Positions 1 through 64,000 of a stretch of 64,000 nt of DNA are shown one piece after another. The notes below the pieces were generated by a model. The model saw only the letters and a program-made list of their open reading frames with translations, searched no databases and had not been told where the DNA came from. The stretch's first letter is position 1. The number at the start of each line of letters is the position of its first letter. A program made the translations under genes and the position numbers. The stretch is from an uncultured Gammaproteobacteria bacterium (GTDB lineage Bacteria; Pseudomonadota; Gammaproteobacteria; Nitrosococcales; Methylophagaceae): the NCBI GenBank assembly GCA_937900515.1, contig CALCCU010000112.1, forward strand, positions 62,001-126,000, given 5' to 3'.

Positions 1-606
1 GACGCAGTTATCGATCATATTGAATTGCCAAATGAGAGTACCTCTGGCAAAAACCAACTACTTGTTGTTGCCAGCCGTGAATCAATTATTCGTGGTTATG
101 TAGATCAACTACAATCAGCTGAGATAAATCTAAAAACTATAGATATTGCAGTTCAAGCTGCTCGCAACATTGTTAACTTTCAATCTAAAGAGTTGTCGCA
201 TAATAGCATCGGCCTATTAAACTTATGGGATGACGTAGCAAAAATAAGTGTAATTTTAAATAATGATCTTTATATAAACAGAAGCTCAAATATAGGTCTA
301 GAATCACTCGCGCATGTCAGTGATCAAGATGAAAATAGTCAACTAATATTAGACTCCCTCGCACTAGAGTTGCAGCGCACGTTTGATTATTATGAAAGCC
401 ACTCAAGGCAGGCTCCTATCTCACAGCTATTTATTATCTCAAATGAAAAACCCGTAAAAAATCTGGCCGAAATGCTTCAAGCACGCTTAGGTATAGATTG
501 CATTAGTAGCAATATGAATGACATTGTCACACTCGGCGAGAATGTTGATAATATTGATTATAGGTGTATCTCCGCAATTGGTGGCGCATTAAGGGATTTT
601 TCATAA
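1..606 (+). CDS. MSHA/type IV pilus biogenesis protein, MshI/PilM-like (5' truncated by window edge)
   Basis: Frame is open from base 1 (DAVIDHIELPNES...); the tracked TTG start at 25 is probably internal. PilM/MshI-like actin-fold C-terminus followed by PilN-, PilO- and MshK-like ORFs. Confidence 0.7.
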   Translation, partial: DAVIDHIELPNESTSGKNQLLVVASRESIIRGYVDQLQSAEINLKTIDIAVQAARNIVNFQSKELSHNSIGLLNLWDDVAKISVILNNDLYINRSSNIGLESLAHVSDQDENSQLILDSLALELQRTFDYYESHSRQAPISQLFIISNEKPVKNLAEMLQARLGIDCISSNMNDIVTLGENVDNIDYRCISAIGGALRDFS

Positions 607-607
607 T

Positions 608-1180
608 ATGCAGCAAATCAACCTATACCAAGCTCAATTTCAGCCTCAAAAAGTAGCGCTAACGCCTGAGCGAATGTTACAAACGGTACTAATAACCCTC
701 GCTTTATTTGCATCCCTTAGTTTCTATCAAGCTCATAAAAATTCCAGCTTACAAAGTGAAATAATAGAAACACAACAGGCTATTCCTATTACCACGGAAT
801 CATCGACAGTCTCGTCTCCACTTCTTAAGGGAGAATTAGATAGTTTGCAAAAGCAATATACGGAAAAGCAGACTTTTTTAAATTACCTCACCCACCATGA
901 ATTAGGCAATCAACAAGGGTTTTCGCAAACATTAAGCAATCTATCTCAACAACGTATTGAAAATGTCTGGCTAACGTCATTTTCATTACGTGATGCAGGC
1001 CATTCTGTCACGCTTGATGGTCAAGCTCTAGAATCAAATCAAATTCCACTTTATATTGATAGTTTGGCGCAAGGTTCACAGTTCCAAGGTAAGCAGTTCT
1101 CTGTATTTGAACTACAGCAACCTGATGATTCTGGAATCTATACCTTTAAACTTCAAACCAATGAAAATAAAGGGAAGTAA
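608..1180 (+). CDS. PilN-like pilus/MSHA biogenesis protein
   Basis: Short N-terminus, single TM, coiled-coil (MQQINLYQAQFQPQ...); position between MshI-like and MshJ-like ORFs. Confidence 0.7.
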   Translation: MQQINLYQAQFQPQKVALTPERMLQTVLITLALFASLSFYQAHKNSSLQSEIIETQQAIPITTESSTVSSPLLKGELDSLQKQYTEKQTFLNYLTHHELGNQQGFSQTLSNLSQQRIENVWLTSFSLRDAGHSVTLDGQALESNQIPLYIDSLAQGSQFQGKQFSVFELQQPDDSGIYTFKLQTNENKGK

Positions 1181-1183
1181 CAG

Positions 1184-1861
1184 GTGGATAAGCATCTAAA
1201 GTCTATTACAACTTACCTATTAGGACTGTCTCTAAGGGAGCGACTGCTCTTATTGCTCATTTTCATCACCGTAATTTATGCCGCTTGGGATGGTTTAATC
1301 TATAGTAAACAGACTCAGCTCTACCAGCAATTAATTACTCAAAAGCAGGAACTGGCAGAACAGTATCAGCAGAAGCAAGTAACGTTAGCTGAAAATCTCG
1401 CAGCACTACGAAAACAAAATAGTTCAAAAGAACAATTACTCCAAGAAATAGCAAATCATAAGCAACAACTAACGGCAGTAAATGTCGAAATTGACCAGGT
1501 TTTAGGTAGTCTTGTTCCACCTACTAAAATAACAGAGCTATTACATAGTTTGTTACTAAAGACCCAAGGTTTGAAGCTATTGGCACTAAGCAATAAGCCC
1601 GTTGAAGCAATTTCAATATTTGATAATGAGCAAACCGAAGAAGCCGTAAGTGATAGTCAGACTAACCTATATAAACACTCGACGACAATGATTTTACTCG
1701 GTGATTATCAACAACTTTATCATTACCTAAAAATGATAGAACAATCAAAATGGGGACTCTATTGGGATCAGCTCGAATATAAAGTAACTGACTACCCTAA
1801 AGCTCAAATCACTCTAGACGTCCATACGGTTAGCAGCGATCAATATTGGATAGGCTTATGA
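1184..1861 (+). CDS. mshJ: MSHA biogenesis protein MshJ-like (PilO family)
   Basis: GTG start; TM followed by coiled-coil and a PilO-like C-terminal domain; operon position. Confidence 0.65.
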   Translation: MDKHLKSITTYLLGLSLRERLLLLLIFITVIYAAWDGLIYSKQTQLYQQLITQKQELAEQYQQKQVTLAENLAALRKQNSSKEQLLQEIANHKQQLTAVNVEIDQVLGSLVPPTKITELLHSLLLKTQGLKLLALSNKPVEAISIFDNEQTEEAVSDSQTNLYKHSTTMILLGDYQQLYHYLKMIEQSKWGLYWDQLEYKVTDYPKAQITLDVHTVSSDQYWIGL

Positions 1862-2232
1862 TAGTAAATCGTTTAGCAACGCTGGTACTGATCGGTACAA
1901 GCTTGCTTTCTAATGCCGTCTTCGCCAAAGAGACATTAACTGATCCGACCATGCCTGCTAATTACTCGACAAAATCAGTAAAACACTTGGCACAGGAAGC
2001 TCCCAGTAACAAGTCTCAGATTGAATTGAAATTAAACTCCACAATTATCTCGCCATACCAAAAAATAGCTGTTATCAATGGCAAGCAATTAAAAGTTGGC
2101 GAAGAAATTAGTGGTGCGACTATCACTCAAATCTCACACCAACATGTTGTTCTTAACTATGAAGGTAAAGAAGTTGAACTCTTATTACAGAGTTCATTTA
2201 TCAGTCAAGTCAACGCAGCTAAGCAAAAATAA
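1858..2232 (+). CDS. mshK: MSHA biogenesis protein MshK-like
   Basis: DPTMP motif after signal peptide, GspC/PilP-like HR domain. ATG at 1858 overlaps the mshJ stop (ATGA) and is preferred over the tracked TTG at 1846. Confidence 0.65.
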   Translation: MIVNRLATLVLIGTSLLSNAVFAKETLTDPTMPANYSTKSVKHLAQEAPSNKSQIELKLNSTIISPYQKIAVINGKQLKVGEEISGATITQISHQHVVLNYEGKEVELLLQSSFISQVNAAKQK

Positions 2233-2240
2233 TTCAGCCT

Positions 2241-2735
2241 TTATTTTCTAAATATTTGCCCAAAAGATAAGGCAGCTAATGCTGTAAAAGCGACTAAGGT
2301 CCAAGCAGGTATGCTCAATCCCATGAATGACCAGACCACCTCAGCACACTCGCCTGAGCCACGCATCACCATATTAATCGCATCAGCTAAGGGGAAGTTT
2401 TCCAGCATGAAGTTTAAGCCTGGCCCGCAACTTGGCACTTGATCTTCTGGTAGGTTTTGCAACCAAACATGCCTTGCTGAAATTCCCATGCCAACAAGAG
2501 CAACAAGTCCTGCTAAGACGGCATATACCTTAATCCCTACTGTTTTAGGATTATGTATAACAGCAAGCAACATGATCAAGCCAACAAACAACGTGAAAAC
2601 TCTTTGAAGAATACATAATGGGCATGGTTCTAAATGCTCTACAAATTGGAAGTAAGCTGCAATTCCTAACATCAAAGCACAAAATAAGAAGCCTAATAAA
2701 AATAAACTACGTGACGCTAACATTACTTTCTCCAA
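2241..2735 (-). CDS. dsbB: Disulfide bond formation protein B
   Basis: Four TM helices, EPCPLCILQR redox motif and second Cys pair (VPSCGPG...SGECAE). Confidence 0.93.
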   Translation of the reverse strand: MEKVMLASRSLFLLGFLFCALMLGIAAYFQFVEHLEPCPLCILQRVFTLFVGLIMLLAVIHNPKTVGIKVYAVLAGLVALVGMGISARHVWLQNLPEDQVPSCGPGLNFMLENFPLADAINMVMRGSGECAEVVWSFMGLSIPAWTLVAFTALAALSFGQIFRK

Positions 2736-2791
2736 GGATTAATTCTGTGCTAACTTACATTAAAGACCATCAGGTATAAAGGGAAAAGATA

Positions 2792-3310
2792 ATGAACGAA
2801 CAAGAACTCGAACAAAAACTAGTTGATGCCTACGATAAAATGATGGGCAGGATTAATGGTGTAATTGCTTCAGCCGAACAACATGCCCTTCCAACACTAC
2901 AAAATAATATCAATAAAGCAAAGCAACAAGCTATTGAATTAAAAGAAGTCTCAAAAGATGAAGCTGATAAGATTGCCTCTTACCTTCAACGAGATATCCA
3001 CCTTGCTGCTGAATATTTAGAGCAATCAGGTGAAAATTTTTCTACTTGGTTTAATTTTGATATTGAATTAATTGAAGCAAGACTGCTTGAAGCATTTTCA
3101 AATGTAGCCGATAAAACGCGACTTGAGCTTGCGCAACTTGCCGAGCAAGCAAAACAAGCTCAGCAATATCACACGGGTGAAATAACAGCTATTGGTACGC
3201 TAACTTGTACAGCATGTGACACTGTCATGCATTTTAAAAAGACAAGTCGTATCCCTCCTTGTCCAAAATGTCATAAAACAGAATTTATTCGAACTCGCCA
3301 CAAAAGCTAG
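2792..3310 (+). CDS. Zinc ribbon-containing protein (DUF1451-like)
   Basis: C-terminal CxxC...CxKC zinc ribbon (TCTACDTVMHF...PPCPKCHKTEFIR) after a helical N-terminus. Confidence 0.75.
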   Translation: MNEQELEQKLVDAYDKMMGRINGVIASAEQHALPTLQNNINKAKQQAIELKEVSKDEADKIASYLQRDIHLAAEYLEQSGENFSTWFNFDIELIEARLLEAFSNVADKTRLELAQLAEQAKQAQQYHTGEITAIGTLTCTACDTVMHFKKTSRIPPCPKCHKTEFIRTRHKS

Positions 3311-4479
3311 TCAGCCCAATAAAAGCCACCTTCGGAAATAAGTTGGCATAATACATTCGCTGATTGGGGACTTGTTTTAATACGTTGCCAGTCAGCAAGT
3401 GTAATCACACTATTTTCTGCTAATAGTGGCAATAAATCGAAGTCCTTTTCATCAAACAGATACGGTTCACCCGCCATAAATAATGTGCCACGGCTTCCAT
3501 CGATATGCCATGCGAAACGATGATAAAGGCTACGTTGTAAATTAGCCCCCTCCTCAAACTCTTTATTTAACTCAGATACCGTCAGCAAATCCGACCACGT
3601 TTCTTCAGCCAAGGCAGTTAAACTAGACTTCGTTTCAGATACATACCTACCCAAAGCATCAGCTAAAATGGGCGCTGCTTGGTCAATCGTCATGTGAAGC
3701 AACTGTTTCAAGCGATCGATTGCAGCTTGATCTATTTGATGAGGATGAGCTGAAGTTATTAGACTGGCATCATTATATCGTCCTGTCGCTAACTCTTTTT
3801 CTAATAAGTTACTAATAACGGCATCTAATAGATCGGTTTGGGAAGGCGCACGAAAACCAATAGAAAAAGTCATACAGTCATTTTTTGCCACTCCATGATG
3901 CGCAACATAGGGAGGCAAATAAAGCATGTCACCAGGCTCTAAATCCCAGTCTTGATCTGGAAAAAACTCCGCGAGTATTTGAACATCAATTCCTTCAATC
4001 TGCTCGGAATTATGGACTGGATGATCAGTAAATTTCCAATTTCTTGTTCCCATCGCCTGCAATAAGAACACATCATAGCCATCAGTATGCGGCCCCACTG
4101 TACCATGCTCGGGAGCATAACTTACCATCAAGTCATCACGGCGCCAGTCAGGAATAAAACGAAACGGATCTAATAAATACTGTAATTCAGGTAGGTGCTT
4201 ATCCACATCCTGAACTAACACTGTCCAATGCGTTTCAGGTAAACGATTAAAGACTTCATCAGAAAATGGGCCATGACTAATTTGCCATGAACCGTTAGTT
4301 CCTTTTTCTTCAATTAAGCGAGACTCAATTTCTGGCTCGCAAGCTAGCCCAGCTAAATCATCAGGACTAATTGGTGACTTAAACCCTTTAAATGCTTGTC
4401 GAATTAACAATGGCTTTTTCTGCCAATATTCATCTAAAAACTGTTGATGTGTTAAACCTGTATTAAAAAATTCATCCAT
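3307..4479 (-). CDS. roxA: JmjC/cupin ribosomal protein uL16 arginine hydroxylase, RoxA/YcfD-like
   Basis: HTDGYDVFLLQAMGTRNWKF iron/2-OG motif and LEPGDMLYLPPYVAHHG cupin motif. Confidence 0.85.
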   Translation of the reverse strand: MDEFFNTGLTHQQFLDEYWQKKPLLIRQAFKGFKSPISPDDLAGLACEPEIESRLIEEKGTNGSWQISHGPFSDEVFNRLPETHWTVLVQDVDKHLPELQYLLDPFRFIPDWRRDDLMVSYAPEHGTVGPHTDGYDVFLLQAMGTRNWKFTDHPVHNSEQIEGIDVQILAEFFPDQDWDLEPGDMLYLPPYVAHHGVAKNDCMTFSIGFRAPSQTDLLDAVISNLLEKELATGRYNDASLITSAHPHQIDQAAIDRLKQLLHMTIDQAAPILADALGRYVSETKSSLTALAEETWSDLLTVSELNKEFEEGANLQRSLYHRFAWHIDGSRGTLFMAGEPYLFDEKDFDLLPLLAENSVITLADWQRIKTSPQSANVLCQLISEGGFYWAD

Positions 4480-4492
4480 TGTTCTATATCTA

Positions 4493-4936
4493 CTAGTCGA
4501 CTATCTCAACACTGAAAACAACATTATTTAAACTAATAATTTTTATTTTTGTGCCCGCAGGACAATCATTTCCTTGAATTTTCCATGTTGAATCATCGAC
4601 TTTAACTTTACCCTGACCATCAACAATAGGATCTTTTAAAGTAATGACACGGCCAACATACTGCTCACCACGTCGATTAAGCAATGGTTCGTCAGTCTCT
4701 ATAGGATTCTTACTGTAATAATAACGCCAAGTAATAATACTCAGAATTGAAAGCACCGCAAAGAAGAAAACTTGGTACTCCCACTCCATATCAGGCACGA
4801 AAAACAGTGCGACGCCAGTTATAAAGGCTGCAACGGCCATCCATAGAGCAAAAAAGGTTGGTGCAAGCATTTCAATAATAACGAGTGCTACCGCCGCCAT
4901 CCACCAGTGCCAAAAGTCGGGTACAAATACTTCCAT
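4493..4936 (-). CDS. NfeD family membrane protein
   Basis: TM region followed by OB-fold (GRVITLKDPIVDGQGKVKVDDSTWKI); adjacent to an SPFH gene. Confidence 0.85.
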   Translation of the reverse strand: MEVFVPDFWHWWMAAVALVIIEMLAPTFFALWMAVAAFITGVALFFVPDMEWEYQVFFFAVLSILSIITWRYYYSKNPIETDEPLLNRRGEQYVGRVITLKDPIVDGQGKVKVDDSTWKIQGNDCPAGTKIKIISLNNVVFSVEIVD

Positions 4937-4942
4937 CGCTAT

Positions 4943-5899
4943 TTATCCTTCTTTGAATGTATTTTTAGCTAGCTCTGCAATCCCACCTAATGAACCGATC
5001 ACGCTGCTTGCTTCTAGCGGCATAAAGACCACTTTGCTATTGTCAGCTGAGGCGACATCTTGCAATGATTCGACGTATTTCAGAGCAACAAAATAATTAA
5101 TGGCTTGAATATCACCTTTTGCAATCGCTTCAGATACTACAAACGTTGCACGAGCCTCAGCTTCTGCAGAACGTTCACGAGCTTCAGCATCACGAAATGC
5201 AGCTTCTTTCCGCCCTTCGGCATCTAATACAACAGCTTGTTTTTCACCTTCTGCTTTCAAGATTTCAGCTTGACGAAAACCTTCTGCTTCTAAAATATTG
5301 GCCCGCTTTTCACGCTCAGCTTTCATTTGACGGCCCATTGCTTCCACGAGATCCGCAGGTGGTGCAATATCTTTAATCTCAATACGCGTTACTTTCACAC
5401 CCCAAGGTGTTGTCGCATCATCAACAACACTTAATAGACGTGCATTAATTTCATCACGTTTAGAAAGTAGTTCATCTAAATCCATCGAGCCCATAACAGT
5501 ACGAATATTCGTCTGGGTCAAATTCAAAATGGCATTGTTAAGATTATTCACTTCATAAGCTGCTTTTGCCGCATCAACCACTTGAAAAAACACAACCCCA
5601 TCAACACGTACCATGGCATTGTCTTTAGTGATAATTTCTTGTGAATCAACATCAAGAACTTGTTCCATCATATTTATTTTCGCGCCAATGGTATCCACTA
5701 CCGGCACAATTAGGTTTAAACCTGGTCGTAATGTTTTGGTATAACGCCCAAAACGTTCAACTGTAAATTCACGCCCTTGTTGAACTGATTTAACACCCAA
5801 TAAGATTATAATTATTGCTAATACCAAGAAAAAAAGTACAAATGCTGAAAAACCTTCCATTTCATTCTCTCCATCAAATAAGGATAAAAAATACTCCAT
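4943..5899 (-). CDS. SPFH/Band 7 (stomatin-like, QmcA-type) protein
   Basis: Band 7 sequence [34 protein letters not shown] and long coiled coil. Confidence 0.9.
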
Positions 5900-5981
5900 T
5901 AATCATACAGTAAATAGATATAAATCTTGGACATTTTGTCCTCGAAGTCGGACAATAGCCTCACATCAACTTTCTAAAAAC

Positions 5982-6653
5982 TTGGCTATGAAATCAGATT
6001 TTTTGACGCGACTACTTCTCACAATAAGCTTAAGCATAATCAGCATATCGTCCTATGCGGCACAGTGGTATCACGTTGAGTTAGTTGTTTTTGAGCAGCT
6101 TTCAACAGTTACTGATGAACAATGGCCCTATATGAAAGAAGTCAGCACTGGTTCAGTCACACCAGATACAAATAACAGGCTTATGCACCCTACAGAGGTG
6201 TCAACATTAATTGATAGTAAAAACAGTCTATCTTACTCATCGAAATACCGAGTCCACTATCACCGTGCTTGGCAGCAGCCAATCATGACAAAACGCTCGG
6301 CAAAAGCCATCACAATAAACTCACCCAATGGCATGATTGACGGGACTATTCGTTTATATAAGTCGACATATCTTCATGCAGCAGTTGATCTTTGGCTATT
6401 AGAAAACAAAGTACCGCTTAACGACTGGTCAGAGGCTTCAGCTGAGGGTGAAATTATTGGTGGAGTAAGAAATCCTCATCTTGATCAGGCTCATCGAATT
6501 CGCAGTAAAAAACTACACTTTTTCGACCACCCCAAATTAGGGGCAATATTACAACTAACGCCGATTAGAACACCAGTATCTGCTCAGGAAGAAGCTAAAA
6601 AACTCGAAACGTATTCTTTACCAGAACAAGGTCTAGCTACTGCATCTGAATGA
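5982..6653 (+). CDS. CsiV-like periplasmic protein
   Basis: Signal peptide then AQWYHVELVVFEQ, characteristic of CsiV-type proteins. Confidence 0.65.
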   Translation: MAMKSDFLTRLLLTISLSIISISSYAAQWYHVELVVFEQLSTVTDEQWPYMKEVSTGSVTPDTNNRLMHPTEVSTLIDSKNSLSYSSKYRVHYHRAWQQPIMTKRSAKAITINSPNGMIDGTIRLYKSTYLHAAVDLWLLENKVPLNDWSEASAEGEIIGGVRNPHLDQAHRIRSKKLHFFDHPKLGAILQLTPIRTPVSAQEEAKKLETYSLPEQGLATASE

Positions 6654-7377
6654 GCCGAGCCAACACCTGTTTAACTTGCTTCATACCACCAGCAAGTGTT
6701 TGTTCAATTTCAGCCATAGTGATTAGCTTATCCGATAAACCTGCAGCCCAATTCACCATTAGAGCACAGCTTGCATAGCTGATATTTAACTCACGTGCCA
6801 AATAAGCTTCAGGCATACCCGTCATACCAACCATCGCACAACCATCTTGCGCCATCCTTGTTATTTCAGCGGCAGTTTCTAGTCTTGGGCCCTGTGTAGC
6901 ACCATAGGTGCCGCCATCATGTACCGTAATATTTAGAGCAATAGCTGCTTTCAGCAAGGCTTGCCTTAGTGCTTCATCATAGGGGTAAGTAAAATCAATA
7001 TGTTTATCGGGTGAGAAATTATCACTATAAAAGCTCTGTTCACGGCCATAAGTATAGTCAATAATTTGATCTGGCACCGCTAATGCTCCCGGCGGCAAAT
7101 CAACTTGAATACCACCTACCGCAGCTACGGCAATAATCTTTTCGACACCGACTTGATGTAAGGCCGAAATATTCGCTCGGTAATTTATTTTATGTGGGGC
7201 CACGGTATGTCCGCGGCCATGCCGAGGTAAAAAGACAACCGACTTACCATGAAAATTGCCAAATAATAACTCACTTGAAGGCATACCGTAAGGTGTCGTT
7301 ACAGTCCTTTTTTCATCAATAGTTAGACCATCTAATGCAGTCAAACCTGTTCCACCAATTATCGCTAACTGACTCAT
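6637..7377 (-). CDS. S-methyl-5'-thioinosine phosphorylase (MTAP/PNP family)
   Basis: MSQLAIIGGTGL..., FLPRHGRGHTVAPHKINYRANI, GPRLETAAEI, MVGMTGMPEAYLARE motifs. Confidence 0.85.
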   Translation of the reverse strand: MSQLAIIGGTGLTALDGLTIDEKRTVTTPYGMPSSELLFGNFHGKSVVFLPRHGRGHTVAPHKINYRANISALHQVGVEKIIAVAAVGGIQVDLPPGALAVPDQIIDYTYGREQSFYSDNFSPDKHIDFTYPYDEALRQALLKAAIALNITVHDGGTYGATQGPRLETAAEITRMAQDGCAMVGMTGMPEAYLARELNISYASCALMVNWAAGLSDKLITMAEIEQTLAGGMKQVKQVLARLIQMQ

Positions 7378-7378
7378 A

Positions 7379-7918
7379 TTATCGTCCTTTTACTGCATAA
7401 ATCCCAGGAGCATTGCGCCAATAGCCCTGATAGTCCATCCCAAAGCCAAATACATATCGATTAGGTACCGTCAGACCGATAAACTCAGGCTGAGCAGCTA
7501 ATTTATTATTATGAAGTTTATCAATCAAGGTTAAGCATTTTACCGACGCAACACCTTGTTCAAGACAATATTCGCGTAAAGCATTAATCGTAATGCCTTC
7601 ATCAAAAATATCTTCCACCAAAATAACTGCACGATCTTTTAAACTGGTCACAGGTTGGTGCAGCCATTCCAGTTCACCGCCCTCCAGCTTATCGCCGTAA
7701 CGTGTTAGATGAATATAATCTAATTCCAAAGGAAAATTAAGTTTAGGCAATAAATTACCAGTGGTGACAACCGAACCATTCATTACGCAAAGTAACAGTG
7801 GATTACTATCAGCATAGTGTTGTGAAAGCGACTCAGCCAAGCTGTTTAGGGCCTGTTCAATTTCATCAAGAGAATAAAGTAAGTCTGCCGTATCTAAAAC
7901 GTGCTGAAGCTGTTGCAT
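7379..7918 (-). CDS. hpt: Hypoxanthine-guanine phosphoribosyltransferase
   Basis: PRPP motif VILVEDIFDEGIT and FVFGFGMDYQGYWRNAPGI-type C-terminus. Confidence 0.85.
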   Translation of the reverse strand: MQQLQHVLDTADLLYSLDEIEQALNSLAESLSQHYADSNPLLLCVMNGSVVTTGNLLPKLNFPLELDYIHLTRYGDKLEGGELEWLHQPVTSLKDRAVILVEDIFDEGITINALREYCLEQGVASVKCLTLIDKLHNNKLAAQPEFIGLTVPNRYVFGFGMDYQGYWRNAPGIYAVKGR

Positions 7919-7986
7919 GTAAATCTCATCTATTTAGGTTCTAATGAGCTATTATAATGACTTTTTTAGTCTATAAGGGACTTAAG

Positions 7987-8883
7987 ATGCGCCGTTTCTG
8001 GCCACTTGTTTTATTTGTCATTATTCTTTCTATTGCTCTGATAAGTACTCAAAAGCCATCAGCGCCTACTGTAGAGACTAAGCAAATTCCCCAGCGTATT
8101 ATTTCCTTAGCACCAAGTATTACCGAAACACTTTTTGCTATTGGTGCAGGCCAACAAGTTGTGGGCGTAACCAAATATTGTGACTTTCCATCTGAAACGA
8201 CTTCCTTACCTAGTGTCGGTGGTTTCATCGATCCAAATATTGAAGCCATTGTGGCACTCCAACCGGATCTCGTTGTGCTATTAGCAAATCATTCGCATGT
8301 TATAAAACAACTCCAGCAACTTCATATCAATGTCTTAGCAGTAAGCAATACTAGCCTAACGGATATACAGCAAACTATTAGTACGCTAGGCGAAGCTACT
8401 CATCACCAAAATAAAGCCAAGCAAATAATAGAAAAAATTAACACCACAATCACCTCGATAAAAACTAAAACAGCCAAGCTCGCTAAACCTCGCGTAATGA
8501 TTTCCATGGGGCATAGCATAGGTACAGAACACATCGAGCAAGTGTTTATCGCAGGACAAAGAGATTTTTATAATGATTTAATTAGACTGGCAGGCGGTAC
8601 TAACGCCTATGAAGGCACTCAATTAAAAGTGCCATCAGTTTCAATTGAAGGCATTATGCAACTCAACCCAGAAGTAATTTTAGATATATTCCCTGAATAT
8701 GATGACCATCTGATAGATCTCGCTCAGACACTTGAACGCTGGCATTCTTTAAAATACGTCGATGCAATACAAAATAACCGTATTCACATCATCGAAGAAA
8801 GTTATGCCACTATACCTGGACCGAGAATATTTTTATTATTAGAAAAAATCGCGCCCTTAATTCATCCAGAAGTCGATTGGTAG
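7987..8883 (+). CDS. btuF: Cobalamin-type ABC transporter substrate-binding protein (BtuF-like)
   Basis: RIISLAPSITETLFAIGAGQQVVGVTKYCDFP; followed by BtuD- and BtuC-like genes. ATG 7987 preferred over tracked 7957 because it gives an N-terminal signal sequence. Confidence 0.75.
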   Translation: MRRFWPLVLFVIILSIALISTQKPSAPTVETKQIPQRIISLAPSITETLFAIGAGQQVVGVTKYCDFPSETTSLPSVGGFIDPNIEAIVALQPDLVVLLANHSHVIKQLQQLHINVLAVSNTSLTDIQQTISTLGEATHHQNKAKQIIEKINTTITSIKTKTAKLAKPRVMISMGHSIGTEHIEQVFIAGQRDFYNDLIRLAGGTNAYEGTQLKVPSVSIEGIMQLNPEVILDIFPEYDDHLIDLAQTLERWHSLKYVDAIQNNRIHIIEESYATIPGPRIFLLLEKIAPLIHPEVDW

Positions 8884-9674
8884 CTAATATGACAACGCTC
8901 TTAGAGGTAAAAAATCTCGGTTTTAGCATAAACAATAATCCGCTACTATCAGATATTAACTTTCAACTCAGTGCAGGTGAACACCTCTGTATCCTTGGTC
9001 CAAATGGAGCAGGCAAAAGTAGCCTACTCAAAATATTAATGGGCATTCTTCCTGCTAGCACAGGTCAGATAACACTTAATCAAAGCGACTTATCGTTATT
9101 GCCACAAAAACTACGCGCTCAGCAGCTTAGTTATGTACCACAGTCACACAAAGGTTTGCAGTTTTTTAGTGTTGAAGAGTTTATCAAAATGGCACGTTAT
9201 GCCTATCACTCGGCGTTATCAGACTGGCAGCCAGAAGATAAACAGGCTGTAGAGCGGGCAATCAGCATCACTCATACCGAAGATTTTTTACATAGAAAAA
9301 TGGACACGCTCAGCGGTGGTGAAGCGCAACGAGTGATGATTGCAGCAGCGCTTTGCCAACAAACTCCATTATTATTACTAGATGAACCAACTAGCTTCTT
9401 AGATCCTCGCCATCAAGTCGAAGTACACCAATTAATTAGTGATTTAAATCAAAAACATAATATTACGATTATTGAAGTAAGCCATGACTTGAATCATGCC
9501 GCTCAACACAGCCAGCATATATTGGCTCTAAAAAACGGTAAAACTCAATGGTATGGCAATTCGCCCGATTTATTAAACAACACACATTTGCAAGCTCTTT
9601 ACGATCAAGACTTTGTATTTACAACACATCCACAAACAGGCGCAAAGATTGCCTTAGCAAGTGAACAACTATGA
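8877..9674 (+). CDS. btuD: ABC transporter ATP-binding protein (BtuD/FecE-like)
   Basis: Walker A GPNGAGKSS, LSGGEAQRVMIA signature, Walker B LLLLDEPTS. Confidence 0.85.
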   Translation: MVANMTTLLEVKNLGFSINNNPLLSDINFQLSAGEHLCILGPNGAGKSSLLKILMGILPASTGQITLNQSDLSLLPQKLRAQQLSYVPQSHKGLQFFSVEEFIKMARYAYHSALSDWQPEDKQAVERAISITHTEDFLHRKMDTLSGGEAQRVMIAAALCQQTPLLLLDEPTSFLDPRHQVEVHQLISDLNQKHNITIIEVSHDLNHAAQHSQHILALKNGKTQWYGNSPDLLNNTHLQALYDQDFVFTTHPQTGAKIALASEQL

Positions 9675-10633
9675 ATCAACGTACTACTCTTATTTTAGTT
9701 GCCCTCATTTCACTGGCTATATTATGTATCAGTCCCTATCTCGGACTAGCTAATAACACCGCTGAAATTCAACACCATATTTTGACTCAATTACGCATTC
9801 CACGAATCCTATTCACCTTTCTTGCTGGTTCAGGTTTAGCCCTATGCGGCATGGTGTTTCAAGCTATGTTTCATAATCCTCTTGCCACACCATTCACGCT
9901 CGGTGTAGCCAGTGGCGCCTCACTGGGCGCAGCTATATACGTTTACCTCGGTCTTAGTTTTTCACTATTAGGTATTGATGGTGGTGCTTTTGCTGCTTTT
10001 GCAGGAGCCTTAATCGCAATTAGCTTTGTCTATGCTGTTAGTCGTTATCAAAACGGCTTTTCACCTGAAACCTTATTACTTACAGGTGTGGCAATCAGCT
10101 TTTTCTTTTCGAGCCTTATTTTATTTACCCAATATCTAAGTAACCTGACCGACTCATTTGAAATCATGCGGTGGCTAATGGGGAGCTTAACCACTGTAGG
10201 TTACGATGAAGTATTACAACTACTGCCCTTTGTTACGCTTTGTACTGGCGTAATTTTATGGCTCAGCCGTGAACTTAATTTACTGATGGCAGGTGATGAC
10301 ATTGCCCTAAGTCGTGGCGTACCTGTTCATACCATTCGGTATGTACTCTTTATTGTGACATCATTGTGTGTAGGGGCTATCGTTGCCCTTTGCGGCCCAA
10401 TAGGCTTTGTAGGCATGATGGTCCCTCATATCTGTCGCTTATTTGTCGGAGCCGATCACCGATGGTTAATTCCAACCACATTATTGTTTGGCGGCTCATT
10501 TCTGATTGTCTGCGATACGATTGCTAGACTGATTATTGCTCCCGCCGATATTCCTGTTGGGGTGATCACCACCCTACTCGGTGGCCCATTCTTTCTCTGG
10601 TTATTAATAAAATCCAGAGCAAAACTGGCTTGA
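9671..10633 (+). CDS. btuC: FecCD/BtuC family ABC transporter permease
   Basis: LRIPRILFTFLAGSGLALCGMVFQAMFHNPLATPFTLGVASGA and GPIGFVGMMVPHICR motifs; 4 bp overlap with the ATPase gene. Confidence 0.87.
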   Translation: MNQRTTLILVALISLAILCISPYLGLANNTAEIQHHILTQLRIPRILFTFLAGSGLALCGMVFQAMFHNPLATPFTLGVASGASLGAAIYVYLGLSFSLLGIDGGAFAAFAGALIAISFVYAVSRYQNGFSPETLLLTGVAISFFFSSLILFTQYLSNLTDSFEIMRWLMGSLTTVGYDEVLQLLPFVTLCTGVILWLSRELNLLMAGDDIALSRGVPVHTIRYVLFIVTSLCVGAIVALCGPIGFVGMMVPHICRLFVGADHRWLIPTTLLFGGSFLIVCDTIARLIIAPADIPVGVITTLLGGPFFLWLLIKSRAKLA

Positions 10634-10694
10634 CCCAAGTGAATACAAGTGTGATGATAATCTGAAATCACTTCTGATAAGGCCTATTAGAACC

Positions 10695-12242
10695 GTGTTT
10701 AGTATTAAGCCCCTTTTCGTAGTATTCATTCTACTCATCAGTGTTTGCCAACCAGCACAAGCACTGAGCCAACAGTGGTTTTCTCCTAGTGATAATTTTG
10801 ATATTCAAACACTTTCTGAAATCTATCCTAATGACACGCACTTTATATGGCTAAAAAATCAGCAGCTCACTGTTCATGCTTTTGATGCCCTCGACTTTAT
10901 AGCCTCAGCACCACGACATGGACTAAATGCTAATAAATACCATCTATCTAAACTTAATAAACTCGACCCCCGTCAAGATCTCCCTTCAGCAAAACGATTT
11001 GAATTTTTACTCAGCGATGGTTTACTAAAATTCATCTCCGATTTAAAAGTAGGTCAATTCGAAGCCTCGGTTGTTGATCCCGACTGGTTTATCCCCCAAG
11101 CAACATTCAATGCGGTAAATTTTTTACAACAAGCCATACTGCAAAAACATTTAAAAGACGAATTAAATAGCTTAATTCCAAATACCGATGAATATAGGCT
11201 TCTCACGCAAACACTAGCCCAATATCAATCCTATGCTGCTCGAGGTACATGGAAAACAATACCTACCTCGCCTCTACTCCGCGTCGGCACTCGTCACCCT
11301 AATATTGCACTTATTCGAGCAAGGCTAGCTTACGAAGATCCTTTTCTTTCGCTTTCAACAAAACAAAAAGCAACGAAATACGATGAAATACTTGAACAAG
11401 CTGTAAGAAATTTCCAAAGAAAACATAGCTTGAAAGTTGATGGGTTGGTTGGTAAGGACACCATTAATGCCATGAATATTTCAGCACAAGATCGTGTTAA
11501 ACAAATACAAATAGCATTAGAGCGTCGCCGATGGATGCCTAAAGAATTAGGCGCACGTTACCTGAAGATCAACCTTGCAAGCTACCAATTATCAGCAATA
11601 GAAAATGGTGAAGAAAAATTAGCCATGCGCGTCATTGTTGGTCATAAAAAGCGCCAAACACCGAGCTTTACAGCCAATATGCGTAATCTAGTATTTAATC
11701 CGTATTGGAATGTGCCTGAAAAATTGGCTCGATTAGATTTACTGCCCAAACAGCAAGCAAACTTAAATTATTTCTACAGCAATGATATCAGAGTGTTTAC
11801 ACGTGAAGAAGGTAGGAAAATTGAACATAATACCTATTCAATTGACTGGAAATCAGTCTCTCACCTAAACTTTCCATATATATTAAGACAAGATCCCGGT
11901 GAGCATAACGCCTTAGGTAGAATCAAATTTATGTTTAAAAACCCATGGGGTATTTATCTGCACGACACGTCGCATAGAGCTTTGTTTTCAAAAGATAAAC
12001 GCTCACTCAGCTCAGGCTGTATTCGTGTTGCTGATCCTATTGGTTTAGCCAATTTTTCTTTAAGCAATACGCCAGAAGAAAAAATCTTAGACTTACTTGA
12101 AAGTGATGAAAATAAAGGGCTTATGGTGGATAACTTATTAACCATATATGCGGTTTACTTCACAGTATCTATAGAGCAAAATCGCGTACGATTCTCCCCA
12201 GACATCTACCAACGTGATTATCGCATAGCTAAGTTATTGTAA
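10695..12242 (+). CDS. ldtD: L,D-transpeptidase (YcbB/LdtD-like) with peptidoglycan-binding domain
   Basis: YkuD catalytic motif LHDTSHRALFSKDKRSLSSGCIRVADP; upstream PG_binding_1 domain. Confidence 0.88.
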   Translation: MFSIKPLFVVFILLISVCQPAQALSQQWFSPSDNFDIQTLSEIYPNDTHFIWLKNQQLTVHAFDALDFIASAPRHGLNANKYHLSKLNKLDPRQDLPSAKRFEFLLSDGLLKFISDLKVGQFEASVVDPDWFIPQATFNAVNFLQQAILQKHLKDELNSLIPNTDEYRLLTQTLAQYQSYAARGTWKTIPTSPLLRVGTRHPNIALIRARLAYEDPFLSLSTKQKATKYDEILEQAVRNFQRKHSLKVDGLVGKDTINAMNISAQDRVKQIQIALERRRWMPKELGARYLKINLASYQLSAIENGEEKLAMRVIVGHKKRQTPSFTANMRNLVFNPYWNVPEKLARLDLLPKQQANLNYFYSNDIRVFTREEGRKIEHNTYSIDWKSVSHLNFPYILRQDPGEHNALGRIKFMFKNPWGIYLHDTSHRALFSKDKRSLSSGCIRVADPIGLANFSLSNTPEEKILDLLESDENKGLMVDNLLTIYAVYFTVSIEQNRVRFSPDIYQRDYRIAKLL

Positions 12243-12311
12243 AAAAAGATAAAAGACGTTTATACTTAACTAGTTTATGTCTGATAACTATAACCGCAGG
12301 GTAAAATTAAA

Positions 12312-12893
12312 TTGTTTGAATTAAATCAACAAGAAAACCATGGTTTCGAAGTTAACACATCTAGACGTCGCTTTCTTCAAATCGGCCTCGGGGCCACTGC
12401 CAGTTTAGCCGTTCCTAATGCATTTGCTAATATTGTGACCCAACCAGAACGAAAACTCGCCCTGCTCAACCTGCATACAGGTGAGAGCGTTAAGGCGACA
12501 TACTGGGCAGAAGGTCAATATCAAATCAGTGAACTCGATGCGATTAATCGCATACTTCGAGATCACCGCACTGGCGATGTGCACAATATGGACAGCAGCT
12601 TAATCGATCTATTGAACATGATTCACTACAAAATGGATGGCAAACAACCCTTCCATGTAATCTCTGGCTATCGCTCACCAAAAACCAATGCAGCACTACA
12701 AAAAAATAGCTCAGGCGTTGCTAAAAAGAGTCTTCACATGCAAGGCAAGGCAATCGATATTCGTCTACCCGGACGTAAATTATCAGCATTACGCCAAGCA
12801 GCTTTAGACCTTCGTCTAGGTGGCGTAGGCTACTACTCAAAATCAGATTTCGTACACCTCGACACAGGCCGTGTTCGTCAGTGGGGAACATAA
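12312..12893 (+). CDS. YcbK-like DUF882/M15 family protein with Tat signal
   Basis: SRRRFLQIGLGATASLAVP twin-arginine motif; HVISGYRSPKTNAAL...SLHMQGKAIDIRLPG peptidase M15-like motif; adjacent to LdtD as in E. coli. Confidence 0.87.
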   Translation: MFELNQQENHGFEVNTSRRRFLQIGLGATASLAVPNAFANIVTQPERKLALLNLHTGESVKATYWAEGQYQISELDAINRILRDHRTGDVHNMDSSLIDLLNMIHYKMDGKQPFHVISGYRSPKTNAALQKNSSGVAKKSLHMQGKAIDIRLPGRKLSALRQAALDLRLGGVGYYSKSDFVHLDTGRVRQWGT

Positions 12894-12910
12894 GCTAGAA
12901 CTTCAGTTGC

Positions 12911-13417
12911 ATGATGCAATTAAAATACCTATCAGGCTACCCAAAGACGCTGCTCGATCAAGTTCAAACACTGATCAGCAACAAAACACTCGGGAACTAT
13001 CTACTACAGAACTACCCTTCCCCACATCAGATTAAAACAAATAAAGCCCTCTATCACTACACGATTGAGTTAAAAAACCAATACCTTCGTCAATCAAACC
13101 CCATTAGCAAAGTAGTTTATGACGACAAACTCGATGTCTTACATCAGGCACTGGGAATGCATAGCTATGTTTCCAGAGTCCAAGGCAACAAATTAAAAGC
13201 CAAAAATGAATTACGTATAGGCTCACAATTTAAACATGCCCCACCTGAGTTTTTAACCATGATAATCGTGCACGAGCTCGCCCATTTAAAAGAAAAAGAC
13301 CACAACAAGGCCTTCTATAAACTATGTAGTTATATGGAACCCAACTACCATCAACTAGAATTAGATACTCGTCTCTACCTCACTTATTTAGATAAGTTTG
13401 GAGAACTGTATGAGTAA
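12911..13417 (+). CDS. YgjP-like metal-dependent hydrolase (DUF45)
   Basis: IIVHELAHLKEKDHNKAFYKLCSYMEP zincin motif. Confidence 0.8.
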   Translation: MMQLKYLSGYPKTLLDQVQTLISNKTLGNYLLQNYPSPHQIKTNKALYHYTIELKNQYLRQSNPISKVVYDDKLDVLHQALGMHSYVSRVQGNKLKAKNELRIGSQFKHAPPEFLTMIIVHELAHLKEKDHNKAFYKLCSYMEPNYHQLELDTRLYLTYLDKFGELYE

Positions 13418-13637
13418 GCAACTAAACAATTGAAATTAAAAACCAAATCATTCAAAGTGAAGCTTAGAAAATAGTTAAGCTGTAATTCTTTATTTAGACC
13501 TTACTATCGACTTACAGAGACTTATTGCCACATCAATATAAAATTAGCGGCATTTTTCTTTTATTCCCCTTAAATTCACGAGAGTTAACGCTATAACTAT
13601 AGTTAGCATCTTAGCGAAAAAAAATTAAGAGTTAATA

Positions 13638-13958
13638 ATGAACAGTAAATTAAAAAATCTATCTGAAATTATTGCTAAGGCAAATGATTTATTCGGTAAT
13701 AAGTACGATAATATCGGCACTTTAATGGGCATCATGGATAAAGCCTTGCGTAATCAAGGCGTGAACGCTGATGCAATCACTATTGATTGTGTTGCTCAAA
13801 ATAAAAAGATTGTTATGCTGCTCCATGATGATAAGCCTGATGTTGTAAACATCGCCTTAGGTAATAAAGATGGTGATATTTTTTCATCATCAGAATACCC
13901 TTTAGCCACACTATCAGAAGCAGTGATTGCTGAGATAATGGAAAAGAACTTCACTTAA
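13638..13958 (+). CDS. Hypothetical protein (106 aa)
   Basis: Intact ORF with ATG start, 8 bp upstream of the M48 lipoprotein gene; no family recognised. Confidence 0.65.
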   Translation: MNSKLKNLSEIIAKANDLFGNKYDNIGTLMGIMDKALRNQGVNADAITIDCVAQNKKIVMLLHDDKPDVVNIALGNKDGDIFSSSEYPLATLSEAVIAEIMEKNFT

Positions 13959-13966
13959 GGATAAAT

Positions 13967-14782
13967 ATGAAAATCAGATCGATTATGCTTATTGCTGCAT
14001 CAACACTAATGTTAACGGCTTGTGCAACAACGACGAAAAACAGTGTGTCAGGTGTCAACCGTTCTCAATTTCTACTATTACCAGCCAGCAGTGTTGCTGA
14101 AATGTCTGCTCAGTCTTACCAGCAAACATTAGATACCGCCATGAAAAGTAAAACACTCAATGTAGACAAAACTATGTTGAGCCGTGTCACGACCATTTCA
14201 AATCGCTTGATTGCCCAAGTTGGTGTATTCCGTTCTGATGCGACGAAGTGGGACTGGCAGGTGAATGTTGAGAAAAATGAAGCATTAAATGCCTACTGTA
14301 TGCCGGGTGGAAAAATCATGGTGTATTCAGGTTTGATTGAAAAAATTAATGCTACAGATGATGAGCTAGCCGCTGTCATTGGCCATGAAATTGCTCATGC
14401 TTTGCGTGAACATGGCCGTGAGCGAATGTCACAAGCCTACGTACAGCAGTTCGGAGTGCAAGCTTTGGCTTCATTACTGGGTGGCGGTACTACCGGTGAA
14501 TTAGTGACTCAAGGGAGCCAAATTGGTACACAGCTTTTTTTCACGTTACCCAATGGTCGAGAGCAAGAGCGGGAATCTGACCGTCTTGGTTTAGAGTTAG
14601 CGGCTCGTGCTGGTTATAACCCAAATGCAGCAGTCACCTTATGGCAAAAAATGGGGGCACAAAGCCAAAGTGCACCACCCGAGTTTTTTAGCACGCATCC
14701 AGCCAGTGCAAATCGCATTAAAAACTTACAAGACTTAGCCCCCAAAATGATGCCTTTATATCAGGCTGCGAAGCAAAAATAA
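13967..14782 (+). CDS. M48 family metallopeptidase lipoprotein (LoiP/YggG-like)
   Basis: Lipobox LMLTACATT; VIGHEIAHALREHGRERMSQ zinc motif. Confidence 0.88.
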   Translation: MKIRSIMLIAASTLMLTACATTTKNSVSGVNRSQFLLLPASSVAEMSAQSYQQTLDTAMKSKTLNVDKTMLSRVTTISNRLIAQVGVFRSDATKWDWQVNVEKNEALNAYCMPGGKIMVYSGLIEKINATDDELAAVIGHEIAHALREHGRERMSQAYVQQFGVQALASLLGGGTTGELVTQGSQIGTQLFFTLPNGREQERESDRLGLELAARAGYNPNAAVTLWQKMGAQSQSAPPEFFSTHPASANRIKNLQDLAPKMMPLYQAAKQK

Positions 14783-14830
14783 TATTTGCATATTAGGAGA
14801 CTTTGTTTCTGTCCGCATAGTGGAATAAGC

Positions 14831-15235
14831 CTAACATTGATCTAACATTCTTTTAGCTAAGATTCTAAACCGTTCCATTTCTTCGATATATTGCTGTTTA
14901 AGCTGTGTGTGCTGTTCTTTTACTTGTTCATGCAACACCGCTAAATGCTTATAGAATTCAGCTTGCTCTTGATCTGATTTGAAATCGGGGAATGACGATA
15001 TGCAATTCGGAGTAACACCACATTCATAACTGCCGACTAGTTTCTCATGCTCCTCTATCACTACAGCATGATCGCGGAGCGCCTTGTTATGCTCAGGTAG
15101 TGCTCGTTCAAGTTGATATAACAAAGCCACTAACCTTTCAGTATCATGCTGCCAAGATTTAACTTCTTCCATCCATACTAGATGGTCTTGATGCCAATGC
15201 TGATTTTCCTCTTTTAATACTTTTGTGTTTATCAT
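14831..15235 (-). CDS. Hypothetical helical, His-rich protein (134 aa)
   Basis: Intact ORF, predicted coiled-coil, ENQHWHQDHLVWMEE N-terminus; no family recognised. Confidence 0.6.
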   Translation of the reverse strand: MINTKVLKEENQHWHQDHLVWMEEVKSWQHDTERLVALLYQLERALPEHNKALRDHAVVIEEHEKLVGSYECGVTPNCISSFPDFKSDQEQAEFYKHLAVLHEQVKEQHTQLKQQYIEEMERFRILAKRMLDQC

Positions 15236-15406
15236 CCTGTCATTCTCACAATAAGCTATTAATCTTTCACAATAGTACGCCTTAATTTCTAATATTTATA
15301 ATCAGTTATAAGTGATTCTGCTTTTAATCTTAGAAAAATTTTGCTAAGGACAAGCAGTCTATTTCAACGTAAAATGCTGTCAACTAATTAGAAATCAGGA
15401 AATATA

Positions 15407-16405
15407 ATGTCGCAAATCGTCGTATGTGCAATGTATAAATTTGTCACACTGGAAGATTATCAACAAATCAAACCAACCCTACTCAACTTTATGCTCGAGC
15501 ATACGGTCCGAGGTACATTATTACTCGCGAACGAAGGTATAAACGGCACAGTTGCAGGCACACGTGAAGCGATTGATTCTCTGCTCAACTATTTACGTAG
15601 CGACCCGCGTTTAGCAGAATTAAGTTATAAAGAATCGTATGTTGATGATATGCCTTTCTTACGCACACGAGTAAAATTGAAGAAAGAAATAGTCACTATG
15701 GGCGTTGAAGGTATCGATCCTAAACGTGTAGTGGGTACTTACGTTAAACCTAAGGATTGGAATGCGCTGATCAGTGATCCCGATGTGGTTTTGGTTGATA
15801 CCCGTAATGATTACGAAGTGCAAGTAGGTACATTCAAAAATGCCGTAAACCCAAATACAGAAAGTTTTCGCGAATTTCCTGACTATGTAAAGCAAAACCT
15901 CGATCCAACTAAAAATAAAAAAGTGGCCATGTATTGTACCGGTGGTATTCGTTGTGAAAAATCAACAGCTTACCTTAAAGAGCAAGGCTTCGAAGAGGTC
16001 TATCACCTTGAAGGCGGTATTTTGAAATACCTTGAAGAAGTGCCTGAAGAAGACACGTTATGGGAAGGTGAATGTTTTGTATTTGATGAACGAGTTACTG
16101 TTAATCATAGTTTAGAGAAAGGCAATTATGACCAATGTAATGCCTGCCGAATGCCTATTACTAAAGAAGATCAGCAAAATGAACATTATGTTCATGGCGT
16201 CAGCTGCCCACATTGTTTTGACAAAACATCTGATGAACAAAAAGCCCGCTTTGCTGAACGAGAAAAGCAAATGGAGTTAGCAATCCAACGTGGCGAAGCA
16301 CATATTGGAGCTGAATCTGCTGAAACGATTGCAAAACATCGTGCTGAAAAGCAACAGTTAAAAGAAAATCAGCGCCAAACTTCATTACAGAAAAAACATC
16401 GTTAA
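15407..16405 (+). CDS. trhO: tRNA uridine(34) hydroxylase (rhodanese family, TrhO/YceA)
   Basis: Rhodanese domain with [16 protein letters not shown] and C-terminal CNACRMP...CPHCFD zinc-binding region. Confidence 0.92.
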
Positions 16406-16406
16406 T

Positions 16407-18086
16407 ATGTTTCGCACTCTTGCCTGTTTATTATTGAGTATAGCTATCTTTTCGACAATAGCACAGGCAAAACCAGAGATGCCTGCTGCGATTGCCACAG
16501 CGCATCCTTTAGCGACTCAAGCAGGCTTTGAAATACTCGACCAAGGTGGTAATGCCTTTGATGCTGCGGTAGCAATTACAGCAGCATTAGCAGTTGTTGA
16601 ACCAACAGGTTCTGGCCTTGGAGGTGGTGGCTTTTGGTTATTGCATCGTGACAGTGATCAATTCCAAACAATGCTCGATGGGCGAGAAAAAGCTCCGAGT
16701 GCAGCTCATCGCAATATGTATTTAGATAAGTCAGGAAAAGCCGATCCTAAACTATCACTTAATGGCCCTTTATCAGCAGGTATCCCTGGTGTTCCGGCTG
16801 CACTGGCTCACCTTACAGAACAATACGGAAACTTATCATTAGCTCAGAATCTATCCCCTGCAATTCGTTATGCTCAACAAGGTTTTGCCGTAACTGAACA
16901 TTATCAGAAACTCGCCCAATTTAGGCTTGATGTATTACGTAGTTACTCCACTTCGCAAGCCATTTTCTTAAAAAACGGCCAAATACCTGCTTTAGGTGAA
17001 ATGATAATCCAAACTGATTTAGCGAATACTTTACAACAGATTGCTAACCAAGGTCGTGATGGTTTTTACACTGGCAAAATTGCAGATAAATTGGTTAAGA
17101 ATGTACAAAAACAAGGAGGGATATGGACATTAGAAGATTTAAAAAACTATCATCTTGTTGAACGTAAAACAATTGTTGGTAACTATAAAGGCTACCGTAT
17201 TACGTCGGCTAATTTACCCTCGTCAGGTGGTATTACATTACTGTCGATCCTTAATCAATTAGAAACCTTACCGTTTGATGCGGCCTCTCCTTCTCAGCAA
17301 CAACATTTTATTATCGAAGCCATGCGCCGCTCCTATCGCGATCGTAATCACTATTTGGGCGATAGTGATTTTATTACCGTACCGACCATTAAACTGACTT
17401 CTAAACACTATGCCAAACAATTAGTCAGCACGATTAATTTTGACACAGCTACACCGAACATGATCTTTAAAAAATCCCCTGCTGCCAAAGGAGAAGACAC
17501 AAGTCATTTCTCAGTCATTGATCAAAATGGTAATCGCGTATCAGCAACATTGAGCATTAATTATCCATTCGGTTCTGGCTTCGTCGCTAAAGGCACAGGT
17601 GTATTACTTAATGATGAAATGGATGATTTTTCAAGCCAACAAGGTAATGCTAATGGCTATGGTTTGATCGCTGATAGCAGTGCGAATGAAATAGCTCCAA
17701 ACAAACGACCATTATCGAGCATGACACCGACATTTATTGAAAATAACAAAAAGATCATGGTGATAGGTACCCCAGGAGGCAGCCGAATCATCACCATGGT
17801 ACTGCTTGGCATTCTAGATTTTGTTGACGACAAGAATGCACTACAAATTGTGTCTGAGCCTCGCTTTCATCATCAACATTTACCAAACTATGTGCAAATT
17901 GAATCATCAGGCTTCAATGATAATGAAACCGAACAACTTAAACTGCGCGGCCATTCAATTAAGAAACTCAACCGTCAGTACGGCAATATGCAAGTTGTAA
18001 TATATAACAAAGCTACACAGCAGCTATCTGCTGCAAGTGACCCACGAGGCGAAGGTGAAAGCCAAGTTAGAATAGTCAAACGCTAA
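16407..18086 (+). CDS. ggt: Gamma-glutamyltransferase
   Basis: GGNAFDAAVAITAALAVVEPTGSGLGGGGFWL, GEDTSHFSVID nucleophile motif, PLSSMTPT. Confidence 0.93.
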   Translation: MFRTLACLLLSIAIFSTIAQAKPEMPAAIATAHPLATQAGFEILDQGGNAFDAAVAITAALAVVEPTGSGLGGGGFWLLHRDSDQFQTMLDGREKAPSAAHRNMYLDKSGKADPKLSLNGPLSAGIPGVPAALAHLTEQYGNLSLAQNLSPAIRYAQQGFAVTEHYQKLAQFRLDVLRSYSTSQAIFLKNGQIPALGEMIIQTDLANTLQQIANQGRDGFYTGKIADKLVKNVQKQGGIWTLEDLKNYHLVERKTIVGNYKGYRITSANLPSSGGITLLSILNQLETLPFDAASPSQQQHFIIEAMRRSYRDRNHYLGDSDFITVPTIKLTSKHYAKQLVSTINFDTATPNMIFKKSPAAKGEDTSHFSVIDQNGNRVSATLSINYPFGSGFVAKGTGVLLNDEMDDFSSQQGNANGYGLIADSSANEIAPNKRPLSSMTPTFIENNKKIMVIGTPGGSRIITMVLLGILDFVDDKNALQIVSEPRFHHQHLPNYVQIESSGFNDNETEQLKLRGHSIKKLNRQYGNMQVVIYNKATQQLSAASDPRGEGESQVRIVKR

Positions 18087-18529
18087 GCTGGAAACTCGCC
18101 CTGTCTAGCACGAGATAAAGACGTTGTGGACATAACAAATAGTGCTAATACCATTAATACAATAGGCACAGCTGCTATTCGAGTAAACACTACCAGTATG
18201 ATTGAGAACATATTGTAATCGGTTTGCATTGAAGCAATTAGCCAGCCTACCAGCATAATGACGGTGGCTGCGGAATAGGATATAAGCAAGAATCGACAAC
18301 GTTTCCATGCTAATTTCCAGTGTTCATCAATCAATGCAACACCAGTGCTATTTCGAGCATTGCGCGCGATCAAAAAGATCATTACTGCCGAACCAATTAA
18401 TGCTATGGTTAAAAATATATTTACATAGCCACTACTTAAAGCTGCCGCAGGTAATAATAAATTGAAAACAGCTAAATTCATCATCACCCTTTCATGTGCT
18501 GCACCTGCTCTTATTTGGTCACTTTTCAT
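18083..18529 (-). CDS. Hypothetical multi-TM membrane protein
   Basis: Intact 148 aa ORF with several hydrophobic stretches; fills the gap between ggt and tatD. Confidence 0.6.
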   Translation of the reverse strand: MKSDQIRAGAAHERVMMNLAVFNLLLPAAALSSGYVNIFLTIALIGSAVMIFLIARNARNSTGVALIDEHWKLAWKRCRFLLISYSAATVIMLVGWLIASMQTDYNMFSIILVVFTRIAAVPIVLMVLALFVMSTTSLSRARQGEFPA

Positions 18530-18568
18530 CGCTGGCTCTCATCATTAAATCAATATTAGTAATTAATA

Positions 18569-19330
18569 ATGCACTTAATTGATAGTCATTGCCACCTTGA
18601 TTTCACTCTTTTTGATCTAGATCGTGATCAAATTTTGACGCACTGTGAACAACTTGGCGTCAACGATATTATTGTTCCAGCTGTGGCACAAAAATCATGG
18701 CGACAATTACTCAATATTTGTGAGCAATCTGAACGACTTCACCCTGCACTAGGCATGCACCCCATGTTTATGGAGCAACATAAGTCAGAGGACATTAACG
18801 CATTACAAGAAGCGCTTAAACGACATTCCGTAATTGCTATAGGTGAAATCGGTCTCGACTTCTACCTTGATAAACATGACAAGCAAGCGCAGATAGACTT
18901 ATTCACTCAACAATTAGACATTGCTCAACACTTTAAATTACCGGTATTACTTCATGTTCGAAAAGCACATGACCAAGTGATAGCTTGTCTTAAAAAACAT
19001 CCCGTGGTTGGTGGCATCGTCCATGCTTTTAATGGCAGTTTTCAACAAGCCGAGTCATATCAAAAACTTGGCTTTCTATTTGGCGTTGGCGGTGCAATCA
19101 GCCATCCCAATGCAACACGGTTGCATACATTAATGGCGAAGCTACCTTTATCACACTTAGTTTTAGAAACCGACGCACCTGATATGCCGCTAGCGGGTAT
19201 GAATGGGGCACGAAACTCGCCCGAGAATATACCTAAAATTTTAACGTCATTAGCGGAGCTTCGTAATGAATCAATCGAAGAAATTGCCGCAGTTACCAGC
19301 CAAAATTGTCAAACACTGCTTTCTATTTAG
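18569..19330 (+). CDS. TatD family metal-dependent hydrolase/DNase
   Basis: MHLIDSHCHLDF, AIGEIGLDFY, VLETDAPDMPL motifs. Confidence 0.92.
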   Translation: MHLIDSHCHLDFTLFDLDRDQILTHCEQLGVNDIIVPAVAQKSWRQLLNICEQSERLHPALGMHPMFMEQHKSEDINALQEALKRHSVIAIGEIGLDFYLDKHDKQAQIDLFTQQLDIAQHFKLPVLLHVRKAHDQVIACLKKHPVVGGIVHAFNGSFQQAESYQKLGFLFGVGGAISHPNATRLHTLMAKLPLSHLVLETDAPDMPLAGMNGARNSPENIPKILTSLAELRNESIEEIAAVTSQNCQTLLSI

Positions 19331-19441
19331 TATGCATAGCTAGCCTTGGAAGAGTATTTAATTCTCTCGGCTTAAGACTTCGTTCAGTGAAGAGACTCAC
19401 ATGGTAAAATAAAATGATAAATTTAACTTATGTGAACCTCA

Positions 19442-21082
19442 ATGTTACGACTTAATGAAATAAAATTACCGCTTGATCATTCTGACTCTGATTTAGCTGA
19501 AGCAATCATCACTAAACTTGAAATTAGTGCTGATGATTTGATCGACTTCAAGCTTCATAAACGCAGTTATGATGCGCGAAAAAAATCTGCCATCTTATTG
19601 ATTTATCAGTTAGATGTAACATTATCTCCTGCACTAGAAGAATCAGTGTTAGAGAAATTTGCTAAACAAAATTCAGTTATGCCAAGTCCCGATATGGACT
19701 ACCACTTTGTAGCTCAGGCAGATGCTGACTTCCCACAAAAGGGTCAAACCCGCCCCATCGTTATTGGTTTTGGTCCCTGTGGTATTTTAGCTGCCTTAAC
19801 ATTAGCTCAAATGGGCCTAAAACCAATTGTATTAGAGCGTGGTCAAGCAGTTAAACAACGCACTAAAGACACATGGAATTTGTGGCGTGAAGGCAAGTTG
19901 AACACAGAGTCTAATGTGCAATTTGGTGAAGGTGGCGCAGGTACCTTTTCTGATGGCAAGTTGTATAGCCAAGTTAAAGATAAGCGTCATTTAGGCAGAA
20001 AAGTATTACATGAATTTGTGAAATCGGGTGCGCCTGAAGAAATCCTTACCATTAGCAAACCACATATCGGCACCTTTAAGCTGGTTAAGATGGTCGAAAA
20101 TATGCGTGAGCAGATTATTGATCTTGGTGGTGAAATTCGCTTTGCTTCGAAAGTTGAAAGCATTGAACGTGAACAAGCTGAAAATGGTGATGGAAAAATC
20201 ACTGGAATCCTCTTAGAGGATGGTGAAACATTACATAGTGAACATATTATCCTAGCCGTAGGGCATAGTGCCCGCGATACATTTGAAATGCTGCTAGATC
20301 ATGGTGTTTATATTGAAGCCAAACCTTTTTCGATTGGGTTTAGGGTTGAACATCCACAATCTGTCATTGATAAAGCGCGCTTTGGGGCTGAAGCAGGTAA
20401 TCCGATTTTAGGGGCTGCTGATTATAAATTAGTTCATCACTGTAAAAATGGCCGTAGCGTGTATAGCTTTTGTATGTGCCCTGGTGGTACTGTCGTTGCT
20501 GCTGCTTCAGAAGAAGGGGGCGTGGTCACTAATGGTATGTCGCAATATTCCCGTAATGAACGCAATGCCAATGCTGCCATTGTAGTCGGTATTGATCCTG
20601 AAACGGATTACCCTGGTCATCCTTTAGCTGGAATCGATCTTCAGCGTGAATTAGAGTTTGCAGCTTATCAATTGGGTGGTGGTGAATATAAAGCGCCAGC
20701 ACAATTAGTCGGTGACTTCTTAAAAAATAAACCCTCAACAGCATTAGCAAGCGTCGAACCTTCATATACCCCAGGTATCGCATTAGGTGACTTATCTTCA
20801 TCACTGCCCGAATTTGCAATAAAAGCGATTCGAGAAGCCATCCCAGCCTTTGATAATCAAATAAAAGGGTTTGCAATGAATGATGCTATTTTAACAGGTG
20901 TTGAAACACGGTCATCATCACCGATTAGCATTAGACGTGACAAAGATTTTCAGAGTATCAATACCCAAGGCTTATACCCAGCAGGAGAAGGCGCGGGTTA
21001 TGCCGGTGGAATTCTATCAGCAGCAATTGATGGTATTAAAGTCGCAGAAGCTGTCGCTCTATCAATCTTAAATAAAGCATAA
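19442..21082 (+). CDS. FAD-dependent dehydrogenase (uncharacterised, COG2509-like)
   Basis: RPIVIGFGPCGILAALTLAQMGLKPIVLERG Rossmann motif, FGEGGAGTFSDGKLYSQ, C-terminal GLYPAGEGAGYAGGI. Confidence 0.88.
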   Translation: MLRLNEIKLPLDHSDSDLAEAIITKLEISADDLIDFKLHKRSYDARKKSAILLIYQLDVTLSPALEESVLEKFAKQNSVMPSPDMDYHFVAQADADFPQKGQTRPIVIGFGPCGILAALTLAQMGLKPIVLERGQAVKQRTKDTWNLWREGKLNTESNVQFGEGGAGTFSDGKLYSQVKDKRHLGRKVLHEFVKSGAPEEILTISKPHIGTFKLVKMVENMREQIIDLGGEIRFASKVESIEREQAENGDGKITGILLEDGETLHSEHIILAVGHSARDTFEMLLDHGVYIEAKPFSIGFRVEHPQSVIDKARFGAEAGNPILGAADYKLVHHCKNGRSVYSFCMCPGGTVVAAASEEGGVVTNGMSQYSRNERNANAAIVVGIDPETDYPGHPLAGIDLQRELEFAAYQLGGGEYKAPAQLVGDFLKNKPSTALASVEPSYTPGIALGDLSSSLPEFAIKAIREAIPAFDNQIKGFAMNDAILTGVETRSSSPISIRRDKDFQSINTQGLYPAGEGAGYAGGILSAAIDGIKVAEAVALSILNKA

Positions 21083-21117
21083 AAAAATAGGGGCTATATA
21101 AAATAGCCCCTATTTTT
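21083..21117. terminator. Bidirectional rho-independent terminator
   Basis: AAAAATAGGGGCTAT-ATAAA-ATAGCCCCTATTTTT, perfect 15 bp arms, between convergent genes. Confidence 0.92.
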
Positions 21118-21142
21118 AATCAATGAAATTTAAACTGCTGAA

Positions 21143-22762
21143 TTAGATTTTAAATTTACTCACTAAAACTTTCAGTTCAGTTGACAGTAAAGTGAGTTGT
21201 TCACTTGCCGTTGCAGTATCTAAAGCTCCTTGTGCGACTTCATTCGAAATACCACTAATGGAGTCAATATTTCGATTACTCTCATCAGCTACGCCCTGTT
21301 GACGCTCTGCCACATGGTAAATACTGTTACTCATCTCGCTAATTTCATTCACGGCAGCGTGAATATCATTAAGTCTATCGCTGGTGATGGTCGCTTTTTC
21401 AATACTATCATTGGCTTGTTTACGACCACTCTCCATTACTGACACTGCTTTACGAGAATCAGATTTAAAACCATCCATCATTTGACTGATTTCAGACGTT
21501 GCTTCTTCAGTGCGTCCCGCTAAAGTTCTAACTTCATCAGCGACCACTGCAAAACCTCGCCCCTGCTCACCTGCTCGAGCAGCTTCAATTGCCGCATTGA
21601 GCGCCAATAGGTTAGTTTGCTCTGAAATCCCTCTGATGACTTCAAGAATAGAGTTAATATTTTCACTCGCATGCTCTAACTCAGAAATTGTTTCAGCAGC
21701 AGCATTCACTTCGCTATCTAGCACTCCTAAAGAGTCAACTGTTTGTTGCATTAACGCAGCACTTTCGAGCGTTTGTGCATTAACTTGTTGGGCTTTGTCA
21801 GTTGCTGCTCCCGTGTGAGTCGCTACATCTTTAACAAGCCCTGTTAGCTCATGCATAACCGATGCAATCTGCTGGGTACCTGCCTGCTGCCTTTCAACCC
21901 CACTATTTGTCTGTTCCGCAATACTTGATGTTTTTACTGCTGTTTCAGCCAACTGACCACTAGCTTGAGAGATTTGCCCCATCGCTTTTTGGAAAATCTG
22001 CAACATCGCATTAAATGCTTTACTTGTCCTACCAATCTCATCTTCTGAGTTCACATCAAGTCGACGAGTTAAATCCGAGTCAGCACTAATGCCTTCAATC
22101 ATATGGCGCAAATATTCAATAGGGTTAATCACAACTTTACCTACCACCCATGCCATCGTGAACAAGCCTAAGATAAAGATAACGGTATTAATCGCAATAC
22201 TTCCCCACATAGCACTGCGAATTTCAGCGTCCATATGCTCAAGTGAATAATCGACGCGAACTGCACCTAGCACCGTATTATCGGGTACGACATGGCACTG
22301 AAGACAGTCAGTACCTCGGGTATTTTTTGTAGCTCTGACAGGCTCTATTACACTTAACACCCGTCCATCATTACTTTTTTCCACCCATAACTGAGCTTCG
22401 CCATTAATACCTTTTTGATCGTGTTCGTCGATTGCCTTATCACGATCAAAACCAGGTCCAAATAATTTACTGACCTCTTCAGTACGCATAAGCCGTAATG
22501 AGGTAATAGCTGGATCTAATAACATTTTGTCTCGGATGATATTCCGGTTGGCAATCGTACCCGTTAACATCATTGTATTGAGGTTATCCAAGTAACTGTA
22601 AGCTGTGCTTCTTGCCTGGCTTTCGGCTATATCAATGATTTGATCCTTCTGCTGACCTGTCGTGAATATTGTAGAAGCAGACAGGGCAATTAAATATATA
22701 ACCACCATCGTCAACAACACTCTAAATTTAATCGATGTATTTTTAAGACTATCGAACACCAT
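21143..22762 (-). CDS. Methyl-accepting chemotaxis protein with periplasmic c-type heme motif
   Basis: N-terminal TM, periplasmic CLQCH, second TM, HAMP, and MCP signalling hairpin [31 protein letters not shown]. Confidence 0.92.
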
Positions 22763-22777
22763 CTTTCTCCAACGTTA

Positions 22778-23089
22778 TTACCCGCCAGATAATGAATTAT
22801 AGTAGCTAGCTAATAATTCAATATCACTGTCACTCAGGCCTCCAGCCATACCATTCATAATTGGATTAACTAAGCTACCATCCCGATAGCCAACCATTTT
22901 CTCTTTAAGATAAGCAATATCCTTACCAGCCAAACTCGGCATCATTGGATTAGCACTTATCCCATTGACGCCATGGCAGCCAACACATTTAGCGGATAGC
23001 CCTTTACCAGCTTCAATATCACCTGCAAAAGAAAGGTTGATTCCCATCAATAATACGCCCAATATTAATGTAACAATTTTTGTGCTCAT
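22778..23089 (-). CDS. Class I cytochrome c
   Basis: Signal peptide, CVGCHG heme motif, MPSLAGKDIAYL with distal Met. Start at 23089 has a GGAG RBS; tracked start 23149 is likely too long. Confidence 0.9.
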   Translation of the reverse strand: MSTKIVTLILGVLLMGINLSFAGDIEAGKGLSAKCVGCHGVNGISANPMMPSLAGKDIAYLKEKMVGYRDGSLVNPIMNGMAGGLSDSDIELLASYYNSLSGG

Positions 23090-23284
23090 CATTTCTCCTC
23101 TATTTAAAACCTGGCAATTTTTGCCATTCCAACTAAAAATGTTAGACAATATTGCCTAATTTTTAAAATTTAGTTGTAGTAGCATTAATTCTATATGCAT
23201 TAATGAACATATATAACTAATTATCGGCTTATAGAACCTTTTATTTAAAGTTAAGCTGATCTCGATCAGTTTTAAGGACATAAT

Positions 23285-24022
23285 ATGACCACCCAAACAC
23301 CATTATTCGAACGTAGCCACATACTTATCGGTGATGAGGGGGTTGAGCGATTACAAAAAGCGCATGTCCTGATCGCGGGGATGGGTGGAGTAGGATCATT
23401 TACTTCAGAAGCCTTAGCTAGAATGGGTGTTGGGAAGCTGACCTTAATTGATCATGATGTCGTATCTGGCTCAAATATAAACCGTCAATTAGTCGCTTTA
23501 AATTCGACTAATGGCCAAGCTAAAGCTGATGTAATGGCCCAACGTATTTTTGATATTAATCCTGAATGCCAAGTAACCGTACTTAAAGAATTCATAACGC
23601 CTGAAAGTGTGATTGACCTGTTAACATCTGAATATGATGCAGTGGTTGATGCAATCGATAGCATGAGTAGTAAAGCCTCTCTATTAGAAACTGCATGGAA
23701 AAATAAAATAGCTATTTTTTCAAGTATGGGTGCAGGAGGTAAACTCGATCCGACTCAAATACGAACGGGTGATTTAATGGATACTTCAATGTGTAAACTT
23801 GCCAAACAACTACGCCGTCATGTACGTCGACGAGGTGTAGGAAAAGGTATACAAACGGTTTATTCATTAGAGGCACCAATGCCAGCTTTACCACCTGAAC
23901 CTGTTGCTCATGGACGCCCTCGCGCCGTAAACGGCACCGTAAGCTACTTACCTTCCATTTTTGGTTTAACCATCGCTGGCATGGTTACTAACCATATCAT
24001 TGGTGAAGCTCGTCGTGTCTGA
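23285..24022 (+). CDS. tcdA: tRNA threonylcarbamoyladenosine dehydratase (ThiF/E1-like)
   Basis: VLIAGMGGVGSFTSEALARMGVGKLTLIDHDVVSGSNINRQ and DAVVDAIDSMSSKASL. Confidence 0.92.
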   Translation: MTTQTPLFERSHILIGDEGVERLQKAHVLIAGMGGVGSFTSEALARMGVGKLTLIDHDVVSGSNINRQLVALNSTNGQAKADVMAQRIFDINPECQVTVLKEFITPESVIDLLTSEYDAVVDAIDSMSSKASLLETAWKNKIAIFSSMGAGGKLDPTQIRTGDLMDTSMCKLAKQLRRHVRRRGVGKGIQTVYSLEAPMPALPPEPVAHGRPRAVNGTVSYLPSIFGLTIAGMVTNHIIGEARRV

Positions 24023-24518
24023 TCCAACTAATGTTATAAATTGCACAACTGAACGACAACAACAACTTGCAAAACTACTCAAACCTTATGGTATCGAAGT
24101 AGAAACTGTTCCTGATGGTGAAGCTATCCCAGGTAGTTTTTTTGGAGAACGAGAAGCAGGGATAATAGGTGCTAAATTATTATTGCGTCATGACACTCCT
24201 GTACACTCTGCCTTACATGAAGCAGGACACTACATCTGCATGGACCCAAAGCGTCGAGCCAAATTAGATACCGATGCAGAAGGTGACTATGATGAAGAAA
24301 ACGGTGTCTGCTATTTACAAATTTTATTAGCTGACCATTTACCTGATTTTGGTCGTCAACGAATGATGGTTGATATGGATCGTTGGGGTTATACCTTTCG
24401 CTTAGGCTCAGCCAAAGCTTGGTTTGACAATGATGCAGAGGATGCCCATCAGTGGTTACTCACTCATAATATTATCGATAAAAATGAACAGCCAACTTGG
24501 ATTTTTAGACAGTCATAA
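24000..24518 (+). CDS. Uncharacterised HEAGH-motif protein
   Basis: ALHEAGHYICMDPKRRAKLDTDAEGDYDEENGVCYLQ. Start uncertain (TTG 24000, GTG 24003 or GTG 24015); overlaps the tcdA 3' end. Confidence 0.75.
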   Translation: MVKLVVSDPTNVINCTTERQQQLAKLLKPYGIEVETVPDGEAIPGSFFGEREAGIIGAKLLLRHDTPVHSALHEAGHYICMDPKRRAKLDTDAEGDYDEENGVCYLQILLADHLPDFGRQRMMVDMDRWGYTFRLGSAKAWFDNDAEDAHQWLLTHNIIDKNEQPTWIFRQS

Positions 24519-24553
24519 AAAAATGAAATTAATTCTAATTTTCTATTGACAAT

Positions 24554-24574
24554 AAAAAGTTATTAACTTTTTTA
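24554..24574. terminator. Weak AT-rich terminator-like hairpin
   Basis: AAAAAGTT-ATT-AACTTTTT downstream of the 24000-24518 gene. Confidence 0.35.
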
Positions 24575-24667
24575 AGTTAACAATAGGTAATGAGTAAAAT
24601 GTCCCTTTCTAAGTCTTTGATATTTACCAGTCCAATTTAAGTTATTGATAAATATACATTTTAACTT

Positions 24668-24790
24668 ATTGGTTAATTTTTAACCAATTATAAATTGCAT
24701 GTTATAGAAGAATGACTTAGCGATTTTCACATATGTTAGTAACAGAGTTATCCACAGATAATGTGCGTAAGTTTATAAGTTACTGAAAGC
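24668..24790. repeat. Copy A of a ~123 bp intergenic direct repeat with DnaA-box-like site
   Basis: Aligns without gaps to 25126-25248 (offset 458). Shared core GAAGAATGACTTAGCGATTTTC...ACAGAGTTATCCACAGAT.ATGTG. Starts with perfect IR ATTGGTTAA-TTT-TTAACCAAT. Confidence 0.85.
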
Positions 24791-25125
24791 ACGTTCTAGC
24801 CCTTAAAATTCAATCTGTTACCTTCCTTTCTTCTAAAGTACTCATCTCAGCATAATGGTAGCTATACTCCAAAAAGCTGAATTTAGTGTATTTCTAGACA
24901 AAACTTTTCTAACTGTAAATTAGACCAAAATAATTTGTTCAACACTGAAAAACTGAATGAGTAAAAACACAGAAATAATTTTGAAATAAATGTAAATATG
25001 ACTTGACACTCGTTAAGTTATTCACTTTTTAAAGTGTTCTTATTAAAGCATCATAAGAAGTGAAGCTAAGTTATTGATTCTGGCTATTCGCAATCTAACT
25101 CACTGAATCATATAGCTTTAAAAAG

Positions 25126-25248
25126 AATGGTTAAATTTCAACCAATCTAAAACCAATTGTTACAGAAGAATGACTTAGCGATTTTCCCAGTCCTTATTCA
25201 CAGAGTTATCCACAGATTATGTGAGTAACTCTGTAAGTCCTTGAAAGC
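25126..25248. repeat. Copy B of the ~123 bp intergenic direct repeat
   Basis: Same spacing as copy A. Contains TTATTCACA (25194-25202), TTATCCACA (25206-25214) and imperfect palindrome ACAGAGTTATCCACA-GATTA-TGTGAGTAACTCTGT. Confidence 0.85.
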
Positions 25249-25268
25249 CTATTTATCAGGGCATTAAA

Positions 25269-25658
25269 TCAAGGTTTTGCAGGAGTAAAGTCTTCAGAAA
25301 ACTCTAAGGCATTGCCATCAAAATCTCGACAGAAAAATGCTGGGCGGCCTGACTTACTTTTTGAGATAGTGATATTAGCGTCAACCAACCTTTTTTCTAG
25401 TGCAGCTAGGTCATCAACCACCAAAGCAATGTGCTTATCTTTACCACCATGCTCAGGACGACCATCTTTAGAATCGGGATTAGGTAACTGCATCAGATGC
25501 AACTGTTGTCCACTATCTCCAAGATCCAACCATGCTCCATCAAAGGGAAAGTTTGGACGTTTTGTATTGAGTTTAATTTCTAAAACTCCACAATAAAACT
25601 CAAGTGAACGTTGAACATCTTCAACTAAAAAACTAGCATGTGCGATTGATTTTATCAT
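25269..25658 (-). CDS. VOC/glyoxalase family protein
   Basis: IAHASFLVEDVQRSLEFYCGVL...; GGKDKHIALVVDDLAALEKRL; FFCRDFDGNALEFSE. Confidence 0.87.
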   Translation of the reverse strand: MIKSIAHASFLVEDVQRSLEFYCGVLEIKLNTKRPNFPFDGAWLDLGDSGQQLHLMQLPNPDSKDGRPEHGGKDKHIALVVDDLAALEKRLVDANITISKSKSGRPAFFCRDFDGNALEFSEDFTPAKP

Positions 25659-25762
25659 TTATTAAATAGTCCTATTTTAATCAGCCATTGTCATCTAATT
25701 AAATGACAATATTATATTTTTATCATTTTGTCAGGGTTATGAACCTTACTTTTTAATCTGCT

Positions 25763-26638
25763 TTATGTTTGTTCAGCTTTAGCGACACCATAACCCGCTA
25801 GAATGATTAAGCCTCCTCCAATCCATTCAGAAATCGTCATGACTTCACTGCTTAACAACCATGCGGACACCGCCCCAACGACTAATTCAAACAACATGAT
25901 TACAGCCGAACGATGAATAGGCATTTTGGCTAAACCGTATAACGTTGAAATATTACTCGCTATCATGCCGAAAATCCCCATCGTAGCTGCCATACCCCAC
26001 ACGGAAGCCTCAACATTAGGCACCCCTGATTGTTGGCCGACTAATACCAGTACAGAAACTAACAATACCCCCCACCACGTTGCACCGACTTTTAACGTCA
26101 TCGATACATTGCCTAATTTTCTTGAGAGCACGTTATTAAAGGAAAAAGCGACACTTCCTAATAGGGCAAGCCAATCTCCCGCTCCACTTGGCCAAGGCAA
26201 ACCTATTTGTGGGTTCCAGAGCATCACCATAGATCCCGTAACCGCAAAACAGAACATAACAATGGCCTTCGGCGATAGGGTTTCACCTAACCACCAGCGG
26301 CTTAGTAATACTGACCAGATGGGCGATAAATAAAATAGTAGCATCACGCGCATTACCTCACCTTCTATCAAGGCAGTCAGAAATGCCACACTCGTTATAC
26401 CTGCTGCTAATGCAAGACCTGCTAATTCCCAGTTAATCTGACTAAATAACCGACGCTTAATCATTAATGGGAAAGAAAACACTACCACTGATAAATACAT
26501 CACGAATAAAGACCAAACAGCTGACATGCCAGCTTCATCTAATAAACGTAATGGATACCATATTAGCCCCCACATAGCAGCTGAAAATAACAAGCATAGT
26601 GTTGGTAGGTAAATTTCAGTCTTTAATTTTGTTGTCAT
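25763..26638 (-). CDS. DMT/EamA family transporter
   Basis: About ten TM helices in two EamA-like repeats. Confidence 0.87.
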   Translation of the reverse strand: MTTKLKTEIYLPTLCLLFSAAMWGLIWYPLRLLDEAGMSAVWSLFVMYLSVVVFSFPLMIKRRLFSQINWELAGLALAAGITSVAFLTALIEGEVMRVMLLFYLSPIWSVLLSRWWLGETLSPKAIVMFCFAVTGSMVMLWNPQIGLPWPSGAGDWLALLGSVAFSFNNVLSRKLGNVSMTLKVGATWWGVLLVSVLVLVGQQSGVPNVEASVWGMAATMGIFGMIASNISTLYGLAKMPIHRSAVIMLFELVVGAVSAWLLSSEVMTISEWIGGGLIILAGYGVAKAEQT

Positions 26639-26779
26639 TACATTTTTTAGTCTCTAAATAGAGCGCAATTATGGAAGATTTTGTCTAGTCATGAAAGCTA
26701 TTAATAGAGAGAGTTTTCGTAACGGGACAATAACCCGTTATAATGGTCGGATTTTTCGCACTAGATATATTTTAATAAT

Positions 26780-27976
26780 ATGAATCCTGATTTATCACAG
26801 CTACATCCCTATCCATTTGAAAAATTGGCAGAGTTAAAAGCAGGATGTACACCACCCAAAGAATTAGCTCATATAGCACTCTCTATTGGCGAACCAAAAC
26901 ACCCGACCCCGGGCTTTATCACCGAAGCGGTCATTGAGCACTTACACGGCTTATCTACTTACCCGACTACTGCGGGCAGTCTAGAATTACGCAAAGCAAT
27001 TAGTGAATGGTTGGATTTGCGTTTTAATCTCAATGGCAATATTGATTTTACCTCGCAAGTATTACCTGTTAACGGTACCCGTGAAGCCTTATTTGCCTTT
27101 GCTCAAGCCATTGTTGATCGTAGTAAGCCATCGCCATTAGTAGTTATGCCTAATCCTTTCTATCAGATATATGAAGGTGCCGCTATTCTAGCCGGAGCAG
27201 AACCACACTTTCTAAATTGCGATGCGGATAAAAACTTTATTCCTGATTTTGCTAATGTCTCTGACGATATATGGCAGCGTTGCCAGTTACTCTATTTATG
27301 TAGCCCAGGTAACCCAACAGGCGCCGTGATTGACCAGCAGACATTAACTTTACTGATTGAACTTGCTCATAAATATGACTTTATAATTGCATCTGATGAA
27401 TGTTATTCAGAAATTTACCCTGATGGTGGTAATGCACCCGTTGGTTTACTAGAGGCTTCGGTTGCTGCAGGTAATAATGACTTGAGCCGATGCGTTGTAT
27501 TTCACAGCTTATCTAAACGCTCAAATGCTCCGGGACTTCGTTCTGGCTTTGTAGCCGGCGATGCCAAAATATTAAAACATTTTTTACGCTATCGTACTTA
27601 TCATGGTTGTGCGATGCCGCCATCAAGCCAAGCAGCATCTATTGTGGCATGGAACGATGAAGATCACGTTGCCTTCAACCGCCAGCTTTATACAGAAAAG
27701 TTCAATGCGGTATTAGAAATATTATCTCCCGTGCTAAATGTTGGTCTTCCAGAGGCTAGCTTTTATCTATGGGCTGAAACACCCATTAGTGACACTGAAT
27801 TTGCTCGCCGTTTATTTGACGAACAAAATGTTACCGTCTTACCCGGCAGCTTTTTAGCAAGAGATACTGATAATGGCAACCCCGGACAAAATAGAATTCG
27901 TATGGCTTTAGTCGCCCCTATTGAAGAATGCGTCGAAGCAGCACATCGTATAAAACAACTTATTGAAAACTTGTAA
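26780..27976 (+). CDS. dapC: Succinyldiaminopimelate transaminase
   Basis: Class I/II aminotransferase ([17 protein letters not shown]) immediately upstream of dapD. Confidence 0.88.
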
Positions 27977-27999
27977 ATTCCAACTGGAGAAATTGTAAA

Positions 28000-28821
28000 A
28001 TGAGCAATATTCAACAAATTATTGAAGAAGCATTTGAGCGTCGTGCTGAAATCACACCAGCTAATGCTGATGCAGAAGTACGTAATGCAGTTAACGAAGC
28101 ATTAGCTATGTTAGACAATGGCTCTGCTCGTGTAGCAGAAAAGAAAGACGGCGACTGGGTTGTAAATGAATGGTTGAAAAAAGCAGTATTGCTTTCTTTC
28201 CGTTTAAACGACAACAAAATCATGGATGGTGGTGAAACTAACTACTACGATAAAGTTGATCCTAAATTTGCTAGCTTTACAGAAGCTGATTTTGATAAAG
28301 CAGGTGTACGTGTAGTTCCACCAGCAGCAGCTCGTCGTGGTTCATATATTGCTCCTGGTACTGTACTAATGCCATCTTACGTGAACATCGGTGCTTATGT
28401 AGATTCAGGCACAATGGTTGATACATGGGCAACAGTAGGTTCATGTGCTCAAATTGGTAAAAACGTTCACCTTTCAGGTGGTGTAGGTATCGGTGGCGTA
28501 TTAGAACCTTTACAAGCTGGACCAACAATCATTGAAGATAACTGTTTCATCGGCGCACGTTCAGAAGTTGTTGAAGGTGTAATCGTTGAAGAAGGTTCCG
28601 TTATTTCAATGGGTGTTTACATCGGTCAAAGCACAAAAATCTTCAACCGTATGACTGGCGAAATCTCTTACGGCCGTATCCCTGCTGGTTCTGTTGTTGT
28701 TTCAGGTAACTTACCTTCTAAATGTGGTACGTACAGCCTTTACTGTGCAGTTATCGTAAAACAAGTAGATGCTAAAACATTAGGTAAAGTAGGTATCAAC
28801 GAATTATTACGTGATATCTAA
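28000..28821 (+). CDS. dapD: Tetrahydrodipicolinate N-succinyltransferase
   Basis: Left-handed beta-helix hexapeptide repeats; [34 protein letters not shown]. Confidence 0.95.
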
Positions 28822-28840
28822 ACCTAAAAGAAAATGATTA

Positions 28841-28878
28841 AATGGCAACGTGACCTCAGGTGATGTTGCCATTTTTTT
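28841..28878 (+). terminator. Rho-independent terminator after dapD
   Basis: AATGGCAAC-N15-GTTGCCATT followed by a T-run. Confidence 0.85.
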
Positions 28879-28918
28879 ATCCTCAGACCCAACATAAATA
28901 AATGAGATGTTAGCCACC

Positions 28919-30401
<1,483 letters not shown>

Positions 30402-30485
30402 AATAATAGTTAGACAAATAAGTTTAGGTAAGTATTATCTAGCCCAAAATTTTCACGGCATTTTAGTTTTTAAAATCTGGAACCA

Positions 30486-30776
30486 ATGACTACAAGCAAT
30501 CATTCAACTCGCATACTGTACCTGCTAACAGCTATTTTGCTGTTTATGCAGTCGTTTGCTATTTGGCATGATGCAGAACATAGCTTTCATGTAGAGACAG
30601 ATCAATGTCAACGCTTTGAAAGTGTCAGTCATACTCCAACACTTGATCTTAACGCACCCGTTCTTGCTCAGTTTATAGCTCGATTCAGCACAGCTGAGCC
30701 AGTTTTCACTATCACCTATGCATCAAAACGCCTACGTGATCACAATGCTATTCGCGCTCCCCCTACTTTTTCATAG
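30486..30776 (+). CDS. Small membrane-anchored protein with HDAEHSFH motif, metal-locus associated
   Basis: 96 aa, N-terminal TM, His-containing segment; start of the metal transport locus. Confidence 0.55.
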   Translation: MTTSNHSTRILYLLTAILLFMQSFAIWHDAEHSFHVETDQCQRFESVSHTPTLDLNAPVLAQFIARFSTAEPVFTITYASKRLRDHNAIRAPPTFS

Positions 30777-30860
30777 CCCATACAACTAACTCTTTATTTT
30801 TGCAGAAAAGATCCGTCTTCCAGCGGCTCCTTTGTGCACCTTACGCTATGAGAAAACAAA

Positions 30861-32234
30861 ATGAATTTAATCAAAACACGCCTTGCAGTTTTAATTACTG
30901 CAACATTGGGTATTAACACACCTGTATTCGCTGATAACCTCAGCAGCTTAAAAGCTGAAATTGCTCAGATGCGTTCAGATTATGAACAACGTATTCAACA
31001 ACTAGAACAACGTCTTGCGAAAACTGAAGCTAGCAGCGGTGAAGTAAAAAAAGACATCGCCTATGTGAAAGAAACCACTAGCAACATACCTGCATCAAAA
31101 AATAAAAATAACTTCAATCCAGCAATCAGTATGGTTCTGAATGGTACATTCAGTCAGTACCAAAATGATCCAGCTGACTATGCATTAGATGGTTTTTCCT
31201 TACAAGGCGAAGCAGGATTGCATGAAGAAGGATTCTCACTGGGTGAAAGTGAATTAACCATCAGTGCAAATATCGATCAGTCACTATATGGACAAGCTAC
31301 GGTTGCTGTTCATGAACATGAAGGTCAGACTGAACTAGAAATTGAAGAAGCCTTCATTGAATCTTTGAGTTTAGCTAATGGAGTAACCGCTCGTGCCGGT
31401 CGTTTCTTCGCTCCCGTTGGCTACTTAAACCAACGTCATGTCCATACTTGGAACTTTGCTGATGCACCACTTATTTATCGAGGTCTATTTGGTAATCAGC
31501 TCTCAACTGATGGACTTAAACTTTCTTATATTCTGCCAACCGATCAGTTAATCGAGTTGGGCGGAACGGTAGGTGCAGGCAATAGTTACCCTGGTGGCGG
31601 AGAAGAAAGCGGAATTGGTGACTGGTTAATCTTCGCTAAAACAGGTGGTGACATCAGTATAGAAAGCAGTTGGCAAGCAAGCATTTCTCATTGGCAATCA
31701 AGCCCTGAAGCTCGAGCATACAGTGGCGACCATAATCATGGTGGAACTGTAGCAGCACCACCCGAATTTAACGGCGATACTGATATTACTAATATATCCC
31801 TCATCTATAAATGGGCTCCAAATGGTAATTTCCGTCAGAAAAATTTTAGCTTAATAGGTGAGTACTTCTACCAAAGTAATGATGGTTCGGTTTCTCATGA
31901 AGACGAAGGTGAATTTTCTACTTACGACGGAAAACAATCCGGTGCTTATATCGAAGGTATTTACCAATTTTCTCCTCAATGGCGTTCAGGCTTACGTTAT
32001 GACTGGTTAAGTAGCGACCACAAAGGGTCAGATGTAGAATTATTAGGCGAAGTTGGGCTCCTAGGAAGTAAAGAACATCCTCAGCGCAGTAGTGCAATGG
32101 TTGAATATTTACCGAGTGAGTTCAGCCGAATTCGCGCTCAAGTCAATTTCGACCAATCTTCCGCTGATGATGATTTACAGCTGTTATTACAATATACAGT
32201 CAGTCTAGGCGCTCACGGCGCTCATAGCTACTAA
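30861..32234 (+). CDS. Outer-membrane beta-barrel (porin-like) protein with N-terminal coiled coil
   Basis: Signal peptide, coiled coil LKAEIAQMRSDYEQRIQQLEQRLAKTEAS, alternating beta strands to C-terminus; next to metal transporter genes. Confidence 0.75.
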   Translation: MNLIKTRLAVLITATLGINTPVFADNLSSLKAEIAQMRSDYEQRIQQLEQRLAKTEASSGEVKKDIAYVKETTSNIPASKNKNNFNPAISMVLNGTFSQYQNDPADYALDGFSLQGEAGLHEEGFSLGESELTISANIDQSLYGQATVAVHEHEGQTELEIEEAFIESLSLANGVTARAGRFFAPVGYLNQRHVHTWNFADAPLIYRGLFGNQLSTDGLKLSYILPTDQLIELGGTVGAGNSYPGGGEESGIGDWLIFAKTGGDISIESSWQASISHWQSSPEARAYSGDHNHGGTVAAPPEFNGDTDITNISLIYKWAPNGNFRQKNFSLIGEYFYQSNDGSVSHEDEGEFSTYDGKQSGAYIEGIYQFSPQWRSGLRYDWLSSDHKGSDVELLGEVGLLGSKEHPQRSSAMVEYLPSEFSRIRAQVNFDQSSADDDLQLLLQYTVSLGAHGAHSY

Positions 32235-32245
32235 GGAGAAATAAT

Positions 32246-33139
32246 ATGAAAAAGTTACTCGCATTATTGCCCTTGTTATTCAGTCATACTGTGCTCGCAG
32301 ATATCCATATTTTTGCATGCGAACCTGAATGGGCGTCATTAAGTCAGGAGTTAGGTGGCGATAAAGTCACCGTCTTTGCAGCTACATCAGCATTGCAAGA
32401 TCCTCACTTTATTCAAGCTAGACCCAGTTTAATTGCTAAAGCTAGACGGGCAGACTTATTAGTTTGTACTGGTGCTGGACTGGAATCAGGTTGGCTACCA
32501 CTATTACAACGAAAAGCGGGCAATAGTAAAATACAAACAGGGTCTGATGGCTATTTTATGGCAACGGACTATATCCACTTAAAAGGTGTTCCTGCAGTAT
32601 TAGATCGTAGTCAAGGTCATATTCATGCCGCAGGAAATCCACATATCCAGACTAATCCTGTGAATATTCAGAAAGTTGCGAAAGCTTTAAATGCTCGTCT
32701 GCAGCGAGTGGACCCTCAAAGTGCTGAATTTTATCAAAAAAATTGGGTGGATTTTAACGCTAAATGGATTGAGTCCATGCAAGATTGGCAACAACAAGCA
32801 GAGGCGCTAAAAGGCACTGCTGTTGTCGTTCAGCATGATAGTTGGCCCTATTTATTCGATTGGTTAGGCCTTGAACAAGTAGCAGTACTTGAATCTAAAC
32901 CTGGCGTACCACCTAGTCTTAATGATTTGAATACTATCGTGAATACCTTGAAAAATAGCCCTGCAAAAATGGTAATTCATGCAGCGTATCAACCTGCTAG
33001 AGCAACTGATTGGCTAGTAAGTAAAACAGATATTAATAAGGTCACTCTACCTTTTTCAGTGGGTGGTACTGATAAAAGCAATGACTTATTCAGTCTGTTT
33101 GACAATACGATTCAACGTTTGCTGGATGCAAATAAATGA
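32246..33139 (+). CDS. Metal (Zn/Mn-type) ABC transporter substrate-binding protein
   Basis: ZnuA/TroA-like: DIHIFACEPEWASLSQELGGDKVTVFAATSALQDPHFIQARPSLI; VVVQHDSWPYLFDWLGLE. Confidence 0.85.
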   Translation: MKKLLALLPLLFSHTVLADIHIFACEPEWASLSQELGGDKVTVFAATSALQDPHFIQARPSLIAKARRADLLVCTGAGLESGWLPLLQRKAGNSKIQTGSDGYFMATDYIHLKGVPAVLDRSQGHIHAAGNPHIQTNPVNIQKVAKALNARLQRVDPQSAEFYQKNWVDFNAKWIESMQDWQQQAEALKGTAVVVQHDSWPYLFDWLGLEQVAVLESKPGVPPSLNDLNTIVNTLKNSPAKMVIHAAYQPARATDWLVSKTDINKVTLPFSVGGTDKSNDLFSLFDNTIQRLLDANK

Positions 33140-33915
33140 TTTGGGATCAATTTGATCTAACACTAATTGTACCCGCCTTACTGGCGGGTGCATTAGTACT
33201 CTCTACGCATGTCCCTCTAGGGCAAGAGGTACTTAAGCGTGGCATAATTTTTATCGACATTGCAATTGCACAAATTGCTGCCTTAGGTGTAATTGCAGCC
33301 ACTGTTCTAGGCGGTGAATTAGCGTCGTGGCAGATTCAATTTTGTGCAGGCTTGAGTGCGGTATTAGGAGCAGGGTTCATTCATTATCTCGAACAGTATC
33401 ATGCAAAAGATCTAGAGGCTTTAATAGGGGTTCTATTTGTATTAGCCGCTAGTGGTGGATTAATTCTAGCTAGCTACGCTGCCAATAGCGATGAGTTATT
33501 ACACGAACTATTAGTAGGACAGATTTTGTGGGTCAACACAGAACAATTACTGTGGGTGACGGCTCTTTATGCTCCCCTTCTTCTGCTATGGTTTACCAGT
33601 CGTACGAAGCGAAGCCCCCTACTCTTTTATTTAATATTTTCTCTCATTGTCACAGCCTCAGTGCAGCTAATCGGTGTTTATCTTGTCTTTGCAAGTTTGA
33701 TACTACCTGCACTTGCAACCCAAACAATTAAGAATCCTAAAAAAAGATTGTTTTACGCTTATATAACAGGATTAACTGGGTTTATTTTAGGTTTATTATC
33801 ATCAGTAATGTTTGACTTCCCTACTGGAGCAATCACAGTATGGATGCTATTACTAAGTTGCCTATTTGCTCGCCTATTATTCGCTAGAGCCATAACAAAA
33901 ACTCTGGTAAAGTAA
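33136..33915 (+). CDS. Metal ABC transporter permease (ZnuB/TroC-like)
   Basis: Multi-TM; VPLGQEVLKRGIIFIDIAIAQIAALGVI and LVFASLILPALAT; 4 bp overlap with the SBP gene. Confidence 0.85.
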   Translation: MIWDQFDLTLIVPALLAGALVLSTHVPLGQEVLKRGIIFIDIAIAQIAALGVIAATVLGGELASWQIQFCAGLSAVLGAGFIHYLEQYHAKDLEALIGVLFVLAASGGLILASYAANSDELLHELLVGQILWVNTEQLLWVTALYAPLLLLWFTSRTKRSPLLFYLIFSLIVTASVQLIGVYLVFASLILPALATQTIKNPKKRLFYAYITGLTGFILGLLSSVMFDFPTGAITVWMLLLSCLFARLLFARAITKTLVK

Positions 33916-33943
33916 GGCTTTTAAAGATTTTCAAGGACGTATC

Positions 33944-34285
33944 ATGTCAGAAGCAGTAATCAGCACCACTACACCAAAATTAATTTACATCTTATTTTTA
34001 GCAAATATCATCGTGCCATTTTTAGGTTTAATTGGTGTGGTTATGGCTTATGTAAATAAACAGGATGGCCCTGATTGGCTCCAAACTCATTACCAATTTC
34101 AAATTCGTACATTCTGGATTGGTTTATTGTATTTTTCCGTCGGCGCCTTATTGACTTTAGTACTTGTTGGTTGGCTTGTTATCTTATTAGCACTGGTTTG
34201 GTTAATTGTTCGTTGCGCCAAGGGTATGAAGTATTTAGATCAACAACAAGCTCACCCTAATCCAACCGGCTGGATGTTTTCATAA
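33944..34285 (+). CDS. DUF4870-like membrane protein
   Basis: TM topology with WLQTHYQFQIRTFWIGLLY motif. Confidence 0.75.
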   Translation: MSEAVISTTTPKLIYILFLANIIVPFLGLIGVVMAYVNKQDGPDWLQTHYQFQIRTFWIGLLYFSVGALLTLVLVGWLVILLALVWLIVRCAKGMKYLDQQQAHPNPTGWMFS

Positions 34286-34395
34286 GTAATGTTAGAAATG
34301 ATACGTCTTGCTATTACTGGTTAAAGTATTTGTCTTAGCAGTAAGTATATTTTTCCCCAGCATTGGCTGGTGTTATATGTTTACCTCGTGAAACT

Positions 34396-34427
34396 AAAAA
34401 GTCCCTATAATATTATGGGGCTTTTTT
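34396..34427. terminator. Terminator-like hairpin
   Basis: AAAAAGTCCC-N9-GGGGCTTTTTT (one G:T/mismatch). Confidence 0.65.
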
Positions 34428-34450
34428 GTCTGTACTATTAGCTTTCGGTG

Positions 34451-35212
34451 TTATGAGTCCCGACGATAAATAGCTAAGGGACCATTCGCCTGTTCTGTGG
34501 GCATTATTTCCATTGTGGTGACATTGACATGCTGAGGTGTATTAACTAACCACCATACAGTATCAGCAATATCTTGAGCTGTTAATGCAACTGTACCTTG
34601 ATAAACCTTTTCGGCACGTTGTTCATTAGCCTTAAAACGAACATTTGAAAATTCAGTTTCAGCATTCCCAGGCTCAATATTACTGACTCTAATTCCAGAG
34701 CCAAGTAAATCAGCTCTAAGGGCTAATGAAAACTGTTTAACAAAGGCTTTACTTGCACAGTAAACATTGCCACCAGGATAGGGCCAATTACCTGCTATTG
34801 AACCGATATTAATAATATAGCCTTGGCCACGCTTTCTCATCTTAGGTAACAACTTATGAGTACAATACATCAAGCCCTTAATATTGGTATCTACCATTTT
34901 CTCCCAATCATCTAAATTGGTTTGATCGGCAGGTTCTAGACCTAATGCAAGCCCTGCATTATTTACTAATACATCGATATCACTAAATTGGCTTGGTAAA
35001 TTATCCAGAGTAGATTCAACTGCATTTCGATCAGTAATATCAAAACAACAGGTCGTCACTTTAGATGAGCCACCCAACTCGTCTTGCAATGCATCAAGAC
35101 GTTGTTGTCGACGTCCAGTCAAAACTAACTGCCAGTCAGTATTCTGTGCAAATAAGCGAGCAATGGCCTCACCAAAACCCGATGTAGCCCCTGTAATTAA
35201 AATAGTTTTCAT
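34451..35212 (-). CDS. Short-chain dehydrogenase/reductase (YdfG-like)
   Basis: TGATSGFGEAIARLFA, NNAG, YCASKAFVKQFSLALR. Confidence 0.9.
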   Translation of the reverse strand: MKTILITGATSGFGEAIARLFAQNTDWQLVLTGRRQQRLDALQDELGGSSKVTTCCFDITDRNAVESTLDNLPSQFSDIDVLVNNAGLALGLEPADQTNLDDWEKMVDTNIKGLMYCTHKLLPKMRKRGQGYIINIGSIAGNWPYPGGNVYCASKAFVKQFSLALRADLLGSGIRVSNIEPGNAETEFSNVRFKANEQRAEKVYQGTVALTAQDIADTVWWLVNTPQHVNVTTMEIMPTEQANGPLAIYRRDS

Positions 35213-35221
35213 GATTTAGCT

Positions 35222-36616
35222 TTATGCTCTTTGTGCCAGAATTTCTAGTGCAGCAATTCGATATGCTTCAGCTAACGTTGGGAAGTTGAATGTACTCTCA
35301 ACAAAAATATCAACATCTTGGTCTGCTAACATCGCCATATGACCAATATGAACCACCTCTGTCGAACCTTCGCCCACTAACATCACACCTAATATTTTTT
35401 TCCCTTGTGTATCAGCAACAATTTTCAACATGCCTTCAGTATTACCAGAGATCTGCCCACGAGCAACTTCTTCAAATTGAGCAGTGCCGACAAGCACATT
35501 ACCGTACTTTTCTCTTGCCTGAACTTCAGTAAGGCCAACCGAAGACAGTTCTGGAATAGAATAAATTCCTGCGGGAATAAGCTGACTCATAGAACCAATT
35601 TTAATGCCTAAAGCATTACTGGCAGCACGTCGACCTTGCTCCATTGATGCTGAAGCTAATGACGGTGGTCCAATTACATCACCTGCAGCATAAATATTTG
35701 CCACCTCAGTGCAAAGCTCGTCATCAACACTTATCAAGCCTTTTTCATTTAATGCTAGCCCAGCATTCTCAAGCTGAAGACCGTTGGTATTAGCAATTCG
35801 ACCCGCAGCACATAAGAGCTTCTGACTAGTAATGATAGTTCCATCAGCACATTCAGTAATAACATTGCTAATACCATCCCAATGTACTTTTTCGACATTT
35901 TTCTCACCTAACCAAGTGCCACCCATCGCTTTAAATGCTTTAACAAATGTATCGGTCATATCACTATCAAGAAAGCCAAGTGGTGTTGGGTAACGATCAA
36001 TCATCGTAACCTTCACACCTAATGCTTGGAAAATACTCGCATATTCACTTGCGATAACGCCGCCACCTAATACCGTCAAACTAGACGGTAAATAAAGCAT
36101 TGATAATATCGAATCACTATCAAAAATATGTTCATGATCGATGGGAATATTGTCTGGCTTACGTGGATAAGAACCAACAGCAATGATGATTTTATTCACG
36201 CTAAGATTCTTAGTTTCACCGCCCACTTTAGTAATTTTGATTGTATGCTCATCAACAAAGCTTGCGCGGCCATGGATACGAACAATATTATTACGATCGA
36301 TTTGTTTTCTCATGTACTTATCATGAGACTTCAGTACCTCATCTAAACGATCGATCAGCGTGACCATTTCTGTTTCTTCTGACAAATGAAAGTCAGCTAA
36401 AGCAGCATTCTGGCGCATATGTTTTACGCGTAATGCATTTTCGCGTAATGTTTTAGATGGGATAGTGCCTTTATGTACACACGCACCGCCAAACAAGCTA
36501 TCGCGCTCAATAATAGCAACTTTTTGTCCAGCCTTTGCAGCCTGTACGGCTGACTTCTGCCCAGCAGGTCCACTACCAATGACTAAGACATCGTAATCAA
36601 ATTCATTTGTGCTCAT
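35222..36616 (-). CDS. sthA: Soluble pyridine nucleotide transhydrogenase
   Basis: FAD/NAD(P) disulfide-reductase fold with GGACVHKGTIPSKTLRE, lacking the second redox Cys as in SthA. Confidence 0.88.
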   Translation of the reverse strand: MSTNEFDYDVLVIGSGPAGQKSAVQAAKAGQKVAIIERDSLFGGACVHKGTIPSKTLRENALRVKHMRQNAALADFHLSEETEMVTLIDRLDEVLKSHDKYMRKQIDRNNIVRIHGRASFVDEHTIKITKVGGETKNLSVNKIIIAVGSYPRKPDNIPIDHEHIFDSDSILSMLYLPSSLTVLGGGVIASEYASIFQALGVKVTMIDRYPTPLGFLDSDMTDTFVKAFKAMGGTWLGEKNVEKVHWDGISNVITECADGTIITSQKLLCAAGRIANTNGLQLENAGLALNEKGLISVDDELCTEVANIYAAGDVIGPPSLASASMEQGRRAASNALGIKIGSMSQLIPAGIYSIPELSSVGLTEVQAREKYGNVLVGTAQFEEVARGQISGNTEGMLKIVADTQGKKILGVMLVGEGSTEVVHIGHMAMLADQDVDIFVESTFNFPTLAEAYRIAALEILAQRA

Positions 36617-37455
36617 GATGATAACCCTTCCAATCTTTGTGCAACAGAATCAGTCTTAGTTAACAATTCTTCTACTTCATCTTGATATAAATTCAACGTT
36701 TCAAACACCGGAAGCCCCAATAACACTTCACGGTCAAAGTTTTCCGGAGCAAGCATATTGTTTGCAAATTTAGACCCTGCAATAATTTGTGCCGCATGAT
36801 TTTCAATAGCAAGACTGCTACGGCTATCCGTATAAGAATCAATCGCTTCAATAACTAGAGTAGGCATTTTCCACCTATTAACTACTGCTTTGCTTACTTG
36901 ATAACAATATGTATTTTCTAGCTGATGAACATCAGCATCACTGAGCTCAATGTGTTCTTGTTTAGCAAGATCAAGAATAGTCTGTAAAACAGCTGGACGA
37001 CCAATTGAGTGCAACAAGCCAGCTAAGAATGCAACCTCAACATTACTTCGACACTGCCGAGCAACTTCTTTTGACCAAAGAGACGTGGCTAAGGCATGCT
37101 GCCAGACCCCAGAAACATAGTCTTCATAGCCAGGAGTATTAAACATTTTAGCGCCAATAGCCGCTGTTAAAGCTATTTCACTAATTGTAGCCATGCCTAG
37201 ACGTGCAATGGCTTGTTGCAATGACACTAAGTTAGAAAGAGGTGTATAAGCAGCAGAATTTGCTATACGCATCACATGTCCAGCCAAAGATTGATCACTT
37301 TGTATGAGCTGAGCCATCTCACTTGCATCTGAATCGGTACTTTGGGCTAACAGCAACGCTTTATTAGCGACTTCAGGTAACATGGGTACTTCTATGCCAC
37401 CACGATTGATAAGCTGTTTTAGGGACTCTTCTATTAACTGTACCTGCTCTGACAT
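36613..37455 (-). CDS. HDOD domain protein
   Basis: MLPEVANKALLLAQSTDSDASEMAQLIQSDQSLAGHVMRIANSAAY; LLHSIGRPAVL. Confidence 0.9.
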   Translation of the reverse strand: MSEQVQLIEESLKQLINRGGIEVPMLPEVANKALLLAQSTDSDASEMAQLIQSDQSLAGHVMRIANSAAYTPLSNLVSLQQAIARLGMATISEIALTAAIGAKMFNTPGYEDYVSGVWQHALATSLWSKEVARQCRSNVEVAFLAGLLHSIGRPAVLQTILDLAKQEHIELSDADVHQLENTYCYQVSKAVVNRWKMPTLVIEAIDSYTDSRSSLAIENHAAQIIAGSKFANNMLAPENFDREVLLGLPVFETLNLYQDEVEELLTKTDSVAQRLEGLSS

Positions 37456-37509
37456 TTATTATCTCTCTATTTCGTTATACTTCTTATTATATTTAGCTAC
37501 TAAACTTAA

Positions 37510-38367
37510 TCATGCGCCTTCCGAAAAGACGATTGTGCGCCGCCCAGAAATAATAATGCGGTGCTCAATATGTGCTTTGACTGCTCTCGCTAAAACCAAA
37601 CGTTCTATATCTTTACCGATCATAACTAAATCTTCAGGGCTATTGCCATGCATGACTCGCTCAACATCCTGTTCAATAATAGGACCTTCATCTAAATCTG
37701 CTGTCGCGTAATGAGAGGTTGCACCAATAATTTTTACGCCTCGATCATAGGCTTGGTGGTATGGCTTAGCACCTTGGAAGGCAGGTAAGAAACCGTGATG
37801 AATATTAATAACTCGACCAGCGTGCTGTTTAACAAATTGTTCCGATAAAATTTGCATATAACGAGCCATTACAGTTAAATCGATGGAATATTCTTCTAAT
37901 AGCGCATTAATTTGTGCTTCTTGTTGAGGTTTTGTATCTTTAGTAATTGGCAAGTGATAAAAAGGCTTATTAAACTGTTTCGCTACCGACTCTAAGTCAT
38001 TGTGGTTACCAATAATGACTGGAATTTCACACTTGAGTTCACCTTCGAGTTCTCGTAACAATAAGTCATAAGGGCAATGTGATGCTCTGGTCACCAATAA
38101 AGCCACACGATAAGGTTTATCAGAATAACGTACCGACCAAGTAAGCCCCAGTGTTTGTGCAAAACTACTAAACTGAGCTTCTAGCTCACTGCGTTCAATA
38201 CTTGAATTATCTTCCAATTTGATTCGCATGAAATACTGACTGTCTTGAACATCAGTGTATTGCTGACAATGAAGAATATTAAAGTCACGCTCTGAGAAAA
38301 AACTGGTAATTCCAGCTACTAGACCTTTCTGATCAGGGCATTGAATAAGAAAAACAATGTCATTCAT
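37510..38367 (-). CDS. purU: Formyltetrahydrofolate deformylase
   Basis: N-terminal ACT domain; VINIHHGFLPAFQGAKPYHQAYDRGVKIIGATSHY. Confidence 0.93.
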   Translation of the reverse strand: MNDIVFLIQCPDQKGLVAGITSFFSERDFNILHCQQYTDVQDSQYFMRIKLEDNSSIERSELEAQFSSFAQTLGLTWSVRYSDKPYRVALLVTRASHCPYDLLLRELEGELKCEIPVIIGNHNDLESVAKQFNKPFYHLPITKDTKPQQEAQINALLEEYSIDLTVMARYMQILSEQFVKQHAGRVINIHHGFLPAFQGAKPYHQAYDRGVKIIGATSHYATADLDEGPIIEQDVERVMHGNSPEDLVMIGKDIERLVLARAVKAHIEHRIIISGRRTIVFSEGA

Positions 38368-38423
38368 TTAATAAACTGTCCCAAAAAAAATTGATGTAAT
38401 CGCACTTTACCACTAAACACGAG

Positions 38424-38774
38424 CTATGAGTATTCGTTGTATTTATCAGATCGCCCTTTTACTTTTTCAACAGGATATTTAAGTGCATTTTTATGAATCT
38501 TTTTATTCACTACCTCATTAATATCGATGCCAATATCATGACAAAGATAACTTAAATAGGCGACTACATCTGCCACTTCATCCTCTAAATCAACGCGTTT
38601 ATCTGAGTTTAACTTTGCAGCAATCTCTTGATCACTTTTCCATTGAAACCACTCTAATAATTCTGATGCCTCAAGTGACAATGATATAGCTAAGTCTTTT
38701 GGCGAATGAAACTGTTCCCAATCACGCTCACGGCGAAATTCAATCAGTTTTTGTAATAATTCAGGCTTTATCAT
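38424..38774 (-). CDS. MazG-like nucleotide pyrophosphohydrolase
   Basis: FHSPKDLAISLSLEASELLEWFQWK...DLEDEVADVVAYLSYLC. Confidence 0.88.
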   Translation of the reverse strand: MIKPELLQKLIEFRRERDWEQFHSPKDLAISLSLEASELLEWFQWKSDQEIAAKLNSDKRVDLEDEVADVVAYLSYLCHDIGIDINEVVNKKIHKNALKYPVEKVKGRSDKYNEYS

Positions 38775-39531
38775 AATCTAAAAACTCATTTACTTTTATT
38801 AAAAAGGCTTGGGGTTGTTCCGCATGCACCCAGTGTCCTGCTTTTTCAATCGTATGTACTTCTGAATTGCTATAGAGTGATGAAATCTGTTCAATATCTT
38901 CATTAAGAATATAATTAGAACGACTACCTCTAATAAAACATGCTGGGATTGTAATTATCTGATTCTCACATACAGCTTGTAGAAGTTGTGGGTAGTTATC
39001 AAACAAGCCTTGTAGGTTTATACGCCAAGTAACCATATCACCAGTAATATCTAAATTCATTAACAAAAACTGACGTATTGCTTTATCAGTAATAGTCTTA
39101 GCTAAGACGGCATCGACTTCATTACGTTTCGAATATAAACTAAGATCAAGTGATAATAGGGCCTTGAAAATCACATCATGTTCTTGCTGGTACTGCTTAG
39201 GTGCAATATCTACGACGACCAATTTGTTACAATAATCTGGATAGTAATGACTAAATGCCATTGCCACTTTACCGCCAACGGAATGGCCAATTAAATCAAT
39301 GTTGCTAATTCTCAGCTCTTGTAAAAGTTCCGCTATATCTTCCGCCATTAACTTATAATTTTGCTCAGTGCTATGTGGTGAACGACCGTGATTACGTAAA
39401 TCCACGGTTATTACTTGTGCATGCTCACTTAACTGCTTCACTATCATGCGCCAGTTATCCAAGGAACCAAATAAACCATGAATGATTAGAACAGGCCGAC
39501 CATGACCATTTATTTGATAATGCAATTTCAT
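38761..39531 (-). CDS. Alpha/beta hydrolase (YbfF-like esterase)
   Basis: IHGLFGSLDNWR, DLRNHGRSPHS, LIGHSVGGKVAM, AGHWVHAEQP. Confidence 0.9.
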   Translation of the reverse strand: MKLHYQINGHGRPVLIIHGLFGSLDNWRMIVKQLSEHAQVITVDLRNHGRSPHSTEQNYKLMAEDIAELLQELRISNIDLIGHSVGGKVAMAFSHYYPDYCNKLVVVDIAPKQYQQEHDVIFKALLSLDLSLYSKRNEVDAVLAKTITDKAIRQFLLMNLDITGDMVTWRINLQGLFDNYPQLLQAVCENQIITIPACFIRGSRSNYILNEDIEQISSLYSNSEVHTIEKAGHWVHAEQPQAFLIKVNEFLDYDKA

Positions 39532-39597
39532 TGATTCAATGCTTTTCCATGATTGGTGTTTATAATAGTGTCATTTTAAGACAATTGGAGAGAATTT

Positions 39598-39771
39598 GTG
39601 GAAGATGAAACAGTTTTAGTTATGTTGGTTCAACAGTATGCAGGTAAGTATGGGATTACATTTAGCTCAAAACATTTAGATGACCCGGATAAAAAAGCCC
39701 AACTTATCAGCTTGATCCAAGAATCATTAGCAGGAAAACGTGGGCCTGTAACCGATGATGATCTCATATAA
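39598..39771 (+). CDS. Small acidic protein (57 codons), absent from the ORF track
   Basis: GTG start after GGAG (39587-39590); V/M-EDETVLVMLVQQYAGKYGITFSSKHLDDPDKKAQLISLIQESLAGKRGPVTDDDLI*; followed by a strong terminator. Confidence 0.65.
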   Translation: MEDETVLVMLVQQYAGKYGITFSSKHLDDPDKKAQLISLIQESLAGKRGPVTDDDLI

Positions 39772-39787
39772 CATTGTGCTAACAAAC

Positions 39788-39817
39788 AAAAAGGCCACCG
39801 TTAAAGGTGGCCTTTTT
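39788..39817. terminator. Bidirectional rho-independent terminator
   Basis: AAAAAGGCCACC-GTTAAA-GGTGGCCTTTTT between the small + ORF and fabB (-). Confidence 0.93.
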
Positions 39818-39835
39818 GTTTAAGCGAATAATGAA

Positions 39836-41053
39836 TTAGTCTTCTAGTTTTTCAAATACAAGACTCGCATTGGTGCCGCCAAAACCAAAACTGTTAGACA
39901 TAATTGTTTTTAAGCCGGCATTATCTTTACGTTCACGAATAATTGGAACACCAGTCGCTTCAGGATCCAAATTATCAATATTTGCTGATGCAGCGATGAA
40001 ATCATTTTCCATCATCAATAAGCAATAAATTGCTTCTTGAACACCAGCAGCACCAAGAGAATGGCCTGATAATGATTTAGTTGAACCTACGATTGGAGCT
40101 TGCTCACCAAATGCTTGTTTAACCGCTCCTAATTCCGCTAAATCACCAACAGGTGTACTCGTCCCGTGAGCATTAATATAATCAATTGGCTTATTAACCG
40201 TTGATGTTGCGAGTTGCATACAACGGATCGCACCTTCACCTGATGGTGCAACCATATCGTAACCATCTGATGTTGCTGCATAGCCTGTCAATTCAGCGTA
40301 AATTTTAGCGCCACGAGCCTTAGCATGTTCGTATTCTTCTAAAACAACTACACCACCACCACCAGCGATCACAAAACCGTCACGATCTGCATCGTAAGCA
40401 CGCGATGCTTTCTCTGGTGTGTCATTGTATTTTGTCGATAATGCACCCATCGCATCAAACAAAGAACTCATCGTCCAATGCTCTTCTTCAGCACCACCAG
40501 CAAAAACAATATCTTGTTTTCCTAACTGAATTTGTTCCATTGCATTACCAATACAATGAGCACTTGTTGCACATGCAGAAGACATTGAATAGTTCACACC
40601 TTTAATTTTGAAAGGTGTTGCTAAACATGCAGATGTAGTACTACCCATTACTTGTGTAACACGGTATGGTCCAACACGTCGAAGACCTTTGTTACGCAAA
40701 ATATCAGCAGCTTCAACTTGATTAGATGATGAAGCTCCACCTGACCCCATCACTAAACCTGTACGTGGATTAGATACTTGCTCTTCGGTTAAGCCTGAAT
40801 CATCAATTGCTTGTTTCATTGAGATGTAAGCATAAGCTGCCGCATCTCCCATGAAGCGTAAAATTTTGCGGTCGATATGTTCTTTAAAGTCAATATCAAC
40901 ACTACCTGCAATATGACTACGAAAGCCCATATCAGCATATTCTTGTTTAAATTTAATGCCTGATCGGCCAGTTCGAAGAGATTCAGTAACTGTTTCAGCA
41001 TCAAGCCCTAAGCAAGAAGTAATACCTAAACCTGTGACAACAACACGTTTCAT
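39836..41053 (-). CDS. fabB: 3-oxoacyl-ACP synthase I
   Basis: [51 protein letters not shown]; adjacent to fabA. Confidence 0.94.
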
Positions 41054-41063
41054 ATAGAGTTTC

Positions 41064-41579
41064 CTAAAAATCTTCTGTAGATGTGAACAAACCTACACGT
41101 AGGTCTTTCGCTGCATATATTTCTCGACCATCAACTGATACCGTTCCATCAGCAATAGCTAAAACTAATTTACGTGCAACAACACGTTTTAAATCAATTT
41201 TGTAGGTCACTTTTTTAGCGGTTGGCAATACTTGTCCGGTAAACTTAACTTCACCAGAACCTAATGCACGGCCACGACCAGGATTTCCATCCCAAGCCAA
41301 GAAGAAGCCAACTAGCTGCCACATAGCATCTAGCCCCAAACAGCCAGGCATAACAGGATCACCAGGAAAGTGACAATCGAAGAACCATAAATCAGGAGTG
41401 ATATCTAATTCTGCAATGATTTCACCTTTGCCGTACTTACCACCCTCATTTGAAATATGAGTAATGCGATCCATCATCAGCATATTTGGTGTTGGTAATT
41501 GTGCATTTCCAGGGCCAAACATTTCCCCTTGACCACATTGTAAAAGCTCTTCGTATGTATAGGATGATTGATTACTCAT
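41064..41579 (-). CDS. fabA: 3-hydroxydecanoyl-ACP dehydratase/isomerase
   Basis: [25 protein letters not shown]. Confidence 0.95.
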
Positions 41580-41680
41580 AGATTCTTCTTAAAGTGTCCT
41601 TTAATTAGGTAAGTGCTAATAATATCATGCCCAGTTGAAAACAAGAAAAATTCATCTTGTTTGTACCTAAACTTCTGCTT

Positions 41681-41712
41681 AAAAAAAAGCCATGGACTAA
41701 TAAGCCATGGCT
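41681..41712 (-). terminator. Rho-independent terminator of the type I secretion operon
   Basis: On - strand: AGCCATGG...CCATGGCT hairpin followed by TTTTTTTT. Confidence 0.75.
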
Positions 41713-41734
41713 ATATACGATATTTAAAGTTTAA

Positions 41735-43066
41735 CTATTCTTTATTATCACTTACTTGTAGTGCGGTTTCAGGTAATTGTATTTGTAAATTAACTAACAA
41801 CTCCCCCATGCTATTCAGTACGCGGTATATTGCAAATAATTCATCATATTGAGCATTTACAAGTGCTTGGCTTGCGACGAACAGCTCATTTTCTGAATCT
41901 AATAAGTCTAATAAAGTACGCTGCCCTAGACTAAACTGCTGTCTATATGCATCACGTGAACGAAGGCTTGATTCTACATGAGCCTTAAAGTATTGCATTT
42001 GATTTTTAACAGTCTGTAATGCATTCCAGGAGAACCGGACACTTTGCTCAACTTGTCGATGTGTATTATTACGAATTTCTGTCGCTTGGTTAATTCGGTA
42101 TGCAGTCTCTTGACGACGTGCACTATCTTTACCACCATTTAGCAGGTTATAGCGAAGACGAAACATGGCAGTTACATCGTTATCATGCCCATTGACACCA
42201 TTCAAATCATTATTAGCCGTTGTTCCAATTTCTAAATTCACTTTTGGATAAAATGCTGCTGCTGCAGTGTCATGCTGAGCATTAGCTTCTTCAATATTCG
42301 CATTCGCGGACTTAAGAACTGGATGATTATCGATTGCTTTGGATATAGCTTCATCAACAGTGTCAGGTAAAACAGAAGAAGATAACTCTGGCTCATTTAA
42401 GCTATCAGGCTGTTCACCGATCACACGTAAATATGTAGTTTCTTGATCTCGTAAGTTGCTCTCTTGTGCAATTAAATTTGCTCTCGCTAAGGCCAAACGA
42501 CCTTGGCTTTGATCCATATCAGCTTTTCTACCAACTCCTCGCTCACTACGTAAGGTTATTTGGTCATGCGTACGTTCATGAGCTTCAAGATTAGTGGCTG
42601 CAAGTTCAACTAAATGTTGGCGGCGTAATACATTGAGATATGCTTCAACAGCTTCTAAACCTGTGTTTTCAGCAGTTCCGAATACAGCATAAGATTGCGC
42701 TTTCTCGATAGCAGTAAAACGACGTACTTCATTAGTGGTTTGCATTCCATCAAAGAGCATTTGATTAAAATTTAAACTTGCTTCATCTCTATTCATATGA
42801 ATATTTTTATGAGAACTAGCCGTTCGAGTACTTGGACTATCCGTTGATTCAAATCCTGTCCCGATTGCAAGTTCTATAGTAGGAAAATAACCTGCTTCGG
42901 CCTGTTTTATTTGTTCTGATGCAGCATTACGTTCATAACTAGCCGCTAAAACATCCGGATTAGTTGTTACGGCATTACTAACCGCTTCTTGAATTGTAAC
43001 TGCATAAGCACTCGACTGAGCTAATAAGCTAATCGTGACGATTTGAGCAACTTTATTTAACATCAT
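41735..43066 (-). CDS. TolC-family outer membrane protein (LapE-like)
   Basis: Two OEP repeats; VTIQEAVSNAVTTNPDVLAASYERNAASEQIKQAEAGYFPTIEL; downstream of the ABC and HlyD genes. Confidence 0.88.
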   Translation of the reverse strand: MMLNKVAQIVTISLLAQSSAYAVTIQEAVSNAVTTNPDVLAASYERNAASEQIKQAEAGYFPTIELAIGTGFESTDSPSTRTASSHKNIHMNRDEASLNFNQMLFDGMQTTNEVRRFTAIEKAQSYAVFGTAENTGLEAVEAYLNVLRRQHLVELAATNLEAHERTHDQITLRSERGVGRKADMDQSQGRLALARANLIAQESNLRDQETTYLRVIGEQPDSLNEPELSSSVLPDTVDEAISKAIDNHPVLKSANANIEEANAQHDTAAAAFYPKVNLEIGTTANNDLNGVNGHDNDVTAMFRLRYNLLNGGKDSARRQETAYRINQATEIRNNTHRQVEQSVRFSWNALQTVKNQMQYFKAHVESSLRSRDAYRQQFSLGQRTLLDLLDSENELFVASQALVNAQYDELFAIYRVLNSMGELLVNLQIQLPETALQVSDNKE

Positions 43067-43142
43067 AGTTCAGTACCCAATTAAAAAATATTCAATTACC
43101 AAGAATAACATAATTTATTCATTAACCTATAACGCAGAGAAC

Positions 43143-43787
43143 TTAACGTAAATCACGGAAAAATATAGCCAATGAGAGCCTATCTCTAATACCCATTTTT
43201 TGAAAAATAGCGGTTAAATGAGACTTAACGGTTCGTTCAGTAATTTCCATTTCAATAGCAATCTTTTTATTGGTTGCTCCATGACTCACTAACTCCGCGA
43301 CTTGATGTTCTTTAGGGGATAAGGAGTCAAGTGCTTGCTGCTGCTGTTCAGTAATTTGAGGAGTTTGGCTGAGCGCATCAATTAACCCTGAAATAACATG
43401 ACGTTCGATCCATACTTCTCCCATCAAAACACAACGAATTGCTGTCGATAAATTATCAACTGAGCTTGAATAATCAAAATAACCTCGAGCACCTTGTTTT
43501 AGTACTGTGATTTGCAGCTCACTTGAACAGTGGTCACCAATAATCAAAACTCGAGCATTAGGAAAAGCAGCTTTTAATTGTGCAAGCTTTTCAGCCTGAT
43601 TTTCGCCAAGTAACTTGTAGTCGCACAAGACTAATGCAACATCCTCATTTTCAGAAGCTGATAAACAGGCATCTACACCTTGAAAAAAATTCACTTGATA
43701 TTGAGAGCTAACGTTACTATTTATTGATTTAGATAATGCTTGGTCATCAATAATAATATTTAAGTTTTTCTTAGCACTCACGGTCAT
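43143..43787 (-). CDS. LuxR/NarL-type response regulator with atypical receiver
   Basis: C-terminal LSPKEHQVAELVSHGATNKKIAIEMEITERTVKSHLTAIFQKMGI HTH; receiver-like N-terminus. Confidence 0.88.
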   Translation of the reverse strand: MTVSAKKNLNIIIDDQALSKSINSNVSSQYQVNFFQGVDACLSASENEDVALVLCDYKLLGENQAEKLAQLKAAFPNARVLIIGDHCSSELQITVLKQGARGYFDYSSSVDNLSTAIRCVLMGEVWIERHVISGLIDALSQTPQITEQQQQALDSLSPKEHQVAELVSHGATNKKIAIEMEITERTVKSHLTAIFQKMGIRDRLSLAIFFRDLR

Positions 43788-45118
43788 CTTTCTCTCAAAG
43801 CCTCGTTTTTAGCTTTCAAAATTGGTTTCAATAAATAATCTAACACTGTTTTTTTGCCTGTGAGAATATCTACTGTTGTTGTCATTCCAGGTATGATTTT
43901 CAATTTTCCTTTATTACTTTCAATATAATTCTTATCTGTACGCAAGTAAATTTGATAAAAACTATCTCCTTGTTCATCAGTAATTGTATCAGCACTAATT
44001 CTTTCTAATTTCGCTGGTAAACCACCGTATATAGAAAAATCATAAGCAGTTAACTTGATCATTGCTTCTTGGCCAGGCCTCAGAAAAGCGATATCTGCAG
44101 GTCTAATTTTAGCTTCTACTAGCAAATTATCTTCAATAGGGATAATTTCCAGCAAGTCCATCCCAGGTTGGATTATGCCACCTACAGTATTAATTTTAAG
44201 CTGATTGATTGTACCTCTAACAGGTGATCTTACCTGAGTTCTAGTCACCCGATCTTGCGATGAAATGGCACTCTCTCTTGTTCGTTGTAATTCAGCATTC
44301 ACATCTGAATACTCTCTGGCAGCCTTTGCCTTAAATTGTAATGTTTGTTCTTCAATTTTTTGATTAATTTCATTCAACGACGATCTAATTCTTGGTATCG
44401 CCAAGCGATTGGCTTCCATTTCACCATGTAAATCATTAGCTGCACGTTTTAACCTTAATAACTCTACCTCAGACATAACTCCAGCGGCAACTAATGGCTC
44501 TGACATCTTCATTTCTTTACTACTCAAGTCATAACTTTTCTTTAGTTGAGCTTGTTTAGCGCGACGTTCGACTAACTCTTGTTGTTTTTGTGCTATTTGC
44601 TGTTTAAGCACTCTTGAGCTAGAGTTCAATTCATTCTGTCTAGATTGGTATAGGGCTTGTTCACTTGCCGCCAACTGAGGGCTAGACTCGACAACTTCTT
44701 TAGGCACTACAAACTGAGTACCACTGCTTTCTGCTTTTAGCCGCACACTTCGGGCCAGTAGTTCATATCGTTTTAGTTCATTTTCTCTGAATGAAGATGA
44801 AAAGCGCGTATCATCTATTTTCAATAATACCTGACCCGCTTGTACTTCTTGGCCTTCAGAAACAAGTACCTCGGCCAAAATCCCCCCCTCCAAGTTCTGT
44901 ATCACCTGAACTTTACTTGATGGGATAACCTTACCCTCTCCACGTGTAACCTCATCTAGGCTTGTGTTATATGCCCAAAAGCCTGCCGCAACAAAAAAAG
45001 CCAGGATTAAAAAAAGTAATGCATGCCCAGCACGGTGAGCTGATTCCAATGTTGCTGCACTTACTTCAGACATAAACTCTGCATCGTCAGGATGCGTGTT
45101 TTTAAACCATGCCATCAC
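43784..45118 (-). CDS. HlyD-family type I secretion periplasmic adaptor (LapC-like)
   Basis: VTRGEGKVIPSSKVQVIQNLEGGILAEVLVSEGQEVQAGQVLLKIDD; long coiled coil. Confidence 0.9.
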   Translation of the reverse strand: MMAWFKNTHPDDAEFMSEVSAATLESAHRAGHALLFLILAFFVAAGFWAYNTSLDEVTRGEGKVIPSSKVQVIQNLEGGILAEVLVSEGQEVQAGQVLLKIDDTRFSSSFRENELKRYELLARSVRLKAESSGTQFVVPKEVVESSPQLAASEQALYQSRQNELNSSSRVLKQQIAQKQQELVERRAKQAQLKKSYDLSSKEMKMSEPLVAAGVMSEVELLRLKRAANDLHGEMEANRLAIPRIRSSLNEINQKIEEQTLQFKAKAAREYSDVNAELQRTRESAISSQDRVTRTQVRSPVRGTINQLKINTVGGIIQPGMDLLEIIPIEDNLLVEAKIRPADIAFLRPGQEAMIKLTAYDFSIYGGLPAKLERISADTITDEQGDSFYQIYLRTDKNYIESNKGKLKIIPGMTTTVDILTGKKTVLDYLLKPILKAKNEALRER

Positions 45119-45121
45119 GCT

Positions 45122-47302
45122 CTATCCTTTAGATACTTTGATATGACCCTGCTTAAGGGATTCTAAAATCTGGTCTCGCGGCCCATCTGCAACTAAATGA
45201 CCTTGATCCATAACAATAATTCTATCGACTAAACTCAAAAGCGATGCCTTATGTGTCACTAAAAGTAAGGTTTTATCTGCTAGCTGACTCATTAAGTTAG
45301 ATTTAAATTGTTCTTCAGTACTGTTATCCATAGCATTGGTAGGTTCATCCAGAATTAGCATAGGAGGGTCTAATAATAGCGCTCTGGCAACAGCAATACT
45401 TTGTCGCTGACCTCCAGACAACCCCTCTCCTCGTTCACCAACAGGTAAGTCAAACCCTGCTGGATGTCGATTAACAAATTCAGTGACACCAGCTATGCCA
45501 GCCGCTTTCAATACCGCAACATCATCAGCAAAAGGAGCCCCCATAACAATATTATCCCTGACACTACCATAGAATAAATTAACGTCTTGCGGTGCATAGC
45601 CAACATTGCGGCGAAGATCCACAGGATCAATCTGCCTAATATCAGTACCATCTAGCAATATAGCACCATTCGTTGGCTCATAAAGACCTAATAATAACTT
45701 CTCAACAGAGCTTTTACCTGATCCTATGCGCCCTATAAATGCAACTTTTTCTCCTGGCGAAATTGAAAAAGAGACATCTGACAAAGCATCAATTGGTTGC
45801 TCAGGATACCGAAACGTTACATTCTTAAATTCAACTTTTCCCGCAAACTCTGAACGATGTAAAAACTCTCTGCCTGTAGGACGTTCAACAGGTAGGCTCA
45901 TCAAATTATTGAGTGAGTTAAGTGCCGCTTTTGATTGGTGCCAGCGAGTTAATATTCCAGCGACTTGACCAAGTGGTGCAAGTGCTCGACCTGTCAGTAA
46001 AGTACTAGCAATGAGCGCCCCCATTGTAATTTCACCTTCCGATATTTTATAAACACCGAAAACAACGATACTGACTGAGGCCATCTGCTGAACAAAGGCA
46101 GTAAAATTAACTGCCGCTGATGATAATAGTTTTACACGTTGGCCAAATTTTGAAATGAAACCAATTGTTTGTTCCCACTTTCTCTGCACTAAAGATTCAG
46201 CACCTATGCTTTTGATTGTCTCCAAGCCTGTGAGGGTCTCTATTAAAGTGGCACTTTTCTGGCCTGAGTAGCGAAATAATTGCTGTACTGTTCGGCCGAG
46301 TGGGACTTGAATAACTAGGCCGACTATCAAAACCAATGGAATCGCAGCTAAAGGCACATAAGCTAACTCCCCAGAGATAGCCCAGATAACTCCTATAAAT
46401 AAAAACGCAAATGGTAAATCGATTAATGTTGTGATGGTTGTCGAGGTAAAGAACTCTCGAAAGGACTCAAACTCTTGCATATTATTTGCAAAAGAACCTA
46501 CTGAATTTGAGCGAGAAGCCATTTTAATGCCCATCACTTTTTCAAATATTGTTGCAGATAAGATCACATCTGCTTTTTTACCTGCCATATCAATAAAATA
46601 GCCACGTAGAGTACGTAGTAGTAAATCAAAGATAAAAACAGTCGCAACACCTATTGCAAGTACCCATAACGTTTCAATCGCATGATTAGGTACCACGCGG
46701 TCATATACATTCATGATAAATAAGGGTGAAGCAAGAGCAAACAAATTGACCAAAATAGAGGCTAAAAAAACCTCACCATAGATAGGCCAGAATTTAACAA
46801 TCGTACCCCAGAACCAATGCTTAGTTCTTGGAATAGCTGAATTATCTGTACGTTGATCAAATTTATGAACAGCTTTAATGAATATTGCATAGCCGTTATA
46901 GGCTGATTCTAACTTCTTTAGATCAATTTCTGACTCGCCATCACCTGCTTCTGGGAATATCACCCTCGCCTTAGAATCATTAATCTCGAGCAAAATGCAT
47001 GCTGTACTATTTTCTAATAATAGAACAGCTGGTAACAAGAGATTTGAGATTTTATGAAGTGGTCGTTTAACGACTTTCGATGATAGACCTGCGCGCTCTG
47101 CTGCACGAGAAAATAGTTTTGGAGTAAGTTTATTATCAACCAGAGGTAAACCATGTATTAATGATTCAGCACTGTGTGGTTTATGGAGAAGTTTGGTTAA
47201 TACAGTTAAACAGGCTAGGAGCGGATCATCAAGTGTCTGCTGTCCCTCATCAGCATCCCATTGTTTATGCTCTTCTTGTATTATATTTGACTCTTCAGAC
47301 AT
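45122..47302 (-). CDS. Type I secretion ABC transporter (LapB-like)
   Basis: N-terminal C39-like region, six TM, Walker A GRIGSGKSS, LSGGQRQSIAVARALLLDPPMLILDEPTNAMD. Confidence 0.92.
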   Translation of the reverse strand: MSEESNIIQEEHKQWDADEGQQTLDDPLLACLTVLTKLLHKPHSAESLIHGLPLVDNKLTPKLFSRAAERAGLSSKVVKRPLHKISNLLLPAVLLLENSTACILLEINDSKARVIFPEAGDGESEIDLKKLESAYNGYAIFIKAVHKFDQRTDNSAIPRTKHWFWGTIVKFWPIYGEVFLASILVNLFALASPLFIMNVYDRVVPNHAIETLWVLAIGVATVFIFDLLLRTLRGYFIDMAGKKADVILSATIFEKVMGIKMASRSNSVGSFANNMQEFESFREFFTSTTITTLIDLPFAFLFIGVIWAISGELAYVPLAAIPLVLIVGLVIQVPLGRTVQQLFRYSGQKSATLIETLTGLETIKSIGAESLVQRKWEQTIGFISKFGQRVKLLSSAAVNFTAFVQQMASVSIVVFGVYKISEGEITMGALIASTLLTGRALAPLGQVAGILTRWHQSKAALNSLNNLMSLPVERPTGREFLHRSEFAGKVEFKNVTFRYPEQPIDALSDVSFSISPGEKVAFIGRIGSGKSSVEKLLLGLYEPTNGAILLDGTDIRQIDPVDLRRNVGYAPQDVNLFYGSVRDNIVMGAPFADDVAVLKAAGIAGVTEFVNRHPAGFDLPVGERGEGLSGGQRQSIAVARALLLDPPMLILDEPTNAMDNSTEEQFKSNLMSQLADKTLLLVTHKASLLSLVDRIIVMDQGHLVADGPRDQILESLKQGHIKVSKG

Positions 47303-47541
47303 ACTTATTAGCTTCTTTCTTCTTAAAATATAATCAATATTTAAACTGCAACTAACAGTAACACATAAACTTTTATATGTAACTTGTTAAGTATAATGGA
47401 TTTTCACTAGAAAAGTCAGGCGATTTTCAGTTTAATGTTTCAGGATGTAAAGCTAATTAGAGTAAGATGTTACATGATATTATTGCTAGTAAAACGAGTC
47501 ATAGATAATCCGTTTATGGCAAATAAATAAGGACTGCCAAC

Positions 47542-47880
47542 ATGGCTTATATAACTCGAAATCAAGAAGGTGACATTACAGCCATCCATGAAACAGCGCA
47601 GACTGATACTCAAGAATATCTGTCGCTCGACAGTCCTGAAATTATTGAATTCATCCGTCAATCAGCTACAGATAATGACATCAAAACCATACTGTCATCT
47701 TCTGATGTGGCATTAGTTCGAGTTCTTGAAGATCTCATTAATACATTAATTGATAAAAAAATCATATTATTCACTGACTTGCCTGATGCTGCACGAGAGA
47801 AGTTAGCTAACCGAGAGCAAATTCGTGGTCGCTTACACTCTCTCGAAAACCTTATGTCAGATGACGAAGGTATTTTATGA
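47542..47880 (+). CDS. Conserved small acidic protein of unknown function
   Basis: 112 aa intact ORF; resembles a family often labelled 'tryptophan synthase subunit beta-like' in gammaproteobacteria (from memory, label not functional). Confidence 0.65.
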   Translation: MAYITRNQEGDITAIHETAQTDTQEYLSLDSPEIIEFIRQSATDNDIKTILSSSDVALVRVLEDLINTLIDKKIILFTDLPDAAREKLANREQIRGRLHSLENLMSDDEGIL

Positions 47881-49275
47881 CTTAGACTTACCAGCCCAAG
47901 GACGCTGAGGCGTTCTACTATCAATCTGTTTCTTTTTTCTGTCTTTGAAAGGATTATCACCTTTCTTAAATTCAATCACAATTGGTGTGCCATGTAACTT
48001 GAGCACATCACGGAATGTGTTTTCTAAATAGCGTTTATAGCTATTCGGCGTCGCATCTGTCTGATTGCCATGAATAATAATTCTAGGTGGGTTTTTACCG
48101 CCAAGATGTGCATACCTAAACTTAATTCTTCGTCCATGAACCAATGGGGGTTGGTGATCAGCAACAGCATCTTCTAATACACGAGTAAGTCTTGGCGTTG
48201 GAATTTGTGCCATTGCTGACTCATAAGCCTGTTTTACTGATTTGAAAAGTAAGCCAACACCACTACCATGAAGCGCTGAGATAAAGTGTGTATTAGCAAA
48301 GTTTAAGAAAGGTAAACGACGCTCAATATTTGTCGTTACCCATTCGCGTTCTGACTTATCTAAACCATCCCACTTATTAACAGCAATGACTACAGCTCGA
48401 CCACTTTGGATAATTAATCCCGCGAGGTGAAGATCTTGTTCAACAATGCCTTCATGGGCATCTAATACCAGCAACACCACATTGGCATCTTCTAAAGCCT
48501 GCAGTGTTTTTACAATACTGAATTTTTCCAGCATCTCTGAGACTTTAGAGCGTCTTCTAACACCTGCGGTATCTATTAAAGTGTATTCTGTTCCATCTTT
48601 TTCAAACGGAATATGAATACTATCTCGCGTTGTACCGGGCTCATCAAATGCAACTACACGGTCTTCACCCATAATGCGGTTAACCAATGTAGATTTACCT
48701 ACATTAGGACGTCCCAGTACAGCTAAGCGGATTCTACCATCGTCATTCAGCTCATTATCATCATCTGATGCTGTTGCTATCACGCTAGGCATCTCTTCTT
48801 TCAATGTTGAAAGAAGATTGGCAAGACCTCGCCCTTGGGAAGCGGAAATAACTTGGGGTTCTCCTAGGCCAAGAGCATAAAACTCTGCAGCCATCATTTC
48901 TTTAGTTTCACCCTCTGACTTATTAACTATCAGAATAGTTGGCTTACCAATCGACCTCAATTTTTGTGCAACATTTTCATCGTCAGCAACCAAGCCAGCC
49001 CGCCCATCAACTAAAAAGAAAACAATATCAGCTTCCTCAATAGCAAGATCTGCTTGTTTCCGCATCAAATCTGACATATTGTCAGATTGAGCCGTTAAGC
49101 CGCCGGTGTCAATAATTATAAAGTCACAACCTTCATTTTTTACATCACCATAAATTCGATCACGCGTTAGACCTGAGAAGTCAGCAACTAGTGCATCACG
49201 GCTACGTGTTAGGCGATTAAATAAGGTTGATTTACCAACATTTGGGCGGCCAACTAAGGCTACTACAGGTTTCAT
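47875..49275 (-). CDS. der: Ribosome biogenesis GTPase Der
   Basis: Two GTPase domains (GRPNVGKSTLFNRL and GRPNVGKSTLVNRI), KH-like C-terminus. Confidence 0.96.
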   Translation of the reverse strand: MKPVVALVGRPNVGKSTLFNRLTRSRDALVADFSGLTRDRIYGDVKNEGCDFIIIDTGGLTAQSDNMSDLMRKQADLAIEEADIVFFLVDGRAGLVADDENVAQKLRSIGKPTILIVNKSEGETKEMMAAEFYALGLGEPQVISASQGRGLANLLSTLKEEMPSVIATASDDDNELNDDGRIRLAVLGRPNVGKSTLVNRIMGEDRVVAFDEPGTTRDSIHIPFEKDGTEYTLIDTAGVRRRSKVSEMLEKFSIVKTLQALEDANVVLLVLDAHEGIVEQDLHLAGLIIQSGRAVVIAVNKWDGLDKSEREWVTTNIERRLPFLNFANTHFISALHGSGVGLLFKSVKQAYESAMAQIPTPRLTRVLEDAVADHQPPLVHGRRIKFRYAHLGGKNPPRIIIHGNQTDATPNSYKRYLENTFRDVLKLHGTPIVIEFKKGDNPFKDRKKKQIDSRTPQRPWAGKSKS

Positions 49276-49277
49276 AA

Positions 49278-50432
49278 TTACTTGATCCGAAATGCAGTTA
49301 AAGTACCATCAGATGCAGTTACGAACACTAAATCATCTTTTACTACGGGTTTACTTCGAATTGCTTCATCAGCAATTCTCTTACGAGCAACAAAACGACC
49401 ATCTTCACGAGAAATCCAGTGAACAAAGCCTTCAAAATCACCAACAATAACATTTTCACCAACAATAACTGGTGCAGTTACTTTTCTACGTAATAAGCGA
49501 GTTTGTCTCCATAAAGCATCACCCGAACCATCTTGTACGGACCAAACATAATCACTTTCATCGCTCACATAAACACTATAACCGGGATCAACATCAAGTC
49601 CTGTACGTGAAGAAAAATCACGATACCAAAGTACTCTTCCTGAATTCAGAGAAACACCGGCTAATCTGCCATGAAATGCAACAACATACACCACATCATC
49701 TGCAATAACTGGAGTTGAATCAATATCAACCAAGCGATCCAATTCTGTACGGCCTCGAGGAACAGCTACACTTGTTTCCCAAACAACTACGCCATCATTC
49801 AATGAGAGGGCGACTAATTTGCCATTTGCATAACCAGAAATCACCATCTCACCTGAAATAACTGCTTCACCCGCTCCTCTTAAACTTAATAGAGGAACTG
49901 CACGCTGGTAACTCCAAAGACGCGTACCATCTTCACTAGATAAACCCGTCAATCGCCCATCAGCAGTACGAGCAACAACAACACCGTGAGCTGCTTTTGC
50001 TGGAGATAAAATCTCACTTGTTAATTGTTTTTTCCATTTAACTTCGCCACTCAACTCATCAAGAGCAATTAACTGTCCTTTTTTAGTTCCGATAAGAACT
50101 AGGCCATCTCCTCCACCAGCGCCTGTGGCAACAGGAACATCAAGACCAGCTTGCCATAATGTTTTGCCAGACATACTTGCATAACTAGTCACATCACCTT
50201 CATAGTCAACAGCGATAATAGCATCACCTTGAAGCCATGCTCCTAATTGACTGTAATCATCACCGGCACCACTACCAGTATCAGTTGACCAAGCAATAGT
50301 AGGCTCGAATTCAGGTGTAAACTCCACCAATTCAGAAGGAAGTGCGACGTAGACTTCATCTTCAAACCATGAGCAAGCTGTCAACAACAAGCTAATAGAT
50401 AACAGTACGCTGATTCGAATTGAACTAACCAT
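49278..50432 (-). CDS. bamB: Outer membrane assembly lipoprotein BamB
   Basis: Lipobox LLTACSWF, PQQ-like beta-propeller repeats. Start at 50432 (MVSSIRISVLL...) preferred over tracked 50567. Confidence 0.92.
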   Translation of the reverse strand: MVSSIRISVLLSISLLLTACSWFEDEVYVALPSELVEFTPEFEPTIAWSTDTGSGAGDDYSQLGAWLQGDAIIAVDYEGDVTSYASMSGKTLWQAGLDVPVATGAGGGDGLVLIGTKKGQLIALDELSGEVKWKKQLTSEILSPAKAAHGVVVARTADGRLTGLSSEDGTRLWSYQRAVPLLSLRGAGEAVISGEMVISGYANGKLVALSLNDGVVVWETSVAVPRGRTELDRLVDIDSTPVIADDVVYVVAFHGRLAGVSLNSGRVLWYRDFSSRTGLDVDPGYSVYVSDESDYVWSVQDGSGDALWRQTRLLRRKVTAPVIVGENVIVGDFEGFVHWISREDGRFVARKRIADEAIRSKPVVKDDLVFVTASDGTLTAFRIK

Positions 50433-51066
50433 TATTTGAGGCCACCACATCGTCAAGTTTGATTTGAAGGATCTGCTGGCGAGGTTCGCCTTGTTTGATA
50501 GTGAACAATGCCTGCTGATAAGCTGTTCTTGCCTGATCCGGTTTTGCTTGTTCAATGTAAATATCACCTTTTAGCTCTGACCACAAAGATGAAAATGCAT
50601 CTGATGATGCTTTATCAGCTAAGAGTAAAGCCTCATCGAATTTACTGTCTAAAAACAATACTTGCGCTAATCTTAGTTGAGCAAGTTCTTTATGAGCAGA
50701 TAAATCAGCATTAGAAACAACCCAGTTTAGATATGTCTGTGCCGCAGCATTATCATTATTTTTAACAGCATTGGATGCCATATCAAATGCTGAAAATATA
50801 GAATAAGGGCTTGTTGAAAAATCAGTAAACAAATTATCTGAGGCTGCTGCTGCAGTAATACTATCCCCATTAGCCAAGGCTCTTGATACTTGTTGATATG
50901 CATGTGAAGCTTTCAGTGCTTGTGTACTTTTATAATCGACCCAGTAGCGGCCACCAAAGACAGCTAACGCAGTAGCCACACAAGCAATGATGACTGAACG
51001 TCCATTATCACGCCACCACTGTTTAATCTCTTCGCCTTTTTCATCATCCGATGCATAAATATCCAT
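50425..51066 (-). CDS. yfgM: YfgM/ancillary SecYEG translocon subunit-like TPR protein
   Basis: MDIYASDDEKGEEIKQWWRDNGRSVIIACVATALAVFGGRYW; upstream of bamB. Confidence 0.88.
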   Translation of the reverse strand: MDIYASDDEKGEEIKQWWRDNGRSVIIACVATALAVFGGRYWVDYKSTQALKASHAYQQVSRALANGDSITAAAASDNLFTDFSTSPYSIFSAFDMASNAVKNNDNAAAQTYLNWVVSNADLSAHKELAQLRLAQVLFLDSKFDEALLLADKASSDAFSSLWSELKGDIYIEQAKPDQARTAYQQALFTIKQGEPRQQILQIKLDDVVASNNG

Positions 51067-51269
51067 CTTCTGTCATTCCTCAAATATTCGACTGAACAAA
51101 AGACTAATTATACGTTGATCTGCCCAAAAATGTGGATATGTCGTTGCAAATGAATACAGCGCACCATTTCAAACCAGAAACACCTTAAGCGCACCTTTTT
51201 AGAGCAAAACAACTTAATCATCATGCTGATAGACCTAATAAGTTATTGTTTTATATATAAACACCATTA

Positions 51270-51285
51270 TGGTGCGACAATTGCA
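51270..51285 (+). promoter_or_regulatory. Candidate sigma54 (-24/-12) promoter upstream of amt
   Basis: TGGTGC-GACAA-TTGCA; GG (51271-72) and GC (51283-84) with the canonical 10 nt between them; 45 bp before the GTG start. Confidence 0.65.
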
Positions 51286-51329
51286 CTAAATTAAGGCTAA
51301 TTAATTCTAACTAATAAGGATAGTACATC

Positions 51330-52514
51330 GTGCAAAATTCTTCTGATGTCCTGTTTATATTGCTTGGCGCCATTATGGTGCTCGCAATGCATGCAGGCTT
51401 TGCTTTTTTAGAGGTGGGGACCGTTAGGAAAAAAAATCAGGTCAACGCCCTCGTTAAAATAATTATGGACTTTGCTGTTTCCACAATAGCTTACTTTTTC
51501 ATCGGTTATGGTATTGCCTATGGCATTAGCTTTTTCCAAGCTGCACCCGCATTAGTCGAATTCAATGGCTATGCCCTTGTAAAGTTCTTCTTTTTACTCA
51601 CCTTCGCTGCTGCAATTCCAGCTATCGTATCAGGTGGTATTGCGGAAAGAGCTAAGTTTAACCCTCAACTGATTGCCACTTTTCTAATTGCAGGTTTTGT
51701 ATATCCTCTATTTGAAGGCATTAGTTGGAATGGTTTATTTGGCTTTCAGCAATGGTTAGAAACAAGCTTTGGTGCTGGCTTCCATGATTTTGCGGGATCA
51801 GTCGTTGTTCATGGTGTTGGTGGTTGGATTGCACTAGCAGCTATTTTACACCTAGGCCCACGTCATGGTCGTTATGGTAAACAAGGTCAAGTCTTTGCTC
51901 ACCCGCCATCAAACATACCTTTTTTAGCGTTAGGTGCATGGATCCTTACTGTCGGTTGGTTTGGTTTTAACGTTATGTCTGCACAAGAAATCGGAGGTAT
52001 CAGCGGTTTAGTTGCAATCAACTCCCTTATGGCAATGGTCGGCGGCACGCTCGTAGCTTGTCTTGTCGGCCGTAATGATCCAGGTTTCGTTCATAACGGG
52101 CCATTAGCAGGTCTCGTTGCCGTTTGTGCTGGTTCAGACATTATGCATCCTCTTGGCGCTCTCGCGACAGGTGGTATCGCAGGAGGCCTGTTTGTCTTCA
52201 TGTTCACCATGACTCAAAATAAATGGAAGATTGATGATGTTCTTGGTGTATGGCCACTACATGGTTTATGTGGGGTATGGGGAGGAATAGCTGTAGGAAT
52301 TTTCGGGCAGCTTAGCATGGGTGGCTTAGGTGGCGTGAGCATGCAGTCACAAGTTATAGGTACGCTATTAGGTATTGCTATCGCCTTTATAGGTGGTTAT
52401 TTAGTATATGGTGTATTGAAACTTGCTCTAGGCCTACGCCTTTCTCAAGAAGAAGAATATAATGGCGCTGACTTGAGTATTCACAAAATCAGTGCAACAC
52501 CCGCTAACGACTAG
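51330..52514 (+). CDS. amt: Ammonium transporter
   Basis: Eleven-TM Amt; AGSVVVHGVGGWIALAAILHLGPRHGR and ALGAWILTVGWFGFNVMSA. Confidence 0.94.
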   Translation: MQNSSDVLFILLGAIMVLAMHAGFAFLEVGTVRKKNQVNALVKIIMDFAVSTIAYFFIGYGIAYGISFFQAAPALVEFNGYALVKFFFLLTFAAAIPAIVSGGIAERAKFNPQLIATFLIAGFVYPLFEGISWNGLFGFQQWLETSFGAGFHDFAGSVVVHGVGGWIALAAILHLGPRHGRYGKQGQVFAHPPSNIPFLALGAWILTVGWFGFNVMSAQEIGGISGLVAINSLMAMVGGTLVACLVGRNDPGFVHNGPLAGLVAVCAGSDIMHPLGALATGGIAGGLFVFMFTMTQNKWKIDDVLGVWPLHGLCGVWGGIAVGIFGQLSMGGLGGVSMQSQVIGTLLGIAIAFIGGYLVYGVLKLALGLRLSQEEEYNGADLSIHKISATPAND

Positions 52515-52525
52515 ATCAAAGAGAA

Positions 52526-52552
52526 CCGGTAGTAGCCATGTGCTACTACCGG
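52526..52552. terminator. Perfect 11 bp inverted repeat between amt and lpxA
   Basis: CCGGTAGTAGC-CATGT-GCTACTACCGG; no T-run; overlaps the lpxA stop codon. Confidence 0.55.
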
Positions 52553-53316
52553 ATTATTCCGCCGTCTTGTTCTGATAAGAAATCTAATAATAATGTGATT
52601 TCTGATTCTTCTTGCCCCATTTCTGAAAGCTTCACATCGGCTTCTTCTATGCGTAAGCCTGAGCGATAAAGTATTTTATAAGCCTTACGGATATTCTTAA
52701 TTTGGACATCTGAAAAGCCTTGGCGTCGCAAGCCTTCAACATTACAACCAATAGGTTTAGCCATATGCCCAGATACGAGGACATAAGGTGGTACATTTCG
52801 AGAGATAACACTTCCCATCGCACTGAATGAGTATGATCCCATTGAATTAAACTGGCTTACTAATGTAAAGCCACCTAATATAACAAAGTCTTTAAGGATG
52901 ACATGGCCTGCTAAGGTCGCATTATTAGCAAGTATATTATTACTTCCGATAATGCAGTCATGAGCAATATGAACATAAGCCATAATCCAATTATTGTCGC
53001 CAACTTTTGTAAGTCCACCACCCTGAACTGTGCCACGGTTAATGGTCACATTTTCTCGTATAAGGTTATTATCACCAATTTCTAAGGTCGTCGGCTCACC
53101 AGCATATTTTTTATCCTGTGGCTCTTCACCAATAGAAGAAAACTGATAAATCGTATTGTTTTTACCAATCTTAGTAGGGCCTTGAATAACAACATGTGAT
53201 TTAATATCACACCCCGAGGCTATTTCAACATCTGGTCCAATAATTGAAAAAGGTCCAATTTTTACATCTTCAGCTATGATAGCTGAAGGATCAATAATGG
53301 CTGTACTATGAATCAT
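52546..53316 (-). CDS. lpxA: UDP-N-acetylglucosamine acyltransferase
   Basis: [32 protein letters not shown]; hexapeptide repeats; next to fabZ/lpxD. Confidence 0.95.
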
Positions 53317-53762
53317 TTAGGCATTTCTTGATTTACACACATAATGTCGGCGCTAACAACAACCTCACCGTCGACGCTTGCTTCACCACTAAACTTCCAC
53401 AGATTACGCTTATTCTTAACTAATTTAACAGATAGTTGTAACTGATCGCCTGGCTCAACTGGTTTTTTGAATCGAGCATTATCAATACCAGCTAAATAGT
53501 ACAAAGCATTATCAGATTGAACATCAGCAGCAGTTTTAAATGCTAATAATCCTGTAGCTTGTGCTAATGCTTCTAATATAAGAACTCCTGGCATAATCAC
53601 ACGTTGTGGAAAATGCCCCGTAAATTGAGGCTCATTAAAGGTAATATTTTTTATTCCGACAAGTGATTCGCCTGGTGTAAATTCAATAACACGGTCAATA
53701 AGCAAAAAAGGATATCGGTGAGGTAACAGTCTTTGTATCTCATGTATATCTATAGTATTCAA
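53313..53762 (-). CDS. fabZ: 3-hydroxyacyl-ACP dehydratase
   Basis: [44 protein letters not shown]. Confidence 0.95.
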
Positions 53763-53826
53763 TTCATATATCCTTAATAATATTTATATTTCTTTAAACA
53801 GTTATGCATAAGCATAAGGAGCCGCA

Positions 53827-54837
53827 TTATTTTTGTTGAGATTCTATTTGTTTAACTCGTTCTGATAATTTTTCTAATTGCCTATAACGAATTACATTTT
53901 TGTGCCATACCTGTGTTGGTTCAGCAGGTATACCCGAAGAGTAGCTTCCTGACTGGGTAATCGATTTAGTAACCATTGTCATTCCTGTCAGTTGAACACC
54001 ATCTGCAATTTCTAAATGTCCTCCAAGCCCTGCACCACCGCCTATGGCACAGTTTTTACCAATGGTTGTACTACCTGCAATACCGACACATCCTGCAATG
54101 ACGGTGTGTTCACCAATAATTGTATTGTGACCTATTTGTATTTGATTATCTAATTTAACGCCGTCTCCGATAGTTGTATCATCAATTGCACCGCGATCTA
54201 TCGTTGTATTAGCTCCGATCTCAACATCATTGCCAATTTTAACGCTACCGACTTGAGGAACTTTGATCCATTTCCCTTTATCATTTGCAATACCAAAGCC
54301 ATCAGCACCAATCACTACCCCAGGATGAATTAAACCTCGTTGTCCGATACTAACACCATCACAAAGCGTCACATTAGCAACTAATCGAGTATTTTCACCC
54401 ACTCGAACATCATCGAGTAAAACGCAGCCTGGACCGATAACAACATTCTTCTCTAGAATAACCCCTGCTCCGATAACTGATTGAGCATTAATTGTAACGC
54501 TCGGGTCTATCTGACAATTCTCATCAATGGACACACTAGAGTGAATGCCCGTCTTCTTTATTACTACAGGGTTAAGTAATAAAGCTATTTTTGCATAAGC
54601 CACATAGGGATCATGAGAAATGATCGCATTAGAGGGAACATTACCGCTCAAGCTAGGGCTTACAATTACAGCTCCTGCGCTGGTTTCAGCCAAGTATTTT
54701 CTATACTTTGTATTTGATAGAAAACTAATTTGATCTGCTTTCGCAGACTGCAGTGTTGCAACACTGTTAACAACGTAGTCTCTATCACCTACTACATCAC
54801 CACCAATATGATCTGCAATTTCAGCTAACGTCCACAT
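53827..54837 (-). CDS. lpxD: UDP-3-O-acylglucosamine N-acyltransferase
   Basis: LpxD N-domain plus hexapeptide repeats (VVIGADGFGIANDKGKWIKVPQVGSVKIGNDVEIGANTTIDRG). Confidence 0.95.
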   Translation of the reverse strand: MWTLAEIADHIGGDVVGDRDYVVNSVATLQSAKADQISFLSNTKYRKYLAETSAGAVIVSPSLSGNVPSNAIISHDPYVAYAKIALLLNPVVIKKTGIHSSVSIDENCQIDPSVTINAQSVIGAGVILEKNVVIGPGCVLLDDVRVGENTRLVANVTLCDGVSIGQRGLIHPGVVIGADGFGIANDKGKWIKVPQVGSVKIGNDVEIGANTTIDRGAIDDTTIGDGVKLDNQIQIGHNTIIGEHTVIAGCVGIAGSTTIGKNCAIGGGAGLGGHLEIADGVQLTGMTMVTKSITQSGSYSSGIPAEPTQVWHKNVIRYRQLEKLSERVKQIESQQK

Positions 54838-54856
54838 AGTAATAGTAAGGTTTAAC

Positions 54857-55381
54857 TTATTTTTTAGATTTTAAAAGCTGTAAAACTTTATTTGTCATAT
54901 CTGTGCGCTCACTCGCAAAGATAACACCTTGGTAGACAACTAAATCATAAGATTCTTTTTTCGCTAAGCCCACAATTGTTTCAGCAATTTCTTTTTCTAG
55001 TTTACGTAACTCTTCGTTACGTCTAATTGATAAATCTTCACTGTATTCATCTTGTAAACGTTTTAATTCACGCTGTTCACTTAAAATATCTCTTTCTTTC
55101 TTTTTACGTTCATCAGCACCTAGAATGGCAGCATCTTTTGATAAACGTTCTTGTTTGGCGCGTAAGTTTTTGATTTTCTTTTCTAGTGATGAACTTCGAC
55201 TTGCAAACTCTTTTTCAAGTCTTGCTAATGCCTTTTCCTTTTGTGGCGATTTATCAAGCACCATTCCTGCATTTACGACTCCTATTTTCAATTCAGCCGC
55301 ACTTACAGTCATACTTGATACAGCCAAAACTGATGCTAATAATAAGCCAGTAATAGTTACTTTTCTCACACTAATCTCCAA
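54857..55381 (-). CDS. skp: Periplasmic chaperone Skp/OmpH
   Basis: Signal peptide, coiled-coil; between bamA and lpxD. Confidence 0.92.
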   Translation of the reverse strand: MEISVRKVTITGLLLASVLAVSSMTVSAAELKIGVVNAGMVLDKSPQKEKALARLEKEFASRSSSLEKKIKNLRAKQERLSKDAAILGADERKKKERDILSEQRELKRLQDEYSEDLSIRRNEELRKLEKEIAETIVGLAKKESYDLVVYQGVIFASERTDMTNKVLQLLKSKK

Positions 55382-55390
55382 ATGTGTTAA

Positions 55391-57670
55391 TTAAAATGTT
55401 GAACCTAATGAGAATTGGAAACTTTCGGTTTCGTCGTCTTCTTGCTCATTAAATGGTTGTGCAAAACTAAAGGACATTGCACCAAAAGGTGATATCCAAA
55501 TTGCAGAAATACCTGCAGAATATCGTAATAAACCAGTATCAAAATCCTGAGCATCCGAATACACATTACCGACATCGGTAAATGCGCTCAAACGAAATGA
55601 CCTAAGCTGCTTTTTCAAAAATGGTACTGGGAAGATAATTTCTGCTCCACCTGCTACCAGCATATTACCACCAAGAGCATTACCATTAGCAGTGTCTTTA
55701 ACACCTAATGTATTTGCTTTAAAGCCTCGTACATTTTTAATACCGCCGGCATAAAAGTTCTCAAAGAATGGAAGTTCTTCAGTATCTCCATATCCCTCAC
55801 CATAACCAAAGTTACCCTTCATAGCGAAGGTTAAAGAATCAGTTATAGGCGTGAACCAGCTAGTTTTATAGCGAAGTTTATAATATTGTAGCGATCCAAT
55901 TGGTGTAGCGACTTCCAATGAGACACTTTGAGCCATCCCTCTAGTCGGTAAAACAGAACTATCCCTTGTATCTCTAGACCAACCCAGAGTTAAAGGTATT
56001 GCCTGGAAATTATCGCCTTCTCGCGCAATAAAGTCTCTATGTACTTGCGCCGGATCCGTCCCCAAATTAATAGTGGTATCTTCAAACCCTACACCAAGAC
56101 GAATTCTATTATCTTCTGAAATTGGAATTCCGAAATTTACATCCCCCCCAAACTGATCGGTTGTGAAATTAGATAAGTTCGCCTCACCAGCATCTGACTT
56201 TCTGTAAAAGGCATTAAAACCTTGACTAATCCCATCAACAGTCACAAATGGGTTGGTATAACCAAAACTATAAACAGTATTTACGCTACTGTTATTAAAA
56301 CCAAAGCTAATATGCTTACCACTACCTAAAAAGTTTTTCTGGGTTACATTGGCATTAAAAATCAAACCATCAGATTGAGAGAAACCTAATCCAGCAGATA
56401 AACTACCCGAGGCCATTTCTGTTACCCCAAATTCAAGATCAACCTGATCGACAGTACCTGCAACCGGGACTGTTTCGACGTTAACATCTTCAAAATAACC
56501 TAAACGTTGAATACGAGCTCGCGATTGTTCAACGTTCGTCGTTGAGATCCAAGAAGACTCTTGTTGACGCATTTCGCGACGTAATACTTCATCACGAGTT
56601 TTACTATTTCCTGAAATATTTATTCTACGAACATAAGCACGTCGGCCTGGATCCACAAAAAATGTCAATGACACTTGCTTATTTTCACGATCGATATTTG
56701 GCACCGCATTTACATTTGCAAATGCATAACCGTCATCACCCAGTCGATTCGTCAATAACTCAGTACTTTTTGTAATCGCCTTACGTGAGAATAGTGCATC
56801 TTTCTTTATGACAACACGATCAAATAACTCTTCTTCCGCTACGATCAAATCACCGGCTAAACGAATTTCTTTAACCCTGTACTGATTGCCTTCAGAAATA
56901 TTAATGGTGATGTACATTTGCTTCTTATCATCAGTAATAGCAACTTGAGTTGACTCAACAGTGAAGTCAACATAACCACGATCTAAATAAAACGAGCGTA
57001 GTGTTTCTAAATCTGCTGATAACTTTTGTCGCGAATATTGATTATCATTGGTGATAAAGGATAAATATCCACCCGTTGACGACTGAAAATCAACTTTAAG
57101 CTCATCATCATCGTAAGATGTATTCCCGACAATATTGATGGCTCCAATTGTCGCAACAATACCCTCTGCCATAGTGATGCGAATACCAACTCGATTACGT
57201 GACAACGGCGTCACTTCTGATTCTATTGTTACACCATATTTCCCGCGGCTAAAATATTGACGCTGTAATTCCAGCTCAACACGTTCAAGCATCGCTTGCT
57301 CGAACACTTGCCCTTCAGAAAAACCTATTTGACTCAATGACTTCAATAGCTCAGCACTGTCCAAATCTTTGTTTCCAACAAATTCTATACTTGAAACAGC
57401 AGGGCGTTCAGTTACTTTTATAACCAGTACACCATCCATCTCTTCAACGCCGACATCACTGAAATACTTAGACTTATAGAGAGTACGAATAATACTTTTA
57501 GCATCATCATCACTCATTTCGTCGCCGACTTTTACAGCTAGGAAATTGAAAACTGTGCCAGCAGATATTCGCTGCAATCCCTCTACTCGGATATCTTTAA
57601 TAACAAAAGACTCGGCAAAGGCCGTACTAGAGAGCAATAGTAATACTATGATTTTGAGTAATTTAGTCAT
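55391..57670 (-). CDS. bamA: Outer membrane protein assembly factor BamA
   Basis: POTRA repeats plus C-terminal barrel ending SFQFSLGSTF. Confidence 0.96.
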   Translation of the reverse strand: MTKLLKIIVLLLLSSTAFAESFVIKDIRVEGLQRISAGTVFNFLAVKVGDEMSDDDAKSIIRTLYKSKYFSDVGVEEMDGVLVIKVTERPAVSSIEFVGNKDLDSAELLKSLSQIGFSEGQVFEQAMLERVELELQRQYFSRGKYGVTIESEVTPLSRNRVGIRITMAEGIVATIGAINIVGNTSYDDDELKVDFQSSTGGYLSFITNDNQYSRQKLSADLETLRSFYLDRGYVDFTVESTQVAITDDKKQMYITINISEGNQYRVKEIRLAGDLIVAEEELFDRVVIKKDALFSRKAITKSTELLTNRLGDDGYAFANVNAVPNIDRENKQVSLTFFVDPGRRAYVRRINISGNSKTRDEVLRREMRQQESSWISTTNVEQSRARIQRLGYFEDVNVETVPVAGTVDQVDLEFGVTEMASGSLSAGLGFSQSDGLIFNANVTQKNFLGSGKHISFGFNNSSVNTVYSFGYTNPFVTVDGISQGFNAFYRKSDAGEANLSNFTTDQFGGDVNFGIPISEDNRIRLGVGFEDTTINLGTDPAQVHRDFIAREGDNFQAIPLTLGWSRDTRDSSVLPTRGMAQSVSLEVATPIGSLQYYKLRYKTSWFTPITDSLTFAMKGNFGYGEGYGDTEELPFFENFYAGGIKNVRGFKANTLGVKDTANGNALGGNMLVAGGAEIIFPVPFLKKQLRSFRLSAFTDVGNVYSDAQDFDTGLLRYSAGISAIWISPFGAMSFSFAQPFNEQEDDETESFQFSLGSTF

Positions 57671-57728
57671 TGATTCTTTTTATACAGCTGGTCAACGGAA
57701 AGTAGCTAGTTTACCTGTAATAAACACA

Positions 57729-59069
57729 TTATCCAAACAGTCTTGTTAAGTCATTGAAAAAGGCCAGAATCATTAGCATGACAAGCAACAAAATTCCTAT
57801 TTTTTGCAACATTGACTGCGTATATTCAGATAAAGGTTTCCCACGTAACCACTCGATCAAATAGAACGCCAGGTGTCCACCATCTAACATAGGAATTGGC
57901 ATAAGGTTTAGTAAGCCTAAACTGATACTTATCATGGCTAAGAAACCCATAAACGAAATCAAACCATGTTCAGCCGATGAGCCAGCATATTGAGCAATCG
58001 TTACTGGACCGCCAATATTTGTGCTTGAAACCTCTCCCATAAGCATACCAACAATGCTTTTAACTGTCGCACTTGAAAATTGCCATGTTTGAGAAAAACC
58101 TTTATACAGTGCGCTGAATACACCATACTGCTCTATAGCCAAATAACGATCATCTATTGTTGTTTTACTCACATCGACCATAGCACCGATCCTACCTATC
58201 CCATCATCTCCTGCTGATGGGGTAACGCTAAGCACATATTTTTGCTGCTGACGCTCAATTGTAAATTCAAGTGGTGTATTTGGACTAGCTTGGACAAGCT
58301 TGACAACATCCATCCAATTATTTATCTGCTGATTACCGACAAATAAAATCTTATCTCCTTGCTGGATGCCTGATTTCTTCGCTTCACCTGTATCCGTAAC
58401 CGAAGCAATAAATGGAAGAACCTCTATTGAATAAGGTTTTATACCTAAGCTATCTAGTAATGGCTTAGCTGAATTAGAAAAATCATATTGAGCGACATCT
58501 AATTCTACATCACGAGCGCTATTGCCATCAGATACAAGTAAATCTACTTTTCCACCATCAATTGCTATATTAGCCAGTATTCTAGTTACACTGGCTAATG
58601 TTGGTGTTTTATAGCCATCTACCTCTAAAATCACATCGCCTGTAACGAGTTGCGCTACGTAAGCAGGAGAGTCAAGCTCTACCTCTGAAATAATTGGTTT
58701 CTGTCCCGGAATACCGATCATGAAAATCAGCCAATAAGCAAATATTGCAAACAATAAGTTAGCCAGTGGGCCAGCGATCACTATTGCACTGCGGGCAGCT
58801 AACGACTTGTTATTGAATGCCTGATTACGAAGGTGCTCATCGACTTCACCCTCTCTCTCATCTAGCATTTTCACATAACCACCCAGCGGCAGTGCAGAGA
58901 CACTAAATTCAGTGCCACTTTTACTTACTCGTTTCCAAAGAGGTTTACCAAAGCCTATTGAAAATTTAAGTACTTTGACCCCGCATCGGCGTGCCACCCA
59001 ATAATGTCCATATTCATGGACTACAATTAGAATAGCGAGTGTGATTAGTAAATAAAAAACTGACTGCAT
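57729..59069 (-). CDS. rseP: RIP metalloprotease RseP
   Basis: VVHEYGHYWVARRCGVKVLKFSIGFG; PDZ region; LMPIPMLDGGHLAFYLIE. Confidence 0.95.
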   Translation of the reverse strand: MQSVFYLLITLAILIVVHEYGHYWVARRCGVKVLKFSIGFGKPLWKRVSKSGTEFSVSALPLGGYVKMLDEREGEVDEHLRNQAFNNKSLAARSAIVIAGPLANLLFAIFAYWLIFMIGIPGQKPIISEVELDSPAYVAQLVTGDVILEVDGYKTPTLASVTRILANIAIDGGKVDLLVSDGNSARDVELDVAQYDFSNSAKPLLDSLGIKPYSIEVLPFIASVTDTGEAKKSGIQQGDKILFVGNQQINNWMDVVKLVQASPNTPLEFTIERQQQKYVLSVTPSAGDDGIGRIGAMVDVSKTTIDDRYLAIEQYGVFSALYKGFSQTWQFSSATVKSIVGMLMGEVSSTNIGGPVTIAQYAGSSAEHGLISFMGFLAMISISLGLLNLMPIPMLDGGHLAFYLIEWLRGKPLSEYTQSMLQKIGILLLVMLMILAFFNDLTRLFG

Positions 59070-59070
59070 C

Positions 59071-60246
59071 TTATACTATCAAGGCTTTTGCCAACTCACG
59101 AGCTTGGAAATCATCATCAAGAATTTGTTGTAAAGTATCACCACTGCTGGCTGATAAGCTAGTTAATACTTGCTCATTCACTTGAGCTATACCTGTATAT
59201 TTAAGTTGCTTATTTAGAAACGCGTCTACCGCAACCTCATTGGCAGCGTTCAATATGGCAGTACTCGTTCCGCCAGCATCCAATGCTTGATAAGCAAGAG
59301 CTAAGCAAGGAAAGTGTTCATAATCAGCTACCGCGAAGTCTAAACGACCTGCTGCTGCAAGATTTAGAGGTGCAACCCCAGAATCAATTCTCTCTGGCCA
59401 TGCAAGCGCATTGGCTATTGGGGTTCTCATATCTGGATTACCCATCTGAGCTAACATAGAGCCATCAATATAATCGACCATTGAGTGGATAATACTTTGA
59501 CGATGCAGTAACACTTCTATTTGGTTGCTAGCCATACCAAACAACCAGTGTGCTTCTATTACTTCAAGGCCTTTATTCATCATCGTGGCAGAGTCTACCG
59601 AAATCTTTTGTCCCATTGACCAATTTGGATGAGCTACTGCCTGCTCAGGTGTAACGTGCTCAAGATCAGCTATATCATAGTCACGAAATGGACCACCGGA
59701 TGCAGTAAGGACAATTTTCCGTACACCTCTGCCGTCATAGTGATACTGTTGTTGCTGACCAACAGGTAAACATTGCCAAATAGCATTATGTTCACTATCT
59801 ACTGGTAATAAAGTAGCATGGTTTGCTTCAACTTCTCGCATAAACAATCCACCACTCATCACGAGGGCTTCTTTGTTGGCTAATAAGATATGCTTTCCTG
59901 ATTTTGCTGCTGCCAAAGTAGGTAATAAACCAGCCGCACCAACAATTGCTGCCATGACATAATCAACGTCATGACTTTCTGCAACTTGCACCAATGCTTG
60001 TTCGCCAGAAAGTACTTCTGTGTTAGAGCTGACACCTTTAAGTTTATTAGCTAAAGTTTCAGCCGCTTGTTCATCCAGCATGACTGCAATTTTAGGATTA
60101 AATTGCTGGCATTGCTCGAACATAACATCGACTGACCGATTCGCTGTCAGTGCATAAACGCTGTACTTTTCTGGGTGAAGTGAAAGTACATTGAGTGTGC
60201 TGACACCGATTGATCCTGTTGATCCGAGTAAGGTAACCGCTTTCAC
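59071..60246 (-). CDS. dxr: 1-deoxy-D-xylulose 5-phosphate reductoisomerase
   Basis: VTLLGSTGSIGVSTLNVL; LLANKEALVMSGGLF; PVDSEHNAIWQCL. Confidence 0.96.
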   Translation of the reverse strand: MKAVTLLGSTGSIGVSTLNVLSLHPEKYSVYALTANRSVDVMFEQCQQFNPKIAVMLDEQAAETLANKLKGVSSNTEVLSGEQALVQVAESHDVDYVMAAIVGAAGLLPTLAAAKSGKHILLANKEALVMSGGLFMREVEANHATLLPVDSEHNAIWQCLPVGQQQQYHYDGRGVRKIVLTASGGPFRDYDIADLEHVTPEQAVAHPNWSMGQKISVDSATMMNKGLEVIEAHWLFGMASNQIEVLLHRQSIIHSMVDYIDGSMLAQMGNPDMRTPIANALAWPERIDSGVAPLNLAAAGRLDFAVADYEHFPCLALAYQALDAGGTSTAILNAANEVAVDAFLNKQLKYTGIAQVNEQVLTSLSASSGDTLQQILDDDFQARELAKALIV

Positions 60247-60250
60247 TTAG

Positions 60251-61072
60251 TCATACCCCTAATAAAAATAGACCCGCAGTAAAAACAGGTACAGCTGCTA
60301 TTAAACTATCGATACGGTCTAACATTCCACCATGCCCAGGTAGTAAGTTACCGCTATCTTTGACGCCATAACAACGCTTAAATAAACTTTCGAACAAATC
60401 ACCTGAGATCGATATAGCGAGCGATACAGCCGATAATAGCAACCAGTTAAATAAGGATAGTGAGCCTGATAACTCACTCACAAAACCTATCACAGCCCAA
60501 ATTGCTCCAAGAAACACAGCGCCACCAACACCCTGCCAACTCTTGTTTGGGCTGATAGCTTTTGCTAATGGTGTTTTACCCCATCGTTTACCAGCAAAGT
60601 AGCCACCCGTGTCCGCTAGCCATACCAATACCATGACGTATAACAATTGTTGAGGGCCTAGCAACGTTGATGCATGTAATTGTGTCCCTCCATGCCAAAA
60701 TAGTGCTAATACGAATACTGCCATCGCTAATGCAGCTGTTGAATTTTTAAAAACGGCTGCCACTTTAGTAGGTAATGCCGTATGTGCATACATGCCTATG
60801 AATAAAGTAATAGTAAGCCAAGCTATAATGATGAGACTCTGTAAGCCTGTGACAGAAAGAAAACTAAGCAATACTGTAGCAAGCAATAAGCTCAAAAAAG
60901 CAAAGAACTGATGCGTAACAGTCTTAAAACCAATAATTGAAAACCATTCATATGCAGCTAAACCAACGATGCCAGCTAATAAATACTGAAAAATACCAGT
61001 AGGCAAGAATAAAATGGCAACAACAACGATGGGAATAAGAACCATCGCGGTTAATAATCGCTGTTTAAGCAT
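60251..61072 (-). CDS. cdsA: Phosphatidate cytidylyltransferase
   Basis: LADTGGYFAGKRWGKTPLAKAISPNKSWQGVGGA; start MLKQRLLTAM at 61072 preferred over tracked 61147. Confidence 0.93.
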   Translation of the reverse strand: MLKQRLLTAMVLIPIVVVAILFLPTGIFQYLLAGIVGLAAYEWFSIIGFKTVTHQFFAFLSLLLATVLLSFLSVTGLQSLIIIAWLTITLFIGMYAHTALPTKVAAVFKNSTAALAMAVFVLALFWHGGTQLHASTLLGPQQLLYVMVLVWLADTGGYFAGKRWGKTPLAKAISPNKSWQGVGGAVFLGAIWAVIGFVSELSGSLSLFNWLLLSAVSLAISISGDLFESLFKRCYGVKDSGNLLPGHGGMLDRIDSLIAAVPVFTAGLFLLGV

Positions 61073-61808
61073 CCTCTTGCCCTTGAAGTTGTTCAGACGT
61101 TTTTCCGTAACGGCGTTCGCGTTTGCTAAAGGAAGCAATCGCGTCATCTAGATCCTCACTATCAAAATCAGGCCATAAGGTATCTGTAAAAAATAATTCG
61201 GTATAAGCTAATTGCCACAGTAAGAAGTTACTGACTCTTTGCTCGCCACCAGTTCGAATAAATAAATCAGGCTCAAAGATTCCGGACGTAGTTAGCTCAT
61301 TATTAATACTGTCTTCAGTAATGTCCTCAGGCTTTAATTCACCAGAGCATACTTTTGTAGCGAGAGCCTGTACGGCTTGAGTAACATCCCATCTCCCGCC
61401 ATAGTTAGCAGCAACATTGACCTGAAGGCCTGTATTATTTTCAGTTAGAAGTTCTGACTCACGAATTTGTGTTTGAAGACTCGTAGAAAATTTACTTATA
61501 TCTCCAAGAATTTTAAGCCTAATATTATTGCTATGCATGCGTTTAACTTGTTGCTTGAGGGCAATAGAAAAAAGCTCCATTAGCAATGAGACTTCTTTTG
61601 TCGGTCTTTTCCAGTTTTCGCTACTAAACGCAAATAAGCTAAGCACTGAAACGTTTCGTTCAATACACTGCTTGATTATTCTTTCGACAGCTTTAACCCC
61701 AGCTCTGTGTCCCATAAATCGCGGCTGGTGACGTTGCTTAGCCCAACGGCCATTACCATCCATGATAATCGCTATATGTTTAGGTACTGGAGAGTTTTCC
61801 TCTGTCAT
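61065..61808 (-). CDS. uppS: Undecaprenyl diphosphate synthase
   Basis: HIAIIMDGNGRWAKQR...; LFAFSSENWKRP; LFIRTGGEQRVSNFLLWQLAYTE. Confidence 0.95.
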   Translation of the reverse strand: MTEENSPVPKHIAIIMDGNGRWAKQRHQPRFMGHRAGVKAVERIIKQCIERNVSVLSLFAFSSENWKRPTKEVSLLMELFSIALKQQVKRMHSNNIRLKILGDISKFSTSLQTQIRESELLTENNTGLQVNVAANYGGRWDVTQAVQALATKVCSGELKPEDITEDSINNELTTSGIFEPDLFIRTGGEQRVSNFLLWQLAYTELFFTDTLWPDFDSEDLDDAIASFSKRERRYGKTSEQLQGQEDA

Positions 61809-61819
61809 GAAGAATCGTT

Positions 61820-62377
61820 TTACACTTCCATCAAATCAGCTTCTTTTTCAGCTAATACTGTGTCGATTTGTTTGATAACAGAGTCTGTTAATTTTTGTAC
61901 GGCATCTTCTGCACCGCGTAATTCATCTTCAGAAATTTCTTTTTCTTTTAACAAATCTTTTAAAGTACCGTTTGCATCGCGTCGAATATTTCGAATCGCA
62001 ACACGCGCACCTTCAGCTTCAGACTTAGCAATCTTAACTAAGTCACGACGACGTTCTTCAGTTAAAGGTGGAATTGGAATTCGAATAGTCATACCCGCAC
62101 TATTTGGATTAACACCAAGATCTGAATTCATAATCGCTTTTTCAACCACAGATAGCATTGGCTTTTCCCATGGCGTTACAGTTAATGTTCTGGCATCTTC
62201 GACACCTACATTAGCAACTTGGCTTAATGCAACGTCAGAACCATAATAAGGGACCATAACTTGATCTAAAAGACTTGTATGTGCACGACCAGCACGAATT
62301 TTTGCCATTGCATTACCCAATGCAGTAACACTTTTCTGCATTCTTTCTGAAGCGTCTTTTTTAATATCTTCGATCAT
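61820..62377 (-). CDS. frr: Ribosome recycling factor
   Basis: [32 protein letters not shown]. Confidence 0.97.
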
Positions 62378-62427
62378 TTTCTTTCCTAAATCACTTTATT
62401 ACTAATCAACAGTTGGAATTAGCGAAC

Positions 62428-63153
62428 TTATTTCACTAACGTACCAATATCTTCACCATATATGATCTTGGTTAAATTACCTTCTTTGTGAACATCAAAT
62501 ACGCGTAGGGGCATTTTTTGTTCTTGGCACATAACCACCGCAGTAGTATCCATTACGGCTAAGCGCTTATCAATTACTTCATCGTAACTCAGTTCAGAAT
62601 AACGAACTGCATCGGCGTTTTTCTTAGGATCAGAATTATAAACACCATCGACTTGAGTCGCTTTTAGCATTAAATCTGCACCAATTTCTACTGCACGTAA
62701 ACTGGCAGCTGAATCAGTAGTGAAAAAAGGATTACCTGTGCCTGCCGCGAAAATAACAACACGTCCTTTTTCAAGATGTCTGATAGCACGACGACGCAAG
62801 TAATCTTCACATACTTCATTAATTTTTATTGCCGACATAACTCGACAAAATACGCCATTTTGTTCGAGTGAGTCTTGTAAGGCCAGAGCATTCATTACCG
62901 TAGCTAACATGCCCATATGGTCACCGCTTACACGGTCCATACCACTTGCCGCAAGTCCTGCACCACGAAAAATATTTCCACCACCTACGACAATACCGAG
63001 CTCAACACCTTGATTGCTAAGCTCGGTAATTTCTTTGGCAAAACGAGAAATAACCTCTGGAGCAATACCAAACTCTGCATCGCCCATCAACGCTTCACCA
63101 CTTAGTTTAAGTAGAACACGTTTATATACTGGTTTCTTTCCCATTTCTGTCAT
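62428..63153 (-). CDS. pyrH: UMP kinase
   Basis: [42 protein letters not shown]. Confidence 0.97.
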
Positions 63154-63208
63154 TATTTTATTGCCTTAGTACGTAGTAAATTTAATTTCGTGAAAGCGCT
63201 AAAAACTA

Positions 63209-64000
63209 TTAAGCACCTTTAGCTTGAGCCATTACTTCTTCAGCAAAGTTATCAACAGCTTTCTCAATACCTTCACCTACTTCGAAGAATGCAAATGAGT
63301 TGACCGAAGCATTTGATTGTTTTACTAACTTCTCAATTGTAAGATCTGGGTCTTTAACGAATGATTGACCCATTAAGCTAATTTCATTAACAAATTTGCT
63401 CATACGACCTTCAACCATTTTTTCAATGATTGCTTCTGGCTTACCGCTATCACGTGCTTGTGTAGCAACAATATCTCGTTCTTTTTCTAATAGTTCAGCA
63501 GGTAAATCAGCAGCAGAAACAGCTTGTGGACGACTTGCCGCAACATGCATCGCAATATCTTTAGCTAATGTTACATCACCACCAGAAAGGCTTACTAATG
63601 TACCGATACGATCACCGTGTCGGTATGCACCAATAACACCATCTTCAACTGACACTAATTCAAAACGACGAACTAGAATGTTCTCACCAATTTTAGCAAC
63701 AAGTGCTTGGCGAACAGTTTCGATGCTTTCACCAGCGTCATTTATGACTAAAGCCATTAGCGCTTCTAGATCAGCTGGTTGTTCAGCTAATGCTTTAGCA
63801 CTTACTTTAGCAACAAAATTCATAAAGTCTTCTGCTTTTGCTACAAAGTCAGTTTCAGAGTTAATTTCCAACATAACTGCTTGCTTGCCATCAGCAGATG
63901 TTTCAATTGCGATAACACCTTCAGCAGCAATACGATCAGATTTTTTATCTGCTTTTGCTAAACCTGATTTACGCATAGCTTCGATTGCAGCGTCAATATC
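63209..64000 (-). CDS. tsf: Elongation factor Ts (5' end truncated by window edge)
   Basis: Frame stays open to 64000 ([30 protein letters not shown]); adjacent to pyrH. Confidence 0.96.

Follow-up and report, generated by a model that had tools for sequence, protein, structure and literature searches.

A duplicated element beside a gloA-like gene

The window, that is, the whole 64-kb stretch of DNA that was analyzed (C112:62001-126000), belongs to a 2.75-Mb draft genome of 289 contigs. Within it, positions 24519-25268 form an ORF-free gap between a 172-amino-acid (aa) ORF (24000-24518) and a converging gene of the glyoxalase family (gloA-like; Pfam PF00903; 25269-25658, minus strand), which adjoins the element described below across the family and is its conserved neighbor. 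The 172-aa ORF follows and overlaps a ThiF-family gene; it contains a metallopeptidase-like HEAGH motif and had no match in Pfam. The gap has a GC content of 28%, versus 40% for the window, and no ORF was called in it, which bears out its preliminary description as AT rich and noncoding. It had also been called the largest noncoding stretch of the window. The ORF map has one nominally longer gap (50568-51329, 762 bp), but the larger part of that gap looks coding by eye, so that 24519-25268 is probably the largest true intergenic gap.

The segments 24668-24790 and 25126-25248 align without indels at an offset of 458 bp, with 96 of 123 positions identical. When the gap was shuffled 200 times (dinucleotide type), no ungapped 123-bp self-match exceeded 64, and the duplication that had been noted earlier is confirmed. 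However, the repeat reaches farther upstream than these 123 bp, to IHF consensus sites at 24610-24650 and 25067-25079. Each copy measures ∼175 bp and comprises one or more upstream IHF consensus sites, a Fis-consensus dyad, a conserved block, and three DnaA boxes. The consensus sequences scanned were TAAnnnnTTGATW for IHF and GnnYAnnnnnTRnnC for Fis, both from PMC4245941. Counted from the first base of box III, alignment of the family elements and the consensus scan gave two IHF sites (near −127 and −98), a Fis site (−65), the block GTTACAGAATAATGACTTAGCGATTTTC (from about −35 to −8), and then box III itself (0), box II (+12), and an inverted box I (+26). A further IHF-like site lies at +40; 24 of the 32 family elements have it with no more than one mismatch.

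In copy A, two predicted IHF sites match the consensus exactly on the plus strand: site 1 (TAAGTCTTTGATA, 24610-24622, offset −126), whose offset recurs across the family, and site 2 (TAAGTTATTGATA, 24638-24650, offset −98). The Fis dyad GGTTAATTTTTAACC (24671-24685, offset −65) is also an exact match and coincides with an offset peak both in the family and in the wider set of loci considered below. The conserved block GTTATAGAAGAATGACTTAGCGATTTTC (24701-24728, plus strand) precedes a degenerate box III (TTAGTAACA, 24736-24744, plus strand), a perfect box II (TTATCCACA, 24748-24756, plus strand), and box I (TTACGCACA on the minus strand, 24762-24770), which faces box II head to head. The parts of copy B are one upstream IHF site that matches exactly (TAAGTTATTGATT, 25067-25079, plus strand, offset −127), a Fis-like dyad with one mismatch (GGTTAAATTTCAACC, 25129-25143, offset −65), the conserved block GTTACAGAAGAATGACTTAGCGATTTTC (25159-25186, plus strand), box III (TTATTCACA, 25194-25202, plus strand), box II (TTATCCACA, 25206-25214, plus strand), and box I (TTACTCACA on the minus strand, 25220-25228). 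A possible downstream IHF site with one mismatch (TAAGTCCTTGAAA, 25234-25246, plus strand) lies at +40.

The preliminary description had placed the boxes at 24748, 25194, and 25206 correctly. It had also reported an imperfect palindrome in copy B; the palindrome is present, and we reinterpret it as the result of a third, inverted DnaA-box-like site, which has a counterpart in copy A. Box II, which served as the anchor for the family elements, is TTATCCACA and nearly invariant among them. In boxes III and I, variation is concentrated at the two inner positions where a DnaA box allows it, and two of the three boxes in each copy are weak or variable. The block located between the Fis site and the core is conserved across the family and ends in ACTTAGCGATTTTC; many elements of other genera have a CTTAGC motif nearby.

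Core geometry and comparison with E. coli loci

The three boxes are spaced 9-3-9-5-9, with 3 bp between boxes III and II and 5 bp between box II and the inverted box I. Among 208 spacing combinations tried in the 64-kb window, only the 3/5 geometry gave two hits with at most two mismatches; the core of copy B fits the geometry pattern without any mismatch. We compared this arrangement with four E. coli loci, namely, the DARS1, DARS2, oriC, and datA regions. DARS2, or DnaA-reactivating sequence 2, is a site at which the replication initiator DnaA is recharged. The same geometry was found in DARS1 (TAATACACA-TGG-TTATCCACA-GGAAT-AGTGGATAA) and in DARS2 (TTCTTCACA-ACT-CTATCCACA-GAAAA-GGTGAATAA), whereas the geometry scan did not find it in the oriC or datA regions. 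The core common to DARS1 and DARS2 is described as three equally spaced boxes with box I opposite to boxes II and III (PMC5742627). From this definition and the loci themselves, we read the E. coli stretches named above as the published core boxes. Both copies in the gap have the three boxes with the spacing of DARS1 and DARS2 and with box I reversed.

DARS1 shares the core geometry but works without IHF or Fis (PMC5742627), and our consensus scan found no IHF consensus near it. In contrast, DARS2 requires both proteins (PMC4245941). The element in the window resembles DARS2 in the spacing and orientation of its core, in having IHF and Fis sites on the box III side, here predicted from consensus matches at fixed offsets, and in being intergenic. 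The order of these parts differs, being core-Fis-IHF here and core-IHF-Fis in E. coli, where both IHF sites are closer to the core than the essential Fis sites. The IHF sites are located at −98 and −127 here but are adjacent in E. coli, at −87/−71. With Fis at −65 and IHF at −98/−127, the element departs from the core-IBS-FBS arrangement, with IBS1 and IBS2 3 bp apart, that distinguishes the DARS2 subtype. It is also smaller (∼175 bp versus 455 bp) and duplicated in tandem. Its flanking genes, gloA and either ORF172 or ttcA, match those of neither E. coli DARS1 nor DARS2, the latter occupying the rppH-mutH gap. The activity of E. coli DARS2 falls when an IHF site is shifted by 5 to 10 bp. Since the order of Fis and IHF is reversed here, the bend geometry must differ from that of E. 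coli, and the mechanism may differ in detail.

Copies and duplication history

A DNA search of the genome revealed one more copy, on contig C114; it is flanked by clpA and cobO, two genes named from their translations. The genome contains exactly three full three-box cores at up to three mismatches, and a reversed-pattern control gave none. The copy count proposed in the preliminary description thus argues against a generic many-copy repeat. Within the family, gloA adjoins the main locus, with either ttcA or, as in the window, tcdA-ORF172 on the other side, and the second locus lies between clpA and cobO. These loci are syntenic in at least two genera.

A pair of copies within 1 kb was present in seven of the sampled genomes (G000, G001, G002, G004, G006, G007, and G010). 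In G001, G006, and G007, far copies were 88 to 98% identical to each other and near copies 76 to 92%, whereas far and near copies were only 66 to 70% identical. By these identities, the far and near copies are clearly orthologous across the three genomes, implying that the duplication predates these species and that both copies were kept. The tandem copies of the present genome showed identities of 69 to 74% with those of G002.

Other arrangements were also encountered. A locus of G010 (L036) carries a tandem pair of elements of the clpA-cobO class separated by fragments of a second cobO, which suggests that the duplication took in part of cobO. G032, from a different genus of the family, has nine core sites in its genome; six of these DARS-core elements fall within ∼17 kb (L042, G032:C16:10000-29500) and lack upstream IHF sites. 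A third class of core sites has a strong box in position III, for example, TTATCCACA-TGC-TTCTCCACA, and was observed at G034:C3:1519609-1520010, G030:C2:159883, G035:C5:213907, G006:C8:21648, and G007:C26:134435; in G034 it forms a triple array with ∼184-bp spacing.

Chromosomal position and a predicted oriC

The GC-skew analysis proposed in the preliminary description was carried out in G034, a near-complete relative in three contigs. The skew switches at about C3:363-368 kb, coinciding with a cluster of perfect TTATCCACA boxes between priA and folA (L193:9793-9836, G034:C3 ∼362.8 kb). In the genome under study, perfect TTATCCACA boxes are likewise clustered next to priA (L004:561-637, contig C14). 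No strict DnaA box was found just 5′ of dnaA. We had considered the priA-side boxes as a divergent copy of the element, but their spacing differs, and the matching cluster at the skew switch of the relative makes them a likely oriC. We therefore predict that the priA-folA cluster is the oriC of Methylophagaceae and that it is not located beside dnaA. This is a prediction, as the arms of the G034 draft look unequal and left-arm distances depend on the placement of the 825-kb contig C1. With the predicted oriC at ∼363 kb, the G034 element between clpA and cobO (C3:874 kb) and that beside gloA (C3:2081 kb) lie on opposite replichores, away from the predicted origin; a dif-like sequence is found at C3:1191 kb. 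The elements are intergenic and situated between the predicted oriC and the terminus in this relative, the genome under study being too fragmented for such an assignment.

Distribution among Gammaproteobacteria

An exact scan of species genomes for CACAGAGTTATCCACAGNNNNTGTG retrieved at least 117 stretches, nearly all from Gammaproteobacteria or Betaproteobacteria according to their titles. A pattern with free spacing matched 153 of 274 Gammaproteobacteria genomes, versus 1 for the reversed control. Although 208 geometries were allowed, 132 of the 150 matches listed had spacings of 3 and 5. In a phylum-wide draw, the strict pattern was present in 66 of 299 genomes: the matches came from Gammaproteobacteria and from families f192, f196, and f200, with single genomes of f202, f213, and f216, and most other families were without it. 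These counts are lower bounds, because the two sites of E. coli itself would fail the strict pattern.

We then looked at 109 loci outside Methylophagaceae that had been picked on their DnaA boxes alone. With one mismatch allowed, IHF matches peaked at −98 (25 loci) and −99 (21 loci), against a mean of 0.3 per offset and a shuffle maximum of 2; these are the offsets around IHF site 2 of copy A. Exact Fis matches peaked at −66 (30 loci; shuffle maximum, 3). Such peaks provide independent support for a three-protein element with a shared core-Fis-IHF layout. Outside the family, the commonest downstream gene across the class was priA, named by reading its sequence; at 22 of the ∼117 class-wide loci (L059-L175), the gene cluster adjoining the element included a priA-family ORF, usually immediately downstream. 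Other class-wide loci lie near hemW/rdgB-like or rpmE genes.

Interpretation and alternatives

We consider it very probable that the gap contains two tandem DARS2-like sites. The possibility of a DARS-like locus had already been raised in the preliminary description, and it is now strongly supported by the box geometry, the IHF and Fis sites, and the conservation. On sequence grounds, its core would place the element among the DARS sites, and its regulatory layout, compactness, and tandem arrangement would make it a variant of them. Against a full match to DARS2, box III of copy A is degenerate, and copy B has a single upstream IHF match and a mismatch in its Fis dyad.

The anatomy, geometry, conservation, synteny, partner-protein genes, and position in the relative are read from sequence here, while binding, ADP release, and timing are taken from analogy with E. 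coli (PMC4245941, PMC5742627, and PMC8682772). The genome encodes DnaA and a second, short DnaA-family protein of the size of Hda (Hda-like), a Fis-like protein with 52% identity to E. coli Fis, and IHF-alpha, which scored above its cutoff. By this analogy, ADP-DnaA would bind boxes III, II, and I, and contact between the molecules bound head to head at boxes II and I would lead them to release ADP. The freed apo-DnaA would reload ATP, raising the level of ATP-DnaA before initiation at oriC. IHF bending at −126/−98 together with Fis at −65 would activate the site, placing it under cell cycle and growth phase control, and the dose would be set by the two copies here plus the one at clpA-cobO.

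Clusters of good DnaA boxes bind DnaA, titration has been argued for E. coli (PMC12371093), and G032 has its nine core sites, so the boxes could merely store DnaA and delay initiation without nucleotide exchange. Yet a titration sink, which had also been proposed in the preliminary description, could do without a fixed 3/5 spacing that includes an inverted box and without IHF and Fis sites at set offsets, all of which it leaves unexplained, and two boxes out of three per copy are weak or variable; we regard such a sink as unlikely. A datA-like site, promoting hydrolysis of DnaA-bound ATP (DDAH), would likewise be noncoding, combine DnaA boxes with IHF sites, and govern the nucleotide state of DnaA. 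However, its box arrangement differs: the IHF site of datA lies between essential boxes (PMC5742627), whereas here the boxes are contiguous and the main IHF sites are outside. Given also that the E. coli datA region lacks the 3/5 geometry, this reading is highly improbable.

We give even less weight to a cis-regulatory site or RNA element serving the neighboring genes, i.e., an operator for DnaA, IHF, and Fis or a transcript hairpin. The element is intergenic, contains an inverted repeat, and elsewhere in the class often lies just upstream of priA, but in the window it sits between the 3′ ends of converging genes, which is no ordinary promoter region. A search of Rfam with the element returned zero matches, and a hairpin was rejected since pairing in the stem is freely lost, with hardly any compensatory changes, mostly at sites where a DnaA box allows variation. 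The least credible of these alternatives is that the element is the chromosomal origin itself or a second origin. It shares perfect TTATCCACA boxes and AT-rich intergenic DNA with the predicted Methylophagaceae oriC, and has IHF sites as well; however, that oriC has tandem boxes 7 bp apart and no DARS core and is located at the GC-skew switch. The gap element occurs at three sites per genome, and the switch in G034 falls at the priA-folA cluster, which has its counterpart beside priA in the genome under study. Finally, a dispersed intergenic repeat or MITE remnant, another earlier suggestion, is not supported, given the three copies at syntenic loci and the lack of plasmid or phage matches to the element; MITE or REP sequences would be present as many scattered, mobile, nonsyntenic copies.

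In the literature surveyed, which did not extend to the original 2009 paper, DARS2 homologues were described only for E. coli, Shigella, Erwinia, Yersinia, Photorhabdus, Rahnella, Vibrio, and Shewanella, and we found no paper on replication control in Methylophaga. The two DARS2-like sites proposed here have their core in common with over half of the 274 sampled Gammaproteobacteria, with a common IHF/Fis layout unlike that of E. coli. A wider proposal, which we hold to be slightly less likely than not, is that the compact core-Fis-IHF arrangement is a general DnaA-recharging element of Gammaproteobacteria, that E. coli DARS2 is a rearranged descendant of it, and that tandem duplication, as in the window, and the larger arrays of relatives tune its dose. 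A by-product of the analysis is the prediction of a Methylophagaceae oriC that does not adjoin dnaA. The spread of the core and its layout through the sampled genomes would make DnaA recharging at DARS sites a class-wide mode of replication control, with a parts list that could be read by comparison and predictions testable in many genera.
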